Shown: piece by piece, positions 1-64,000 of the stretch | Layout of the letters: each line of letters begins with the position of its first letter | How positions within the stretch are numbered: position 1 is the stretch's first letter | NCBI RefSeq assembly: GCF_001888165.1 | Contig: NZ_CP015455.1 | Location: 1,234,001-1,298,000, forward strand | Origin: Syntrophotalea acetylenica | Lineage (GTDB): Bacteria; Desulfobacterota; Desulfuromonadia; Desulfuromonadales; Syntrophotaleaceae | Direction: 5' to 3' | DNA length: 64,000 bases | Program-made: the position numbers and the translations under genes | Notes under the pieces: generated by a model | Database searches by the model: none | Told to the model about the DNA's origin: nothing | What the model saw: only the letters and a program-made list of their open reading frames with translations

Positions 1-621
1 GATTCAAACCCGGACTGGTGGCAGGAATGTCGAGCGTCAATGCAAGGTGAACCAATAAACCTCCATCTTGTGGACGGGATGGTCGGGCATATCGGCAGGA
101 GGCGAGCCAGAGGTTTTGGTCTGGGAGCGGCTCCCTATGTTAGCTGCGTAGATCCCGACGACCTGGTCATTCCAGGGGCTTTTGAGGCCTGCCTGAAGGT
201 TTTGGAGGATCACCCTGAGGCGTGTGGTGCATACACGGACCAGTTGCTCATTGATGCCAAGGGAAAAGTGATCAAGCCCGGAATCTGGAGCGGCATGCCC
301 TGGAACCCCCTCCTGCAGTTGGAACCCAAATACCTCCATCCTGTTTATGTCATGCGACGTCGTTTTATGCAGAAATACCTTCTGGAGTTGGGGCGTTGGC
401 CCAACATGGCTGAATTCGTTCTAAAAGGACTTATCACCGCTCACGGTCCATGGATTCATGTCAATCGCTTCGGCTACAAATGGCGGATGAGCGGGAATGC
501 GGCCCATAAACGCCAATCTCTCATGCATGTCTACGCGGCCCGCTGGCGGGTCATTCCCACTCTGCAGCAAGCTGCCAGAGCCTGCAGTGCCACCATAAAG
601 GTTGATGCGACACTGGTTTGA
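1..621 (+). CDS. Glycosyltransferase family 2, 3' part (N-terminus outside window)
   Basis: The reading frame is open from base 1, so the ATG at 40 is probably internal and the gene starts upstream. The visible 206 codons hold a GT-A/family 2 nucleotide-sugar core: the acidic metal-binding motif VDPDD (near codon 53), then a helix and a strand ending in AYTDQ, as in GT2 enzymes that transfer sugars from nucleotide donors. The acceptor cannot be told. It lies 93 bases before the type I secretion operon on the same strand, so it may glycosylate the exported protein or a surface glycan (inference). Without the N-terminal nucleotide-binding half the subfamily cannot be assigned. Confidence 0.7.
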   Translation, partial: DSNPDWWQECRASMQGEPINLHLVDGMVGHIGRRRARGFGLGAAPYVSCVDPDDLVIPGAFEACLKVLEDHPEACGAYTDQLLIDAKGKVIKPGIWSGMPWNPLLQLEPKYLHPVYVMRRRFMQKYLLELGRWPNMAEFVLKGLITAHGPWIHVNRFGYKWRMSGNAAHKRQSLMHVYAARWRVIPTLQQAARACSATIKVDATLV

Positions 622-714
622 ACAGACTTTTTTTGCGAAGAGACCATGTTGAGCAGGGCCGTTGGCCCATTTGGGCCGCCGTTGCCTTGCTATATTTTTA
701 GGAGGAATATTTTT

Positions 715-2040
715 TTGCGTAGTCGTGCGTTGAGTTGTCCGGTCATTTTGATCCTGGCAATTTTCTGGCTTTTGGGACGTCCTTTCTCCGCCTGGAGCAG
801 GACTCTTACACTTAATTCGGTTCTGGACCGCTCCCACGAGCATGCCTGGCAAATCCGGATCGCCGAGAAGGATGTCGACATCAGCAGATACGGGCTTATG
901 GAGGCTCGCTCGGCTTACTATCCCACCCTGTCCCTGCGTTTCGACAACGAATATGTCGACTTTCTCGGCGATGGCGACAGCGTCGTTTCCGTCGGCGACC
1001 AGGTCAGCGCCAACGACGCTTCCACCTTTCAGCATTCGTTCACCCTTGGTCTTTCTTACGTGTTGTACGATTTCGGTGCCCGAAAGCTTCGCTTGGAAAA
1101 AGCCCGGCGTGAGATCGACATAGCGGATTTCGGTCGGGACGCCGCCCTGCTGGAAACGCGCCTGAATGTCCTCGATGCTTACGGGCAATGCCTGCAGCTA
1201 TTTCTGCAAAGACGGATGACCGGCGAGATGGTCCGGTTACGCAAGCAGACCTTCAAGGCCCTTCAAGCTCTCCGGGAGGCGGGGATCGTCGGGCAGGTGC
1301 GGTTGAACAACGCAGCGGTGGATCTGGCGGAAGATATCAGCCTGTGGGACGAGTTGACCGATCTCATGGTGAAAGCGCTGGAAAACCTCAGCTACTTTAC
1401 CGGCGAACAATATTCCCTGGAACACACCGCCTTTGCCGGTTTGCCGGCGGTCCCTGCAACGGAGAGCCTGCCCGATTTTGCCTCTTTCCCTCATATCAAA
1501 AGCCTTGACGCGCAGATCGCCGGGGCACGGGCAGAACGCGCCATAGTGCTGCGGGGAATGCTTCCGACCATCGGTTTTACGGCCGGGTATCGCATGTACG
1601 GGGCCGATGAAGACGACTTCGACAACTCCCTGAACAGTTTGCGTGCCCGTGATGCGACCTTGTCGCTGGTAGCGCGTTGGGAGTTTTTCAGCGGCTTCCG
1701 GGATGTGGCGCGCCTCAACCGGTTGCGCCTGCAGGTTGAACAGTTGCGGTTGGAAAAAGGCCGCCGAATGGATCAACTGCAACAGCAGGTTCGTACTGCT
1801 GAACGCATCTGGCAATTGGCCGAAGAGGCGCATGACAGGGTTGATGAACGGCAGAGGATTTTGAAACAAAGCGATGATGCACTCGAACGTCTCTCGGAAC
1901 AGCGGGTTATCGACCGGGTTACTGTTTTGGAGCAGCGCATAGAACTGATGGAGCAGGAGCGGGATATGAAAATCACCCAATTGCAGCGCCAACTGGCCGG
2001 TTGGCAACTGAGCCTCTGGGCGGACGGAGCGACGCCATGA
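715..2040 (+). CDS. TolC-family outer membrane channel of a type I secretion system
   Basis: Outer membrane efflux protein of about 441 residues. I choose the TTG at 715: AGGAGG at 700-705 sits nine bases upstream, and translation from there begins with a clean signal peptide (MRSRALSCPVILILAIFWLL, cleavage near FSA). The ATG at 646 would put 23 unrelated residues in front. The mature part has the two-fold TolC pattern of long amphipathic helices and short strands (for example the stretch with SLRFDNEYVDF and the later GFTAGYRMYG). It overlaps the next gene by four bases (ATGA), so TolC, ABC exporter and HlyD are translationally coupled. The exported substrate is not visible in the window. 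Confidence 0.85.
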   Translation: MRSRALSCPVILILAIFWLLGRPFSAWSRTLTLNSVLDRSHEHAWQIRIAEKDVDISRYGLMEARSAYYPTLSLRFDNEYVDFLGDGDSVVSVGDQVSANDASTFQHSFTLGLSYVLYDFGARKLRLEKARREIDIADFGRDAALLETRLNVLDAYGQCLQLFLQRRMTGEMVRLRKQTFKALQALREAGIVGQVRLNNAAVDLAEDISLWDELTDLMVKALENLSYFTGEQYSLEHTAFAGLPAVPATESLPDFASFPHIKSLDAQIAGARAERAIVLRGMLPTIGFTAGYRMYGADEDDFDNSLNSLRARDATLSLVARWEFFSGFRDVARLNRLRLQVEQLRLEKGRRMDQLQQQVRTAERIWQLAEEAHDRVDERQRILKQSDDALERLSEQRVIDRVTVLEQRIELMEQERDMKITQLQRQLAGWQLSLWADGATP

Positions 2041-4129
2041 GCGCGGGTCTGATTGCCCTGGATGTAGTGGCCCGCATCAACAAGGTAGATGTGGACATCC
2101 GCGCGGCCTCCCGCGAATTCGGTCTTGAACGGGAGGCGTCCCCGAGGAGCTGCTGCGCATCGCCCGCCATTTCGGCTTCAAGGCCAAGCTGAAAGCCATC
2201 TCGCTGGAAAAGCTGGCCCAGGGCTATCCCTTGCCGGCCATCGCGGTGCACCAGGACGGCACCTATACCGTGGTGCTCAAAATCGATGCGCAAGCGGGCA
2301 AGGTGCTGGCTTTCGACCTGGTGGAGAAGAGGACCGTCGAGCACCTGGTCGCCGAATTCGAAGCAGAGATCGATCGGTTTCTCGTTTTGCGTCACAAGAT
2401 GATCAGCTCACAGGTAGCTTTCGGCTTTCGCTGGTTTCTTCAGGAAATACGCAAGTTCCGCCGGATCATCGGCGAGGTGCTGCTCGGCTCTTTCGTCGTG
2501 CAGCTGTTTGGCCTGGTCACCCCTTTGTTTACCCAGGTCATCCTCGACAAGGTCATCGTCCACCGCACCCTGACCACACTGGATGTGCTGGCCGTCGCCT
2601 TTGTCGCGGTGGCCGGCTTCGAACTGCTGCTCAACATCGCCCGCAATTATATCTTCATTCATACCGCAAGCAAGCTGGATGCAAAGCTCGGAGCCAAGTT
2701 GTTCCGGCATCTGATCGGCCTGCCGTTCATGTTCTTCGAGGCCCGCAAAGTCGGCAACATCGCCGCCCGGGTGCGGGAGCTCGACACCATCCGCGAGTTC
2801 ATCACCAGCAAGGCGGTCACCGTGATCATCGACCTGTTTTTCTCGCTGGTATTCGTGGCGGTCATGCTGCTCTACAGCGTCAAGCTGGCCCTGATCGTGC
2901 TCGGTTTCGTCACGGTCATCGCTGTTCTTTACCTGGTCATCACCCCCGAACTGCGCCGGAGGCTGGAGGAGAAGTTCCAGATGGCGGCCTCGTCCAATTC
3001 CTACCTGGTGGAATCGGTGACCGGCATTCAGACCGTCAAGTCGCTGTCCATCGAAGGTTCGATGCAGAGGCGCTGGGAGGATCATCTGGGACGATACGTT
3101 CGTTCCGGTTTCCGGTTGGCCAACATGGGTAAAATCTCAGGGGCGATATCCTCGACGGTGCAACGGCTGATGACCATCACCATTCTGTATATCGGGGTGC
3201 GCTCCGTGTTGCAGGGAGAGCTGACCATCGGGCAGCTCATCGCTTTTCAGATGTTTGCCGGGCAGTTTTCCGGCCCGGTTTTGCGTCTGGTCAATCTTTG
3301 GAACGAATTCCAGCAGGCTCTGCTGTCGGTGGACCGTCTGGGCGACATTCTGAACCATCCCCTGGAGGTTGTCTCCGCCAAGGCGATCACCCTGCCGCAA
3401 TTACGAGGCAAGCTGTGTTTTGAAAATGTGTGTTTTCAATACTCCGCTAACGGTTCCAAGGTTCTGAACGGCATCGATTTCACCGTCGAGCCGGGGACCA
3501 GCGTCGGCATCGTCGGGCGCAGCGGCAGTGGCAAGAGCACCCTGGCCAAGCTGCTGCAGCGGCTCTATTTGCCGAGCGAGGGCGCCATCTACGTCGACGA
3601 AATCGATATCCGGCACATGAATCCTTATTGGCTGCGTTTCAATATCGGGGTGGTGCTTCAGGAGAACTATTTGTTCAGCGGCACCATCCGGGAGAACATC
3701 GCCCTGCCCAGGCCCGATGCTCCGATGGAGCTGATTCTTGAAGTTGCGCAAATGGCCGGGGCCCACGAGTTCATCGCCCAGCTTCCGGAAGGCTACGACA
3801 CCGAAGTCAGCGAGCGGGGCAGTTCACTGTCCGGCGGCCAGCGGCAGCGGGTTGCCATTGCCCGGGCGCTCATTACCAATCCGCGTTTGTTGATCTTCGA
3901 TGAAGCCACCTCGGCTCTCGATTACGAATCCGAAAAACTCATCCGGAGCAATATGGAGACGATTAAAAAAGGCCGTACCACATTCATTATCGCCCACCGT
4001 CTGGCGACCGTCCGGAATTGCGACCGCATTCTGGTCATGGACAAGGGGCGGATCGTGGAAACCGGCAAACACGAAGAGCTGATTTCGAATCAAGGTATAT
4101 ATCATCACTTTTATGCACAGCAGGCTTAA
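2037..4129 (+). CDS. Type I secretion ABC exporter (HlyB/LapB type), apparent 1-base frameshift at 2140-2148
   Basis: Inner-membrane exporter with N-terminal C39-like domain, six-helix membrane domain and ATPase domain. The ATPase is complete: Walker A GRSGSGKST, signature LSGGQRQR, Walker B LLIFDEATSALD and H-loop AHRLATV. The C39-like domain has no catalytic Cys at its start (GLIALDVVARINKV), as in HlyB-type transporters that bind but do not cleave the substrate. Frame from the ATG at 2037 runs into TGA after GLEREASP; the other frame continues EELLRIARHFGFKAKLKAI. One base seems missing in or next to CCCC (2140-2143). Without correction the first usable start is TTG 2231, which removes about half of the C39-like domain but leaves membrane and ATPase domains. 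Confidence 0.85.
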
Positions 4130-4132
4130 GCC

Positions 4133-5443
4133 ATGTCAGGTAAACAACACGACCAACACGAATTCAAGCCGCTGCTGGTGGAAATCGAGGAGGAACCCCT
4201 TAACCCCCTTGGACGCATGATTTTCTGGGTGATCATCGTCGCACTTATTTTCTTCGGCCTGTGGCTGGTCCTTGGGAAGACCGATGTCGTTGTTACTGCC
4301 CGTGGCAAGGTCATCCCGGCCGGGGAGACCAAAGTGGTACAACCTCTTACCACGGGGGTGGTGCGAAAAATTCTGGTTCAGCCCGGTGACTATGTTGAAA
4401 AAGGGCAGGTTTTAATGGAGATCGATCCTTCAGACATCGATCCCGAACTGGTGTCGATGCAAAAGGACCTGGCCCGGATCCGTTTGGAGTTGATCCGTTT
4501 GGATGCCTTGTTGAATGACACCCGTTTTGGTCCCCCTGATCAACGATTCGATGTCGGCCTATGGCAAATCCAACTAAATATTTATCACAGCACCCGGGAG
4601 AGGCTTGTAAACCGGATCAATGTTAAACGGCAGGAAAGGGAACAGCTCGGCAAGCGTCTCGAAGGGCGGAAAAACGCTCGTCGGCAGGCAGTTTACCAAC
4701 ATGACGTAGCTCAAAGACGCTTTGCAAGGATGAACGAGGTCAAGGATCTGCTCAGCAAGGACGAACTGGAAAAGGCCGAAAACGATATAAGAGCAGCCGC
4801 AACGCAGATGCAAATCGAGACCTGCAGTATCGAGGAATTGCAGACAGAGATGCATCGTGTCGAGCAGGAAATCGCTCTGGTTCGCAAGGAAGAGCGACAA
4901 CGGTTGTTGGATGAGGTGGCGGAAAAGCGTCAGCGCCTGGCATATCTGCAGGGAAAGATTGAGCGATCGGAGTTTTTAAGCAGTCGCCAACGGATTGAAT
5001 CTCCGGTTACAGGGCATGTAGCTCAACTGTTGTGCCACACCACTGGTGGCGTTGTAACGCCGGCGGAAAAACTGGCTACGATTGTGCCGCTGGATTCTCC
5101 TTTATTGATCCGGGCACTGGTTCAGAATAAAGATGTAGGCTTTCTGCGGCCGTCCATGTCCGTCTCTCTCAAAATCGATACCTTCGATTTTCAGAAATAC
5201 GGGGTTCTTGACGGAGAATTACTGCAAATTTCCAGAGACAGTATCGAGAACCGGAACCTGGGGTTGATTTATGAGATTTACGTGAAGCCCCGACAGAAAA
5301 CTTTATTGGTCGAGGGAAAACCAACGCCCATTTCCGCCGGTATGAGCGTCACTGCGGAAGTCAAGGTGGGGAAGCGACGCATGATCGAGTTTTTCATCTA
5401 TCCACTGATCAAATACCTGGATGAGGGGATAAGCGTCAAATAG
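4133..5443 (+). CDS. HlyD-family periplasmic adaptor (membrane fusion protein)
   Basis: Adaptor of 436 residues linking the ABC exporter to TolC. A short cytoplasmic N-terminus is followed by one membrane helix (residues about 24-44, FWVIIVALIFFGLWLVLG). Next come the first half of the lipoyl/barrel-sandwich fold (GKVIPAGETKVVQ, MEIDPSD), a long charged coiled coil (residues about 130-290) and the second lipoyl half with ESPVTGHVAQL. The C-terminal beta domain ends SAGMSVTAEVKVGKRR, the HlyD family ending. It starts three bases after the exporter stop. The three genes form a complete type I machine; the operon ends at the hairpin at 5529. Confidence 0.9.
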   Translation: MSGKQHDQHEFKPLLVEIEEEPLNPLGRMIFWVIIVALIFFGLWLVLGKTDVVVTARGKVIPAGETKVVQPLTTGVVRKILVQPGDYVEKGQVLMEIDPSDIDPELVSMQKDLARIRLELIRLDALLNDTRFGPPDQRFDVGLWQIQLNIYHSTRERLVNRINVKRQEREQLGKRLEGRKNARRQAVYQHDVAQRRFARMNEVKDLLSKDELEKAENDIRAAATQMQIETCSIEELQTEMHRVEQEIALVRKEERQRLLDEVAEKRQRLAYLQGKIERSEFLSSRQRIESPVTGHVAQLLCHTTGGVVTPAEKLATIVPLDSPLLIRALVQNKDVGFLRPSMSVSLKIDTFDFQKYGVLDGELLQISRDSIENRNLGLIYEIYVKPRQKTLLVEGKPTPISAGMSVTAEVKVGKRRMIEFFIYPLIKYLDEGISVK

Positions 5444-5528
5444 CGAGGGTTTTCTCAATCGGTATCCTTGAAATCGGTCAAGACAGAAACCGGTGTTCAG
5501 TGACTGGCAACCTAAGGATGACCTTACG

Positions 5529-5562
5529 CAACGGGGCAGCGGTGAGCACCGCTGCCCCGTTG
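5529..5562. terminator. Bidirectional terminator between HlyD and ettA
   Basis: Perfect 16-bp inverted repeat (arm CAACGGGGCAGCGGTG) with a two-base spacer, between two convergent genes. The GC-rich stem with A/T-rich flanks can serve both strands. Confidence 0.8.
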
Positions 5563-5565
5563 TGT

Positions 5566-7251
<1,686 letters not shown>

Positions 7252-7427
7252 AAAAGGGACTCCTGATGTAATGATATTAGGGATGCGGAATCAGTCGCGG
7301 TGGAATAGTGGCTGCCTGAAAGCGGCGCCCATCAAGCCTGGACACCGCACTGGCAAGGTATTCGGAAGACAATGTTCTGAAGTTTTCGTTGCAGGGACTG
7401 CAAAATCCGGATAACGGCCGGCATGAC

Positions 7428-7547
7428 TCAGTCGGCGCTTTTCTGGATGGCTTCGCCGGCTTTTTCGATGTCCTTGCCGACGCCGGAGAGGGTGTTGCAG
7501 GCGCTCAGCGCCAGAACCAGCACAAGCAGAACAGCTAATTTTTTCAT
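7428..7547 (-). CDS. Entericidin-like small lipoprotein (39 aa)
   Basis: Very short gene read directly from the complement: MKKLAVLLVLVLALSAC, then NTLSGVGKDIEKAGEAIQ and KSAD. It has a lysine-rich start, hydrophobic core, lipobox LSAC and the GxGKDIxKAGEAIQ signature of the EcnA/EcnB (entericidin) family of small membrane lipoproteins associated with stress or stationary phase. GGAGA precedes the ATG by six bases. No second entericidin lies beside it, so there is no antidote/toxin pair here. Its role in this organism is unknown. Confidence 0.8.
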   Translation of the reverse strand: MKKLAVLLVLVLALSACNTLSGVGKDIEKAGEAIQKSAD

Positions 7548-7690
7548 GACGATTCTCCATTGCAGGGATAAGTGAATTGAACTGTTTGGTCCGGATCATG
7601 GCCACAATCATAACAGAGGATAGGTCGAGATCCCGGAAAATTTCAATATAAAAATCGTCCTGCGTGCCCGCTGGCCGAAGCCCCGGCGTG

Positions 7691-9754
7691 TCAGGACACG
7701 TCGGCCCACAGTGAGCGGCTCAGCTGCCGGCTCCATTCAATCTCGGCCTCGAGCTGTTCGGGGCTTTCGAAACCGAGCCTGCGTGACAGGTAAAGATAAT
7801 CGGGCGAACCGATCTCCGGCACGGTGAGATCCCTGGCGTTGCCGCGCACCGCCCGCAGAGCATCGATGGTGCGCCGGAAACAGCTGTAGGCGCGCCGTAT
7901 GTCCCTGGCGTGGTCGGATGCGAGGATGCCCCTGGCTTCCAGACGTTTCAGGCCCTGCATGGCATTGGGTACCCGTACTTCCGGGTGCTCCGCTCCGCAC
8001 TCGATCAGCCGGGCCTGCAGATAGTATTCGATATCCACCAGTCCGCCGGCGCTGAGCTTGAGATTGACTTTGCCGCTGCCCACCAGTTCCGCGATCTGCC
8101 TTTCGCGCAGGTGCCGTATGTTGGCGTAGTCGATGGAGCGTCCCGAGTAGACAAAGGCGTTCCGGGCCTGCATCACTTCGTCCGGCAAGGGATATTCTCC
8201 GGTGATCGGGCGCAGCTTGACCATGGCCAGCCGCTCGAACTGTTCGGCGGGGCCGTCCGGAGTGTAGTAGTCGCGGAAAGCGGCCAGGGAGCAGGCCAGG
8301 GTGCCCTTGCTGCCGAAAGGCCGCAGTCTCAGATCGATTTCGAAAATACCTTCCTTGCGGGATTTCAGGGCCTTGAGAAAGGCGCGCACGAACTCTTCAA
8401 AGTAACGGCTGTTGTCAACCCGACGTTCCCCGTTGGTAAAACCCTGCCCCCGGTAGACGAACAGCAACTCCAGATCGGAGGCGAAACCCATTTCGCTGCC
8501 GCCGTATTTGCCCGCGGCGAAAATGCCCCAGTCGCAGGGCTTCCCGTCCACCATGGGGCGTCCGAAGCGGCTTCGGATATCGGCATGGCAAAGGGCCGCG
8601 GTCTGGGTGACCACCACATCGGTCAGCGCCGTCAGTTCGCGGGCGAAGGTCACGTCGCCGATAATGTGAGTGATATGCCGCAGGTCGATGCGGAACATCT
8701 CCCGGTCCTTGAAATCATTCAGAATCCGGACCCTTTCCTGGTGGCTGTGACCGGGCTGCAGTTGCTCTCGCAGCATGGCTGTCCATTGCTGCCTGTCGAG
8801 GGTTTTTTCCAATTCGGTACGGGTGCGTATCAGCGGAAACAGGTTTTCATGCTGCATGCGCAGAAAATCTTCCCACAAAAACCGGCTCACACCCATGAGG
8901 CTGGCCAGAGTCTGCATGGTTTGCGCGGATTGAATGCTGGTAAAGTCTGCAGCTCTGCCCGGGTCTTCGAGCAGTCGCGAAGCAAGGTCGCGGAACTGGC
9001 GGATGGCCTGCCCGGGGTGGGGGCAGTGGGGCAGAAGATAGGCGAACTGTTTGATCAGGGCGCAGGCAAAGCGCAATTCCTGGAGCTTTTCCACATCGAC
9101 AATTTTGCGGTTATGCAGATCGCGGATCCAGAAGGTATCCCTGACTTCGCCATTTTCGGTTCGGATGGTTGCCTGTTCGATATTGATTTCCAGCAGAGCC
9201 AGGGCATTGGCAAAGGCAAACAGAAAGCCGGGGATGTCCCGGGATATGATGTTGATGATCGTGTCCGCATCCGAAAGGTCGTTGTCTATGGCGATATCCA
9301 CCGGGAGCAACTGCTCGTTGGAAGGCGCCCGCGACGCGATGGCACTGGCGACTTTGTCGATGAGACTGTCGCGAATGGCCTCGATACCGTTTTGGGCCAT
9401 TTCCCGATTGAGATTTTCCAGGTCCTCACGCAATTTTCCCATGACCTGGTTTTCCGGCAGGCTCAGAATAAAGACGTCGAGAATGATGGCTTTGGGACAA
9501 GACGCCGGGTCTGTCGGCTCCGGAGAAAAGCGCAAGGTGGTGATGTCGGCGCTGTGGATATCGGCCCCATGGGCCGTCAACAAACCCGCAATTACCGACA
9601 AAAGGCCCTCCTTGTCGGTGGTTGACAGGGCGATTTTCCGAAGATGGCCGGAAGTGGCGTTGTCTTCAAAGGCAAGATCCTGCGCCTGGCGAACCTGTTT
9701 CAAGAGGTGTTCAAAGGGTTTAAAGGTTGTGTTTTTCAGTAAGTCAGATGCCAT
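7691..9754 (-). CDS. ACT-ACT-GlnE hybrid: single-domain adenylyltransferase-like protein
   Basis: 687 residues. The C-terminal two thirds resemble one catalytic half of GlnE, the enzyme that adenylylates glutamine synthetase: GKYGGSEMGFASDLELLFVY (nucleotidyltransferase metal site, here D-x-E instead of the usual D-x-D), IDLRLRPFGSKG with the third acidic residue, and SAGGLVDIEYYLQ. The N-terminal third looks like two ACT ligand-binding domains (about residues 38-115, LSTTDKEGLLSVIAGLL, and 165-235, IISRDIPGFLFAFANAL), the type found at the end of GlnD. Standard GlnE has about 950 residues, two catalytic halves and no ACT domain. Function is inferred: a nucleotidyltransferase under amino-acid control, perhaps in nitrogen regulation. 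Confidence 0.75.
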   Translation of the reverse strand: MASDLLKNTTFKPFEHLLKQVRQAQDLAFEDNATSGHLRKIALSTTDKEGLLSVIAGLLTAHGADIHSADITTLRFSPEPTDPASCPKAIILDVFILSLPENQVMGKLREDLENLNREMAQNGIEAIRDSLIDKVASAIASRAPSNEQLLPVDIAIDNDLSDADTIINIISRDIPGFLFAFANALALLEINIEQATIRTENGEVRDTFWIRDLHNRKIVDVEKLQELRFACALIKQFAYLLPHCPHPGQAIRQFRDLASRLLEDPGRAADFTSIQSAQTMQTLASLMGVSRFLWEDFLRMQHENLFPLIRTRTELEKTLDRQQWTAMLREQLQPGHSHQERVRILNDFKDREMFRIDLRHITHIIGDVTFARELTALTDVVVTQTAALCHADIRSRFGRPMVDGKPCDWGIFAAGKYGGSEMGFASDLELLFVYRGQGFTNGERRVDNSRYFEEFVRAFLKALKSRKEGIFEIDLRLRPFGSKGTLACSLAAFRDYYTPDGPAEQFERLAMVKLRPITGEYPLPDEVMQARNAFVYSGRSIDYANIRHLRERQIAELVGSGKVNLKLSAGGLVDIEYYLQARLIECGAEHPEVRVPNAMQGLKRLEARGILASDHARDIRRAYSCFRRTIDALRAVRGNARDLTVPEIGSPDYLYLSRRLGFESPEQLEAEIEWSRQLSRSLWADVS

Positions 9755-9898
9755 GTTTTTCTCTCTTGACCGGGATGCCTGGTAAAGCGGTAGCCTGATG
9801 GTGACATTGTCGATACAATTGTCATGCTGACCGGATCATAGCGCTGTATCGTGAAGATAACATTAAATTGCTGAAAAAAACATACCAGGAGGATGGGC

Positions 9899-10672
9899 AT
9901 GCAAGGGTTTTGTGAAGAGGGTGTGGCTCTGGTCACTGGCGGCGCCCGGGGGATCGGCAGGGCCATCGTCGACAAGCTGTTGGCGATGGGCATGCGGGTG
10001 GCCGTTGCGGACCGGGATGTAAAAGCCTGCGAGGCGCTGACCGGACAATACGCCCGTGATGGCAGGCTGGCGGTTTTTTGCATGGACGTAGGTGATGAGG
10101 CAGGCGTTGCGGCCGCCATGGATCAACTCCGCGAAAAATTCGGCAGGCTCGATGCCCTGATCAACAATGCCGGGCACGGGCCGGCTCACGGTACCCCGCT
10201 GGAATCCCTGGCGCTTGAGGCATGGAATCACATTCTCACGAGCAACCTTACCGGGGCCTTTCTCTGCTGTAAGCACGCTGCCGGGCTGTTGCGCCGCAGT
10301 CGCGGCGCCATCGTCAATATCGCTTCGACCCGCGCTCTGCAGTCGGAGCCCCATGGTGAAGCGTATGCCGCCAGCAAAGGCGGTCTGGTTGCCCTGACCC
10401 ATGCCCTGGCCGTGAGCCTTGGCCCGGATGTCCGCGTCAACTGCGTCAGCCCCGGATGGATTGCCGCAGCGGATTCCCAAACGCAAGGCACGCCCGGGGG
10501 GCCGATCCTGCGCCCTGAAGATCATGCGCAACATCCCGTGGGCCGCGTGGGCCGCCCAGCGGATATCGCGGAAATCGTGGCGTTTCTTGTGTCACCCGCA
10601 GCCGGGTTTATTACCGGACAGAATTTTGTTGTCGATGGCGGCATGACGCGCAGGATGGTTTATGCTGAGTAG
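9899..10672 (+). CDS. Short-chain dehydrogenase/reductase (SDR)
   Basis: NAD(P)-dependent oxidoreductase of 257 residues, classical SDR fold: cofactor motif TGGARGIG near the N-terminus, NNAG (residues about 88-91), catalytic Ser in NIASTRA, YxxxK as YAASK, and the C-terminal GQNFVVDGG common to SDRs. The ATG at 9899 is preferred because AGGAGG (9887-9892) lies six bases upstream, while the ATG at 9893 touches it. Substrate cannot be deduced. The small gene 15 bases downstream is probably co-transcribed. Confidence 0.9.
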
Positions 10673-10687
10673 AAAAAAGGGGGATCC

Positions 10688-10900
10688 ATGAAAAATGCAT
10701 TGGTGTTTTTGACGGGAATTATCGCAGCGGTTTATCTGATGAATCCCGGCGCCGGGATTTTTGAGGTATTACCGGACAATCTGCCCTTTATCGGCAACCT
10801 CGATGAAGCGGTTGCCGCCGGTCTGCTGATCATGTGCCTGAAGTATTTCGGCATCGATCTGACCCGGTTTTTGCCTCGGGACACTCAGAAACGACCGTAG
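10688..10900 (+). CDS. Small DUF1232/YkvA-like membrane protein
   Basis: 70 residues with two hydrophobic segments (residues about 3-20 and 40-55) separated by PDNLPFIGNLDEA, the conserved turn of DUF1232/YkvA-like small membrane proteins. Function unknown. GGGGG precedes the ATG, 15 bases after the SDR stop. Confidence 0.65.
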   Translation: MKNALVFLTGIIAAVYLMNPGAGIFEVLPDNLPFIGNLDEAVAAGLLIMCLKYFGIDLTRFLPRDTQKRP

Positions 10901-11012
10901 CAGAAGGTCCGGATTGCCCGCTATGCAAAAAAGACTGGATCGGCCGTGTGTTTTCGCTATGATGTGGCGTATACGTTGAACTGTCGATGAAATTCGAAAC
11001 CAGGAGACAACT

Positions 11013-12059
11013 ATGATGAGACCGGTAGATACGTCCTTTACCAAAGTTCTGTCCCTTTCCAGCGATGAGGCGTTGCGACGGCGCTTTATGGTTCTCGACG
11101 AGCCTATCGAGGCCAACATGCGCTTTGGCTTGTTGCTTGAGGTTCTCGACAAGGTGGCGGAAGAAGCTGCTTTAAATTACGTCAACCGGTTTTTCCCCAC
11201 AGCTCGTGTCGTTACGGCAGCCATTGACAACATCGTGGTTCGTCACGTCACGGATATGTCACGGGACATGCACTTCAAGGCCCGCATCAATCATGTGGGC
11301 CGCTCCTCGTTGGAAATCGGCATCCGGGTCGAGCAGCCAGGCGGGCCGGTGCGGCATATCGCCTCCTGTTATTTTACTATGGTGGCGCGCTCCGGGGTGG
11401 GAGAAGATGCGGTCAGCGTGGCGCTGCCGGGCCTGGAGTATGTCGAGGAAATCGAAAAGCAACGCGCCGCCAAGGCACTTAAAAGGCGCGAGGAGTACAA
11501 ACAGCAACAGGCTTTGCTGCGTGAACCGCCCAGCCGTGAGGAATTCGAGATGCTGACCTGTCTGCATTCGGCGCAGGACGAGCCGGGGTTTTCCGGACTG
11601 CTGGCCAGTCGGCTTACCGCGGATGCCTGGGAGCGCATGTATCCCGAGCAGGAAAATGTACCCAAAAAGATTTTCGGGGGGTACCTGATTCGCCGAGCCT
11701 ATGAGCTGGCGTCGATCTGTTCCGAGCAGGTGGCGCCCGACCGTCCCATTCCCGCGGCGGTCAATCGCATCAACTTCTTCCATCCGGTGCGCATGGGGGA
11801 CAAGCTCCATTATACCGCCCGGGTGGTCTATACCAGCGGCAGCCTGATCTGCGTGGAGGCCAATATCGAGCGCATCAGCCGTGATCGTACTACCAAGGCG
11901 TTATCCAACTCCTGTCTGTTTACCTTTGTAAACGTCGATGAAGAACTCAATCACCAGCCGGTGCCGCTGGTTTATCCCACCAACTATGGAGAGGATGCCC
12001 GTTACCTGGCTGCCCACCGAAGCTGCCAGACTCTGATAAAGTACCGGCAGATGATCTGA
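11013..12059 (+). CDS. Double-hotdog acyl-CoA thioesterase-like protein
   Basis: 348 residues with two hotdog halves (about 30-135 and 190-320), like ACOT9-type cytosolic acyl-CoA thioesterases. Each half has the central helix plus beta-sheet pattern, for example FGLLLEVLDKVAEEAAL with HFKARINHVGRSSLEIG, and GGYLIRRAYELAS with KLHYTARVVYTSGSL. The halves are joined by a charged linker rich in Lys, Arg and Gln (about 150-170). The likely reaction is acyl-CoA hydrolysis; substrate length is unknown. AGGAGA precedes the ATG. Single-gene unit ending at the terminator at 12083. Confidence 0.8.
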   Translation: MMRPVDTSFTKVLSLSSDEALRRRFMVLDEPIEANMRFGLLLEVLDKVAEEAALNYVNRFFPTARVVTAAIDNIVVRHVTDMSRDMHFKARINHVGRSSLEIGIRVEQPGGPVRHIASCYFTMVARSGVGEDAVSVALPGLEYVEEIEKQRAAKALKRREEYKQQQALLREPPSREEFEMLTCLHSAQDEPGFSGLLASRLTADAWERMYPEQENVPKKIFGGYLIRRAYELASICSEQVAPDRPIPAAVNRINFFHPVRMGDKLHYTARVVYTSGSLICVEANIERISRDRTTKALSNSCLFTFVNVDEELNHQPVPLVYPTNYGEDARYLAAHRSCQTLIKYRQMI

Positions 12060-12082
12060 ACGGATATTTCTTTGCCCAATTC

Positions 12083-12116
12083 TTGAGAAAAGCCCGCATG
12101 TGCGGGCTTTTCTCAA
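12083..12116. terminator. Bidirectional terminator
   Basis: Perfect 16-bp inverted repeat (arm TTGAGAAAAGCCCGCA) with TG spacer. The A-run on one side and T-run on the other make it functional in both directions, between the convergent thioesterase and ATP-grasp genes. Confidence 0.9.
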
Positions 12117-12144
12117 GGAATGCCCGGGCAGCTTCTGCCATCCA

Positions 12145-13371
12145 TCAGTATGTTTGCAGGCTTGACGAATTGCCGGGAGACATTACTTCGAGCCCCATGG
12201 CCTGCAACTGTGCGCAGTATTCCTGAGCCTGCGCGCGGTTCCGGGCCAGAATCAGTCCGCTGGCGCGGGCCGGTGCCTCAGGCATTCCGGTATATCGGGG
12301 GTCGCAGGTAACCAGGGGGACGAACATTCTTTTGTGCATCGCTCTGTAAATGGCCTCGATCATGGCCGTGAAACCTTTACCGCATCGGATTCCTGCCAGG
12401 CGCATCATTGGGTAGCAGAAATTCCTGCGGATTTCGGACGCCAGTAAAAGAGCGGGCGTCGATCCGTTGAGGCGGAAATTAAGATCGTAAATACGTATTC
12501 CACCATCCTTCAGGATGGCCATATCCATGCCGACGCAGCCGTGGTAGCCCATGTCGCGGCCTTTTTTGGCAATGCGCTTTCCGGCGTCGATCGCGGCAGC
12601 GGGGGCAGGATCCGTGGTTTCAAGCCAGTTGCCGAAATAAATTCCCCTCTGATCGACAATCTGTTCGCTGCTGCCGAGATAAGTGATTTCACCTTTTTCA
12701 GCAATGGCGTAGTTCAGGCAAAGATTACGGCGAATGGACAAAAATGCCTCTACAACAATCTGGGAGCAATGCCTGAAATCATTCCAGGCTTTACGAACTT
12801 CCTTCGGGGTACGGCAGATCCTGATGTCCCGACCGCCTCCCGTGGTTTCGCAGGTTGCGACTTTTATGACCACCGGCAGGTTGCGGATAAACGGCGAACG
12901 ACCCAGCTGCGCCGGGGGCATGACGCGGCGCTCGGGCAAATACGGTGGATCGACAAAATCCGAAAGACGCCCCTTGTTGTTGAGCAGACGAAGCACATCC
13001 GGATCGATCCAGTATTTTTCAGAATTCCTTTCCGCCGGGCAGGGGGCGTGCTGCAAAGCCAGTCTGAAACCTCTATCCAGTAATATGGCGCACAGACGCT
13101 CATGCTCTGCATTGTTTTTGTAAAGCAGTGTGCGCGGCTCGGGAAAACCGGCATCCCGCAACAGTTGCAGGCCTGCGGGGGTGGCAACGCTTGCGGCGCA
13201 CACTACGGGCATGCTTCCGGATACGGTCAACATCCCGCCGGTCAGCATCTCCAGGGTTAGTGGATCCTGCGGCAACCAGTGGCAAAAACCTGGCGTCGGA
13301 CGCGGGCAGAAGGCCAGCTTTTCCCCGTAGATGGCGTCCAGGGACCGGACAGGGAAGAGTCTCGGCTTCAC
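12145..13371 (-). CDS. ATP-grasp protein A
   Basis: 408 residues. The central and C-terminal parts form an ATP-grasp fold: PVVIKVATCETTGGGRDIRI (phosphate-binding loop), hinge segment IVVEAFLSIRRN, and GMDMAILKDGGIRIYDLNFR with NGS, carrying the Asp/Asn metal ligands. ATP-grasp ligases join a carboxylate to an amine or thiol through an acyl phosphate; the substrate here is unknown. The N-terminal 130 residues resemble a pre-ATP-grasp domain. Its start overlaps the end of the next upstream ATP-grasp gene by four bases, so the two are translationally coupled and probably act together. Confidence 0.75.
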   Translation of the reverse strand: MKPRLFPVRSLDAIYGEKLAFCPRPTPGFCHWLPQDPLTLEMLTGGMLTVSGSMPVVCAASVATPAGLQLLRDAGFPEPRTLLYKNNAEHERLCAILLDRGFRLALQHAPCPAERNSEKYWIDPDVLRLLNNKGRLSDFVDPPYLPERRVMPPAQLGRSPFIRNLPVVIKVATCETTGGGRDIRICRTPKEVRKAWNDFRHCSQIVVEAFLSIRRNLCLNYAIAEKGEITYLGSSEQIVDQRGIYFGNWLETTDPAPAAAIDAGKRIAKKGRDMGYHGCVGMDMAILKDGGIRIYDLNFRLNGSTPALLLASEIRRNFCYPMMRLAGIRCGKGFTAMIEAIYRAMHKRMFVPLVTCDPRYTGMPEAPARASGLILARNRAQAQEYCAQLQAMGLEVMSPGNSSSLQTY

Positions 13372-14270
13372 GACCTGTCCTCGCGGCCGGCGTTGTCCTG
13401 CACGGGGGTAAACCTGTCGCGGGAGGGCAGGTACGCAAAAACCCCCGCGGCCAGATGTTCCAGCATGGCAGCTTGGGCCGGCGTCGGGGTGCGGATGTTG
13501 AATGAAGGGGTGCGGTTGGCATCCAGGAGAATGGTTTGCCCATCGATCTGGACGAAATCGAACTTTCCATAATCGAAACCAAGGTCCTTGCGGCGCTTGC
13601 GCAAGTCATCGGGGATCGCAATGCCGGTCTCCCGGCTTAAAATATTGCGTGCCTTGACAATCGGATTGGGGGAAACGACTCTCTGGCTCATTTCACGGTC
13701 GCCGAAAAATACCCATTGGCGCAGGGCAAAGTGATTGCCTTCCCGTTCAGGCAGAAATTTTTCAACGACCAGATGCCTGTTCCACCAGACCGGTTTGGGC
13801 ACCTGCCCCGGACCGGAAAATATGGGGTAGTTGTCGGGGGAAAGGTGCTTTTTCCAGTACCAGGGCAGGCGTTTTTGGAGCTTTTTTGCCAGACGGGAAA
13901 ACGGCGTGCGCCGCACCAGCCGTTTTTCCATGCCGCCGCCGAAATTCCGGTTGGTTTTAACGAGGACCGGGCCCTGGTAGTTGTCCTTCCGGCCAAGGAT
14001 CAGGGTGCTTATATGACGCTTGGATATGTCCTTGACCAGGCCGTTGATGACGACGGGGTAGCGTTGGCTGAAATGTTCATACTCTTCGGGGATGACGGTC
14101 AGGTCTATGTGCATGAACAGAGCATCGGCCGGCTCATAATGTTTTGGGCCGCGCAGAACCACAATTTCAATTCCCGACTTCGCCCACAGGCTGAGCAAGG
14201 GATGCAGCAGGTAGGAGACGGATTCGAATTGTTGCCTCTCATGGGTCAATATGGCGATTTTCGACGTCAT
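13368..14270 (-). CDS. ATP-grasp protein B (RimK-like fold)
   Basis: 300 residues with an N-terminal Rossmann-like half (KIAILTHERQQFESVSYLL) and a C-terminal ATP-grasp half: GPVLVKTNRNFGGG, hinge LVVEKFLPERE, and the metal-binding end FDYGKFDFVQIDGQTILLD followed by ANRTPS. It resembles RimK-type or YheC-like ligases that add amino acids or related groups. Coupled by a four-base overlap to ATP-grasp A and followed upstream by a glycosyltransferase-like gene on the same strand. Two adjacent, dissimilar ATP-grasp proteins suggest a two-step modification pathway (inference). Confidence 0.75.
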   Translation of the reverse strand: MTSKIAILTHERQQFESVSYLLHPLLSLWAKSGIEIVVLRGPKHYEPADALFMHIDLTVIPEEYEHFSQRYPVVINGLVKDISKRHISTLILGRKDNYQGPVLVKTNRNFGGGMEKRLVRRTPFSRLAKKLQKRLPWYWKKHLSPDNYPIFSGPGQVPKPVWWNRHLVVEKFLPEREGNHFALRQWVFFGDREMSQRVVSPNPIVKARNILSRETGIAIPDDLRKRRKDLGFDYGKFDFVQIDGQTILLDANRTPSFNIRTPTPAQAAMLEHLAAGVFAYLPSRDRFTPVQDNAGREDRS

Positions 14271-14315
14271 GTCTGCTTCGGGCCTCCCCTGTGTTGCGTC
14301 AATACCAAGACGGTT

Positions 14316-15116
14316 TTAAAAGGGTAAAAATGGAATGCGCTTGCCGTTGTCGGAGATTTTTACCGGGTGATAGAGTTTGTTTTTTCGCCATCCGGGCTTT
14401 GTGAAAACGGGGCGAAAACGCATGGTTCCGGTTTTCATCCGGCCCTTCCGGTCGCAGGTGCTGTCGATATAAAATCTGTTCCTGTCCTGGGGATTCACGA
14501 ATTGTCCGGTGCCGCCGAAGTCCTGCAGGCGGTAGCCGCCATGGAACAGCAGGGTGGGGAGCAACTCTTCGTAATGCCCGCTCCAGTCGGTGCGGTGCAT
14601 CTGGTCGACGTAGCGTAGCGCCGGACCGGAGATGCGGTACACGGGGTTGAAGCTGCGATAGCGCCGCGTAAGGGGAATGTGATGTCGCGGGTGATTCAGT
14701 CCCCACCACCACCATTTAGGTTCGTCTTCGTAGCTTCTGATGTGACAGGTGAGAAGATCCGCCTTGCTGGATGAAAAATGACCGAGCAGGACATTCCAGT
14801 CCCCGCGAAACCATACGTCGTATTCGATGACCCAGTAATAGTCGTAGCCTGGGCGCTGTCGCGCAAAAGCCATGACAGGAAAGTGGGTGCTGCCGGGAAC
14901 CAGGGTGTCGCGGAACATGGGAAAGCCCAGTTGTTGCATATCCGGCGTTGTGAACGGATAAACCTGGCCGGGGAAATCCGGTTTGATCCCGTCATTGCAG
15001 TGAAACAGGGTGAATATGTCGGTGAAGGATGAAAGGGTTTCATGTATTCTGTTGAATTCATGGCAATGACGCGGCGCCGCCAGATGTGTGAGCAACAGAA
15101 TGGCCTGACTGATCAT
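14316..15116 (-). CDS. DUF3405-like glycosyltransferase
   Basis: 266 residues from the chosen ATG at 15116 (MISQAILLLTH), which has GAGGGG six bases upstream; the ATG at 15167 has no visible ribosome site. A GT-A-like core is suggested by WVIEYDVWFRGDW, where the acidic pair after a beta strand matches the DxD-like position of DUF3405 proteins, and by DLLTCHIRSYEDEPKWWWWG. Likely a sugar transfer to a surface glycan; donor and acceptor unknown. It heads the leftward half of the 12.1-17.6 kb modification cluster and probably shares the intergenic region 15117-15320 with the rightward half. Confidence 0.6.
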   Translation of the reverse strand: MISQAILLLTHLAAPRHCHEFNRIHETLSSFTDIFTLFHCNDGIKPDFPGQVYPFTTPDMQQLGFPMFRDTLVPGSTHFPVMAFARQRPGYDYYWVIEYDVWFRGDWNVLLGHFSSSKADLLTCHIRSYEDEPKWWWWGLNHPRHHIPLTRRYRSFNPVYRISGPALRYVDQMHRTDWSGHYEELLPTLLFHGGYRLQDFGGTGQFVNPQDRNRFYIDSTCDRKGRMKTGTMRFRPVFTKPGWRKNKLYHPVKISDNGKRIPFLPF

Positions 15117-15320
15117 GTGAAACCCCTCAATCATTCCGATTTGCGCCGCTGCCTGCTGCTGACCCATGTGCTTGGTGGCAAAGCGGCAATTTTATTGACA
15201 ATGGGAAATCTTTAAATAAGAATCGATCCGTTATATCGATAATTATAATGTCAGGTTTGTGACCGGATCGGATGACCGTTTTCGCTGGACACCCGGTATT
15301 TTAATGGGAAAAATCTCTCA

Positions 15321-15947
15321 ATGGAACAAAAAATCTCTGCTTTCCCGGAAGTTGAGAAGTTCGGAGGCCGCAGGCACAAGATCGGCAGAATTATCCTTGT
15401 CGCCGGACCGTCCTGCGCTGGCAAAACAACCCTGATGAAAAAACTGCGGCGGGGGTTGCTGCCCGATTTGCAGAACCGTTTGAAAATGGGTGACCTCGCA
15501 TTCTGGCATTTCAGGGATGCCATGCATATGTCCGATTCGCCTGAGACGCAAATATCCAATCTGGTGCTGCATTACGATATTCTGAGGCTGATGGACCAGG
15601 GTTTTCCCGATTATGCGTCGGATCCGATCATCGGCATGCTGGCATCGTGTGGCGAACTGCTTATATTGACACTCCGGGAGTGCCCGGAGGTACTTTGCCG
15701 ACGTTGTCTGCAGCGGCGTCGCAGAACATGGCGCCTCCTGGCCAGCGGGCGTTTCCGTCTGTTTTGCCAGCGCTACAGGCGGCTTGGCCGAAAAAGTCGC
15801 CTGTACAGTGCCCCCTCGGAGGTCATGGCGCTGTACGAGAACTGGTTCGGGTTTTGCGCGACGCTTGCCGCCACTGAACATCTCGTCGTTCACAGTTTTT
15901 ACCCCGAAAAACCCTTGGCAGGTTTCACGGCGACGCTGACCGTGTAA
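15321..15947 (+). CDS. P-loop NTPase, nucleotide-kinase-like
   Basis: 208 residues. The N-terminus carries a strand-loop-helix Walker A, IILVAGPSCAGKTTLMKKL (residues about 23-41), and later a hydrophobic strand LLILTLRECPEVLCRRCLQRR with an Arg-rich lid-like region, as in small nucleotide or sugar kinases. No family can be named. It leads the rightward half of the cluster, 12 bases before a sulfotransferase. A role in preparing or activating the acceptor, or in making PAPS, is possible, but the APS-kinase signature is not seen. Confidence 0.6.
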   Translation: MEQKISAFPEVEKFGGRRHKIGRIILVAGPSCAGKTTLMKKLRRGLLPDLQNRLKMGDLAFWHFRDAMHMSDSPETQISNLVLHYDILRLMDQGFPDYASDPIIGMLASCGELLILTLRECPEVLCRRCLQRRRRTWRLLASGRFRLFCQRYRRLGRKSRLYSAPSEVMALYENWFGFCATLAATEHLVVHSFYPEKPLAGFTATLTV

Positions 15948-15959
15948 TGGGGGAATGCC

Positions 15960-16808
15960 ATGCCGCATGACGCCGAAATATCCGAAAAACGCATGGTGTT
16001 TATCGCGGGTCTGCATCGCAGCGGCACTTCCCTGCTGCACGATATCCTGCGCTCGCACCCGGATATTTCCGGTTTCCGGGATACCGGCGTGCCGGAAGAC
16101 GAAGGGCAGCATCTGCAGACGGTTTATCCTGCCGCCAGGGTGTTCGGCGGTCCGGGTCGTTTCGGATTCCACAAGGCCAGCTGTATGGCGGATGACCATC
16201 CCCTGGCCACGCCTGAAAACGCCACGCTTTTGTACAAACAGTGGCGGCCGCATTGGGATGTCTCCAAACCCGTGCTTCTGGAGAAATCTCCGCCGAATCT
16301 GGTGCGCACCCGGTTTTTGCAGAAATTGTTTCCCGGCAGCCGGTTTATCGTTGTGCTGCGCCATCCGCTTGCGGTAGCTTATGCAACCCGCAAATGGTGT
16401 CATTCCAGTATTCCCGCCCTCATTGAACACCATTTGCGTTGTCATGAGCGATTTATCCTGGACATGGTCATGCTTGATCATGTGCGGATCCTGCGTTATG
16501 AAGAATTTGTCCGGTGTCCCGCGTTTCATGTTGACAAGCTTTGCGATTGGCTCGGTGTCGACAGGTTTCCCTTTGATCAGCAGGTTCGCACCGACATCAA
16601 TGCAAAATACCTGCAACAGTGGCACGCAGACTGCCAGGGTGTGAGGGGCTGGGGAATAAAAGCCGTATGTTTCGCGCGATGTTTTGAAAAACGGGCGGCG
16701 CGTTTCGGATACAGTGTCCGCACACCGGAAATCCTGTCCTCCGGAGCTTTGCCGGTGATTGGAACGGATATTTTGGATGAAACAGATGAAGTTTCGGAAA
16801 AAACTTAA
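15960..16808 (+). CDS. PAPS-dependent sulfotransferase family protein 1
   Basis: 282 residues. The 5'-phosphosulfate loop is IAGLHRSGTSLLHDILRSHP near the N-terminus, and the 3'-phosphate site is FIVVLRHPLAVAYATRKW (residues about 130-147), the two conserved PAPS contacts of sulfotransferases. It transfers sulfate from PAPS to a hydroxyl or amine, probably on a glycan given the neighbours. It overlaps the following sulfotransferase by 32 bases, which points to one transcript. The acceptor is unknown. Confidence 0.85.
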   Translation: MPHDAEISEKRMVFIAGLHRSGTSLLHDILRSHPDISGFRDTGVPEDEGQHLQTVYPAARVFGGPGRFGFHKASCMADDHPLATPENATLLYKQWRPHWDVSKPVLLEKSPPNLVRTRFLQKLFPGSRFIVVLRHPLAVAYATRKWCHSSIPALIEHHLRCHERFILDMVMLDHVRILRYEEFVRCPAFHVDKLCDWLGVDRFPFDQQVRTDINAKYLQQWHADCQGVRGWGIKAVCFARCFEKRAARFGYSVRTPEILSSGALPVIGTDILDETDEVSEKT

Positions 16809-17589
16809 AAAACTTGTCTGTAAGAGTTTACGGCATCCCTGGGTTTTATGGGGCAGAAAGGACTATGTATTCATTCTGAGCCACATGCGAAGCCGGTCGA
16901 CGCTGCTCTCGCATATTCTTGGCAGTCATCCCCGTATTTGCGGTTATGCCGAGATGCACCAGTCCTATGAAACTCCTGTTGATCTTCTCTGGCTGCGGCA
17001 CCAGCTCCAGCAGCGTGGGGAAAAAAGCCCTGTCGGACGATTTGCGCTGGATAAAATGCTGCACGATGCGCAAATCCTTTCCCCCAGCATATGCGACCAT
17101 CCCCATATCAAAAAAATATTCCTGCTCAGGCCGCCGGCCGAAGCGGTAAAAAGCATTATCCATATGGGCCATACGCTGAAAAATGTAGCCTGGCATACCG
17201 ATCCGGTTGCGGTTTTCAGCTATTACAATCAACGGCTGCAAACCCTTGGCAATTACGCAAAACGGACAAAGATCCCGGGATTTTTTATCGAATCCGGGGA
17301 TATGATCCAGCGCCCCGGGAGGCTGCTGGAGGCACTGTCGGCCTGGCTGGATCTGGAGGCAAAGCTGCAGTCAACCTACTCCACGTTCAGATACACCGGG
17401 CAGGAAAAGCACGGCGACCCTTCCGCCAACATCAAGGCCGGGAAGATTCTTTCCCAAAAATCCGATTACACCACCATTGTTCTCGATGAAAATCTGCTTT
17501 CAGCAGCTCATGAGAATTACCTTTCCACATGCGAAACCATGCAAAGGCATTGCGTTACGGCTGATTCCCTGCCGTTTCAGCATGTTTGA
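16777..17589 (+). CDS. Sulfotransferase family protein 2
   Basis: 270 residues from the ATG at 16777 (MKQMKFRKKLKKL). Its PAPS loop is FILSHMRSRSTLLSHILGSHP and a strand IKKIFLLRPPAEAVKSI supplies the 3'-phosphate region, where RPP replaces the usual RHP/RDP. It is diverged from the preceding protein, so the pair is not a recent duplication; the two probably sulfate different positions or acceptors. Its 3' end overlaps the convergent penicillin-binding protein gene by 35 bases. Confidence 0.75.
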   Translation: MKQMKFRKKLKKLVCKSLRHPWVLWGRKDYVFILSHMRSRSTLLSHILGSHPRICGYAEMHQSYETPVDLLWLRHQLQQRGEKSPVGRFALDKMLHDAQILSPSICDHPHIKKIFLLRPPAEAVKSIIHMGHTLKNVAWHTDPVAVFSYYNQRLQTLGNYAKRTKIPGFFIESGDMIQRPGRLLEALSAWLDLEAKLQSTYSTFRYTGQEKHGDPSANIKAGKILSQKSDYTTIVLDENLLSAAHENYLSTCETMQRHCVTADSLPFQHV

Positions 17590-18997
17590 GGATGCCGGCG
17601 GTGGCGGATCGATCCGCGGCGGTGCTGAACATTTTCTTGAAATATTGAGTCATCGCCATGCGCGCATATTGGCCGGCGCGGGTGCCGATGTAATCCTCGT
17701 GGGCCACGAGGACGGCGACGGCCAGATTGGCCTTGCCGCTCAGCGCTCTGGCAAAACCGACGAACCAGTCATAGCGGATGTCGTGGGTCTGGTTGTCCAT
17801 CGACCCGGTTTTGCCACCGATCTGAAGCTGTGACAGGGTCTCGTCCTTATCGTGGCCCTGGAATGATTTGCGGGCCGTGCCCGAGGTGATGGTGGCTTCC
17901 ATCATCTGGCCGAGAACCGCCGCCGCTTTCGGGGACATGATCTGACAATCGGGGGATTGCCTGCCCTGATAGAGAAGATTGCCTTTACTGTCGAGTATGC
18001 GATCGACAAGGGATGGCTTCACGCTACGCCCCTGATTCAGGACCGCGGATACCATGATCGCCCCGTGCAGTGGGGAAATGGTGGTATCGCGGTTGAAGCC
18101 GCTGGCGATTTCAGCCCAGTTGTAAGGATCGTCGGTGATCTGGAAGTGACTCGGCTGCAGGGTCATGTCAAAGTCGATGGTTTCATTGAACCGGAACGTT
18201 TCGGCGGTTCTCGCCAGGACCGTTTTTCCCAGACTGTGCTCCCCGAGTTTCCCGAAAACCGGGTTGATTGATTGTGCAAAGGCTTCTTTGAAGGAAACCG
18301 TGTTGGTGTGCTTGTTGACCTTTTGGGTAAGTTGCTGCTTGTAAAGGGTATGTTTGTAGCCATTGAAACGCATGGTTGAATCGGCGGAGTAGTTACAAAT
18401 GTCTACCGCCGAAGCCGCGGTTACGATCTTGAAAATGCTCGCGGCCGGGAAGTTGCTGCGCAGGCAGGGATTGCCGGCGGTTCCGGTCTTGTCATAGCCC
18501 GCCATGGCAAGGATGCGGCCGGTGTCGGCATCCATGACCACGATGCCGATATCCCGGGAATTTTTGCGGTCCATGTTGGACAGCAGGTAATTCTGCAGGT
18601 CCTGGTCCAGGCTGGTCTCGATCTGCAGGGTCTGCTGACCGAGGTGCAGTTGCAGACGTCCATCGGTCAGATTGTCAAAAGACTGCCGGTCCAGCAGTCT
18701 GCGAATATCGTTTTTGCCGGAGATTGCCGGGGCACTTTGCGGCACGGGCGCCGCTGCGGTAGCAGTTACCATGTTTTTGGCCACGTCACTCTTGATCAGC
18801 GACTGGCAGCCGAACACTCCCGCGGAAAACATAAGGGCGAAGGCGCAGATTTTTCTGCCGATGCGACGTTTGCGCAATGACCCAACCTGTGGATTCCTGC
18901 GTACGTTCAGCCGCATTCCGCCTTGATTCTGCAACCCGGACTGAAAACCTCGCCAACCGCCCGGACCATCCGATGGTAATGAATTTTTTTTACGCAT
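17555..18997 (-). CDS. Penicillin-binding transpeptidase domain protein
   Basis: 480 residues, envelope-anchored. A basic stretch and a membrane helix (about residues 46-64, ICAFALMFSAGVFGC) precede the periplasmic domain; the Cys could be a weak lipobox. The transpeptidase triad is complete: SxxK as SIFK, SxN as SIN, and KTG as GGKTGSM. No transglycosylase, PASTA or obvious dimerization domain is seen, so it is a short monofunctional class B-like D,D-transpeptidase. The start at 18997 lacks a strong ribosome site; the ATG at 18916 is the alternative. Convergent with the sulfotransferase, 35-base overlap. Confidence 0.8.
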   Translation of the reverse strand: MRKKNSLPSDGPGGWRGFQSGLQNQGGMRLNVRRNPQVGSLRKRRIGRKICAFALMFSAGVFGCQSLIKSDVAKNMVTATAAAPVPQSAPAISGKNDIRRLLDRQSFDNLTDGRLQLHLGQQTLQIETSLDQDLQNYLLSNMDRKNSRDIGIVVMDADTGRILAMAGYDKTGTAGNPCLRSNFPAASIFKIVTAASAVDICNYSADSTMRFNGYKHTLYKQQLTQKVNKHTNTVSFKEAFAQSINPVFGKLGEHSLGKTVLARTAETFRFNETIDFDMTLQPSHFQITDDPYNWAEIASGFNRDTTISPLHGAIMVSAVLNQGRSVKPSLVDRILDSKGNLLYQGRQSPDCQIMSPKAAAVLGQMMEATITSGTARKSFQGHDKDETLSQLQIGGKTGSMDNQTHDIRYDWFVGFARALSGKANLAVAVLVAHEDYIGTRAGQYARMAMTQYFKKMFSTAADRSATAGILKHAETAGNQP

Positions 18998-19214
18998 AGT
19001 TTATATGTGACATGCCCTGAATCGGCCATGTTGATCATTGGATGAATGGGCGCATGCATGCCGCCCGCGCTTTTCGAACCATGGGTTTTTCAACGGCGCA
19101 CAATAGCATTTATATGCCATTTGGCCAACCACTTACTTTTCTTTTTCAGTAGCTTCCAGCGCTGCAGGCAATGTCCCGGGCTTCCGGTTCCGGTAAAAAG
19201 CGTATCGGCTCTTT

Positions 19215-19907
19215 TCATAAGTCCGTTGCCGTGGATATCGGGAAATGTCTGCAGATAGTTTCCAGATGCAGCGGATCCATCTGCTGGAATTCCACACCGA
19301 TTCCCGGCACCTGCATGGCATGTCCCCAGGCACAGAAATGGCGTATTTCAACCTGCACCGGCGGAATCCGGGGTATGTCCCTGAAGCGCACCCAGGCCGT
19401 TTTCGTGCCCTGCCAGTCTTGATTTGATATTAAAAAGCAGCCTCCCCGAGAGATGTCGAGGGTGACGGTTTTTTCCGCCTGCGCCTCGGCGCAATTCGCG
19501 TCCCTGCTCAACAAAACGTTGAAATGGATTCGATATCGGGGCGTGACCCGGCATACCCGCGCAGGGCGGTGACGGCAGAACATTTCCAGAAAGGCTCCCA
19601 GAGGGTCGGCCTTGTCCAGACTGCGTCCCAGGACCATGCCGCGGATTTTACGGTTTTTTTCATCCCATCGCGCACGAAACGTCGGATAGATTTCTGAAAA
19701 CCGCTGGATTGTCGGTTTGTCCTTGTGGGGCGCGCGTACCGCTGTCAATACATCCAGAATCAAGCCGTTAAAGGGCCTGTTCCGTAGGATCTGCTGCATT
19801 TCCTCGATGCTTTTGGCGACTTCACACTCCGAACCCAAAGTCGATACCGCCTTGCGGTAGGCCTCCGTTGCCTTTGCATTGGTTGAAATGATGAGAACTT
19901 TGTTCAT
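19215..19907 (-). CDS. PilZ-domain protein with receiver-like N-terminus
   Basis: 230 residues from ATG 19907 (MNKVLIISTN). Residues 1-100 resemble a degenerate receiver fold (KVLIISTNAKATEAYRKAV, then GLILDVLTA). The C-terminal half is PilZ-like: an Arg motif RYRIHFNVLLSRD followed by LDISRGGCFLIS, the D/NxSxxG signature of c-di-GMP binding, although the first motif is weaker than RxxxR. It would couple c-di-GMP to an unknown output. Longer upstream starts would translate the 177-bp repeat and are rejected. Confidence 0.7.
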   Translation of the reverse strand: MNKVLIISTNAKATEAYRKAVSTLGSECEVAKSIEEMQQILRNRPFNGLILDVLTAVRAPHKDKPTIQRFSEIYPTFRARWDEKNRKIRGMVLGRSLDKADPLGAFLEMFCRHRPARVCRVTPRYRIHFNVLLSRDANCAEAQAEKTVTLDISRGGCFLISNQDWQGTKTAWVRFRDIPRIPPVQVEIRHFCAWGHAMQVPGIGVEFQQMDPLHLETICRHFPISTATDL

Positions 19908-19940
19908 GGATCCGATTTGTCCGGGGTTGAAAAACCAGAG

Positions 19941-20117
19941 AGTTTTCATCCGGAAACGGCTCTTTTCCGCCGTGGCGGCGTCAATCCGCAGGCTTGCTTG
20001 TGCGGCGTACCGATGTACGCCTCCGCGCAACCCCTTGATTTCCTTGCCACAACGAAAAATTGCTCGATTCCCATATGAAAACTAACCTGTATCCATCCGG
20101 AGTTTCCAGATGGATAC
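19941..20117 (+). repeat. 177-bp dispersed repeat, copy A (left flank of arsenic operon)
   Basis: Aligns without gaps to 24034-24210, about seven mismatches in 177 bases, same orientation. Internal hairpins include GGCGTAC-CGAT-GTACGCC and CCGCA...TGCGG; the right end is the 29-bp palindrome at 20089-20117 (arm GTATCCATCCGGA). Confidence 0.95.
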
Positions 20118-20654
20118 CAGAGAGTTCATGTTTTATATAAAAAAGTCGGGAAAAGACATAATGTCACATTTCCACGCTGTCATGCCCTTTATGATAGCAG
20201 ATTTTTCAAGACCCGGTTCTGAACATCCGTAAGAGGTGTCAAGGGTCAGTGTTATTAAGCAGGGCAAAGCAGGCGACTATGGATGGTATCCATCCGGAGT
20301 TTCTGGACGGATATTGATAACCCATCTTGATCCGACGTGTACAGATTCTTTTGCTCCGCTGACGGAAGAAAGCGCAGTCGCGCGGATTGCGGAGACTTTG
20401 GGCCATGCTGTTTTAGTCAATGGGACAGGCGTTCTTCCTCCAGGTATGTGATTTGTGCTTGAATAAATCCCAAAAACCGGATATAAGGATATTATATGGT
20501 TGCTCCATGCCTTCGAGGGTAAAGATCCGCGGATATTTTACCCGCCGGTCGTATCGAACAGGGCAAGGCCAAAGGGTTTTATGAGGATGCATCATTGCAG
20601 CAACATTGTCAGAAAAGGGCAGGCAATGTTTTTCAGCGAACCTCCGGAGATTTC
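20118..20654. other. Intergenic region before arsC
   Basis: 537 bases without a supportable gene. It contains one degenerate palindrome copy at 20286-20314 and AT-rich patches near 20480-20500 (ATATTATAT) that could hold the ars promoter. An open frame at 20236-20451 has no recognisable protein content. Confidence 0.5.
20286..20314 (+). repeat. Palindromic repeat, degenerate copy
   Basis: Left arm GTATCCATCCGGA intact, right arm changed (TCTGGACGGATAT). Same family as 20089-20117, 24182-24210 and 42476-42504. Confidence 0.75.
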
Positions 20655-21071
20655 ATGAAGCGCGTTTTGTTTGTTTGCACTGGAAATTCCTGTCGCAGCC
20701 AGATGGCCGAAGGATTGGTCAATCATGATTTTGCAGGGAAAATCAAAGCGTTTTCAGCCGGAACCGAGCCGCATGGCCTGAACCCAAAGGCGGTGCAGGT
20801 GATGGCCGAAACCGGTATCGACATCACCACGCAAACCTCGGATCATCTCAATAAATATGATGGCCAGAGTTTCGATTACGTTATCACGCTGTGCGGCGAC
20901 GCCAATGAAAAATGCCCGCTCTTCATGGGCGGAGTCAAACGGTTGCACATGGGGTTTGACGACCCTCCCAAAGCCACCGGAAGCAGCGAAGATGTGCTTG
21001 CCGTCTACCGGCGGGTGCGTGATGAAATTCGGGAAAAGTTGGCTGAATTTTTTAAAAGCGAGTTAAATTGA
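20655..21071 (+). CDS. arsC: Arsenate reductase, thioredoxin-coupled (low-MW phosphatase fold)
   Basis: 138 residues from ATG 20655 with GGAGA seven bases upstream. The catalytic P-loop CTGNSCR (CX5R) lies at the N-terminus, and the redox pair is in ITLCGDANEKCPLF, the two Cys that relay the disulfide in thioredoxin-linked ArsC (S. aureus/B. subtilis type). The enzyme reduces arsenate to arsenite in the cytoplasm. First gene of the cluster; its stop overlaps the start of arsR by four bases. Confidence 0.9.
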   Translation: MKRVLFVCTGNSCRSQMAEGLVNHDFAGKIKAFSAGTEPHGLNPKAVQVMAETGIDITTQTSDHLNKYDGQSFDYVITLCGDANEKCPLFMGGVKRLHMGFDDPPKATGSSEDVLAVYRRVRDEIREKLAEFFKSELN

Positions 21072-21406
21072 AGCAAACGACGGATCTATTCAAGGCATTG
21101 GCGCATCGGACACGGTTGCAGATTATCTGCCTTCTCCTCGAAGGCGAGGTGTGCGTGTGCAAGATCATGCAGGTTCTTGACCTGCCGCAATCGACAGTCT
21201 CACGCCATCTGGCCGTTTTAAAAAACGCCGGCCTGCTGGAAGACCGTCGTGACGGAACCTGGGTTCTTTATTCCCTGGCCAAGGGGCACGACACTCTGGT
21301 GGACCAGTTGCTGGACATGCTTGAAAGTCACCTTCCGAATACCCGGGAAGGAGCCATGGCGCGCAAAAATCTTCTGGATTCCATGGAAAAAAGGTACTGC
21401 TCATAA
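21068..21406 (+). CDS. arsR: ArsR-family metalloregulator
   Basis: 112 residues, winged-helix repressor that releases DNA on binding arsenite or antimonite. The metal box is EVCVCKIM and the recognition helix LPQSTVSRHLAVLKNAGLL follows. Start is TTG 21068, within TTGA shared with the arsC stop, so translation is coupled. Its place inside the operon rather than at the front suggests autoregulation of the whole transcript. Confidence 0.9.
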   Translation: MKQTTDLFKALAHRTRLQIICLLLEGEVCVCKIMQVLDLPQSTVSRHLAVLKNAGLLEDRRDGTWVLYSLAKGHDTLVDQLLDMLESHLPNTREGAMARKNLLDSMEKRYCS

Positions 21407-21472
21407 ATATTTTCGGTCAATATATCCGAAAAAAGGGATATAGATTGTCCCCCATGGGAGAAAGGTGAAACG

Positions 21473-22867
21473 ATGGACAGCCCGGACGAGAAGAACAAAC
21501 AGACCCCGCAAAAAATCCTTCGCGATGTCATGCGACTGTGTGCCGATTGCGATACCTGCCGCACCATGATGGAAGAAGATTGCGCCTTTTTTCTCGAGCT
21601 TTACAAGCTCTGGGACCAAGAGCATGAGGATGGCATACCCATAACGGAAGAACAGCTCCGCTATCTGGCCGAACTCTGCACTCTCTGCGGGCTGTGCCCC
21701 TGCCAGAAAATCCCCATGGATGTCATGGAGGCCAAGAGCCGCTTTATCGAACGGGAAGGGATGCCGCTGGCGACCCGGTTGCTCAACGATGTTCCGCGCA
21801 TGGCCCGGCTGTGTGGTGCTTTTCCCGATCTGGTCAAGGCGCTGCAATCGAACAAGGTCTCCGGCCCCCTGCTGCGTAAAGCCCTCCGCCTGCACCCCGA
21901 TCGGGATTTGCCTTCTTTTCCAAAGGAGAATTTCTTCCAGTGGGCAAAGCGCCGGGGACTGGACCGGCAGCGATCAGGCAATCATCAGGTTGCCTACTTT
22001 GCCGGATGCACCGCCGGCTATCTGTTTCCCGCCATCGGGCGCAGCGTGGTGGAGATCCTGGAACACAACGGAGCGACGGTGTTTGTCCCGCCCCAACAGT
22101 GCTGCGGCATGCCGTTTCTGGCAGAAGGGGACCGAAAACGTACCCTGGAGTTGGCCGAGGCCAACATGAAAAAATTACTCGAAACCTGTCAAGCCGGCAA
22201 CGACCTGATTTATTCCTGTCCCACCTGCGGTTTTTTTCTGAAAAAACTGCTCAAGGAAAAAGCCTATTATTCAGAAACATTTCAGAAATCGGTGAACGCG
22301 GCCGACGATGAATTCAAGGTGCCCGCCCCGGAAAAGGGAGAAGGGCAGTTCTGGCATCTGAAAAAGAACATGTATCATCATCTCCTGAAGGATGACGGCT
22401 ATTTTGCCAGCATCGATCCCATGGCGCGGATTGAACTGGCTGATCATCTTTTCGATTTCGGCGTTTACCTGAAAAATCTCCTCGATAAAGGCAAACTCGC
22501 CACCGATTTTGCACCGATCCCGAAACGTATGGCCTATTTTGCTCCCTGCCATCTGCGGGAGCAGAAAATGGGGCGTCCCTACCTCGATCTTTTGAAACTG
22601 ATTCCGGAATTGGACATCGAGGCCGTCGGCAGCGATTACGACTGTTGCGGCATGGGCGGGGTTTTCGGCTTCAAAGAGCATTTCCATGAAAAGTCGCTGG
22701 ATCTGGGCGAACCGCTGATGAAAAAATTTCACGCTCATAATCCGCAGGCGATCGTCACGGACTGCATGAGTTGCCGTTTGCAGTTCAAGCACTGCCTGCC
22801 ATATCCCGTTTACCATCCGGTCGAAGTGCTGGCGATGGCCTATGGTGGTAGCGCATCCTCTGAATAA
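21473..22867 (+). CDS. CCG-domain Fe-S oxidoreductase (GlpC/HdrB-like)
   Basis: 464 residues. N-terminal Cys clusters (CADCDTC, then CTLCGLCPC) fit [4Fe-4S] binding, though the spacing is not the classical ferredoxin one. Two CCG (DUF224) modules follow: FAGC...QQCCGMPF...SCPTC and FAPC...YDCCGMGG...DCMSC, as in GlpC and HdrB subunits that pass electrons to or from quinones or disulfides. Sandwiched between arsR and an ArsP-like permease, its job in arsenic handling is not established; an electron carrier for reduction of an arsenical is an inference. Confidence 0.8.
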   Translation: MDSPDEKNKQTPQKILRDVMRLCADCDTCRTMMEEDCAFFLELYKLWDQEHEDGIPITEEQLRYLAELCTLCGLCPCQKIPMDVMEAKSRFIEREGMPLATRLLNDVPRMARLCGAFPDLVKALQSNKVSGPLLRKALRLHPDRDLPSFPKENFFQWAKRRGLDRQRSGNHQVAYFAGCTAGYLFPAIGRSVVEILEHNGATVFVPPQQCCGMPFLAEGDRKRTLELAEANMKKLLETCQAGNDLIYSCPTCGFFLKKLLKEKAYYSETFQKSVNAADDEFKVPAPEKGEGQFWHLKKNMYHHLLKDDGYFASIDPMARIELADHLFDFGVYLKNLLDKGKLATDFAPIPKRMAYFAPCHLREQKMGRPYLDLLKLIPELDIEAVGSDYDCCGMGGVFGFKEHFHEKSLDLGEPLMKKFHAHNPQAIVTDCMSCRLQFKHCLPYPVYHPVEVLAMAYGGSASSE

Positions 22868-22961
22868 GAGCGATACGTCAATACAAGCCGGGGCGAGGGG
22901 TACGCATTTCGTTTGCCCAAATTTTAAAGACCCCGGTGCAAAACCCGAAGGAGATTCATCC

Positions 22962-24035
22962 ATGAACAATCAATCCGGCGCGTCTCCGGTAACCGAAGAC
23001 ACGCTTTCAAACAATTTTTTCAGTAAATTTCTCGGCATTAAAATCGGCCTGTTGCTGGTCGCATGGTTCATGCTCTATCGCCAGCTTTTACCCCTTTCAC
23101 GTTTCCTGACTTATGACCTGTTCGGGTTGCGGGCGGAATCGCATTTGGGATCGGCGGTGGAATTCTTCCTGTACGATACCCCCAAGGTGTTGATGCTTCT
23201 GGTTCTGGTCGTATTTGGCGTCGGCATATTGCGCAGCTTCATCACGCCGGAATGGACGCGCAAAATCCTCGCCGGCAGGCGCGAAAGCACCGGGAATGTG
23301 CTGGCTGCCCTTCTTGGTGTGATAACGCCCTTTTGCTCCTGTTCGGCAGTTCCCCTGTTTATCGGATTCGTCACCGCCGGCATTCCGCTGGGGGTAACCT
23401 TTTCCTTCCTTATCTCCGCCCCGATGGTCAACGAAATTGCCCTGGTGCTGCTGTTCGGCCTGCTGGGTTGGAAGGTGGCCACCCTGTATTTCGTTACCGG
23501 CATCGTCATCGCCACGGTAGCGGGCTGGACCATCGGACGCTTGAAACTGGAAAGTCATGTGGAAGACTGGGTGCGGGAAATGCATGCCAACGCCGCGGCA
23601 ACACCTGACACGACCATGACCTGGGAAGAGCGGGTCGGTTTCGGCCTCGACGCCGTGCGGGACATCGTCGGCAGGGTGTGGCTGTATGTGGTCATCGGCA
23701 TTCTGGCCGGGGCTGCTATTCACGGCTTCGTGCCGGAAAACTTCATGGCCGGTATCATGGGCAAGAGCGCCTGGTGGTCGGTGCCGGTTTCTGTGTTGAT
23801 CGGCATCCCCATGTACACCAACGCCGCCGGCATGATTCCGGTGGTCGAAGCGCTGCTCGGCAAGGGCGCCGCGCTGGGTACGGTGCTGGCCTTTATGATG
23901 AGCGTCATCGCTCTGTCCTTCCCCGAGATGGTGATTTTGCGCAAGGTCCTCAAACCGAGGCTCATCGCAACCTTCATTGGCGTCGTCGGAGTGGGTATCC
24001 TGCTCGTCGGTTACCTGTTCAATCTTGTCATTTAG
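22962..24035 (+). CDS. arsP: UPF0718/ArsP-like permease
   Basis: 357 residues, about eight to nine membrane helices. ATG 22962 has AAGGAG eight bases upstream. The family signature TPFCSCSAVPLFIGF lies in the first half and a matching IPMYTNAAGMIPV in the second, as in DUF318 permeases such as ArsP, which exports trivalent organoarsenicals. The context (arsC, arsR) supports an arsenical substrate, but related permeases move other metals. The stop codon at 24033-24035 runs into the second 177-bp repeat. Confidence 0.75.
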   Translation: MNNQSGASPVTEDTLSNNFFSKFLGIKIGLLLVAWFMLYRQLLPLSRFLTYDLFGLRAESHLGSAVEFFLYDTPKVLMLLVLVVFGVGILRSFITPEWTRKILAGRRESTGNVLAALLGVITPFCSCSAVPLFIGFVTAGIPLGVTFSFLISAPMVNEIALVLLFGLLGWKVATLYFVTGIVIATVAGWTIGRLKLESHVEDWVREMHANAAATPDTTMTWEERVGFGLDAVRDIVGRVWLYVVIGILAGAAIHGFVPENFMAGIMGKSAWWSVPVSVLIGIPMYTNAAGMIPVVEALLGKGAALGTVLAFMMSVIALSFPEMVILRKVLKPRLIATFIGVVGVGILLVGYLFNLVI

Positions 24036-24210
24036 TTTCCATCCGGAAACGGCCCTTTTCCGCCGTGGCGGCGTCAATCCGCAGGCTTGCTTGTGCGGCG
24101 TACCGATGTACGCCTCCGCGCAACCCCTTGATTTCCTTGCCACAACGAAAAATTGCTCGTTTCCCATATGAAAACTACGCTGTATCCGTCCGGAGTTTCC
24201 GGATGGATAC
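24034..24210 (+). repeat. 177-bp dispersed repeat, copy B (right flank of arsenic operon)
   Basis: About 96% identical to 19941-20117, same orientation, no indels. It begins within two bases of the arsP stop and ends in a 29-bp palindrome at 24182-24210. Confidence 0.95.
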
Positions 24211-24226
24211 TAGATAAATTTCTTGC

Positions 24227-24276
24227 TTCCCGTACGGAAACCATGCTGTGTTTATCCGCAGTTTTCGGATCGATAC
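24227..24276 (+). repeat. Degenerate partial copy of the repeat's right end
   Basis: Fifty bases that track the last 50 bases of copy B (TTCCCrTA.. GAAAC...CTGTG...TATCCGCAG-TTTTCGGAT) with many substitutions. Confidence 0.6.
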
Positions 24277-24321
24277 GATAGTATGCCAAAAGGCGTTCAT
24301 TTTCCCTCTGCGGAGTATCCA

Positions 24322-24978
24322 TTGTCGATAGACTGCCCGCTGTGCCGCCATGGGCACACTGATTTTTACCATCGGGACGAGCGCCGTTCCTACCGTCAGT
24401 GCCGCCGTTGCGATCTTGTGTTTGTTCCGCCAGCGGACCGTCTGTCTCCGGCTGAGGAAAAAGCCCACTATGACCTGCATGAAAACGATCCGTCTGATAG
24501 GGGCTACCGCCGCTTTCTGTCGCGGTTGTTCGAACCGATGCGAGAGCGTGTCCCGGTCCCGGCGCGGGGATTGGACTTTGGCAGCGGGCCCGGGCCGACC
24601 CTGTCGCTGATGTTCGCCGAGGCGGGGTATGACATGGCTCTCTACGATCCCTATTATGCGGCGGACAGTGGAGTGCTGCAGGGGCGTTACGACTTCATTA
24701 CCGCCAGCGAGGTGGCGGAACATCTCTATCGGCCCGGTGCGGTCCTTGCGCAACTTCATGGTTTGCTGCGGCCCGGTGGCTGGCTGGGCCTGATGACCAA
24801 GCTGATATGCGACCGGGCGGCCTTCGCCACCTGGCATTACAGACGGGATCCCACCCATGTCTGTTTTTTTTCCAGCCGGACCCTGGCCTGGTGGGCGGAG
24901 CAGGCCGGTTGCGACATTTTTTTCATTGGCCAGGATGTCATCCTGCTGCACAAACCCCTGTCTTCCGCTTTTACATGA
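24322..24978 (+). CDS. Zinc-ribbon class I SAM-dependent methyltransferase
   Basis: About 218 residues. An N-terminal zinc ribbon (CPLCRHGH...RQCRRCDLVF, two CxxC pairs) precedes a class I methyltransferase domain with GLDFGSGPGPTLSLMFAE (SAM motif I), ALYDPYY and FITASEVAEHLYRP. I prefer TTG 24322 because GGAG lies six bases upstream; ATG 24283 would start at the edge of the degenerate repeat and has no ribosome site. Substrate unknown; related proteins act on sugars or lipids of surface polymers. Confidence 0.7.
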   Translation: MSIDCPLCRHGHTDFYHRDERRSYRQCRRCDLVFVPPADRLSPAEEKAHYDLHENDPSDRGYRRFLSRLFEPMRERVPVPARGLDFGSGPGPTLSLMFAEAGYDMALYDPYYAADSGVLQGRYDFITASEVAEHLYRPGAVLAQLHGLLRPGGWLGLMTKLICDRAAFATWHYRRDPTHVCFFSSRTLAWWAEQAGCDIFFIGQDVILLHKPLSSAFT

Positions 24979-25272
24979 ACCACTTTCCCTTCCGAGGTGG
25001 TCCCTTTGCACCTCAGCGGTGTTCATCAACAGGCATCGCCAGCCTTGCCTTAAATCCGCCAATGGATCTGCTTTCGTTAGCATTGTCCATGATGGTGGTC
25101 TCGTGAATGCGGGAAAAAGCTTGCGCCGATGTTTGATTTGTTGTCGTGTAGCATTTATTATTGAACGAAGTTTGATGGTTCTACATGGTTCAGTCGCGGT
25201 TTTTGGATCGTTATGGGACTCCGCTGTGGTTGCCACTGGAAATTGATCTGCTTCCTCTTTTGAAAAGGTCAC

Positions 25273-27057
25273 ATGTCCGCAGCACGAAAAAACATAGCGC
25301 TGACCATCGGCCTTTATCTTCTTCTCGGCTCCGCCTGGATTCTCGGAACGGATTTTTTTCTGGGGCGGTTTTCTTCCGGCTTTGACTCAATTATTGTGTG
25401 GCAAACGGTCAAGGGGCTGGTGTTTGTGCTGGGGACCGCCGTCTTTTTCTACGTGGCCATGCGCAGCAATGCCGCAAAAGGTACGGTCGCGGCGGCGCTT
25501 TTGGACGGTGCTTCCGCGGACTCCCCGGACCGTAAAGGTCTTTCTTCCACCAGTTACCTTCGTCCCTGGGCGCCGCTGGGAATATTTCTGGTCATGATCC
25601 TGGTGCTTGCCGCGTCCGGGGCCGCTGTCTATCTGCAGGCATCGCGGACCGTGCGTGCCAATGCCCGCACCGCATTGCGTAATGTGGCCGGCTTGAAGGC
25701 CCGGCAGGTCGATGCGTGGCGCAAGGAGCGGCTGGGGGATGCCCGGACCATTACCTACGATCCGGTTGTCATGGCGTCATTCAGGGCGTGGCTGGCGGAT
25801 CCCGCAGGTAGAACCGCGGCCCCGGAGCGTATCCTCCGCAGGCTGGATGCCTTTCGCAAGGCGTACGGGTACCATGCCCTGCTGCTGTTTGACAGCCGAG
25901 GCGTTCTGCGGGTTGGAAGATCGGACCATGAAGCGGTTTTTACCGGAAATGCGTTGCTGAAAAAAGCCCTGCAGCAGGGTCGTCCGATTTTTTCGGCCGC
26001 ATATGTTCCGCAAGACGGATGTCCGCAGGTTGTCGATTTCGTTGTGCCGTTGCATGCCGAGGTTGCTTCCGGTGCGGAAGTTTTCGGTGCTCTCGTTTTT
26101 CGCATGGCTCTCGAAAACGAGCTGTTTCCCGATCCCCAATGGTTGCCCGCCGATATTCAAGGCGCCGAAACTTTCCTGGTTCAGCGTGAGGCGGGCGCGG
26201 TTCCGCTGGGGGTTCCGCTGTCGAGGGATGCTGGCCGGGGACCTGTTGTCAACCCTGACCAACAAGGCGAGTCTTTCCATTCGTTTTTTTTGCGTGCTTT
26301 GCGGCAAGGGCAGGCGGATATTGTGGATCACCACGGTATGCCGGTTCTCGCCGTGCTGGAAAAAGTGCCCGATTCGGATTGGCTGGTTCTGGCCAAGGTC
26401 AACCGTGTCGAAGTCGAGCGACCTCTCAAGCGTCTCGGTGCCGCTTCAGGCATGGCGGTGCTGTTTCTGATTGCGGCTTCGGCCGCCGGCATCGTGCTGT
26501 GGTGGCGACAGCAGATGGCGGGGTTCGCCGTGGCCAGACTCCGGGAACAACTGCAGAGGCAGGCGCTGCGCAAGCACCTGGAGTATTTGACCCGGTTTGC
26601 CAACGATATCATTCTGCTGCTCGATGGCGAGGGCACGGTCGTCGAGGCCAACGACCGCGCCATCAGCAGTTACGGTTACCCTCGCGAAGAACTGATCGGG
26701 AAGCACGTCCGCGAACTGCGGGCTCCGGATACGCTGGGCGATTTCGATGCGAGGTGGAAGGATGCTTACGATGGCGGGGTGCTGTTCGATACCGTTCACC
26801 GGCGGGCGGACGGCAGCTGTTTTCCGGTGGAGGTCAGCGCCCGGAGGGTGGAAGCTGACGGACGCGTCTGGTGCCAATCGATCATTCGCGACATCAGCGA
26901 GCGCAAGCACGCCGAGCAGCGTATCCAGAACCTTACCCGGCTTTACAATGTCCTTAGTCAGACCAACCAGGCGATTGTCCGGCACGTAGACAAGCAGGCG
27001 CTGTTTGAGGATATCTGCAATATTGCCGTGGAACTGGGGGGCTGTGCATGGCCCTGA
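25273..27057 (+). CDS. PAS/GAF-GGDEF-EAL protein, 5' part (membrane sensor region)
   Basis: 594 residues as read. Two N-terminal membrane helices, a third (WAPLGIFLVMILVLAASGAAVYL), a periplasmic sensor of about 260 residues (dCache-like) and a fourth helix (AVLFLIAASAAGIVLWW) precede a PAS domain (FANDIILLLDGEGTVVEAND). The reading frame then enters a GAF domain and stops after VELGGCAWP. The GAF domain continues in the frame of the next entry, so the two form one c-di-GMP signalling protein interrupted at the G6 tract 27036-27041. Confidence 0.8.
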   Translation: MSAARKNIALTIGLYLLLGSAWILGTDFFLGRFSSGFDSIIVWQTVKGLVFVLGTAVFFYVAMRSNAAKGTVAAALLDGASADSPDRKGLSSTSYLRPWAPLGIFLVMILVLAASGAAVYLQASRTVRANARTALRNVAGLKARQVDAWRKERLGDARTITYDPVVMASFRAWLADPAGRTAAPERILRRLDAFRKAYGYHALLLFDSRGVLRVGRSDHEAVFTGNALLKKALQQGRPIFSAAYVPQDGCPQVVDFVVPLHAEVASGAEVFGALVFRMALENELFPDPQWLPADIQGAETFLVQREAGAVPLGVPLSRDAGRGPVVNPDQQGESFHSFFLRALRQGQADIVDHHGMPVLAVLEKVPDSDWLVLAKVNRVEVERPLKRLGAASGMAVLFLIAASAAGIVLWWRQQMAGFAVARLREQLQRQALRKHLEYLTRFANDIILLLDGEGTVVEANDRAISSYGYPREELIGKHVRELRAPDTLGDFDARWKDAYDGGVLFDTVHRRADGSCFPVEVSARRVEADGRVWCQSIIRDISERKHAEQRIQNLTRLYNVLSQTNQAIVRHVDKQALFEDICNIAVELGGCAWP

Positions 27058-29165
27058 TAACCGTTTTTGCACCGCATGGGGAGAATTGTTCCGTTGCTGC
27101 TTCCTGCGGTGCCGATCCCGCCTTGCTTGACGTGATCCCCGAGCATACCCTGCATGAGTTCGGAGGCCGTAAAGAGGCTCCGCGGACGTTGCTTTCCGGA
27201 GGTTCCGTGATCTGCAATCAGGCCGCTGCGGGGGCATCCGATGAGCGTGTCAAGGGTGTACTCCGTCGCTGCGGCATCGGTTCTTTTGGTCTGTTTCCGC
27301 TTTACCGGGGAGACAGCATTTTCGGCACCTTGAATCTGTATTCCACCACGGATGACTTTTTCGGAAAAGACATGGTTGCGGTGCTCGAGGAGATGGCCGG
27401 TGATATCACCTTCGCGCTGAATACCTTCGATAAGGAAATGGCCCGGAAAAAGGCCGAGGAACGCCTGCAGAAAACTTCCGCGACACTGACCGCTGTTTTT
27501 CAGGCCACACCCCTGCCGGTGATCATCAACGATCTCGAAGGCCGTGTGTTGTTCTGGAATGCGGCCGCCGAGACGGTTTTCGGGTGGTCGGAGAAGGAGT
27601 CTCTCGGTAAGGAGCCGCCCTTTGTCCCCAAGGAAAAGCAGGGGGAGTTCCATCGCAATCTGGCCTCCGCCAAATCCGGGAATTCCCTGCGGGGCGTGGA
27701 AATCCAGCGTCGCCGCCGCGATGGCCGGCTGCTCGACATGCTGCTGTTTACCGCACCGTTGCACGATGTCTCCGGTCGGATCGAAAACACCGTTGCGCTG
27801 TTCATGGACATTACCGAACAGAAACGAGCCAGGGAACACATTCTGTGTCTTGCCCATTACGATCAATTGACCGGCCTGGGTAACCGGACGCTGCTGCGCG
27901 AGCGGTTTGCTCAGGAGGCTTCCCGTGCGCAGAGGGCAAAGCGTCATCTGGCGCTTTGCCTGATCGATCTGGATAAATTCAAATCGGTCAACGACGCGCT
28001 GGGGCATGCTTTGGGAGACATGCTCCTGGTTCAGGTGGCGCGGCGTCTGGAGGAGTGCCTGCGCCGGGCGGATGTTATCTCGCGGCTCGGGGGAGATGAG
28101 TTCCTGGTACTGCTGACCGATCTTGAGCGGCCGCAGGATACGGTCAGGATCGCCGATAAAGTCCTGGGGGCGCTGACGCGGCCGTTTTCTCTCGAAGGGC
28201 ACACCGTGCGCATTTCCGCCAGCATGGGCATCGGGTTTTTCCCCGAGGACGGAGAGGATTTCGATACCCTGTTCCGGAAAACGGATACCGCCATGTACGC
28301 CGCCAAGGAAAAGGGGCGCGACAAGTTCATGTTCTTTCATGGCGAGATGGATCAGAAAATCCGGGCTCGCCTCGATCTGGAAAACAGCCTGCGGAACGCT
28401 CTGGAACACAAGGCGTTTTTCCTTCACTATCAGCCTCAGGTCGATATCCTCACGGGCCGCATCGAGGGGGTCGAGGCCCTGTTGCGCTTCCGGCATCCTG
28501 AACGGGGGCTGATACCGCCCGACAGCTTTATACCGGTTGCGGAGGATTCGGGGTTGATCGTACCTTTGGGGGAATGGATACTTGAAGAGGCCTGCCGTCA
28601 ACTGCGATTTTGGCGGCAAGCGGGGTTGACGGACCTCACCATGGCGGTAAATCTTTCGCCGGTGCAGATTTTTCAGGAGGATTTCGCCGGTCGCACCGAG
28701 GCTATTCTGAAAGCCCGGGGCATTCATCCCGGTCTTCTGAATCTGGAACTGACGGAAAGTATTTTCATGGAAGAAGATGAGCGTGTCCACCACACGCTGC
28801 TGACACTGAAAAAGATGGGTGTGCGCATTGCGCTGGACGATTTCGGCACCGGTTATTCCAGCCTCAGCTATCTCAAGCGTTATGCCGTCGATGAAATCAA
28901 GATCGACCGCAGCTTCGTACGGGACGTATGCAGTGATCCGGGCGATGCGGCTATTGTCCTTGCCACCATCCAGATGGCTCGCAGCCTTGGTCTGCAGACC
29001 GTTGCGGAAGGGGTGGAAACAGCAGAGCAGCTTGCCTTTCTGCGGGCCCATGGCTGCGATCGCTACCAGGGATATCTTTGCAGCCGACCGCTGGTGGCCG
29101 ATGCGCTCGCGCAACTGGTTGAAGGGGGGCATGACAAGCTCGACCCCTGGATTCCCGGCGTGTAA
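27048..29165 (+). CDS. PAS/GAF-GGDEF-EAL protein, 3' part (diguanylate cyclase/phosphodiesterase)
   Basis: 705 residues as read from ATG 27048, but the first 125 are the remainder of a GAF domain whose beginning lies in the preceding frame, so this ATG is probably not a natural start. Next come a PAS domain (VIINDLEGRVLFWNAAAE), a GGDEF domain with intact RLGGDEF, and an EAL domain with VEALLR and DDFGTGYSSL. Motifs for making and degrading c-di-GMP are both intact. If translated alone it would be a soluble enzyme cut off from its sensor. No ribosome site is seen before 27048. Confidence 0.8.
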   Translation: MALITVFAPHGENCSVAASCGADPALLDVIPEHTLHEFGGRKEAPRTLLSGGSVICNQAAAGASDERVKGVLRRCGIGSFGLFPLYRGDSIFGTLNLYSTTDDFFGKDMVAVLEEMAGDITFALNTFDKEMARKKAEERLQKTSATLTAVFQATPLPVIINDLEGRVLFWNAAAETVFGWSEKESLGKEPPFVPKEKQGEFHRNLASAKSGNSLRGVEIQRRRRDGRLLDMLLFTAPLHDVSGRIENTVALFMDITEQKRAREHILCLAHYDQLTGLGNRTLLRERFAQEASRAQRAKRHLALCLIDLDKFKSVNDALGHALGDMLLVQVARRLEECLRRADVISRLGGDEFLVLLTDLERPQDTVRIADKVLGALTRPFSLEGHTVRISASMGIGFFPEDGEDFDTLFRKTDTAMYAAKEKGRDKFMFFHGEMDQKIRARLDLENSLRNALEHKAFFLHYQPQVDILTGRIEGVEALLRFRHPERGLIPPDSFIPVAEDSGLIVPLGEWILEEACRQLRFWRQAGLTDLTMAVNLSPVQIFQEDFAGRTEAILKARGIHPGLLNLELTESIFMEEDERVHHTLLTLKKMGVRIALDDFGTGYSSLSYLKRYAVDEIKIDRSFVRDVCSDPGDAAIVLATIQMARSLGLQTVAEGVETAEQLAFLRAHGCDRYQGYLCSRPLVADALAQLVEGGHDKLDPWIPGV

Positions 29166-29287
29166 ACGGCAATACATTCGAAGCAGGCCCGGTTCCATTG
29201 GCCGGCGCAGATGGCTGCCGGGAAGCCCGGGATGACGGGCAAACCGGACCCGGAGCATGATCGCAGCCAGCGTATATCACCGGTTTG

Positions 29288-29914
29288 TCAGGGTTTTTGG
29301 GCCATCATGAAAAACAGCGGATAGGTTTTGGGGATTCCCCTGGCGTCGGCTTTTTCAATGACCATCATGCGCTTTGCATAGACGTCTGCAAAACCGCACG
29401 ATCGCAGTTGGTTTCCCAGCAGCCGAGGGTCGAAACCCCGCTGAACGTCCATGCTCCCGCCGTGAAAGGAACCGTTCTCCGGTTCCAGGTCTCCCACGCA
29501 GAAAAATCCCCCCGGTTTGAGCAGCGCGAATGTGTGCGCAAGGATTGCCGGTATATCCTGCACGTGATGCATGGCCATCAGGCTGTAGATCAGATCGAAC
29601 TGCCGTAATCCAAAGTCCATGCGCAAAAAATCGCCACAATGGATGTGGAGATTGCGGATGGCGGCGTGGTCGATTTTTTGTCGTAGCACGGCCAGCATGC
29701 CTTCCGAGGCGTCGACCATGGCGATGCGATGCAGCAAGGAGGCGAGCTGCAAACCGGCCTGTCCGGTACCACAGCCGAATTCAAGAGCTTCGGCACGAGG
29801 CGGCAGGGGCACGTGTTGCAGGATATGGGAGACAAATACGCGGGCCGTTTCACGGATCCGGGGGTTGGCGTCCCAACCGGTGGCCAGCGCGTCAAAATCC
29901 TTTACGTCAGTCAT
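29288..29914 (-). CDS. Class I SAM-dependent methyltransferase
   Basis: 208 residues from ATG 29914 (AAGGAG upstream). SAM motif I is ALEFGCGTGQAGLQLA, followed by AMVDASEGML and FDLIYSLMAMHHV with LLKPGGFF, the UbiE/methyltransf_11 pattern. Substrate unknown. Its start overlaps the end of the M48 protease gene by eight bases, so they form an operon. Confidence 0.85.
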   Translation of the reverse strand: MTDVKDFDALATGWDANPRIRETARVFVSHILQHVPLPPRAEALEFGCGTGQAGLQLASLLHRIAMVDASEGMLAVLRQKIDHAAIRNLHIHCGDFLRMDFGLRQFDLIYSLMAMHHVQDIPAILAHTFALLKPGGFFCVGDLEPENGSFHGGSMDVQRGFDPRLLGNQLRSCGFADVYAKRMMVIEKADARGIPKTYPLFFMMAQKP

Positions 29915-31190
29915 GTACGGACTCCTTTGCGGTCGATCTGTTTTCAGCAGAAGCTCTGGCCAATTTTTGCAGGGCTGCGACCCGCTCCACGATCGGCGGA
30001 TGGGAAAACCGCAGACGGACATACAGCGGATGCGGATGCAGCGCGGCAAGGTTTTCCCGCGCGAGCTTGACGAGTGCTTCCGCCAAATCGGCGGGCCGTC
30101 CGGTGAGTTGACAGGCGAAGCGATCGGCCTGCCATTCCTGGCGACGCGACAGGGCGCTGCCGACAGGCGCCAGGAAAAAGCTGGCGATGCCGGCGAGCAG
30201 GGACAGAATCACGACCTGAGCCGGGAAGGATGCCTTTTCCAGACCGAGCAGGGCCGGCAGGCCGCCCCAGCGGATCAGCAGCCACGCCAGAAACAGGCCG
30301 CCAAGCGACACAAGGGCGCCGCCCAGCAGGCGCCTGGTTATGTGACGGTGTTTCCAGTGGCCGATTTCATGCGCCAGTACCGCCAGAACCTGATCGTCAT
30401 CCATCTGTGCCAGCAGGGTATCGAACAGGATGATGCGTTTCTGGCGACCCAGTCCGGTAAAGTAGGCGTTGCCGTGGCGGCTGCGCCTGGACGCGTCGAC
30501 CTGGAAAATGCGTCCGGCGCGCATCCCGGCCTGCTCGGCCAGTTGTCGGATGCGCGGTTCCAGCGCCGGGTTCTGGACGGGTGCGAAGCTGAAAAACAGC
30601 GGTTCGATAAGATAGGGTGCGATTACCATCAACAGCAGCCCGAACAGGGTGACAAAGCTCCAGACCCACAGCCACCATATGTCCGGACGGCTCTGCACCA
30701 GCCACAGGCAGCCGCCGGCCAGCAGCCCGTACAGCAGCAGTGACAGCGCCATGCCCTTGAGGGCATCGGTCAGCCACAGGCGCATCGTCATGGTATTGAA
30801 TCCATAGCGGGCTTCAATGCGGAAATTCCGCCACCAGGAAAAGGGCAGATCCAGCAGCAGCCATGCACTTGTCAGACCGATGAAAAACAGGCTGCCCCGC
30901 AGGATAAAAGAATCCGTCACCGAACCGGTCCAGCCATCGTAGCGCGATATCCCGCCGCCAAACATGAACCCCGCAAAAAGCATCGCCATGAAACCCTGTG
31001 CGACCAGAGCCAGACGTTTTTTATCCGTTTCGTAAGCAAGGGTCTGCCTGACGGTTTCGGTATCGAAGTTCTTCGTGAAGGCAGGCGGTACGAACACACT
31101 CTGACGCCGCTGGTGACGAAGGTTGAGCCATTCCAGCCATTGCTCGCACATGACCACCAGCAGCCAGGCGCTCAGAATCAGGTATTTCAT
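29907..31190 (-). CDS. M48 family zinc metalloprotease (Ste24-like)
   Basis: 427 residues, integral membrane protease with several helices before and after the active site. Zinc motif HEIGHWKH (HExxH) and the third ligand in RQEWQADRFA match CAAX-protease/HtpX-like M48A enzymes; the long N-terminal membrane region and YGFNTMTMRLWLTD are Ste24-like. It probably degrades or trims membrane proteins in quality control. Co-transcribed with the methyltransferase, divergent from the radical SAM gene. Confidence 0.9.
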   Translation of the reverse strand: MKYLILSAWLLVVMCEQWLEWLNLRHQRRQSVFVPPAFTKNFDTETVRQTLAYETDKKRLALVAQGFMAMLFAGFMFGGGISRYDGWTGSVTDSFILRGSLFFIGLTSAWLLLDLPFSWWRNFRIEARYGFNTMTMRLWLTDALKGMALSLLLYGLLAGGCLWLVQSRPDIWWLWVWSFVTLFGLLLMVIAPYLIEPLFFSFAPVQNPALEPRIRQLAEQAGMRAGRIFQVDASRRSRHGNAYFTGLGRQKRIILFDTLLAQMDDDQVLAVLAHEIGHWKHRHITRRLLGGALVSLGGLFLAWLLIRWGGLPALLGLEKASFPAQVVILSLLAGIASFFLAPVGSALSRRQEWQADRFACQLTGRPADLAEALVKLARENLAALHPHPLYVRLRFSHPPIVERVAALQKLARASAENRSTAKESVHD

Positions 31191-31387
31191 GAAAAACTCC
31201 CTGCGGGGCCTTGTTTTTCGAAGGGGGATGTATACGTTTCCTGCAAAAAACCGGGACGGTTTGCCCTTTTGTCATGATGGCGTTTATGCTATGAATACCG
31301 CGCAAACCTTGATGCACGACAAGGTTTTTCTGTTATGTATCGGCTATGCTCATCCATAAAGAGCAGTCGATTCGGAGGATGAGAACC

Positions 31388-32749
31388 ATGAAAATGCATG
31401 ATAGCAGATCCGCGGGCGGCATGGCCAGCACGTCATCTCCCGCGCTGCGTGAATACCCGAGCAAACTGTTTGTCGAGAGTACGACTTTCTGCAATCTGCG
31501 CTGCCCCATGTGCGTCAAGCAGGCTGCGGACAGCAAGGTTGTCGATGCCGATATGTCGCAACAGACCTTTGCCGCTCTGGAAGCGGCGTTTCCCTTCCTG
31601 GAATCGCTGGTGCTCAACGGCATCGGCGAGCCGCTGATGCATCCGCATATTCTCGAATGGATCCGCAGGGCCCGCCAGATAATGCCGGATAATGCATGGG
31701 TCGGTTTTCAGTCCAACGGCCTGATGCTGGATCGCAGTCTGGCAGACAAGCTGGTCGACGCGGGGCTGGATCGCATCTGCCTTTCGGTGGATGGCGTCAA
31801 GCCCGAGACCTTCAGCAAAGTGCGCAAAGGCGAGGACCTGAGCGACATGGATCGCGCCTTCCGCGTGCTGCGCGAGGCCCGGCAAGGACAATCGGAGTGC
31901 CGGCTAAGGATCGGCGCCGAGTTTGTCGCCATGCGCGAAAATTTTCGCCAGTTGCCCGATACGGTGCGCTGGGTGGCTGAGCGCGGCGCCGATTTCGTCA
32001 TTGTCAGTCACGCCCTGCCTTACGATATTTCCGGTATCGCCCAGACCGCCTATGACAATTCCATCGACGCCGCTGTCGAGATTTACCAACGCTGGAAGCG
32101 GCAAATGGAGGCTGACGGGCTGGATATCAAGGCCTACGATTACATGGTCTGGGAAAAAGAGCAGGTTCTGCCCCGGACCGTCGATCCGCAGGTGCGCAAG
32201 GTCAACCAGATGGTCGGCCGCATGCGGGCCGAAGCGCGCAAAAAGGATATTTTCATGGATGTCATGCAGCTGCTGCGGCGTGACGAGGCCATGGTTTCCG
32301 CGGTCCAGGAGGTTTTCGAGGAAGCGCGGCAGGTTGCCGCAGCGATGGGCATTGAAATCAAGCTGCCGGTCGTCACACCCCGTTACGAACGGGAATGCCC
32401 CTTCGTGACCAAGGGGTCCGCATTTATTTCCTGGAACGGTGACGTGCATCCCTGTTATTACCTGTGGCATCATTACCGCTGCTGGGTCAATGACTGGGAT
32501 CGCCTGGTCAAGCCGAAGGTATTCGGTAACGTCAACCGGCAGCCGCTGCTCGATATCTGGCGCAGTGAGGACTTCCGCATTTTCCGCGAGCACGTGGTCG
32601 AATTCGATTATCCCTACTGCTCCAATTGCGGGGTCGCGCCCTGCGACCTGGTGCAGGAGGAGGATTTCGAGCAGGACTGTTTCACCAATCCCGAGCCCTG
32701 TGGTTCCTGTCTGTGGGCCATGGGGTTGCTGCAGTGTCTGCAGGATTGA
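31388..32749 (+). CDS. Radical SAM/SPASM protein, putative metalloenzyme maturase type
   Basis: 453 residues from ATG 31388 (GGAGG nine bases upstream). The radical SAM cluster site is CNLRCPMC (CxxxCxxC, residues about 37-44). The C-terminal SPASM-like region carries auxiliary Cys: ECPF, HPCYY, CSNCGVAPC and CGSC. Such proteins modify peptides or mature metalloenzymes using two or more Fe-S clusters; the SPASM region and long insert resemble a family common in Geobacter relatives. No small peptide substrate is seen next to it, which argues against a RiPP role. Confidence 0.75.
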   Translation: MKMHDSRSAGGMASTSSPALREYPSKLFVESTTFCNLRCPMCVKQAADSKVVDADMSQQTFAALEAAFPFLESLVLNGIGEPLMHPHILEWIRRARQIMPDNAWVGFQSNGLMLDRSLADKLVDAGLDRICLSVDGVKPETFSKVRKGEDLSDMDRAFRVLREARQGQSECRLRIGAEFVAMRENFRQLPDTVRWVAERGADFVIVSHALPYDISGIAQTAYDNSIDAAVEIYQRWKRQMEADGLDIKAYDYMVWEKEQVLPRTVDPQVRKVNQMVGRMRAEARKKDIFMDVMQLLRRDEAMVSAVQEVFEEARQVAAAMGIEIKLPVVTPRYERECPFVTKGSAFISWNGDVHPCYYLWHHYRCWVNDWDRLVKPKVFGNVNRQPLLDIWRSEDFRIFREHVVEFDYPYCSNCGVAPCDLVQEEDFEQDCFTNPEPCGSCLWAMGLLQCLQD

Positions 32750-32762
32750 TATCGATTTTATT

Positions 32763-32807
32763 GCAACGCAAAACGCCCGGTCATTTCGACCGGGCGTTTT
32801 GCGTTGC
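32763..32807. terminator. Bidirectional terminator
   Basis: Perfect 20-bp stem (arm GCAACGCAAAACGCCCGGTC) with five-base loop, A-rich on one side and T-rich on the other, between the radical SAM gene and the leftward porin remnant. Confidence 0.9.
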
Positions 32808-32815
32808 AGACGCCT

Positions 32816-33204
32816 TTACCACATGAAGAAAGTGCCCAGGGCGATGATGTCCACTTCCTGCCTGCCGTCATTGAACCATTCGACGTTGGCGCGGTTGTAT
32901 TCCAACACAAGCTTGAGGTGGGGGTTGATGTTATGAAACACCCCGATGGTGATGACATCCTGCTGTTTGAGTTCCCCATTGCCGGTGGAAGCGCGGACGG
33001 CTTTTTCGACGGAGGTTTTATCCATGCGGTTGGCGCCGCAGCAGATACCGGGCCTGGTCTGGCCGAAGCGGTTGTCCCAGCTACAGGTACCCTGCAGCTG
33101 GTAGCCCTAACTGTCCCGCTCCTCGCCGTCTACAGGGCGGCAAGCACAGGGCTGGCGGCAAACAAAGTGACGGCCACGCTCAGGTCGCTCAACAGCTGTT
33201 TGAT
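32816..33204 (-). pseudogene. Decayed outer membrane porin (signal peptide joined to last strands)
   Basis: Read leftwards, AAGGAAAGG is followed by ATC where an ATG would be expected (33202-33204), then a typical signal peptide KQLLSDLSVAVTLFAASPVLA. After a TAG the sequence resumes in porin style: GYQLQGTCSWDNRFGQTRPG, then ITIGVFHNINPHLKLVLEYN and a final strand ending ALGTFFMW, the aromatic C-terminus of beta-barrel proteins. Most of the barrel is missing. It is therefore a remnant with lost start, internal stop(s) and a large internal deletion. The convergent terminator at 32763 is still intact. Confidence 0.7.
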
Positions 33205-33232
33205 GGTCGGCCTTTCCTTAGCCGCCCGGCAA

Positions 33233-33261
33233 GTCTTCGTCCGGAAACCCCGGATGGATGC
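33233..33261 (-). repeat. Palindromic repeat, degenerate copy
   Basis: On the minus strand: GCATCCATCCGG-GGTTTCCGGACGAAG, matching the 29-bp family with several changes. It lies directly upstream of the porin remnant. Confidence 0.6.
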
Positions 33262-33271
33262 AACGTAGTTG

Positions 33272-34246
33272 TTATCCGCCAATGGAGACCTTGATCCCCC
33301 GGTCCCTGAAAAGCCGACCGTGGGCTTCCGTTTCCTCAAGCGTCAATGCTTCAATACCCGCCAAAGCATATTTCTGCCCCAGTTGTCCCCATTTCATTTC
33401 GCCCAGCCGGTGGTAAGGCAAAATATCGAGGGATTGCACGTTGTTCAGCCCTTTTACGAAATCGGCGGTGGCTTCGAGATTGTCGCGCGAATCGTTGTAG
33501 CCGGGGATGAGCGGCAGGCGGATTTTGACGGGGATGCCGAGGCCGGCGATGTTGCGCAGATTTTCGAGAATGACCATATTGGAAACCCCGGTGAGCCGCT
33601 TGTGTTCGGCGTCGTCCATGTGTTTGATGTCGGTCAGCACCAGGTCGACGTGCTCCAGAATCGACGCATAGGTTGGCCACTTAACGAATGAACTGGTTTC
33701 GATAGCGGTGTGGATGCCCCTGCGTTGCGTTTCCTTCAAGGCTGCCTTGAGGAATTCGGGCTGAGCCGTCGGTTCGCCGCCGGAAAAGGTTACGCCGCCG
33801 TTGCTCTGTTCGTAGAATTTGCGATCCCGCTCGATCATCTCCATCAACTCTTGGATCGACAGGTAGCGGCCGATGATGTTGATGGCACCGGCGTAGCAAT
33901 GCCTGGCGCATCGCCCGCACAGGGTGCAGCGGTCCCGGTCGATGATCAGTCCCCTGCCAGTCGATTCGTCCTGCCTGATGGCGTCGACCGGACAGACTTC
34001 CAGGCATTTGCCGCAGCCGATGCAGTTGTTGCAGACGAACGTAATTTCCGGCTTGCCGGCGAGGGATTCAGGGTTCGAGCACCACGGACATGACAGCGGA
34101 CAGCCTTTGAGGAAAACCAGGGTGCGAATGCCGCCGCCATCGTGAATGGCGAACTTCTGAATGTCGAAGACCAGCCCCTTGAGGCCTTCTCCGCGATCAC
34201 CGATGTTGTCAAAATCCAGGACCTTCTGTCTCCAGTTCATGGTCAT
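33272..34246 (-). CDS. Glycyl radical enzyme activating protein (radical SAM)
   Basis: 324 residues. The radical SAM site is CPLSCPWC (CxxxCxxC, about residues 50-57), followed by a two-cluster ferredoxin insert (CIGCGKCLEVCP, CTLCGRCARHC) typical of activases of the glycerol dehydratase/HPAD/CutD group, and by SGGEPTAQPEF. It abstracts the Gly hydrogen from the partner enzyme to form the stable radical. It is encoded 85 bases after the glycyl radical enzyme on the same strand; a strong hairpin between them may lower its expression relative to the enzyme. Confidence 0.95.
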   Translation of the reverse strand: MTMNWRQKVLDFDNIGDRGEGLKGLVFDIQKFAIHDGGGIRTLVFLKGCPLSCPWCSNPESLAGKPEITFVCNNCIGCGKCLEVCPVDAIRQDESTGRGLIIDRDRCTLCGRCARHCYAGAINIIGRYLSIQELMEMIERDRKFYEQSNGGVTFSGGEPTAQPEFLKAALKETQRRGIHTAIETSSFVKWPTYASILEHVDLVLTDIKHMDDAEHKRLTGVSNMVILENLRNIAGLGIPVKIRLPLIPGYNDSRDNLEATADFVKGLNNVQSLDILPYHRLGEMKWGQLGQKYALAGIEALTLEETEAHGRLFRDRGIKVSIGG

Positions 34247-34274
34247 TCTCCAGGTTTTTCGGTGTTTCCTTCTC

Positions 34275-34311
34275 CCGGGAGGGGCCGGATCCTTGGGACC
34301 CGGCCCCCGGT
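34275..34311 (-). promoter_or_regulatory. Intercistronic hairpin between glycyl radical enzyme and activase
   Basis: Inverted repeat GGGGCCGG...CCGGCCCC (34281-34288 with 34300-34307), extended outward by CCGG/CCGG. No T-run follows, so it looks like an mRNA-stabilising or attenuating hairpin rather than a full terminator. Confidence 0.5.
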
Positions 34312-34331
34312 GTCACCACCCGTCAGGCTGA

Positions 34332-36731
34332 TCAGAATACCTGTTCGGTGCGGGAGATGATGTCGTCCTGCAGCGATTTGTCCAGCGCGGTGAAGAAGGC
34401 GCTGTATCCAGCTACGCGGACTACCAGACCGCGGAAATCCTCCGGCTTGTCCTGGGCTTCGAGCAGGGTGCTGCGGTCGATGACGTTGTATTGGACGTGG
34501 AAACCGCCGTTTTTGAAGTAGGTTTCGGTAACGTTGATGAGGTTGCGCAGCCCCTCTTCGCCTTTGACGGCATTGGGATGGAACTTCTGGTTGAGCAGGG
34601 TGCCGTTGGAGGTGACTTCATGGTCCAGCTTGGCTACCGAGTTGACCGTCGCCGTCGGGCCGGAGATGTCCGCGCCGCCGATGGGGGAAACACCGTCAGC
34701 CAGCGGGGTGCCGCTCTTGCGCCCGTCCGGAGTCGCGCCGACCACGGCGCCGAAGGGCACGTTGGCCGATGCCGGGTAGAGACCGGGTTGGAACTGACCG
34801 CCGCGGGGGTTGCGGTACTTATTGACTTCACGGCAGTAGATGTTGGCCGATTCGACGGCGATTTCATCGGCGTAATCGTCGTCGTTGCCGTACTTGGGGG
34901 CACGGTTGACAAGCATCTGACGGATGTTTTCGGCGCCTTCGAAGTCTTTGTCGAGGATGTCCTTGAGTTCCGGCAGGCTGATGACTTTTTCGTCGAAGCA
35001 CAGCTTCTTGATGGCGGTCAAAGAATCGCCGGCATTGGCAACACCGACCCCCTGCGGGCCGCTGAAGTTGTAGATGGCGCCGCCTTCCTGCAGCGATTTG
35101 CCGCGGCCGATGCAGTCTTCGACCAGGCTGGAGAGGAAGGGCAGGGGTACATTCTGGCCATGGGCCAAATCGACCATGTTGTCGGCGTGGCACATCAGAC
35201 CGACGAAATATTCCATCTGCCTGGCGTAGGCGGCCATGACGTCGTCGAAACTCTTCATTTCGGTGACGTCACCGGTCTTGAGGCCGACCTGCATGCCGGT
35301 GCGCTTGTCGTAACCGTTGTTGAGGGTCAGTTCGACGATTTTAGCCATGTTGAAGAAGGCGGCATCGTGCCAGCCCTCGGTCTTGCCGCCGACCTGGGGC
35401 TCGACGCAGCCGATGATACCGTAGTCGCGGGCGTCTTCCAGGGTCAGGCCGCGGGACAGCAGGGCCGGAATGATGGTGCGGTCGTTGAAGTAAGCCGGTA
35501 CGCCCAGGCCCATGCGGCTGATTTCGGCGGCTTTCATGTACAGTACGTCCGGAGTTCCTTCATGGATGCGGATCGACAGGGACGGAGCGTAGAGCTTGGT
35601 GTTGGCAGCACACTGCAGCAACATCAGGGACAGCTCGTTGGTAGCGTCCTTGCCTTCACGATCCACGCCGCCGACGATGATGTTCATGAACATCGGGTAG
35701 CCTGCGAAAGCCATGGTGGAGTTTTCGTCGCGGACCTTGTTCAGGCCGTTGAAATTCAGCCACAGAAGGTCAAGCATTTCCTGGACCTGCTGGTCGGACA
35801 TGGAGTCTTTGCTGGCCAGGTAGAAGGGGTAGCAGTACTGGTCGAAGCGCATCGGCGAGATGGAGTGCCCGTTGGACTCGATCTGAATGACCAGGTGGAT
35901 GAACCAGAAGGCCTGTACGGCTTCCGCAAAGGTTTCCGCCGGTTCGGCAGGTACCTTGCGGCAGATACGGGCAATCTCGAGCAGTTCGGCTTTGCGGGCC
36001 GCATCTTTTTGCGCTGCAGCAAGGCGCTCGGCCTCATCGGCAAAACGATTGGCAAAGGCGATTACGGCCTTGTTGGCGATGATGGTCGACTCGAGAAAAT
36101 GCAGGGACTTCATCTGGTGAGCGTCGGCGTAGTCGAAGTTTTCTTTAGCGGCCTCGGCTTCGGCGATGACCGCGTTAAGGCCTTCGCGCATGACCTTGCC
36201 GTAGTTGGCGGAAATGTGGCCGACGCCGTTGAAGTAGTAGTTGCCGACGGTGTAAGCCACCGCGTTGCCCGCGTCAATGGCTTCCTGCTTCATCAGAGCA
36301 GTGGCGATTTCGTAGTTGGTTTTGCCCTTCCAGTAGGGGAAAACGTCCTCACGCAGGGTTTTCTTCACATCTTCGCTGATCAGGAAGACGTCCGCCGTAC
36401 GCTTGGCCAGACGATCAAGTTCGGCTTCCAGCCATTCACAGGAAAACTCGGGGAAGATCGGTGCGGAGCGGGGCATGCTGCACTGGTTGCCGACGATCAG
36501 TTCGTCGTCGTCGATGTAGATCGACATGCCGAGGAGGATTTTCTCCAGAGCCCTGGCCCGGCGGAGGCTCATGGGCTGGCCTTCGGTTTCCTTGTAGGAT
36601 TCGGTGATCAGTCTGGCGCGTTCGGCGCAGATTTCCGGGGTTGTGGCCAAAAATCTTGCCTTGATTTTTTCGACGCGTTCGCTGGGTCCCATGGTAGCGA
36701 CGGTGGGGTCAACTTTAACCTTGGTAGACAT
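34332..36731 (-). CDS. Glycyl radical enzyme, glycerol/diol dehydratase type
   Basis: 799 residues. The C-terminal radical site is RVAGYSAFF with the Gly at about residue 775. The thiyl site and base are in GCVEPQVGGKTEGWHDAAFFN, which matches B12-independent glycerol/1,2-propanediol dehydratases rather than pyruvate formate-lyase. VGHIS and ESNGHSIS supply further substrate-side residues of that class. It would dehydrate a vicinal diol to an aldehyde in strict anaerobiosis. No aldehyde dehydrogenase or microcompartment shell gene lies in the window, so the next step is encoded elsewhere. Glycerol, 1,2-propanediol or ethylene glycol are candidates; sequence alone does not decide. Possible regulators are the divergent PocR kinase and regulator. 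Confidence 0.92.
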   Translation of the reverse strand: MSTKVKVDPTVATMGPSERVEKIKARFLATTPEICAERARLITESYKETEGQPMSLRRARALEKILLGMSIYIDDDELIVGNQCSMPRSAPIFPEFSCEWLEAELDRLAKRTADVFLISEDVKKTLREDVFPYWKGKTNYEIATALMKQEAIDAGNAVAYTVGNYYFNGVGHISANYGKVMREGLNAVIAEAEAAKENFDYADAHQMKSLHFLESTIIANKAVIAFANRFADEAERLAAAQKDAARKAELLEIARICRKVPAEPAETFAEAVQAFWFIHLVIQIESNGHSISPMRFDQYCYPFYLASKDSMSDQQVQEMLDLLWLNFNGLNKVRDENSTMAFAGYPMFMNIIVGGVDREGKDATNELSLMLLQCAANTKLYAPSLSIRIHEGTPDVLYMKAAEISRMGLGVPAYFNDRTIIPALLSRGLTLEDARDYGIIGCVEPQVGGKTEGWHDAAFFNMAKIVELTLNNGYDKRTGMQVGLKTGDVTEMKSFDDVMAAYARQMEYFVGLMCHADNMVDLAHGQNVPLPFLSSLVEDCIGRGKSLQEGGAIYNFSGPQGVGVANAGDSLTAIKKLCFDEKVISLPELKDILDKDFEGAENIRQMLVNRAPKYGNDDDYADEIAVESANIYCREVNKYRNPRGGQFQPGLYPASANVPFGAVVGATPDGRKSGTPLADGVSPIGGADISGPTATVNSVAKLDHEVTSNGTLLNQKFHPNAVKGEEGLRNLINVTETYFKNGGFHVQYNVIDRSTLLEAQDKPEDFRGLVVRVAGYSAFFTALDKSLQDDIISRTEQVF

Positions 36732-36795
36732 GGTGCCTCCTTTTTTGAGTGGTCGTAATCGCGTTTTTTTAACGACCGCCGGGTTGATTGATCCG

Positions 36796-36973
36796 TTACT
36801 TGATAAAGCCGTGTGCCAGGTTGAGAATCAGCGTGCCCACGGCGATGGCGCCCGCGGGAGGATCGATATGGGTGGAACCGGGTTCCACATCGTGCGTGCC
36901 ACCAGGCTGATAGCGGCGCCGATGATACCGCCGCCGAAGCAATGTAGCAGAGTGCTACAGACCACGGAGCCAT
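36796..36973 (-). pseudogene. Possible broken two-helix membrane protein upstream of the glycyl radical enzyme
   Basis: AGGAAAGG precedes an ATG at 36973. The start frame reads MAPWSVAL; a second frame then gives HCFGGGIIGAAISLVARTMW and a third THIDPPAGAIAVGTLILNLA ending HGFIK before TAA (36796-36798). Joined together these make a plausible protein of about 58 residues with two membrane helices, but no single frame encodes it, so two indels are implied. Alternatively the match is chance in a leader region. Same strand and 65 bases before the glycyl radical enzyme. Confidence 0.35.
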
Positions 36974-37097
36974 GGTGTTTTCCTTTCCTGAATGTTTTAA
37001 AAGTAAAGCGATTAAAATAAACTGCTTTTTTTGTGAACGGTTGACGTACGTTCATGACGGATGAAAGTGTATCGGGTCGTTTTTTGCGCGTAGTCTA

Positions 37098-37126
37098 TTT
37101 GTAAACGAGAAGCTTCATGTGCACAA
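37098..37126 (-). promoter_or_regulatory. Candidate sigma-70 promoter for the glycyl radical enzyme
   Basis: On the minus strand TTGTGC, 17 bases, TACAAA. The match is modest; a different sigma factor is possible. Confidence 0.3.
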
Positions 37127-37145
37127 TCGCTACAAAAGGCCAATA

Positions 37146-37233
37146 TTGTCGCTCCATATAGTGATTTTCAGGATCACCCTGTTGCCGATGGTTGCCGCAA
37201 ATCGTATTTTTGTCCCTCGATATAGTGATTTTC
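37146..37233. promoter_or_regulatory. Pair of 24-bp direct repeats, candidate regulator operators
   Basis: Copies at 37146-37169 and 37210-37233 share TTGTC, CTC and ATATAGTGATTTTC with two mismatches. Their starts are 64 bases apart, about six helical turns, so both face the same side of DNA. Position between the enzyme and its putative sensor genes fits binding by the adjacent NarL-type regulator (inference). Confidence 0.6.
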
Positions 37234-37316
37234 TCTGTCCCTATGTCTGGCAAACGACATTTTATTTTGGGTCAGGTGGTCGCTCGTGCTATGAATAAAG
37301 GGTCTGGTTTTTGTTC

Positions 37317-37335
37317 GAAGTTTCCGGATGGACAC
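37317..37335 (+). repeat. Half copy of the dispersed palindrome
   Basis: AGTTTCCGGATGGACAC matches the right half of the 29-bp family with one change; the left arm is not recognisable. Confidence 0.45.
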
Positions 37336-37450
37336 AAGCCCTTTGATGATCAAAACGGCGTGAAACGGGAAACGTCGGCGGTCTTGCCTGGCGGATCGGG
37401 GGCCGGTCTGCTGGAAGGATATCCAGGCCAAAGACGGTGGCGGAGGTGGC

Positions 37451-39088
37451 ATGGGGTGCCAGCAGATAAAGCTTCTGGACCTGATTGAAAAGGACGTTCT
37501 TGAGGAAATTGTCAGGGATTTCACCGAGGCAACGCGGGTGGCGTCGGTGCTGGTCGATCTCGATGGCCAACCGATTACCCGTGAGCATAATTTTTCGCGG
37601 CTGTGCAAGGACTATTGCCGATCGACGCCGGAGGGGCGGGCGCGCTGCTATGCCAGCGACCGTTTTGGGGGCGAGGAAGGCCGGAAGATCGGCAAGCCTT
37701 TCATCTACAAGTGTCTGAACGCCGGCCTGATGGACAGCGCCACGCCGATCATCGTCGAAGGCTATCATGTAGCCACTTTGGTCATGGGGCAGGTGCTGAC
37801 GCGACCGTTGTCCATTCAGGAGGCCCTCGATGCCGCCAAGCGCATCGGCGTCGAGGATGTGGCGGGTTATCTGAGGGCGTTGCATGAAGTGCCGGTCATG
37901 AGTTACCAGCGCCTGCAGTCCGTAGTCAAACTCATGTGCACCATCGCCAAGACCATCAGTTCGCTGGCGATCCAGAAATACCTCTCTCAAAGGGCCTACC
38001 AGCAAAACCTGCACAACATCATCAACAGTGTTTCCGATTCCATCATCTCAACGGATCCGGATGGTATTGTGACCGTGATCAACAAGGCCACGGTTGCGAT
38101 GTTCGGTCGGGAGGCATCGACGGTTGTCGGCCGGCCGATCTTTGATCTATTCGCTTGTCCCGATGCGTTCCGCGAGTACCTGAGCTGCAAGAAGCAGCAG
38201 CAACCCTATGAAATTCCGCCGGTCTTTGAAGTAATGAAACCCGACGGCCAGATATTCTATACCCACGCATCCTGCCAGGAACTTTTCCTCTCGACGCGGG
38301 AAACGATGGGATACGTTACGGTGTTACGCGACGTTACCCGGGAAAAAAAGATCGAAAAAATGAAAGAGGATCTCATCGGCATGCTGACCCACGACATGGG
38401 CAATCCGATTCTTTCCATTCAGCGGGTGCTGGAGTTGATGTTGGACCGCCACCTTGGCACCCTCAATAACCGGGGCGAGGACCTGGTATCCCTGGCCCTG
38501 AATTCGACCCACAAGCTTTCCGGCATGGTTTCAAACTTTCTGGATATTTTTCTGGATGAATGTGCCGGGCTGAATTTGTGCCAGGTGCCGGGGGATATGG
38601 ATTCGACCCTCATGGAGAGCATCCGACAGGTCGGTTTTTCCGCCGGCGACAAGAAAATCAGGATCCATTTCGAACCGGGGCGGGGCGGCATGCAGATGGC
38701 TGCGGATTGGGCCCGGCTTCAGCGCACCTGTGTGAATCTTCTGGAAAATGCCATTCGTTTCAGTCCCGTCGGAGGCAGCATAGCTCTTACCTGCGAACCC
38801 TGTCGCGATGAACGGGACCGGAGCGCCATTCTGGTCACCATTGATGATCAGGGCAAAGGCATTGACAGGGAAAAACAGGAACTGATTTTTCAGAAATTCT
38901 ATACCACGACCGTTCAGGGCGGGAATGAGCGCCGCGGGGTAGGGTTGGGGCTTACATTCAGCAAGCTGGTCGTCGAAGCCCATGGAGGCAGGATCTGGGT
39001 CGAATCACCTTACCTGGACGGGGCGGGAAAGCAGGTGACGGGATGCAGGTTTCGTTTCCTGGTTCCCATTGCCTGTGACACACGATAA
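37451..39088 (+). CDS. PocR-domain PAS sensor histidine kinase
   Basis: 545 residues, no membrane segment. Residues about 7-170 form a PocR ligand-binding domain (LVDLDGQPITREHNFSRLC, CKDYCRS, ARCYASD, YKCLNAGLMD). It is followed by a PAS domain (IINSVSDSIISTDPDGIVTV), a HisKA dimerisation helix with phospho-acceptor His in LTHDMGNPILS, and an HATPase domain with N-box LLENAIRFSP and G-boxes DDQGKGI and GVGLGLTF. The PocR domain is named after the propanediol-utilisation regulator, so a diol-like ligand is reasonable beside a diol dehydratase (inference). ATG 37451 has GGAGG upstream. The response regulator follows 23 bases later. Confidence 0.9.
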   Translation: MGCQQIKLLDLIEKDVLEEIVRDFTEATRVASVLVDLDGQPITREHNFSRLCKDYCRSTPEGRARCYASDRFGGEEGRKIGKPFIYKCLNAGLMDSATPIIVEGYHVATLVMGQVLTRPLSIQEALDAAKRIGVEDVAGYLRALHEVPVMSYQRLQSVVKLMCTIAKTISSLAIQKYLSQRAYQQNLHNIINSVSDSIISTDPDGIVTVINKATVAMFGREASTVVGRPIFDLFACPDAFREYLSCKKQQQPYEIPPVFEVMKPDGQIFYTHASCQELFLSTRETMGYVTVLRDVTREKKIEKMKEDLIGMLTHDMGNPILSIQRVLELMLDRHLGTLNNRGEDLVSLALNSTHKLSGMVSNFLDIFLDECAGLNLCQVPGDMDSTLMESIRQVGFSAGDKKIRIHFEPGRGGMQMAADWARLQRTCVNLLENAIRFSPVGGSIALTCEPCRDERDRSAILVTIDDQGKGIDREKQELIFQKFYTTTVQGGNERRGVGLGLTFSKLVVEAHGGRIWVESPYLDGAGKQVTGCRFRFLVPIACDTR

Positions 39089-39111
39089 ACGGTGTCCAAC
39101 TTGGAGGATTT

Positions 39112-39762
39112 ATGAGCGAGGAACGTCCGGTAACCGTCTTTATCGCCGACGATCATCCGATTCTACGCATCGGCCTGAGCATGTACCTCGAATCGCAAAA
39201 GAGCATCCGCATCGTCGGCGAAGCCGATAACGGTTTCGACGCGGTCAACGCCATCACCCAGAATCCTCCCGATGTGGTGCTGATGGATATAGACATGCCG
39301 GGTCTTTCCGGAATTGAAGCCATCCGGGTACTGCGCAAGACCCTGCCGGATCTCAAAATCATCGTGCTTTCAACCTATACCAAAAAAGACTATGTCCAGG
39401 AAGCCATGAGCGAAGGCGCCAACGGCTATGTGGCCAAAAACACTAAAATTGACGAACTTATCAAAATTATAGAGGATTTCGCTTCGGGCAGGGAGTGCAT
39501 GTCGCCCTATCTGCTGAATCTCGCCATCAAATGGCGCCGGCCTGCGGACGGCTCTGACGGCGATGCCGAGCACAATCTGACCCGGACCGAGATCCGCGTG
39601 CTGAAAAATATCGCCGAAGGCAAAACCAACAACGAAATAGCCCAGATTCACTTCGTCAGCATCGAAACCATCAAAACCCACGTCCAAAGAATCTTCAAGA
39701 AACTTGAAGTGAGCAATCGCATGGAAGCCGTGGCGGTCGCGCGCAAGAAAAATATCATCTGA
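39112..39762 (+). CDS. NarL/FixJ-family response regulator
   Basis: 216 residues. Receiver domain with acidic pocket (IADDHP), phospho-acceptor Asp in VVLMDIDMPG, Thr/Ser switch in VLSTYTKKDY and Lys in YVAKN. The C-terminal LuxR helix-turn-helix is LTRTEIRVLKNIAEGKTNNE followed by IETIKTHVQRIFKKL. GGAGG lies before the ATG. Paired with the PocR kinase; likely targets are the glycyl radical enzyme promoter and its own operon. Confidence 0.93.
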   Translation: MSEERPVTVFIADDHPILRIGLSMYLESQKSIRIVGEADNGFDAVNAITQNPPDVVLMDIDMPGLSGIEAIRVLRKTLPDLKIIVLSTYTKKDYVQEAMSEGANGYVAKNTKIDELIKIIEDFASGRECMSPYLLNLAIKWRRPADGSDGDAEHNLTRTEIRVLKNIAEGKTNNEIAQIHFVSIETIKTHVQRIFKKLEVSNRMEAVAVARKKNII

Positions 39763-40226
39763 GGGTGCCGCCAGCATTTCCCTTCTCCGATGGGAGCCAT
39801 GCTTAAAGGTTCAGTCTGTAACCGGCCCGTGTCTTTGCGCGAAATTTAGTAACATGGTACCGTAACAAATGTGTTTACCATTGTTCAGCCATGAATTCCC
39901 GGTATTTTTTTTATTTTGTTTTATAGGTGCTTACATAGTGAAAATTGAATCACTTTCCTGTTTTGTTGAAGGGGAATTTTGATAACAACAGGTTGGGCAA
40001 TGGTGGCGGGACCATGCCCAGGCAGCCGGGATCGCTGGAGCAGGCGGGTCGGGTGCCTGCAAGCCATCCATTTGATTGCATGTGATGATTCAGTTTTCTG
40101 CCGGCATGATTCAAAATCATATTTCATGTTCCAAAAAAAGTATGAAAAAAATCGGATATCATTGAGAAAATTAGCGTAGATATTAAAGTTTTTTCGCGAA
40201 ATTTGACATTTTTCCGGAAAAGTATT
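39763..40226 (+). other. Long AT-rich leader before ablA with stem-loops
   Basis: 464 bases without a gene. A structured block at about 39990-40070 contains GGGCA(A)TGGT...ACCATGCCC and GCAGGC...GCCTGC stems, followed by an AT-rich stretch up to the ablA start. I could not match it to a known riboswitch class. Confidence 0.45.
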
Positions 40227-41576
40227 ATGTTAACAAAGATATACACATACGAAAGGAGAAGAAAAATTTATTCAAAAATACAAAAACAGATCGCCAGTAA
40301 ATTTGGAAATGATGAGACATTTGCGAAACATTGGGAGGATTGGCGTTGGCATATCAAACACACAATCAGGGACATTGAAACATTTGAACGTATAACCGGT
40401 ATCGTATTCGACGATGAATTTCGTCGGGACGTTTCGTTGACCCTCGATAAATTCCCTCTCGCCATTACACCTTATTACCTGTCTCTTATCGATCGGGAAG
40501 ATTACCGAAATGACCCCGTTTTTATCCAGTCGTTTCCGGTTCCGCAGGAACTGGAAGTCGATCCCCGGGAGATGGCGGACCCGCTCGATGAAGACAAGGA
40601 CAGTCCTGTTCCCGGCATCACGCACCGATATCCCGATCGTGTCCTGTTTCATATCAGCAATCTGTGCGCTATGTATTGCCGGCATTGCACGCGCAAGCGC
40701 AAGGTGGGGGATCAGGATTCCATTCCCGGGCGGGAAGCGATCATGCAGGGCATCGAATATATCGCCAATACCCCGCAGGTGCGCGACGTGCTGCTGTCGG
40801 GCGGCGACCCGCTGATGCTTTCGGACGACTATCTGGACTGGATTCTGACCGAACTGTGTCGCATTCCCCATGTCGAGGTGGTTAGGATCGGTACCCGCAT
40901 ACCGGTTGTGCTGCCCTACCGTATTACCGACAAGCTGGTCGCCATGTTGCGCAAGCATCAGCCGCTCTGGATCAACACCCACTTCAACCATCCGCGCGAG
41001 ATGACCTCTTCGTCAAAGCGCGCTTTGCGCAAGCTGGCCGATGCAGGTTTCCCTCTTGGTAATCAGACCGTGCTGCTGGCCGGAGTCAACGATTGCCCTC
41101 GCATCATCAAGGAGTTGGTACATCGGCTGGTGGAAAACCGGGTACGTCCCTACTATCTGTATCAGTGCGACCTTTCCGAAGGGTTGACCCATTTTCGCAC
41201 TCCCGTCGGCAAGGGTATCGAAATCATGGAGGGCCTCATCGGCCACACCAGCGGCTTCTCGATACCGACCTATGTCATCGATGCGCCGGGCGGTGGCGGC
41301 AAGATTCCCCTGAATCCCAATTATCTGATCTCCCTGTCGACCAACAAGGTGGTGTTGCGCAACTACGAAGGGGTTATCACAACCTATCAGGAGCCCAACA
41401 GTTACGAGCCGATTTTCTGCGACCGCCAATGTGCCGAGTGCCACCTGCAACTTAAACTCAAGGGGGCCGACGAATGCCAGGCTACGGGCATTGTGAAGCT
41501 GTTGGCGGATCATGACGATACCATCTCCCTGACCCCGGAAGACAACGAGCGGATGGTGAGGAGGGGCGATGACTGA
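40227..41576 (+). CDS. ablA: Lysine 2,3-aminomutase
   Basis: 449 residues from ATG 40227. Radical SAM site CAMYCRHC (about residues 148-155) followed by TRKRKVG, the aminomutase signature. The PLP lysine lies in [16 protein letters not shown] and Cys ligands for structural zinc in CDRQCAECH. It converts L-lysine to L-beta-lysine. The acetyltransferase gene overlaps it by eight bases, so here the product feeds N-epsilon-acetyl-beta-lysine, a compatible solute, rather than lysine fermentation. AAGGAG at 40254 lies inside the frame and has no start after it, so the upstream ATG is kept. Confidence 0.95.
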
Positions 41577-42408
41577 TCGTATGGAAAAGATAGGTGACTC
41601 CCTGATTCAGCACGGTGCCAACAGTGAGCGTATCTACCTGATGAAGACCGCCTCCGACGATTGTCCGGAAATCGTTGAGCGGCTTGATGTCATGGCCCGG
41701 CGCGAGGGCTATTCCAAGATTTTTGCCAAGATTCCCGCCGGCATCAGCAAGCCGTTTCTGGAAAACGGCTACTGCGCCGAAGCGCGTATTCCAAAGCTGT
41801 TTCATGGTCGGGAAGAAGGGTTGCTGCTGGGCAAGTTCCTGCAGCGGGAACGTCGTGTCGAACGCAAGCCTGAGCTGGTTGAGAAGGTGTTGGAAGCAGC
41901 CCGGGCCAAGTCCGGGCCCGTTGATGGCAGCACCGTGCTGCCCGAAGGTTTTGAACTGCGCCGGCTCGGCGAAGGGCAGGTCGGCGCGGCGGCCGCCTTG
42001 TACCGCGAGGTGTTTGCCAGTTACCCATTCCCCATTCACGATCCGGCTTATCTGCTCGAAACCATGCGGGATCATATCCGCTATTTCGGTATCTGGCGTG
42101 GTGACCGCCTGGTTGCCTTGGCTTCAGCGGAGAAGGACTGTCAGGCACGACATGCCGAGATGACCGATTTTGCGACCTTGCCCGCTCACCGCGGACAGGG
42201 TTTCGCGCGGATATTGCTGGCCCGCATGGAGGAAGCCATGCGCGAAGACGGTATCCATACGGTCTTTACCATCGCCAGGGCCTATAGCTATGGCATGAAT
42301 ATCACTTTCTCCAGTTCCGGTTATCTTTTCGGCGGTACCCTGCGTAACAATACCCAGATCTGCGGACGCCAGGAAAGCATGAATGTGTGGCACAAAGCGC
42401 TGAACTGA
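41569..42408 (+). CDS. ablB: Beta-lysine N6-acetyltransferase
   Basis: 279 residues. The C-terminal half is a GNAT acetyltransferase domain: [20 protein letters not shown], then [20 protein letters not shown] with the acetyl-CoA loop (R/Q-x-x-G-x-A as RGQGFA). The N-terminal 110 residues are the family-specific domain of AblB. It acetylates L-beta-lysine to N-epsilon-acetyl-beta-lysine, an osmolyte made at high salt. Coupled with ablA by an eight-base overlap. Confidence 0.93.
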
Positions 42409-42475
42409 CGCGAGTTTGCGACAGGGGTGGCGAGGGCAGGGCTTTTTATCCCACATCCTCTATGAAAACCATGTC

Positions 42476-42504
42476 GTATCCATCCGGATATTCCGGATGG
42501 ATAC
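42476..42504 (+). repeat. Palindromic repeat, perfect copy
   Basis: Perfect 13-bp arms GTATCCATCCGGA / TCCGGATGGATAC with TAT spacer. The 20 bases before it (TATGAAAACCATGTC) also resemble the flank of the palindrome in the 177-bp repeats. Confidence 0.9.
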
Positions 42505-42549
42505 GGACTGAGTCTGGCTGACGGTGCTTTGTTTAGGCCGTCTTTTGTG

Positions 42550-42578
42550 TTGAAAAAAAGTCCGGCCCATGCTAGAAG
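42550..42578 (+). promoter_or_regulatory. Promoter of the tRNA-Pro/tRNA-Arg unit
   Basis: TTGAAA, 17 bases, TAGAAG, ending 12 bases before the tRNA-Pro 5' end. A sigma-70 pattern in the expected place. Confidence 0.6.
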
Positions 42579-42590
42579 TGTCGTTCTTGT

Positions 42591-42667
<77 letters not shown>

Positions 42668-42671
42668 TGTT

Positions 42672-42748
42672 GCGCCAGTAGCTCAGCTGGATAGAGCATG
42701 TGACTTCTAATCACAGGGTCGAGGGTTCGAGTCCTTCCTGGCGCGCCA
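42672..42748 (+). tRNA. tRNA-Arg (TCT)
   Basis: Cloverleaf with encoded CCA: acceptor GCGCCAG/CTGGCGC, D stem GCTC/GAGC, anticodon stem TGTGA/TCACA with loop CTTCTAA (anticodon TCT), T loop TTCGAGT. Four bases after tRNA-Pro, so one transcript. Confidence 0.97.
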
Positions 42749-42755
42749 GTGAGTT

Positions 42756-42792
42756 AAAGGGTTGGCATACAAGGCCAGCCCTTTTGTTTTTT
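42756..42792 (+). terminator. Rho-independent terminator of the tRNA unit
   Basis: AAAGGGTTGGC and GCCAGCCCTTT pair over 11 bases (one G-T), loop ATACAA, followed by TGTTTTTTT. Confidence 0.85.
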
Positions 42793-43058
42793 TGCATAGT
42801 TTCAGGACCCATTCAGTGGCCGCCGGCAACCCGGCGTACCCGCACAGGATGTACCGTTTCGGGTAAGGCAAGAACTGCGAAAAGCCGCGCCCGGGCCTGA
42901 CTTGCACACCCTATCAAGGGCTACGGGAAAGATTGCCTGTCCGCCGTTGAGGTTGCGGTGTTGCGTCGGCATTGCGACAAGCAAGCCGCATCGTATATAC
43001 TTTATTGTCGCCAGATGGTGCTGCGGCGCCAGCAACGGCAATCAGCGGAGGGATCCTT

Positions 43059-43757
43059 TTGTGCGAAGAAAAACCTGATATTTTATTGGAAAGGACTATC
43101 GATTATACGTTCGGCGACCCGTCGCTGCTTATCGAAGCCCTGACCCATAAATCCTTCAGTAACGAACAGAATGATCGCGGTGTTCCGGATAACGAGCGTC
43201 TTGAGTTTCTTGGTGATGTGGTTTTGGGGCTGGTCGTCAGCCATTACGTGTTTCGGACTTTTCCGCATCTTCCGGAAGGAGAGTTGACCCGGATCCGTTC
43301 CGAAGTCGTCAGCGAAAAAGGTCTGGCAGTGATTGGCAAAGCCATCTCGCTTGGTGACTTCATGCGCCTTGGCAAAGGTGAGGAGCGCAGTGGCGGCCGT
43401 CTTAAAAGCAGCCTGATCGCCAATGCCATGGAGGCACTGATAGGCGCCATTTTTTGCGACGGTGGCTTCGAACAGGCCTGCCGGGTGGTCGAGGCGCTGG
43501 TTGTGGAGCATATTCAGCGGGCGGCGCGGCGCAAGGCGGGTGTCGATTACAAAACCCGTCTCCAGGAGCGTCTCCAGGCACGGTTTGGCGAGGTGCCCCA
43601 ATATGTGCTTGTGCATGCCGACGGCCCGCCCCATCAGCGTTCCTATACGGTAGAAGCGCGCTTTCGGGAATCCTGTATCGGGCGGGGCGAGGGGCGCAGC
43701 AAGAAGGCGGCAGAGCAGGCCGCCGCCAGACAGGCATTGGAACAGCCGGAAAAGTAA
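43059..43757 (+). CDS. rnc: Ribonuclease III
   Basis: 232 residues from TTG 43059, chosen because GGAGGG (43047-43052) lies six bases upstream and the length then matches the family. The catalytic signature NERLEFLGDVVLG and the second acidic cluster ANAMEALIGAIF form the RNase III domain. A double-stranded RNA-binding domain follows (DYKTRLQERLQ to KKAAEQAAARQAL). It processes rRNA precursors and cleaves structured RNA. It heads an rnc - radical SAM - era order in which rnc and era are commonly close. Confidence 0.95.
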   Translation: MCEEKPDILLERTIDYTFGDPSLLIEALTHKSFSNEQNDRGVPDNERLEFLGDVVLGLVVSHYVFRTFPHLPEGELTRIRSEVVSEKGLAVIGKAISLGDFMRLGKGEERSGGRLKSSLIANAMEALIGAIFCDGGFEQACRVVEALVVEHIQRAARRKAGVDYKTRLQERLQARFGEVPQYVLVHADGPPHQRSYTVEARFRESCIGRGEGRSKKAAEQAAARQALEQPEK

Positions 43758-43863
43758 CTTTCGTCGATGCCGGTGGAGCAGGGCTCTGACGGCGGTTTTT
43801 TCTGCTTGTCGGGCGTCCATCCCGGCGAATCTTTTTGTAATGAAACATCGATGCCGGTAGCTT

Positions 43864-44910
43864 ATGGTTGTCTTTCCGTTTTTCATTCCTCATTGCGGTT
43901 GTGCACAACGTTGCGTCTTCTGTCAGCAAAACCGGATCACCAGCGTGGAAACGGCCCCCTCACCTGCGGAGGTGGCAAGATGTCTCGAAGTCATGCTGCC
44001 GGAGCGTGGTGTGGGCGAAGTGGCTTTTTACGGTGGCAGCTTCACCATGCTCGATCCTTGTTTGCAGGAGGCTTACCTTGCCGGCGTTGTTCCTTTTGTG
44101 CGTGCCGGGCGGGTGGCCGGCATTCGGGTATCGACCCGGCCTGACGGATGCGACAATGAGCGGGTTGCGCGGTTGCGGGCCTTTAACGTCACAACGGTCG
44201 AACTGGGCTGTCAGTCTTTCAGCGACGCGGTGCTGCGTAAAGCGCGCCGTGGCCATGACGCAAGTGCCGCGGGCGAATCGGTAATGAGGTTACGTAACGC
44301 TGGCCTGCGCGTCGGACTGCAGCTGATGCCCGGCCTGCCCGGCGGTGATGGTGATGAAGCGCGGCGTTCTCTGGCCAGGGCTCTGGATCTGGAACCGGAT
44401 TTTCTGCGTCTCTACCCTGCGGTGGTACTGGCCGGGACCGGGCTGGCACAGGCCTGGCGCAGAGGCGATTATGTTCCTCTTGACCTTGACGATGCCGTAG
44501 AGCTTTGCGCTGAACTGCTATGGCATTGTCACGATCAGGGTGTCCCTGTTATCCGCCTTGGCCTGCAGTCTTCCCCTGAACTGGATCGAGGCTCGACGGT
44601 TCTGGCCGGCCCCTATCATCCGGCGTTCGGCCAACTGGTGCGTTCCAGGCTGTGGCGTCGTGCCCTCGAGTCGACGGCTACCGCCTCCGGAGGTCGGCGG
44701 GCTAAGGTAGATTTTGCAGACCTGAGTGACGCAATGGGTCACCGTCGAACAAATCTCGACTACCTGTCGAGACGCTTCGGGCATTTTGAAATCGTTTCTT
44801 CCGGCCATCAGGTTCGCCAGTGTTTCGTTTTGGCCGGGTGCCGCCATGACATGATGTCGCAGGCCCGTTATTTGCAACCTTTACCACCAACGACGGACGA
44901 CCACTCATGA
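43864..44910 (+). CDS. Elp3-like radical SAM protein
   Basis: 348 residues. The radical SAM cysteines are CGCAQRCVFC (CxxxCxxC within), followed by FYGGSFTML and STRPD, as in the Elp3/coproporphyrinogen-dehydrogenase-like group. Unlike Elp3 it has no acetyltransferase domain; the C-terminal 100 residues carry a short extension with SGHQVRQ. Located between rnc and era. The substrate is unknown; a tRNA or RNA modification role is suggested by family and neighbours only. Confidence 0.75.
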   Translation: MVVFPFFIPHCGCAQRCVFCQQNRITSVETAPSPAEVARCLEVMLPERGVGEVAFYGGSFTMLDPCLQEAYLAGVVPFVRAGRVAGIRVSTRPDGCDNERVARLRAFNVTTVELGCQSFSDAVLRKARRGHDASAAGESVMRLRNAGLRVGLQLMPGLPGGDGDEARRSLARALDLEPDFLRLYPAVVLAGTGLAQAWRRGDYVPLDLDDAVELCAELLWHCHDQGVPVIRLGLQSSPELDRGSTVLAGPYHPAFGQLVRSRLWRRALESTATASGGRRAKVDFADLSDAMGHRRTNLDYLSRRFGHFEIVSSGHQVRQCFVLAGCRHDMMSQARYLQPLPPTTDDHS

Positions 44911-44945
44911 GATGTTGTTCGCGTATGCCGGGAGATTGACAGACC

Positions 44946-45857
44946 TTGAATAACCATCAACCGTCCGATAAAGGATTCCGCTCGGGTTTCGTTGCCATCA
45001 TGGGCCGGCCCAATGTCGGCAAGTCCACCCTTCTCAATGCGGTGCTGGGGCAAAAAATCGCCATCACCTCCAATAAGCCGCAAACCACCCGCAACCGTAT
45101 CCTGGGTATCTGCAATCGTCCGGATGCGCAGATACTTTTTCTGGACACGCCGGGGGTTCACAAGGCCAAGGGGATGCTCAACCGCTATATGGTGGAGCAG
45201 GCCCTGAGCGCCTGCGGCGATGTGGATGTCGCACTTGTTCTGGTTGAAGCCACCGATCCATTGGGTGGCGGGGACGATTTTGTGCTGGAACAGGTATCGC
45301 GCAGCAAGGTCCCGGTGATCCTGGTGATCAACAAGGTTGACCTGGTACCCCGGTTGAAACTGCTGCCGCTGATCGAAGCCTATGCCTCCAGGTTCGATTT
45401 TCGTGAAATTATTCCGGTCTCGGCGCTTGCGGGAGAGGGCACCGATGACCTGGTCCGCGCCCTGGTCAAGTATCTGCCGGAGGGGCCTCGTTATTACGCG
45501 GAAGACATGATTACCGATCTGCCCGAGCGTTTTATCGCCGCGGAAATGATTCGCGAACAGATTCTCAAACAGACCCACGACGAGATACCTCACGGGGTGG
45601 CCGTGGAAATTGATGCCTTTGAGGAAAAGCCCGAAAAGAATCTGGTTGTTATCGAAGCTTGCATTTATGTATCGCGGGAAGGTCACAAAAAAATCGTGTT
45701 GGGCCGGCACGGAGAAAAAATCAGATCCATCGGCAAGGCGGCCCGTTTCGATATCGAACGTATGTTGGGGACCCGGGTGTTTCTCGATTTGCTGGTCAAG
45801 GTGGAGAAAAACTGGACGGAGGAACGGCGGCAGCTCAAGCGTTTCGGATATGAATAA
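44946..45857 (+). CDS. era: GTPase Era
   Basis: 303 residues, TTG start at 44946. GTPase motifs GRPNVGKST (G1), the switch region KPQTTR (G2), LDTPGVH (G3) and NKVD (G4), then a KH domain at the C-terminus (VIEACIYVSREGHKKIVLG, GxxGxxI as GEKIRSIGKAA). It assists maturation of the 30S subunit by binding the 16S rRNA 3' end. Confidence 0.97.
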   Translation: MNNHQPSDKGFRSGFVAIMGRPNVGKSTLLNAVLGQKIAITSNKPQTTRNRILGICNRPDAQILFLDTPGVHKAKGMLNRYMVEQALSACGDVDVALVLVEATDPLGGGDDFVLEQVSRSKVPVILVINKVDLVPRLKLLPLIEAYASRFDFREIIPVSALAGEGTDDLVRALVKYLPEGPRYYAEDMITDLPERFIAAEMIREQILKQTHDEIPHGVAVEIDAFEEKPEKNLVVIEACIYVSREGHKKIVLGRHGEKIRSIGKAARFDIERMLGTRVFLDLLVKVEKNWTEERRQLKRFGYE

Positions 45858-46076
45858 AACCGGCAATCTTCCACTTTTTCTTTTGTTGCGGATAATACTT
45901 ATGCAGATGTCGCAAAAACTCGCCACCTGCGGCACTGCTACAATTGCCTCGCTGCTTCGATCTGCGCAAGTACGTCTCATTGCTTGACAATCGCGCTCCC
46001 TGCGGCTGGGGTTTTTTGCTTGGCCATCGGATTTAGGATTTTTTGCAAAAGCATCATTTTTTGATAGGTAAAAACC

Positions 46077-47396
46077 ATGTCAGTTGTTGCTATCGTCGGG
46101 CGCCCCAATGTCGGAAAATCGACCCTGTTCAACCGGATTCTCGGAACACGTCGCGCCATTGTCGAGGATTTTCCCGGAGTGACGCGAGACCGGAACTATG
46201 CCAGGATAACCCGTTACGGAACACCCTTTGTGCTTATCGACACCGGCGGGTTCGAACCTGCCAGCGAAGACCACCTGCTGGCGCAGATGCGCGAACAGTC
46301 CCGACTGGCCATCGAGGAAGCCGATGTGATACTGTTTGTGGTCGACGCCAGGCAGGGCTTGACTCCCTCGGATGAAGATGTGGCGGCGATGTTGCGCCGC
46401 AGCGAAAAACCGGTGTTGTATGTGGTGAACAAGGTGGATGGTTTTTCGCAGGAGGCTGCCGCGGGTGAATTTTTCGCCCTTGGCGGTGACCGGCTTTTCA
46501 GCGTTTCCGCCGAGCATGGTCGCGGCATGGACGATCTGATCGAGGCCCTGCTGGAGGCTTTGCCGGCGTCTGCGAAAAACGATGCTCTTGCCGAGGATGA
46601 AACCCGTCTGGCGGTGATTGGTCGGCCCAATGTCGGCAAGTCGTCTCTTATCAATCGCATGATCGGTGCCGAGCGCCTGGTGGCGAATCCGACGGCGGGC
46701 ACGACGCGTGACAGCATCGATACGCCATTTGCCTACAATAAAAAACGCTACGTGTTGATTGACACAGCCGGCATCCGCCGCAAGGGGCGCGTGCAGGAAA
46801 AACTCGAAAAATACAGTGTCATCCAGTCGCTCAAAGCCATGGAGCGAGCCCATGTGGTGCTGGTGGTGCTCGATGCCGAGGAGGGGGTGACGGATCAGGA
46901 CCTCACGGTGGCCGGTTACGCGCTGGAGCGAGGCAGGGCGGTGATTCTGGTGGTGAATAAATGGGACCTGGTGGAAAAAGATCAGGGAACCATGAAGAAG
47001 TTCACTGAAAATGTGCGCCGCGCCTTTAAATTTCTGCCTTTTGCCCCTATTGTTTTCGTTTCCGCACTGAGTGGGCAGCGTGTCTCCAAAATCATGGGCG
47101 AAGTGGAAAGAGTGTCTGTCGAATTCAATCGTCAGGTGCCGACCTCGGCACTCAACAAGGTGCTTGAGGAAGCGGTTATTTCCCACGCACCGCCGATGGT
47201 GCAGGGCAAACGCCTCAAGTTCTACTACATGACCCAAACCGGCGTACGCCCGCCATCCTTTGTCGTTTTTGGCAACCATGCCGCGGGGGTTCACTTCTCC
47301 TACGAGAGATACCTGGCCAACAAGCTGCGCGAAGCCTTTGGTTTTAATGGTTGCCCCATCCGTTTGACATTCAGGAACAGAGGTGGCCGAGAATAG
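46077..47396 (+). CDS. der: Ribosome-associated GTPase Der (EngA)
   Basis: 439 residues with two GTPase domains in tandem: [16 protein letters not shown] and NKVD in the first; [16 protein letters not shown] and NKWD in the second, followed by a KH-like domain. Required for 50S assembly. It lies 220 bases after era; the gap holds only a weak GC hairpin followed by T6 (about 46000-46018). Confidence 0.97.
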
Positions 47397-47482
47397 GTTT
47401 TGGTTTTGCGACACCATCGGGTTACCGGGCCATATTCCGGATACACTACAAAACAAGAGTATTCAAAAGAGGCGGGGCAGGC

Positions 47483-49336
47483 ATGAGTTTGGTCGGGCAA
47501 CTGGCGGATCTCAGATTGGATGACATACTTAAAATCATCCATCTCAGTCGAAAATCCGGTCAATTGACGGTTAGTGACCGGGACCAGGTTTGGAACATCG
47601 CTTTCTGGCATGGAGAGGTGGTGCGCCTCTCTTCTCTGCACCTGGTGCCCCACCTGGCTGCCGAACTTGAGGCTCGGGATGTGCTGGAAAAAGACCTTCT
47701 GGAGCGGGCCTCCGAACTTTTTTCCAGCGACCCCGCCGGTGACCTTCGGCGGGTTCTGGTCGGGTGTTTCAGTCTTGCTCCGCAGCTGGTCAACGATGTT
47801 TTTCAACCGCTGGCACGGCGCCTGCTGCAGCAGTTGGCATCCTGGACCGAAGGACAGTTCTGTTTTGATCTGTGGGAGGATGTTGACAGGTTGCCTGCCA
47901 CCGAAGCGGTGCCCCATCTTTTGCTTGGCGACCGGCTGGAATCTGCGCCGTCGTCACCCATGTCTGCGTCAGATACCCGGCAAAACGATCCTCCGGCCGT
48001 GGCCACCGGCGCTTCGGCCCGGGATATCGAAACAAGCGGCATGCCTCGTGAGGAATTTCCGAATCCGGTCTGGATCGTCGATGACGATCCGTGTCTGCGG
48101 CAGGAACTTGGCAGCTATCTCGACGCGCACGGGTTGCACGTCGAGCAGTTCGAGACGGCGGCCGATTTCTGGATCCAACTGAAAAAAGCCCGGCTGGAGG
48201 GCATCGTTCCGGCAGCCCTGATCGATCTTGTCATGCCTTGCCTCAACGGCGAGGGCATGCTCGGCGGCCTGGAACTGCTGGAAAAAGTGGTCTGCACCTA
48301 TCCCGATATGCGGGTTCTGCCACTGTCGGATCACCGCAGCTCCGAAGCGGAAGACAAGGCATGGCAGCTGGGGCTGCCCGAGATTTTTTCCAAGCCGCTG
48401 CAGCCGGATATGCCGCGGGATCAGTGGCGGCGCGCCGTTGAAACCCTGGGGCGCAGCCTGTTTCTGTCTTTGCGCGCTGTTGCCGGGTCACCTGTCCCTG
48501 AGAATATTTCTCCGTCAGTTGCGACCTCCGACCGCGAGCGGCAAGGCTCCGGGAACGGTGTGCAAAGAGGTTTTCGGAATTCGCCCGGCCTGCATCTGCT
48601 CAAGGGAATGCTGGAGGAGCTGAACAATCCCTGTCTGGGCGGTGGCATCATTTTGCTGGTGCTGCGCTTTGCCAGTGAAGTGATGAACCGTGCCGTCATT
48701 TTTTCAGTGAAACAGGATCAGATCGTCGGAATCGGGCAGTTTGGCGTGGCACTGGCGGGGGGTGACACGAACCATGCCATTCGAAACATTGTCATTCCCC
48801 GGGACAGCGATTCCATCCTGAGCCGCATGCTGTGCAGTCCGCAGTCCATGCGCGCGCGCTTTGGCGATGGCAGATGGGATCGCTTTCTAGCGCAGGCTCT
48901 GGGGGGGGAATTCCCGAGGATATCTTTCTGGGGCCGGTTTTCAGCGAGGGGCGCGTCGTTGCCATTCTGTACGGGGACAATCTACCGGAACATCGACCTG
49001 TCGGAAATACCGAAGCGCTGGAGATTTTTCTTTCCCAGGCAGGCCTGGCCATGGAAAAAGCCCTCCTGGAGGAGCGACTTCAGGTTAGCCGGACCGGTTT
49101 GCAAGGCGCCTGACGGAAGCTTTCCGGACATCGGGGTGGCAGTAAAGATGATGGAGAAAAGTGTCATGGATCGGTTTCCAATTGCCCCAACCCTGATCCG
49201 CGGCAGTGCCTTGAAGTACGAGCAGCCTGTGAGCGCGCTGCCTGTGGCCCTTGGTGAGGGTAGTGCAGGAAGCTGTCATCATGATCGCCACGACATTCCT
49301 TTTTCCGCCGGATCCTGTGAAAAACAGTGCCTGTAA
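47483..49336 (+). CDS. DUF4388 - receiver - GAF-like protein, frameshift in G8 tract
   Basis: Start ATG 47483. Residues 1-130 are a DUF4388/PATAN-like domain (GQLADLRLDDILKIIHLSRK), about 195-320 a receiver domain (VWIVDDDP, LIDLVMPCLNGEG) whose downstream Lys is in FSKPLQ, and the C-terminus a GAF-like domain. At the run of eight G at 48901-48908 the frame leaves the family sequence and ends at 49336 with low-quality residues. The alternative frame continues GIPEDIFLGPVFSEGRVVAI and reaches LSQAGLAMEKALLEERLQ before TGA at 49111-49113. The functional end is therefore probably 49113. Confidence 0.75.
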   Translation: MSLVGQLADLRLDDILKIIHLSRKSGQLTVSDRDQVWNIAFWHGEVVRLSSLHLVPHLAAELEARDVLEKDLLERASELFSSDPAGDLRRVLVGCFSLAPQLVNDVFQPLARRLLQQLASWTEGQFCFDLWEDVDRLPATEAVPHLLLGDRLESAPSSPMSASDTRQNDPPAVATGASARDIETSGMPREEFPNPVWIVDDDPCLRQELGSYLDAHGLHVEQFETAADFWIQLKKARLEGIVPAALIDLVMPCLNGEGMLGGLELLEKVVCTYPDMRVLPLSDHRSSEAEDKAWQLGLPEIFSKPLQPDMPRDQWRRAVETLGRSLFLSLRAVAGSPVPENISPSVATSDRERQGSGNGVQRGFRNSPGLHLLKGMLEELNNPCLGGGIILLVLRFASEVMNRAVIFSVKQDQIVGIGQFGVALAGGDTNHAIRNIVIPRDSDSILSRMLCSPQSMRARFGDGRWDRFLAQALGGEFPRISFWGRFSARGASLPFCTGTIYRNIDLSEIPKRWRFFFPRQAWPWKKPSWRSDFRLAGPVCKAPDGSFPDIGVAVKMMEKSVMDRFPIAPTLIRGSALKYEQPVSALPVALGEGSAGSCHHDRHDIPFSAGSCEKQCL

Positions 49337-49392
49337 GTTATGAAGAAGTCTCGAAAAGGGCTTTTTCAGCCATCCGACAAAGGGAGGAAAAT

Positions 49393-49761
49393 GTGCCCAG
49401 GAAAAGAATCCTGATTGTTGAGGACGAGGATAGTCTGTTGCGGCTCGAGAGTATCCTGTTGACTTCCAGGGGGTATGAAGTCAGGGGCGTCTCCAATGGC
49501 CAGGCGGCCCTCGAGGCTATTGCGACGGACAAGCCGGATCTTGTACTGCTGGATATCATGCTGCCCGAAATTGATGGCTTCGAGGTGTGTCGGAGGATCA
49601 AATTCGCTGCGGAAACCCGCCATATCCCGGTTATCATGCTGACGGCGAGGAAGTGCCAGGATGATTTTTCCCGCGGACAGGAGGTCGGTGCCGACTGGTA
49701 TATCACCAAGCCCTTCAAGTCCGCCATGGTTATCGAGACGATCCAGAGGTTTCTGCCGTGA
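49393..49761 (+). CDS. CheY-like single-domain response regulator
   Basis: 122 residues from GTG 49393 (GGGAGG five bases upstream). Receiver only: acidic pair in LIVEDED, phospho-acceptor Asp in LVLLDIMLPEIDG, Thr in VIMLTA and Lys in YITKPFK. No output domain; a diffusible phospho-carrier. Between a DUF4388 protein and a GAF protein, with which it probably forms a signalling group. Confidence 0.88.
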   Translation: MPRKRILIVEDEDSLLRLESILLTSRGYEVRGVSNGQAALEAIATDKPDLVLLDIMLPEIDGFEVCRRIKFAAETRHIPVIMLTARKCQDDFSRGQEVGADWYITKPFKSAMVIETIQRFLP

Positions 49762-49841
49762 GGCGGAGAAACCGGATGCCGCCCAGTTATCAAGGGTAGG
49801 GGGCCTGCATACCGGTTGTTGCCTGTTGCCATGGAGAGGCG

Positions 49842-50663
49842 ATGATTCAGAGAGAGGACCAGGGGAAGTTGCTTCAACGTGCTGAAGAATTCATGCAGGT
49901 TTTCAAAAAAGGTGCGGATTTCACCCAGGAGCTGATGCGTGAGAATGAAAAGCTGCGTTACCGCCTGGTGCAGCTCGAAGAGCAGAGTCGCCTGGCTTCT
50001 TGCGCCGGGCAGGCTTTGCGCGAAGTGGAGATGCTTAAAGCCCGGATCGTCGACCTGGAGCGGGAAAAAAACGAAATTCTGCAGCGCATAAAGCTGGTTG
50101 AGTCTGAAAATATTGATTTTGCCAACCGTTATGTCGAGATCGAGGCCGAAAACAACAGCCTGGCCAGGCTTTATATTGCGACCTATCAGTTGCATGCAAC
50201 CCTCGACTTTCGCGAAGTCTTGAAAATTATCTCCGAAATCATCATCAATCTGATTGGCGGGGAAGAGTTTGCCATTTTTCTGCTTGACGAAAATACCGGT
50301 ACCCTACAGGCGATGGCCGGTGAGGGTGTCGTGGTTCAGGATTTGCCGGTATTTGCTCTGGGGCAAGGGGTCCCCGGCATGGTAGCCCGGGAAGGCGAAA
50401 GTTTTTTTTCCGAAACACTGGATGGCCTGGAACCGGAAAAACCGTTGGCCTGCATACCGTTGAAAATCAAGAACCGCGTTATCGGAGTTTTGGCTGTATA
50501 CAGATTGTTTATACAAAAACGCCGATTTGCCGAAATCGACCATGAGCTTTTCACATTGCTGGCGGGACATGCCGCAACCGCCATCTTTGCTTCCAAGCTC
50601 TATTGCGAGTCGGAACGCAAGCTGACAACGATCCAGGGGTTTCTGGATCTGCTCACAAAATAA
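49842..50663 (+). CDS. Coiled-coil GAF domain protein
   Basis: 273 residues. Residues about 1-110 are a continuous charged coiled coil (AEEFMQVFKKGADF through DFANRYVEIEAENNSL). A GAF domain follows (DFREVLKIISEIIINLIGGEEF through FTLLAGHAATAIFASKL). No catalytic domain. Probably a sensor or scaffold for the adjacent receiver proteins. Confidence 0.75.
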   Translation: MIQREDQGKLLQRAEEFMQVFKKGADFTQELMRENEKLRYRLVQLEEQSRLASCAGQALREVEMLKARIVDLEREKNEILQRIKLVESENIDFANRYVEIEAENNSLARLYIATYQLHATLDFREVLKIISEIIINLIGGEEFAIFLLDENTGTLQAMAGEGVVVQDLPVFALGQGVPGMVAREGESFFSETLDGLEPEKPLACIPLKIKNRVIGVLAVYRLFIQKRRFAEIDHELFTLLAGHAATAIFASKLYCESERKLTTIQGFLDLLTK

Positions 50664-50713
50664 CCGCTGCCCGGCCATGGGCTTTGCAGCTTTGAGGCTA
50701 TGCCGTCAGAGGG

Positions 50714-50743
50714 TTGACAATGCCCGGGGCGGTCATGTTAAAT
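50714..50743 (+). promoter_or_regulatory. Candidate infA promoter
   Basis: TTGACA, 18 bases, TTAAAT, about 68 bases before the infA start. Close to the sigma-70 consensus. Confidence 0.6.
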
Positions 50744-50810
50744 AGTGCTGTTTTGCCCACCGGGATTTTATTTACTGATAACGCCCGTTTATTTACCCAA
50801 GGAGGTTGCG

Positions 50811-51029
50811 TTGGCAAAAGAAGAAGCCATTGAAGTTGAAGGGAAGGTCGTCGAACCGCTTCCCAATGCCATGTTCCGCGTCAAGCTGGACAACGGGCAC
50901 ATCATTCTGGCCCATATTTCCGGCAAGATGCGCAAATTCTATATTCGTATTCTGCCGGGAGACCGGGTCACCGTCGAACTTTCTCCCTATGATCTGACGC
51001 GAGGTCGCATCACTTACCGCGAAAAGTAA
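50811..51029 (+). CDS. infA: Translation initiation factor IF-1
   Basis: 72 residues from TTG 50811 (AAGGAGG at 50799-50805), exactly the usual IF-1 length. S1/OB fold: [60 protein letters not shown]. It binds the A site of the 30S subunit during initiation. TTG rather than ATG may temper its own translation. Confidence 0.97.
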
Positions 51030-51209
51030 GTAGCTGCCCAGTTTCCAGGTTCGACAGGGCAACGTGCAGTTGCGCCCGCCGGTTTTCTCTGTCATGGCAT
51101 GCTTTATCGGGGATGTGCCGGCTTCGTGAATTTTCGGGATTTTCAGATACCGGCGTCGGCCGGTTTTCCTGTTTATATCGGTATCCGGGCGGATGCCAAG
51201 GGGTTTGGT

Positions 51210-53762
51210 ATGGAAGAACGTTACGACGCCGGCGGCATTGAAGGCAAGTGGCAGGCACATTGGGAAAAAGAGCAGACCTTCAAGGCCGCTCAGGATGGCA
51301 GGGACAAGTACTATCTGCTGGAGATGTTTCCCTATCCTTCCGGGCGCATTCACATGGGTCATGTGCGCAACTATTCCATTGGCGATGTGGTGGCGCGATT
51401 CAAGCGCCTGCAGGGTTTTAATGTCCTCCACCCCATGGGGTGGGACGCTTTTGGCATGCCCGCCGAGAATGCGGCGATCCAGCATGGAACGCATCCCGGT
51501 AAGTGGACCTATGAAAACATCGACAATATGCGGGCCCAGCTCAAGAAAATGGGGTTCTCCTACGATTGGGATCGGGAACTGGCAACCTGTCACCCTGAGT
51601 ACTATCGCTGGGAACAGCTGATATTCCTCAAAATGTTCGAGAAGGGGCTGGCTTACAAGAAAAGCTCTTTCGTTAACTGGTGTCCCGATTGTCAGACGGT
51701 ACTGGCCAACGAGCAGGTCGAAAACGGGGCCTGCTGGCGTTGCGGCATGCTGGTCGAGCAGAAGGAACTGGAGCAGTGGTTTTTCAAGATCACCGATTAC
51801 GCTCAGGAACTGCTGGACGATACCTGTAGACTGTCCGGCTGGCCCGAGCCGGTGCTGACCATGCAGCGCAACTGGATCGGCCGGTCCACCGGCTGCGAGA
51901 TTGCCTTTCCGGTGGCCGATGCGGATCTGCAGATCAGGGTTTTTACCACCCGCCCCGACACCCTTTTCGGCGCTACCTTCATGAGCCTGGCCGCCGAGCA
52001 TCCCATGGTCGCGGACCTGACCACACCGGACCGCAGGGCCGAGGTCGAAGCTTTCGTTGCCCGCGTGCGTACCCAGGACAAAGCCCGGCGCACCAGTGAC
52101 GATTTTGTCAAGGAAGGCGTTTTTACAGGATCTTATGCCATCAACCCGGTTAACGGCCTGCGCCTGCCCGTGTTCCTGGCCAATTTCGTGCTGATGGACT
52201 ACGGCACCGGAGCGGTCATGGCGGTACCTACCCACGACCAGCGTGATTTTGAGTTCGCACGAAAATACGATATTCCCATGGTGTTGGTGATCCAGCCCGA
52301 AAATCAGACGCTCGATGTCGCCGTTATGGACGAAGCCTGGGTCGGTTCGGGATGCCTGGTCAATTCCGGTCCTTTCGACGGGCTGGACAATGAAACCGCC
52401 AAGGAAAAAATCGCTGAATACCTTGAGGCGCAGGGCTTCGGGCGCAAGACCATCAATTATCGCCTGCGCGACTGGGGTGTCTCCCGGCAGCGTTACTGGG
52501 GCACGCCGATACCGATCATTTATTGCCCGCACTGCGGCATCGTTCCCGTTCCGGAAAAGGATCTGCCGGTTGTTCTGCCCATGGACGTCGAAATCAGCGG
52601 CGAGGGCGGCAGCCCCCTGGCACGCCATCAGGCCTTTTTAAAGACGAACTGTCCGACCTGTGGCGGGGATGCGCGCCGGGAAACGGATACCTTCGATACC
52701 TTTGTGGAAAGCTCCTGGTATTTTGCCCGCTACACCTGCCCCCGATTCGACCAGGGGCCCCTGGACCGGGAAGCGGTCGATCACTGGCTGCCGGTAGACC
52801 AGTACATCGGCGGTATCGAACACGCCGTGATGCACCTGCTTTATGCCCGGTTTTTTACCAAGGTCATGCGGGATCTGGGCATGCTCTCCCAGGATGAGCC
52901 CTTCAGGAACCTGCTGACGCAGGGCATGGTCTGCATGGACACGGTTTCCTGTCCCGCGCATGGGTGGCTGTTTCCGGAGCAAGCCGTCGATGGCAAGTGC
53001 AGCCTGTGCGGTGCCAGCGTTAAAACCGGCCGTACCGAAAAGATGAGCAAATCGAAGAAAAACGTCGTCGACCCCGATCAGCTCATCGCACGCTACGGGG
53101 CCGATACGGCGCGGCTTTTCTCCTTGTTCGCCGCGCCGCCGGAAAAGGATCTGGAGTGGAACGAACAGGGGGTGGAGGGGTGCTACCGGTTTCTGCATCG
53201 GGTCTGGCGTGCGGTTTATGATAACCTTGAGCGGATTGCCGGAGCCGATATCCTTCCGGAGGTCGACGGCGCGGCCAGGGATCTGCGGCGCCAGGTGCAC
53301 CGGACCATTAAAAAGGTGACTGAAGACATCGATGGACGTTTTCATTTCAACACGGCCATTGCTTCGGTTATGGAACTGGTCAATGCCGTTTACGGATTCG
53401 AGGAAAAGGCGCGCCATCCCGGCGTCATGCGCGAGGCTCTCGAAGCGACGGTGCGGCTTCTCGCGCCTTTTGTGCCTCATATCTGCGAAGAATTGTGGAC
53501 CTGCCTGGGGCATGCCGGGGGGATCGAAAGCGCCGGATGGCCCGATTGGGACGAAACAGCTTTGGTGGAGGACAGTAAAACCATTGTCGTGCAGGTCAAC
53601 GGCAAGGTGCGCGGCAAGGTGACGGTCGCAGCCGACGCGGACGAGGCGTCTCTGCGGCAGGCTGCCCTCGAGGAGAGCAATGTGGCCCGGTTTCTGGAAG
53701 GAAAAACAGTGCGCAAAGTGGTGGTGGTTCCCAGCCGTCTGGTGAACATCGTGGCCTCATGA
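51210..53762 (+). CDS. leuS: Leucyl-tRNA synthetase
   Basis: 850 residues from ATG 51210. Class I signature [15 protein letters not shown] (HIGH as HMGH), KMSKSKKN near residue 612, and the editing domain insert between ([27 protein letters not shown]). A zinc-binding region is seen around [14 protein letters not shown] and CWRCG. Longer in-frame starts upstream add 37 residues without homology. Its stop overlaps lptE (ATGA). Confidence 0.97.
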
Positions 53763-54271
53763 CGCGGCGCATTTTCGCCATTGGCGTTCTGCTCGCCGGC
53801 CTGTTCGGCTGCGGCTATCATTTACAGGGGCGGGGGGATACGCTGCCCGGCGGCGTTCGTTACGTTCATGTGGCCATTTTCCGCAACGCCACCTACGAGC
53901 CGTTCCTGGAGAATGCCGTTACCAATGCGCTGATCGACCGGTTGGCAAGCAGCCCTGGGGTGGAGCTCGTTGCGAATCCGGATATGGCCGACGCCGTCCT
54001 GACCGGCTCCGTCACCCGGTACACAAACAGCTCTTTGTCCTATGACGGCAATGACCGGATCGCCGAATACCGGGCCCGCATGACCGTCGAGGCCGCCTTG
54101 CGACATGCCGATACGGCCCAGATTCTCTGGAAGGGCACATCGCATGGCACCGAAGACTACCTGGCGAGCGCCGACAAGGCTCAGGAAGATGATCGGGAAG
54201 AAGCCGCGGTTGCGGAAGTCGCCCGGCGTCTCGCCGACGAACTCTATTCCCGCATGATCGATGATTTCTGA
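53759..54271 (+). CDS. lptE: LPS-assembly lipoprotein LptE
   Basis: 170 residues. Signal peptide with lipobox LFGC (Cys at residue 18), then [20 protein letters not shown] as in LptE/RlpB, and a C-terminal charged helix. It sits in the outer membrane as the plug partner of LptD and places LPS in the outer leaflet. Between leuS and holA, the same order as in many proteobacteria. It implies the organism has an LPS-bearing outer membrane. Confidence 0.92.
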
Positions 54272-54311
54272 GCGTTCAATCATTGCGGCACGACAGTGAT
54301 GGGGATGCCCG

Positions 54312-55328
54312 GTGACACCTGGTGAACTGCAAAAGCGCTTGCGGGAAAAATCTCTGCCGAACCTGTTGCTGCTGTACGGGGAGGAGCCCTTCTTCGTCGA
54401 CCGTACGCTGCGCGAGATTATCGAGCAGACGGTTCCTGCCGAGGCGCGCGATTTCAATCTGGAAATATTTCATGGCAAGGGCTGTCGGGTTGCCACTGTG
54501 CTGGATGCGGCCCGCACCCTGCCTGTTTTCAGCCCCCGTCGCCTGGTTATTGTCCGCGATCTGCATGCCTTGCCGGCCGATGAACTCGACCGGTTTGTCG
54601 ATTATCTCAAGGATTCCGTGCCGGAAACCGTTCTGGTTTGCACTGCGGAAAAAATCGACGGACGCCGCAAATTTTATCAGGTTTTCAAAAAAAGCGGTGA
54701 ACTGGTCGAGTTCAAAAAGCTTTATGAAAACCAGATACCTGCATTCGTTACCGCGCAGGCGCGGGATGCCGGTTACGGTTTCACCGAGGAAGGCCTGGCC
54801 CTTTTCTGCACCAGGGTTGGAGTCAGCCTTCAGGAAATTCATGGTGAAATCGGCAAATTGCGCAATTATCTCGGCGTTCGCAACGTGGCGGAAGCGGCCG
54901 ACGTCATGGCCGTGGTGTCCGATAGCAGGGTCGGCAGTGTTTTTGATCTGGGCGATGCCTTGGGGAAAGGGGACTGCGCTACCGCCTTGAGCCTGCTGCA
55001 TCGGTTATTGGCCGATGGCGTCGCGCCGCTGCTGATTCTGAATATGATTACCCGTCATTTTCGTCAGTTGTGGAAGGCCCATGAGTTGCTGCTGCAACGT
55101 GTGCAGGAAAAGGAGATCGCCCGGCGCATTGGTATCAACCCCTATTTTCTCAACGCGCTGCTGGCTCAGGCGCGGCGCATCCCCGGGGATGCATTCCGGG
55201 GTGTTTTTGAAGCACTTCTGGAAACCGATCTTGCTCTTAAATCCTCCGGGTCTTCCGATGCCGCCGTGCTTGAGATACTGGTATTCAGATTAACGCCGGA
55301 GGGTGTTTCCCGGCAGGGTTCGTCATGA
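54312..55328 (+). CDS. holA: DNA polymerase III delta subunit
   Basis: 338 residues from GTG 54312. Clamp-loader fold: LLLLYGEEPFFVDRTLREI, RLVIVRDLHALPADELD, and the C-terminal collar (LSLLHRLLADGVAPLLILNM). It opens the beta clamp at the replication fork. Follows lptE after 40 bases; the operon ends in the terminator at 55371. Confidence 0.93.
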   Translation: MTPGELQKRLREKSLPNLLLLYGEEPFFVDRTLREIIEQTVPAEARDFNLEIFHGKGCRVATVLDAARTLPVFSPRRLVIVRDLHALPADELDRFVDYLKDSVPETVLVCTAEKIDGRRKFYQVFKKSGELVEFKKLYENQIPAFVTAQARDAGYGFTEEGLALFCTRVGVSLQEIHGEIGKLRNYLGVRNVAEAADVMAVVSDSRVGSVFDLGDALGKGDCATALSLLHRLLADGVAPLLILNMITRHFRQLWKAHELLLQRVQEKEIARRIGINPYFLNALLAQARRIPGDAFRGVFEALLETDLALKSSGSSDAAVLEILVFRLTPEGVSRQGSS

Positions 55329-55370
55329 CCGGTTTCGCCAGGGTTGTGACGACACCGGTATCCAGAAATG

Positions 55371-55397
55371 AAAAAGGGGCCATAACGGCCCCTTTTT
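55371..55397. terminator. Bidirectional terminator between holA and rpsT
   Basis: Perfect 11-bp stem AAAAAGGGGCC / GGCCCCTTTTT, loop ATAAC. A-run and T-run make it symmetric. Confidence 0.92.
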
Positions 55398-55421
55398 CCT
55401 GTGCTTTTCCGGGATATGTTT

Positions 55422-55685
55422 TCAGCCCAGGGTGTTAATCAGTTTGGCCAAACGCGAGATCTTGCGGCTGGCGGTTGCTTTGTGAATGACGCCCTTGGTG
55501 GCTGCCTTGTCGATAAAGGGTACGGCGCGCTCCAGGGCGGCCTTTGCTTCATCCTGGTTACCGGCGGCGACCGCAGCCCGAACCTGTTTGACAAAAGTGC
55601 GCATGCTGCTGCGAATATGCGTATTGCGGGCGTTGCGTACCGCGGCCTGACGGTTTCTTTTCAGAGCGGATTTGTGGTTAGCCAA
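55422..55685 (-). CDS. rpsT: 30S ribosomal protein S20
   Basis: 87 residues from TTG 55685 (GGAGGA upstream). The start [18 protein letters not shown], the helical basic body and the end [13 protein letters not shown] are S20. A primary binder of the 16S rRNA 5' domain. Non-ATG starts are common for rpsT and are linked to its feedback control. Confidence 0.96.
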
Positions 55686-55957
55686 GGTGTTCCTCCGTTT
55701 CGGGATTCGATGGATAGTGGTTTGGGGTCGATAGCGTATCAAGTGCCTGTTGAACAGTCGCGGATGCTGCTCTGTTCTGTCTAAGCGGCGATACGCAAGG
55801 TCTTATAGCACCGGGCGACTCAATAGTCAAGTTAATGCAGTATAACATAAACAAAAAAAGTAGTTCATTTTCAGAGTATTACGCTGTCATTGAGCAGGAT
55901 TAACGTAAAATAATCCCATTTGGTGCGTCGGCGGATCATCGGGGCGGGCAGATTTAT

Positions 55958-57544
55958 ATGAGGGAGAAAACGGAAATAGCCAGAGCGACCGGCATCATGG
56001 GGATTGCTACAGCCCTCAGCCGGGTCTTCGGGTTGGTGCGCGATGTGGTGGTGGCCCGATTGTTTGGCGCCGGTTTTGGCGCCGACGCTTTTTTTATGGC
56101 CTTCACCATCCCCAATCTGTTGCGGCGATTTTTTGCGGAAGGTTCCCTGACCGCAGCCTTCGTTCCGACCTTTTCCCGGGTCCATCATGAGCAGGGGGCC
56201 GATGAGGGACGCAGGGTCGCCAATATCTGTCTGACCCTGTTGCTGCTGGTCATGACGGGTGTTACGCTGTGCGGTCTGCTGGCTTCTCCCTGGATCGTCC
56301 GTCTGATCGGATACGGATTCAGCGAGATTCCCGGCAAGCTGGAACTTACCAATTTTCTCAACCGGCTGATGTTTCCCTATATTTTCTTTGTCAGCCTGTT
56401 GGCTTTGATTACCGGTGTTCTCAATGTGCTGGGGCATTATTTCTGGCCGGCGGTATCGCCGGTACTGCTGAATCTTGCGATGATTGCATCGGCGGTGCTG
56501 CTGGCCGGTTCCTTCGATGCTCCTGTAACGGCGCTTGCCATCGGGGTGTTGGTTGGCGGCTTTCTGCAGCTGGTCATACAGTTTCCCGTTGCCAGGCGTT
56601 ACGGGTTGCGGTTTCGCCCTGATTTCCATTTCCGCCATCCGGCCGTGCGACGTGTGGTTCGTTTGATGCTGCCGGGTCTGGCCGGGGTGGCCATTTATCA
56701 GATCAATATCGTTGTGACAAGGCTGTTGGCTTCGTTTCTTGCCGAGGGCAGTGTCTCCTACCTTTACTTCGGCCAGCGGCTGTTCGAGTTCCCCCAGGGT
56801 ATCTTCGTGGTCTCCCTGGCCCAGGCGGTTCTGCCCGCCATGAGCCGTCAGGTTGCCATCGGGGATCAGTCCGGTTTCAAGGAGTCGCTGCGTTACGCGC
56901 TGGTGCTTATCTGTCTGGTGACCCTGCCTGCCGCAGCCGGCCTGGTGCTTTGTTCGGTGCCAGTTTACAGTCTGTTTTTCATGCGTGGCGCCTTTTCCTA
57001 CAATGATGTCCTGCAGTCGGCTCTGGTTCTGGCCGCCTATGCCCCCGGTCTGCTGTTCGCGGGGGTGAGCAGGGTAGTGGTGCCGAGTTTCTATGCCATG
57101 CATGATACACGCACTCCGGTGTGGGTTTCGTTCTATACCCTGCTGGTCAATGCGGCCCTTGGTCTTTTGCTGATGCGGTTTTATCAGCATGTAGGGCTTG
57201 CGTTGGCACTGACCTTGTCCAGCGTATTCAATTGTTTTGTTCTTTTGTTTCTGCTGCGGCGAAAATTGGGCCCCCTCGGGTTGAAACATGTGCTGCGGTC
57301 CATGCTGCGCATCGTGCCGGGGACTTTGCTGATGGCAGTTTTCGCCTATGCGGTGCTGTATAACGGGCAATGGCAGGTGCCCGGCTCCTTCTGGCCCAAA
57401 CTTTTGCGCCTCGGAACGGCCGTGATTGGCGGTTCCGGGATCTTTTATGCCGTATGTCTCTTCATGCGGGTGCCGGAAGTATCTCAGCTCGCCGGCTTTA
57501 TCCGCCGCAAGACACGCTGGAAGCGCGAGGTCCGGAAAGGTTGA
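55958..57544 (+). CDS. murJ: Lipid II flippase MurJ
   Basis: 528 residues with about 14 membrane helices, MOP superfamily. The start gives TGIMGIATALSRVFGLVRDV followed by VVARLFGAG and FFMAFTIPNLLRRFFAEG, the MurJ signature; LTAAFVPTFSRV and the later YFGQRLFEFPQGIFVVSLAQ are also conserved. It moves lipid II across the inner membrane for peptidoglycan synthesis. Divergent from rpsT. Confidence 0.95.
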   Translation: MREKTEIARATGIMGIATALSRVFGLVRDVVVARLFGAGFGADAFFMAFTIPNLLRRFFAEGSLTAAFVPTFSRVHHEQGADEGRRVANICLTLLLLVMTGVTLCGLLASPWIVRLIGYGFSEIPGKLELTNFLNRLMFPYIFFVSLLALITGVLNVLGHYFWPAVSPVLLNLAMIASAVLLAGSFDAPVTALAIGVLVGGFLQLVIQFPVARRYGLRFRPDFHFRHPAVRRVVRLMLPGLAGVAIYQINIVVTRLLASFLAEGSVSYLYFGQRLFEFPQGIFVVSLAQAVLPAMSRQVAIGDQSGFKESLRYALVLICLVTLPAAAGLVLCSVPVYSLFFMRGAFSYNDVLQSALVLAAYAPGLLFAGVSRVVVPSFYAMHDTRTPVWVSFYTLLVNAALGLLLMRFYQHVGLALALTLSSVFNCFVLLFLLRRKLGPLGLKHVLRSMLRIVPGTLLMAVFAYAVLYNGQWQVPGSFWPKLLRLGTAVIGGSGIFYAVCLFMRVPEVSQLAGFIRRKTRWKREVRKG

Positions 57545-57619
57545 AGCCTCCGGGTCCGATAGCGGTGCAACGGTTTGTTCTTTATCCGAATTTTTTTTGC
57601 TGCTATGATGCGAAAAATA

Positions 57620-57649
57620 TTGACATGGGTGCCCACGTTTTGATATTAC
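57620..57649 (+). promoter_or_regulatory. Candidate promoter of tRNA-Val (and thrS read-through)
   Basis: TTGACA, 18 bases, TATTAC, 21 bases before the tRNA 5' end. Confidence 0.55.
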
Positions 57650-57670
57650 TGTGCCCCGTCGCTGATTTGT

Positions 57671-57745
<75 letters not shown>

Positions 57746-57769
57746 TACTCTACAAACACCGCGCGCAAC

Positions 57770-57795
57770 GAGGCATCTTCGGATGCCTCTTTTTG
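57770..57795 (+). terminator. UUCG-loop terminator between tRNA-Val and thrS
   Basis: GAGGCATC-TTCG-GATGCCTC followed by TTTTT. It ends 22 bases before the thrS ATG, leaving no room for another promoter. Confidence 0.85.
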
Positions 57796-57817
57796 TTCGC
57801 GGAGAAAGTGAGCGGTC

Positions 57818-59728
57818 ATGATTGAGGTCGAATTGCCGGACGGTTCCAAGAAAGAATTCCCTGAAATGACCACGGCCGGCAAGGTGGCGACCGAGATCGG
57901 TGCCGGGCTTGCCCGCAAGGCGGTGGCGGCCCGTTTCAATGACCGCATGGTTGATCTGGCCACGCCGATCAACGAAAGCGGCCGGCTGGAAATTATCACC
58001 CTTGATTCGCCTCAGGGGCTCGAAATCTACCGGCATACAACCGCTCACCTGATGGCTCACGCAGTCAAGGATATTTACGGGGACAAGGTTCAGGTCACCA
58101 TCGGCCCGGCCATTGAAAACGGCTTTTATTACGATTTCTACTGCAAGGAACATACATTTTCGCCCGAGGATTTCGAAAACATCGAAACCCGGATGCAGGA
58201 GTTGGCCCGGGCCGACCTTCCCATCCAGCGCGAAGAGATGACCCGGGACAGTGCCATTGCCCTGTTTCGGGAGATGGGGGAGCATTACAAGGTTGAACTG
58301 ATCGAGGATCTGGATGCTCCGACGGTTTCCCTGTACCGCCAGGGTGATTTCATCGACCTCTGTCGTGGCCCCCACTTGCCCTCGACCGGTTTTGTCAAAG
58401 CCTTCAAACTGACCAGCGTGGCTGGCGCCTACTGGCGCGGCAGTGAAAAAAATGCCATGTTGCAGCGCATCTATGCCACGGCATTTCCCGATAAAAAAGA
58501 GCTTCGCACCTATCTGGCCAAGCTGGAAGAAGCGCGAAAGCGAGACCATCGGCGCATAGGACGTGAGCTTGACCTGTTTTCCTTCAGTGAGGAAGCCGGC
58601 GCAGGACTGGTGATCTGGCATCCCAAAGGAGCCTTGCTGCGCACTCTGCTGGAAGACTTCGAGCGTCGCGAGCATTTGCGTCGCGGTTACGATATCGTCA
58701 TGGGGCCGCAGATTCTGCGCACGGATTTGTGGAAGACTTCCGGTCATTTCGACAACTACCGGGAAAACATGTATTTCACCGAGGTGGACGGGCAGGGCTA
58801 TGGCCTGAAGCCGATGAACTGCCTGGCCCACATGATTATTTACAAGTCGCGGCAGCGTTCCTACCGTGATCTGCCGCTGCGCTATTTTGAGCTGGGCACG
58901 GTGCATCGCCATGAAAAATCGGGTGTGCTGCACGGGTTGCTGCGCGTGCGCGGTTTTACCCAGGACGATGCCCACATACTCTGTACCCCTGAACAGCTCG
59001 ATGCTGAAATCAAAGCGGTTCTGGAGTTTGTGCGCGACGTGATGGCGATTTTCGGTTTCGAGTACGAACTTGAAATTTCCACCCGTCCCGAAAAGTCGAT
59101 CGGCAGTGACGAGGACTGGGAGCGTGCCACCAACGCTTTGATGAATGCCTTGAAGGATTTGCAGCTTCCGCATGACATCAATGAAGGGGACGGCGCATTT
59201 TACGGCCCCAAGATCGACGTCAAACTCAAGGACGCCCTTGACAGAAGATGGCAGTGTGCTACAATCCAGTGCGATTTTACCCTGCCTGAGCGTTTCGATC
59301 TCACTTATGTCGGCAAGGATGGTGAGAAGCATCGGCCAGTCATGCTGCATCGGGTTATCCTCGGTGCCATCGAACGGTTTATCGGCGTCCTTATCGAACA
59401 TTATGCCGGTAGCTTCCCATTGTGGCTTTCCCCGGTTCAGGCCACGGTGATCAATGTAACCGATCATCAGGCCGACTATGCCGAGAGAGTCACCAGGGCT
59501 TTGCGTGACGCCGGCGTGCGTGTGCAGTGCGACCTGCGGAACGAAAAGCTTGGCTTCAAGATCAGAGAGGCCCAGGTGGAAAAGATCCCCTATATGCTGG
59601 TTGTGGGAGACAAGGAGATGGCGGATGGTACCGTGGCTCCGCGCTTCCGCACCGGTAAAAACCTGGAACCCATGAGTCCTGAAGACTTTGCACGGTTTGT
59701 TCAGGAAGAGTGCGATCAGTATCGTTAG
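57818..59728 (+). CDS. thrS: Threonyl-tRNA synthetase
   Basis: 636 residues. N-terminal TGS domain ([13 protein letters not shown]), editing domain with [12 protein letters not shown] and the metal-site HxxxC region ([10 protein letters not shown]), class II core with motif 2 [12 protein letters not shown] region and motif 3 [15 protein letters not shown], then an anticodon domain ([17 protein letters not shown]). First gene of the thrS-infC-rpmI-rplT-pheS-pheT string. Confidence 0.97.
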
Positions 59729-59739
59729 GAGGTGCTACC

Positions 59740-60255
59740 ATAGCTAAGGAAGAAGCGCGCGTTAATCGCGCCATTCGAGCGAAGGAAGTCCGTGTCGTCG
59801 ATGATGAAGGTGAGATGCTTGGGGTCATGAGCGTCAACGAGGCGTTGCTGGCCGCCGAAGGGCGAGGTCTCGATCTTGTCGAGGTTTCCCCCAACGCGAC
59901 GCCGCCTGTTTGCCGCATTATGGATTACGGCAAATACAAGTATCAGGCGAGCAAGCGGGCTGCGGAAACCAAAAAGAAATCCGCGCGTGTCGACATCAAG
60001 GAAGTCAAGATGCGGCCCAAGACGGAGGAGCACGATTTCCAGGTCAAGCTCAGGAACGCTGTGCGTTTTCTCGAGGACGGCAACAAGGTTAAAGTGACCG
60101 TCATGTTCCGTGGCCGCGAAGTCACCCATCCTGAATTCGGCATGGATCTGATGAAGCGTGTTGCCGAGGAGATCGGTGAAGCCGGACAGGTAGAGATGAC
60201 GCCGCGCATGGCGGGACGTTTCATGACTATGGTAATCGCACCGAAGAAAAAATAG
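59740..60255 (+). CDS. infC: Translation initiation factor IF-3, AUA start codon
   Basis: 171 residues. The start is ATA at 59740, preceded by AGGAGGTG at 59727-59734; from it the protein reads (M)AKEEARVNRAIRAKEVRVVD, the normal IF-3 N-terminus. The upstream in-frame GTG (59710) would add ten residues and overlap thrS. The C-domain has RPKTEEHDFQVKLRNAVRFL and KVTVMFRGRE. IF-3 itself discriminates against AUU/AUC/AUA starts, so the rare codon gives autoregulation as shown for E. coli AUU. Confidence 0.95.
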   Translation: MAKEEARVNRAIRAKEVRVVDDEGEMLGVMSVNEALLAAEGRGLDLVEVSPNATPPVCRIMDYGKYKYQASKRAAETKKKSARVDIKEVKMRPKTEEHDFQVKLRNAVRFLEDGNKVKVTVMFRGREVTHPEFGMDLMKRVAEEIGEAGQVEMTPRMAGRFMTMVIAPKKK

Positions 60256-60365
60256 CCAAACAGGCCGGTCGTTGCAGCGCCGGATGATCCTGTGGTCCCG
60301 TTCACGGCCCTGTCGCGTCATATTGCCGTGCGGGGGTGCAGCATGACATTAAGGAGAACCTTTCC

Positions 60366-60563
60366 ATGCCTAAAATCAAGACCAATCGTGGTGCCGCAAA
60401 GCGTTTTCGCAAGACCGGCAGCGGTAAAATCCGTCGGAACAAGGCTTTTACCAGCCACATCCTGACCAAGAAGTCGACCAAGCGCAAGCGTGTTCTGCGC
60501 CAGGGTACGCTTGTCGCCAAGACCGACGAAAAGAATATCAGCCGTCTCATTCCCTATCTGTAG
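60366..60563 (+). CDS. rpmI: 50S ribosomal protein L35
   Basis: 65 residues, ATG 60366 with AAGGAG upstream. [20 protein letters not shown] and the basic body with [12 protein letters not shown] are L35. 110 bases after infC. Confidence 0.96.
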
Positions 60564-60673
60564 CACGGGGTTGGCGGGGGTCATGTTTAAGACCGTGAAC
60601 TGAGGGGAAATGTCTCCCCCTTCAGATCCGGCAGCGGAATTTTCCGCTCATTACCATCACAAGGAGTAGTTAC

Positions 60674-61030
60674 ATGCCCAGAGTTAAACGTGGATTCAAA
60701 GCGAGACGTCGTCGTAACAAGATTCTGAAGCTCGCCAAAGGTTATCGCGGCGCCCGGAGCAAATTGTTTCGCAGTGCCACCGAGGCCGTTGATCGTGCGC
60801 TGAATTACGCTTTTCGCGACCGCCGCGTCAAAAAGCGTGATTTTCGCGCCCTGTGGATTGCCCGCATCAACGCTGCGGCCCGTGAAAACGGCCTTTCCTA
60901 CAGCCGCATGGTGTTCGGTCTGAAGAAGGCCGAGATCGCATTGGACCGCAAGGTCCTGGCGGAACTCGCTGTGGCGGATCCGGCCGGTTTTAGCGCCATC
61001 GCCGACAAAGCCAAAGCCCAGCTTCAGTAA
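60674..61030 (+). CDS. rplT: 50S ribosomal protein L20
   Basis: 118 residues: [31 protein letters not shown], and [20 protein letters not shown]. Binds 23S rRNA early in 50S assembly and in many bacteria represses the infC-rpmI-rplT mRNA. AAGGAG precedes the ATG. Followed by a terminator hairpin. Confidence 0.97.
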
Positions 61031-61045
61031 ATTGACAAAGATGAG

Positions 61046-61083
61046 AAAAAAGAGATGGGGCCGGGCCTCATCTCTTTTTTTTT
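61046..61083 (+). terminator. Terminator/attenuator between rplT and pheS
   Basis: AAAAAAGAGATGGGG pairs with CCTCATCTCTTTTTT (one G-T), loop CCGGG, followed by nine T in all. Because pheS starts 62 bases later, it may act as a partial attenuator for pheST. Confidence 0.85.
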
Positions 61084-61144
61084 GCGAGGCGGATTGCTGA
61101 TGCATTCCGCCTTTGGGGTTTTCTACGAACGGACGGAACGGGAT

Positions 61145-62161
61145 ATGAGAGAAAAACTTGTTGCCATGCTTGATCACGGACGCCAGGCGTTTGAGTCTGC
61201 CAACTCCGCAGCCGCCTTGCAGGAAATCCGGGTTCGTTTTCTTGGAAAAAAGGGCGAGTTGACCTCTATTATGAAAGGCATGGGACAGCTCAGCGCCGAG
61301 CAGAGGCCTGTGATCGGTGCGCTCGCCAACGACGTTAAAGTTACGCTGGAAAAACTTTTCGAAGAACGATCCCGACTGGTCGGCGAGCTTGAACTTCAAA
61401 AGCGCCTTGCGGAAGAACGCATCGACGTTACCCTGCCGGGGCGCCGATCCATGGGTGGCAGCAAACATCCCGTAACCCTGGTTATCGAGGAAATCGCCGC
61501 GATTTTCTCGGCCATGGGGTTTGCCGTAGCGGAAGGTCCCGAAGTTGAACAGGATTTTTATAATTTTGAAGCCCTGAATATGCCCAAGGATCATCCGGCG
61601 CGGGATATGCAGGACACTTTTTATATCAACGACGACGTTGTGCTGCGCACGCATACGTCGCCTGTGCAGATCCGCACCATGCTGAAACATGCCCCGCCGG
61701 TAAGGGTTATCGCTCCGGGAACCGTATATCGCCGTGATTCCGATCTCACGCATACGCCGATGTTTCATCAGGTTGAAGGCTTTCTTGTCGATCGGAACAT
61801 TTCCTTCGGCGATCTGAAGGGCGTGCTTACCGCATTTTTATCGCAGATTTTCGGCAAAGGGCTGCAAGTGCGTTTTCGGCCGTCTTTTTTTCCATTCACG
61901 GAGCCGAGTGCCGAAGTCGACATTCAGTGCGTAATGTGTAAAGGGCAGGGGTGTCGCGTCTGCAAGGGATCGGGATGGCTTGAAATCCTTGGCAGCGGCA
62001 TGATCGATCCCGAAGTGTTCAAGGCCGTGGGGTACGATCCTGCCATTTATAGCGGGTTCGCTTTCGGCATGGGGGTAGAGCGGATTGCCATGCTCAAGTA
62101 CGGGGTCAATGACCTGCGCCTGTTTTTCGAAAACGATGTCCGCTTTCTTCGCCAGTTTTAA
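61145..62161 (+). CDS. pheS: Phenylalanyl-tRNA synthetase alpha subunit
   Basis: 338 residues from ATG 61145, the usual PheS length. N-terminal coiled coil ([20 protein letters not shown]), [16 protein letters not shown], then the class II catalytic core with [24 protein letters not shown] and [17 protein letters not shown], and motif 3 [18 protein letters not shown]. Two upstream in-frame ATGs (61055, 61100) would translate the terminator region and are rejected. Confidence 0.96.
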
Positions 62162-62201
62162 GGCCTGCCGCGCCTAATTTTTTTCTAAAAGGATCGCCGT
62201 T

Positions 62202-64000
62202 ATGATCGTTACCTATAATTGGCTGAAAGAATATGTCGACTTCGCGTTGGAGCCCGAGGAGCTGGCGCACCGGCTTACCATGGCCGGTCTTGAAGTGGAT
62301 AGCATGGAACGCATCGGCTACGGGATGGATAGTGTCGTAACCGCTCGCCTGCTGACCGTCGACAGGCATCCCGACGCGGACAAGCTGACCGTTTGTCAGG
62401 TGGATTATGGCCGTGAAACGGTGCAGGTCGTGTGCGGTGCGCGCAACCATAAGGCTGGCGATCTGGTTGCCCTGGCCACGGTCGGTACCGTATTGCCCGG
62501 GAATTTCAAAATCAAAAAATCCAAAATTCGTGGCATCGAATCCTGCGGCATGCTCTGCTCGGAAAAAGAGCTGGGTCTTGCCGAAGCATCGGATGGGATC
62601 ATGATCCTTTCCGATAGCTGTGCTCTCGGTCAACCTGTTTTCGATGCTCTCGGGCTTAAAGACGTCCGCTACGAGTTGGGACTGACGCCCAACCGTCCGG
62701 ATTGTCTCAGCGTATTGGGGGTGGCTCGGGAGGTTGCCGCCATGACAGGGCGCCCGTTGAATATTGCCCAGCCCGCTTTGGCGGAAGGCGGAGATGAGGC
62801 AGCGGCCTGCACTTCGGTCACGATTGAGGACCCCGATGCCTGCCCTCGCTATGCGGCCCGCTTGATTCGCGGAGTCAAAATCGGGCCTTCGCCCAGCTGG
62901 CTGGTCCGTAAACTGGAATCGGTGGGACAGCGTTCCATCAACAATGTTGTCGATGTTACCAATCTTGTCCTCATGGAGTTGGGACATCCGCTGCACGCCT
63001 TCGATTTTCAACGACTTCGCGAAGGGCGGATCGTGGTCAAAAAGGCTGCCGAGGGGGAATCGTTCCGCACGCTCGATGGTGCTGCCCGGCAGTTGTCTGG
63101 CAACGATCTGGTCATAGGCGACGGGCAGGGTCCCGTAGCCCTCGCCGGGGTGATGGGCGGCGAGAATTCCGAAGTTGTTCCGGAGACCGCCGATATCCTG
63201 CTTGAAAGCGCTTATTTCAATCCCGTGACGATTCGTCGCACCAGCAAGCGGCTTGGATTGCGCACCGAGGCCTCGCACCGTTTCGAGCGCGGCTGCGATA
63301 TCGCCATGGTCCCGGTGGCTCTGAACCGGGCGGCGGCCCTTATTGCTCAGGTTGCCGGCGGCCAGGTTAGCCGTGGCATGATCGATATGTATCCGCGTCC
63401 CCTGACCCAGCGCAAGATCGTCGTTTCGGTGCGTCGCGCCGATGAAATTCTCGGGCTCGATCTGAAACTCGAAGACATTCACGGGCATCTGTGTTCCATC
63501 GGGCTGGAAGCGCATCCGGCCGAAGAGCGGCACAGCGAGTCCCTGGTAGTGACCATACCTTTTTTCCGGCCGGATCTCGAAAGGGAAATCGACCTTATCG
63601 AGGAAGTGGCAAGGCTCAACGGTTATGACCGCATTCCCGTAACCATGCCGGCTGGCCGTATGGTCTGTCATATGCCGGCTGGCCACCACAAGGGAGTGTC
63701 GCGTCTGCGCGATGCAATGGTTGCCGCCGGATTCAGGGAACTTGTCAATTATTCCTTTGTTTCCCCCGAGTCGTGGGACCGCATCGGTCTGGCTGCCGGG
63801 GATCCGCGCCGTGAGGCGGTCCGCATCCTCAACCCTCTGACCGAAGAACAGTCCGTGCTGCGCACCAGCCTGGTTCCGAGTTTGCTGGAAACGGTTGCCC
63901 GCAATCTCTCCTATCAGAATCAGGACCTGAGCTTGTTTGAATTGCGGCCGGTTTTCCTGCCGGCAGCCAATGAAACGCTTCCGGCCGAGAAATGGCGCCT
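62202..64000 (+). CDS. pheT: Phenylalanyl-tRNA synthetase beta subunit, 5' part
   Basis: ATG 62202 with AAGGA ten bases upstream; the frame stays open to the window end (about 599 codons of a usual 790-800). MIVTYNWLKEYVDFALEPEE, the EMAP/tRNA-binding domain (VDRHPDADKLTVCQVDYG), the B3/4 editing domain (YELGLTPNRPDCLSVLGVAR, HPLHAFDFQ) and the B5 domain (RKIVVSVRRADEILGL) are present. Forms the alpha2-beta2 enzyme with PheS and removes Tyr mis-charged on tRNA-Phe. The C-terminus lies outside. Confidence 0.96.
   Translation, partial: MIVTYNWLKEYVDFALEPEELAHRLTMAGLEVDSMERIGYGMDSVVTARLLTVDRHPDADKLTVCQVDYGRETVQVVCGARNHKAGDLVALATVGTVLPGNFKIKKSKIRGIESCGMLCSEKELGLAEASDGIMILSDSCALGQPVFDALGLKDVRYELGLTPNRPDCLSVLGVAREVAAMTGRPLNIAQPALAEGGDEAAACTSVTIEDPDACPRYAARLIRGVKIGPSPSWLVRKLESVGQRSINNVVDVTNLVLMELGHPLHAFDFQRLREGRIVVKKAAEGESFRTLDGAARQLSGNDLVIGDGQGPVALAGVMGGENSEVVPETADILLESAYFNPVTIRRTSKRLGLRTEASHRFERGCDIAMVPVALNRAAALIAQVAGGQVSRGMIDMYPRPLTQRKIVVSVRRADEILGLDLKLEDIHGHLCSIGLEAHPAEERHSESLVVTIPFFRPDLEREIDLIEEVARLNGYDRIPVTMPAGRMVCHMPAGHHKGVSRLRDAMVAAGFRELVNYSFVSPESWDRIGLAAGDPRREAVRILNPLTEEQSVLRTSLVPSLLETVARNLSYQNQDLSLFELRPVFLPAANETLPAEKWR

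Follow-up and report, generated by a model that had tools for sequence, protein, structure and literature searches.

A conserved divergent six-gene locus combining a pair of ATP-grasp proteins with a putative glycosyltransferase, a P-loop protein and two sulfotransferases

Layout of the divergent locus

The stretch of DNA analysed here (the window, 64,000 nucleotides) corresponds to positions 1,234,001-1,298,000 of a 3.2-Mb genome (G000); the closest relatives that carry a name belong to the Desulfuromonadales, among them Pelobacter sp. UBA6812 (G005). An earlier note on this DNA had described six genes in two divergent sets around a shared control region, and all six open reading frames were confirmed at this place; they are intact and make up two operons that run in opposite directions. 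Transcribed leftward from the reverse strand, in the order C>B>A, are a DUF3405-like, GT-A-like putative glycosyltransferase (C, 14316-15167), a divergent ATP-grasp protein with a predicted RimK/LysX/glutathione-synthetase fold (B, 13368-14270) and its partner, a putative ATP-grasp ligase related to LdmS (A, 12145-13371). Transcribed rightward from the forward strand, in the order D>E>F, are a small-molecule kinase-like P-loop protein with the Walker A motif GPSCAGKT (D, 15321-15947), a Sulfotransfer_3 sulfotransferase (E, 15960-16808) and a second, very divergent sulfotransferase (F, 16777-17589). The reading frame of F is open from a TTG at 16759, and the gene probably begins at one of the ATG codons at 16777 or 16786 rather than at this TTG. 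The genes are tightly packed, with a 4-bp overlap between A and B, an overlap between E and F, and gaps of 45 bp between B and C and of 12 bp between D and E.

Since the relative of C in UBA6812 begins at the equivalent of codon 18, C itself probably starts there (15116), and the control region between the two arms then spans 15117-15320, in agreement with the boundaries given in the earlier note. This region carries promoter-like sites on both strands, which overlap one another (15195-15223 on the forward strand and 15216-15189 on the reverse); these are weak signals, as the 6-kb region has five such sites in all where 3.3 would be expected. At the other end of the leftward operon, between A and an opposing thioesterase gene, a 22-nt inverted repeat (12077-12122) probably acts as a bidirectional terminator. 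No convincing small gene for a carrier protein, a small peptide or a precursor was found in the cluster gaps (45, 12 and ~200 bp). The GC content of the locus lies near the local mean; B, C and D had no plasmid match and F had no match among viral contigs, and a recent mobile-element origin was rejected on these grounds.

The ATP-grasp pair A-B

In the case of A, a profile search matched LdmS (NF047900) with 184.9 bits, short of the equivalog cut-off of 475, so that its substrates may differ from those of LdmS. The profile of the A family aligned over its full length (16-401) with PDB 7r8p_A at 254 bits, a structure that we take to be LdmS, and the ATP-grasp residues K170, E208, D296 and N298 were invariant across 13 sequences. 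As judged from its sequence, A is homologous along its entire length to the L-Asp-L-Met ligase LdmS and is predicted to be of the dipeptide-ligase type.

With E values of up to 1 allowed, B matched none of the families in Pfam or NCBIfam, and it had no convincing match among PDB sequences. A structure model of B (pLDDT 94.1) was closest to RimK (Z 15.9), LysX (15.7), ArgX (15.4) and glutathione synthetase (14.5), with an rmsd of 3.2-3.6 over 232-237 aligned residues, and by this model B has an ATP-grasp fold. Because inositol-phosphate kinases tied with these ligases in the fold comparison (PPIP5K2, Z 15.4), ligase chemistry for B can be called likely but not more.

A and B form an obligate pair. 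Among 98 relatives, B was present in six genomes and A in precisely the same six, adjacent to B in every one; under independence, two such sets would coincide with a probability of about 1 in 10^9, although these genomes are not fully independent, four of them coming from one genus. We then surveyed B with one genome per species, across 84,980 species, keeping the best 80 of 203 B relatives. Those kept came from Desulfuromonadales, Myxococcota, Planctomycetota, Verrucomicrobiota, Gemmatimonadota, Balneolota and many Pseudomonadota, and at 19 of these best 80 of 203 loci, spread over several phyla, a relative of A was found, nearly always directly downstream of the B gene and on the same strand. 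On a tree of 59 B proteins, linkage to A required 5 changes, compared with 14.3 in shuffles, and the A-linked proteins fell into two main groups, so that the pairing is old.

The neighbourhoods of these genes were varied. (Neighbourhood clustering from mechanically called reading frames was noisy in GC-rich loci and was used for leads only, which were then checked by family searches.) In L018, L073 and L014 (= L084) the A-B pair has family-2 glycosyltransferases as neighbours, and in L038 a Mur ligase, B and A form one operon of overlapping genes, an arrangement that speaks for peptide-like amide bonds. Relatives of B without A were seen beside methyltransferases, as in the window genome's own paralog (L015, judged by eye), L013 and L038. 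A B-family gene also lies between two sulfotransferases in L059, one of them fused to an Asp/Asn-hydroxylase-like domain, and in L030 a B-family gene is followed by a sulfotransferase. In most A-B genomes, no sulfotransferase was found near the pair.

Sugar- and sulfate-related genes and their conservation

The earlier note had described C as a DUF3405 glycosyltransferase. C scored 22.5 bits against DUF3405 (PF11885), below the cut-off of 25, while its structure model (pLDDT 68.5, a middling value, built from four sequences) matched GT-A enzymes, including B3GalT6 (E 1.6e-6) and mannosylglycerate synthase (Z 13.6), with nucleotidyltransferases close behind. By this model C resembles a GT-A-like glycosyltransferase, and would act as one. 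A paralog of C in the window genome adjoins a gene that reads as UDP-galactopyranose mutase (glf). No C was found in 398 genomes of another phylum, in a search run without a positive control, and our literature search for DUF3405 found no paper.

The sole recognised feature of D is its Walker A P-loop, from which we infer that it may be an active small-molecule kinase. Neither D nor F was found, beyond the known carriers, in 297 genomes drawn from the phylum. APS kinase (PF01583) was not among the Pfam matches of D up to an E value of 1, and D is at best a possible APS kinase, as there is no family match and the window genome has both D and an intact APS-kinase domain. The attraction of that identification lay in UBA6812, which is without an intact CysC domain.

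As the earlier note had proposed, E and F are unlike sulfotransferases. E matched Sulfotransfer_3 (PF13469) with 85.6 bits against a cut-off of 27 and carries a 5'-PSB-like motif (GLHRSGTSLL) and a 3'-PB-like motif (RFIVVLRHP), both largely identical in UBA6812; it is distantly like tyrosylprotein sulfotransferases. F matched the same family with 29.6 bits (cut-off 27), with only 35 N-terminal residues aligned, and has little in common with E beyond the N-terminal phosphosulfate-binding motif. A sugar context for sulfotransferases of this kind, also suggested earlier, was borne out by relatives of E, 40% identical, on alphaproteobacterial plasmids, where their neighbours include glycosyltransferases, glf, HAD-IIB hydrolases and trehalose genes; a further relative, in a Sphingomonas genome, lies beside a flippase-like gene.

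The six-gene arrangement is conserved beyond what chance would produce, because the whole set recurs in UBA6812 with the same order and strands at 43-63% identity (A 55%, B 63%, C 62%, D 43%, E 62% and F 63%). In both genomes, B and A are preceded by C in one operon. The two loci also have the same flank on one side, with a penicillin-binding-protein gene and a PilZ gene, and the end of a thioesterase gene on the other, which in UBA6812 lies beyond an inserted gene set. At the equivalent chromosomal place, the genome of a sister species (G004) has A-B alone, between the thioesterase and penicillin-binding-protein genes, and A-B without C-F is likewise found in G002 and G008. C-F was present in two genomes only, that of the window and UBA6812, and is a rare addition to A-B that one other species has. 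In a tree of A, the window groups with G004 and UBA6812 falls outside (support 99/98), so that either G004 has lost C-F or these genes have passed from one lineage to another.

Turning to the sulfate donor, we compared seven genomes from the genus and family, of which only the window genome and UBA6812 had sulfotransferases above the family cut-off. An intact APS-kinase domain was seen in the window genome alone among the genomes compared, fused to CysN (CysNC), and because of this domain the window genome is probably able to make PAPS. In G004 and UBA6812 the equivalent CysC domain lacks its P-loop, and a search of the UBA6812 assembly, which is 84% complete, found no APS kinase elsewhere; its source of PAPS may have been missed by this assembly, or D or another kinase may stand in.

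One product or two neighbouring modules

We tentatively favour a reading in which all six genes would belong to a cytosolic pathway whose product would be a small glycoside or glycoconjugate carrying sulfate and amino-acyl (or dipeptidyl) groups. The ancestral core of the locus would be A and B, which would act together as an amide-ligase module in two steps: ATP would turn a carboxylate into an acyl phosphate that is then attacked by an amine. C, the leading gene of its operon, would transfer the sugar, D would phosphorylate an intermediate, and E and F would place sulfate on two different positions, using PAPS supplied by the separate CysNC protein. A single product for the six genes, which the earlier note had proposed as a sulfated, possibly aminoacylated glycoconjugate, is put forward here as a conjecture, as are the order of the steps and the identities of the sugar and the amino acids. 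We prefer a joint product because C lies in the operon of B and A, because the whole set is kept in UBA6812, and because sugar and sulfate enzymes adjoin A-B or relatives of B in other lineages. Counting against it are the occurrence of all six genes in only one other genome, and the fact that UBA6812 has sulfotransferases although its CysC is without a P-loop and a further APS kinase could not be found there.

The joint product competes closely with two independent modules lying side by side, a realistic possibility in which A-B would be a stand-alone synthesiser of small peptides (di- or tripeptides), as LdmS is, and C-F a separate module for the sulfation of a glycan or glycoside that has settled beside it. 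This would explain the presence of A-B without C-F in G004, G002 and G008, its position beside housekeeping genes in Burkholderiales, Piscirickettsiaceae and others, and the failure, for 8 of 11 additional genomes with A-B, to find an E-type sulfotransferase at any position. Since most genomes with the pair, including G004 at the same chromosomal place, have no sulfotransferase nearby, a common product is not required. Of the link between the two arms that the earlier note had drawn, the co-occurrence was thus upheld in one other species (UBA6812), whereas A-B proved to be independent and widely spread, a result that goes halfway towards the refutation specified in that note. The enzyme classes it had assigned were borne out (ATP-grasp for A and B, a GT-A-like transferase for C, a P-loop protein for D and two unlike sulfotransferases for E and F), and the earlier interpretation as a whole is partly supported. 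It is harder to reconcile separate modules with the position of C as the leading gene of the B-A operon in each of the two genomes, in an order kept at ~60% identity, with the glycosyltransferases that adjoin A-B in three other lineages, or with the sulfotransferases beside B-family genes in L059 and L030.

Alternatively, the enzymes might decorate the sugar building blocks of a surface polysaccharide, a capsule or O-antigen, for which other parts of the genome would be responsible. One relative of E does have capsule-like surroundings that include glf and an ABC exporter, and the window genome's paralog of C adjoins glf; this explanation is nevertheless unlikely, as other relatives of E accompany HAD-IIB hydrolases and trehalose genes, suggestive of small glycosides, and no polymerase, flippase or exporter gene was recognised among the neighbours read (7.7-22.9 kb). 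A cluster without such genes is more in line with a small product than with a surface polymer. We regard it as very unlikely that B, and perhaps A, adds residues to a protein as RimK does, or to a carrier protein as LysX and ArgX do, with no link to sugars: these are the closest folds to B, but the gaps hold no gene for a carrier protein or small peptide, and the partners of the B family vary (methyltransferases, sulfotransferases and glycosyltransferases) as they do in metabolite clusters. Finally, a RiPP or graspetide cluster, in which B would macrocyclise a peptide that is later sulfated, is barely credible and was set aside, since the gaps (45, 12 and ~200 bp) contain no precursor reading frame and A is of the dipeptide-ligase type, even though graspetide macrocyclases were among the Foldseek matches of B.

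Beyond the joint product itself, a broader and more doubtful proposal is that A-B is an undescribed cross-phylum module of two ATP-grasp enzymes joining amino acids to acceptors that are either free or linked to a sugar, combined here with glycosylation and double sulfation to give a new class of sulfated aminoacyl-glycosides, for which CysNC would have been kept intact as the source of PAPS. Literature searches joining ATP-grasp with sulfotransferase and with dipeptide, glycosyltransferase or amidoligase returned, within their partial coverage, nothing relevant and no paper on this gene set. In the two-gene ATP-grasp pair there is a system that occurs in several phyla, one half of which is invisible to Pfam, and whose product is described in no paper that we found. 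The six-gene set is defined well enough for its product to be sought by isotope labelling, and the genus offers a natural contrast between species with A-B only and species with A-B together with the sugar and sulfate genes.

Several known or partly similar systems can be set beside the locus. A sulfated-glycan-type cluster on a plasmid of Leisingera caerulea (NZ_CP081076) likewise has an E-type sulfotransferase followed by a second sulfotransferase, together with glycosyltransferases and glf; it differs in having export genes and no detected homologue of A, B, C, D or F. The mini-cluster L059, in a Lysobacterales MAG, also combines a B-family ATP-grasp protein with two flanking sulfotransferases, but is without A, C and D, and its B comes from another branch of the family. 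RimK, LysX, ArgX and glutathione synthetase have a fold in common with B (Z 14.5-15.9), whereas B is only ~7-13% identical to them, matches no Pfam or NCBIfam family, and has no carrier-protein or target gene nearby. For A, the comparison is with the L-aspartate--L-methionine ligase LdmS of Staphylococcus aureus (7r8p/7r8q), for which a passage of PMC13338154 cites Pederick et al. 2022 (doi 10.1016/j.jbc.2022.102392). Here the two proteins differ in that A falls far below the equivalog cut-off (184.9 versus 475 bits) and may use other substrates, and they are alike in aligning over their full length, with the ATP-grasp residues kept in A.

CysN and its APS-kinase domain

A CysN protein carrying an APS-kinase domain is encoded in the window genome and in two sister species (at loci L109, 4643-6529; L112, 4385-6187; and L113, 1511-3334). 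The APS-kinase domain is intact in the window genome, and in both sister species it has decayed, with loss of the P-loop. One of these two species still has the sulfotransferases.

The penicillin-binding-protein flank

On the side of the sulfotransferase gene F, the cluster adjoins a gene on the minus strand (17555-18997) for a penicillin-binding-protein transpeptidase-domain protein whose N-terminus is short. The 3' end of this gene and the end of F share 35 bp. In both sister species, a radical SAM gene that is absent from the window (L009, 9736-11334, and L010, 13409-14842) separates the cluster from the penicillin-binding-protein gene.

B-family loci in other genomes

Elsewhere, B-family ATP-grasp genes were observed in other settings: a mini-cluster (L059, 1057-4820), where one accompanies a sulfotransferase and a second sulfotransferase fused to an aspartyl/asparaginyl hydroxylase-like domain; an operon of overlapping genes in an Akkermansiaceae genome (L038, 10916-14330), where a B-family gene stands with a Mur ligase gene and an A-family gene; and, by eye, a tandem run of several B-family-like genes at a single locus (L055, 7387-11804).

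A palindromic repeat family

Two copies of a palindromic repeat of ~180 bp lie in the window (19941-20121 and 24034-24214), and the PilZ ORF (19215-20030) takes its initial residues from this repeat. The window genome holds ~40 or more copies, mostly at 93-97% identity. The repeat's predicted fold is far more stable than those of shuffled sequences, with a z of -9.6 for the minus strand. An Rfam search with the repeat gave no match. Elsewhere in this genome, two proteins that by eye resemble REP-associated transposases (L100, 14680-15339 and 16596-17372) could mobilise the repeat.
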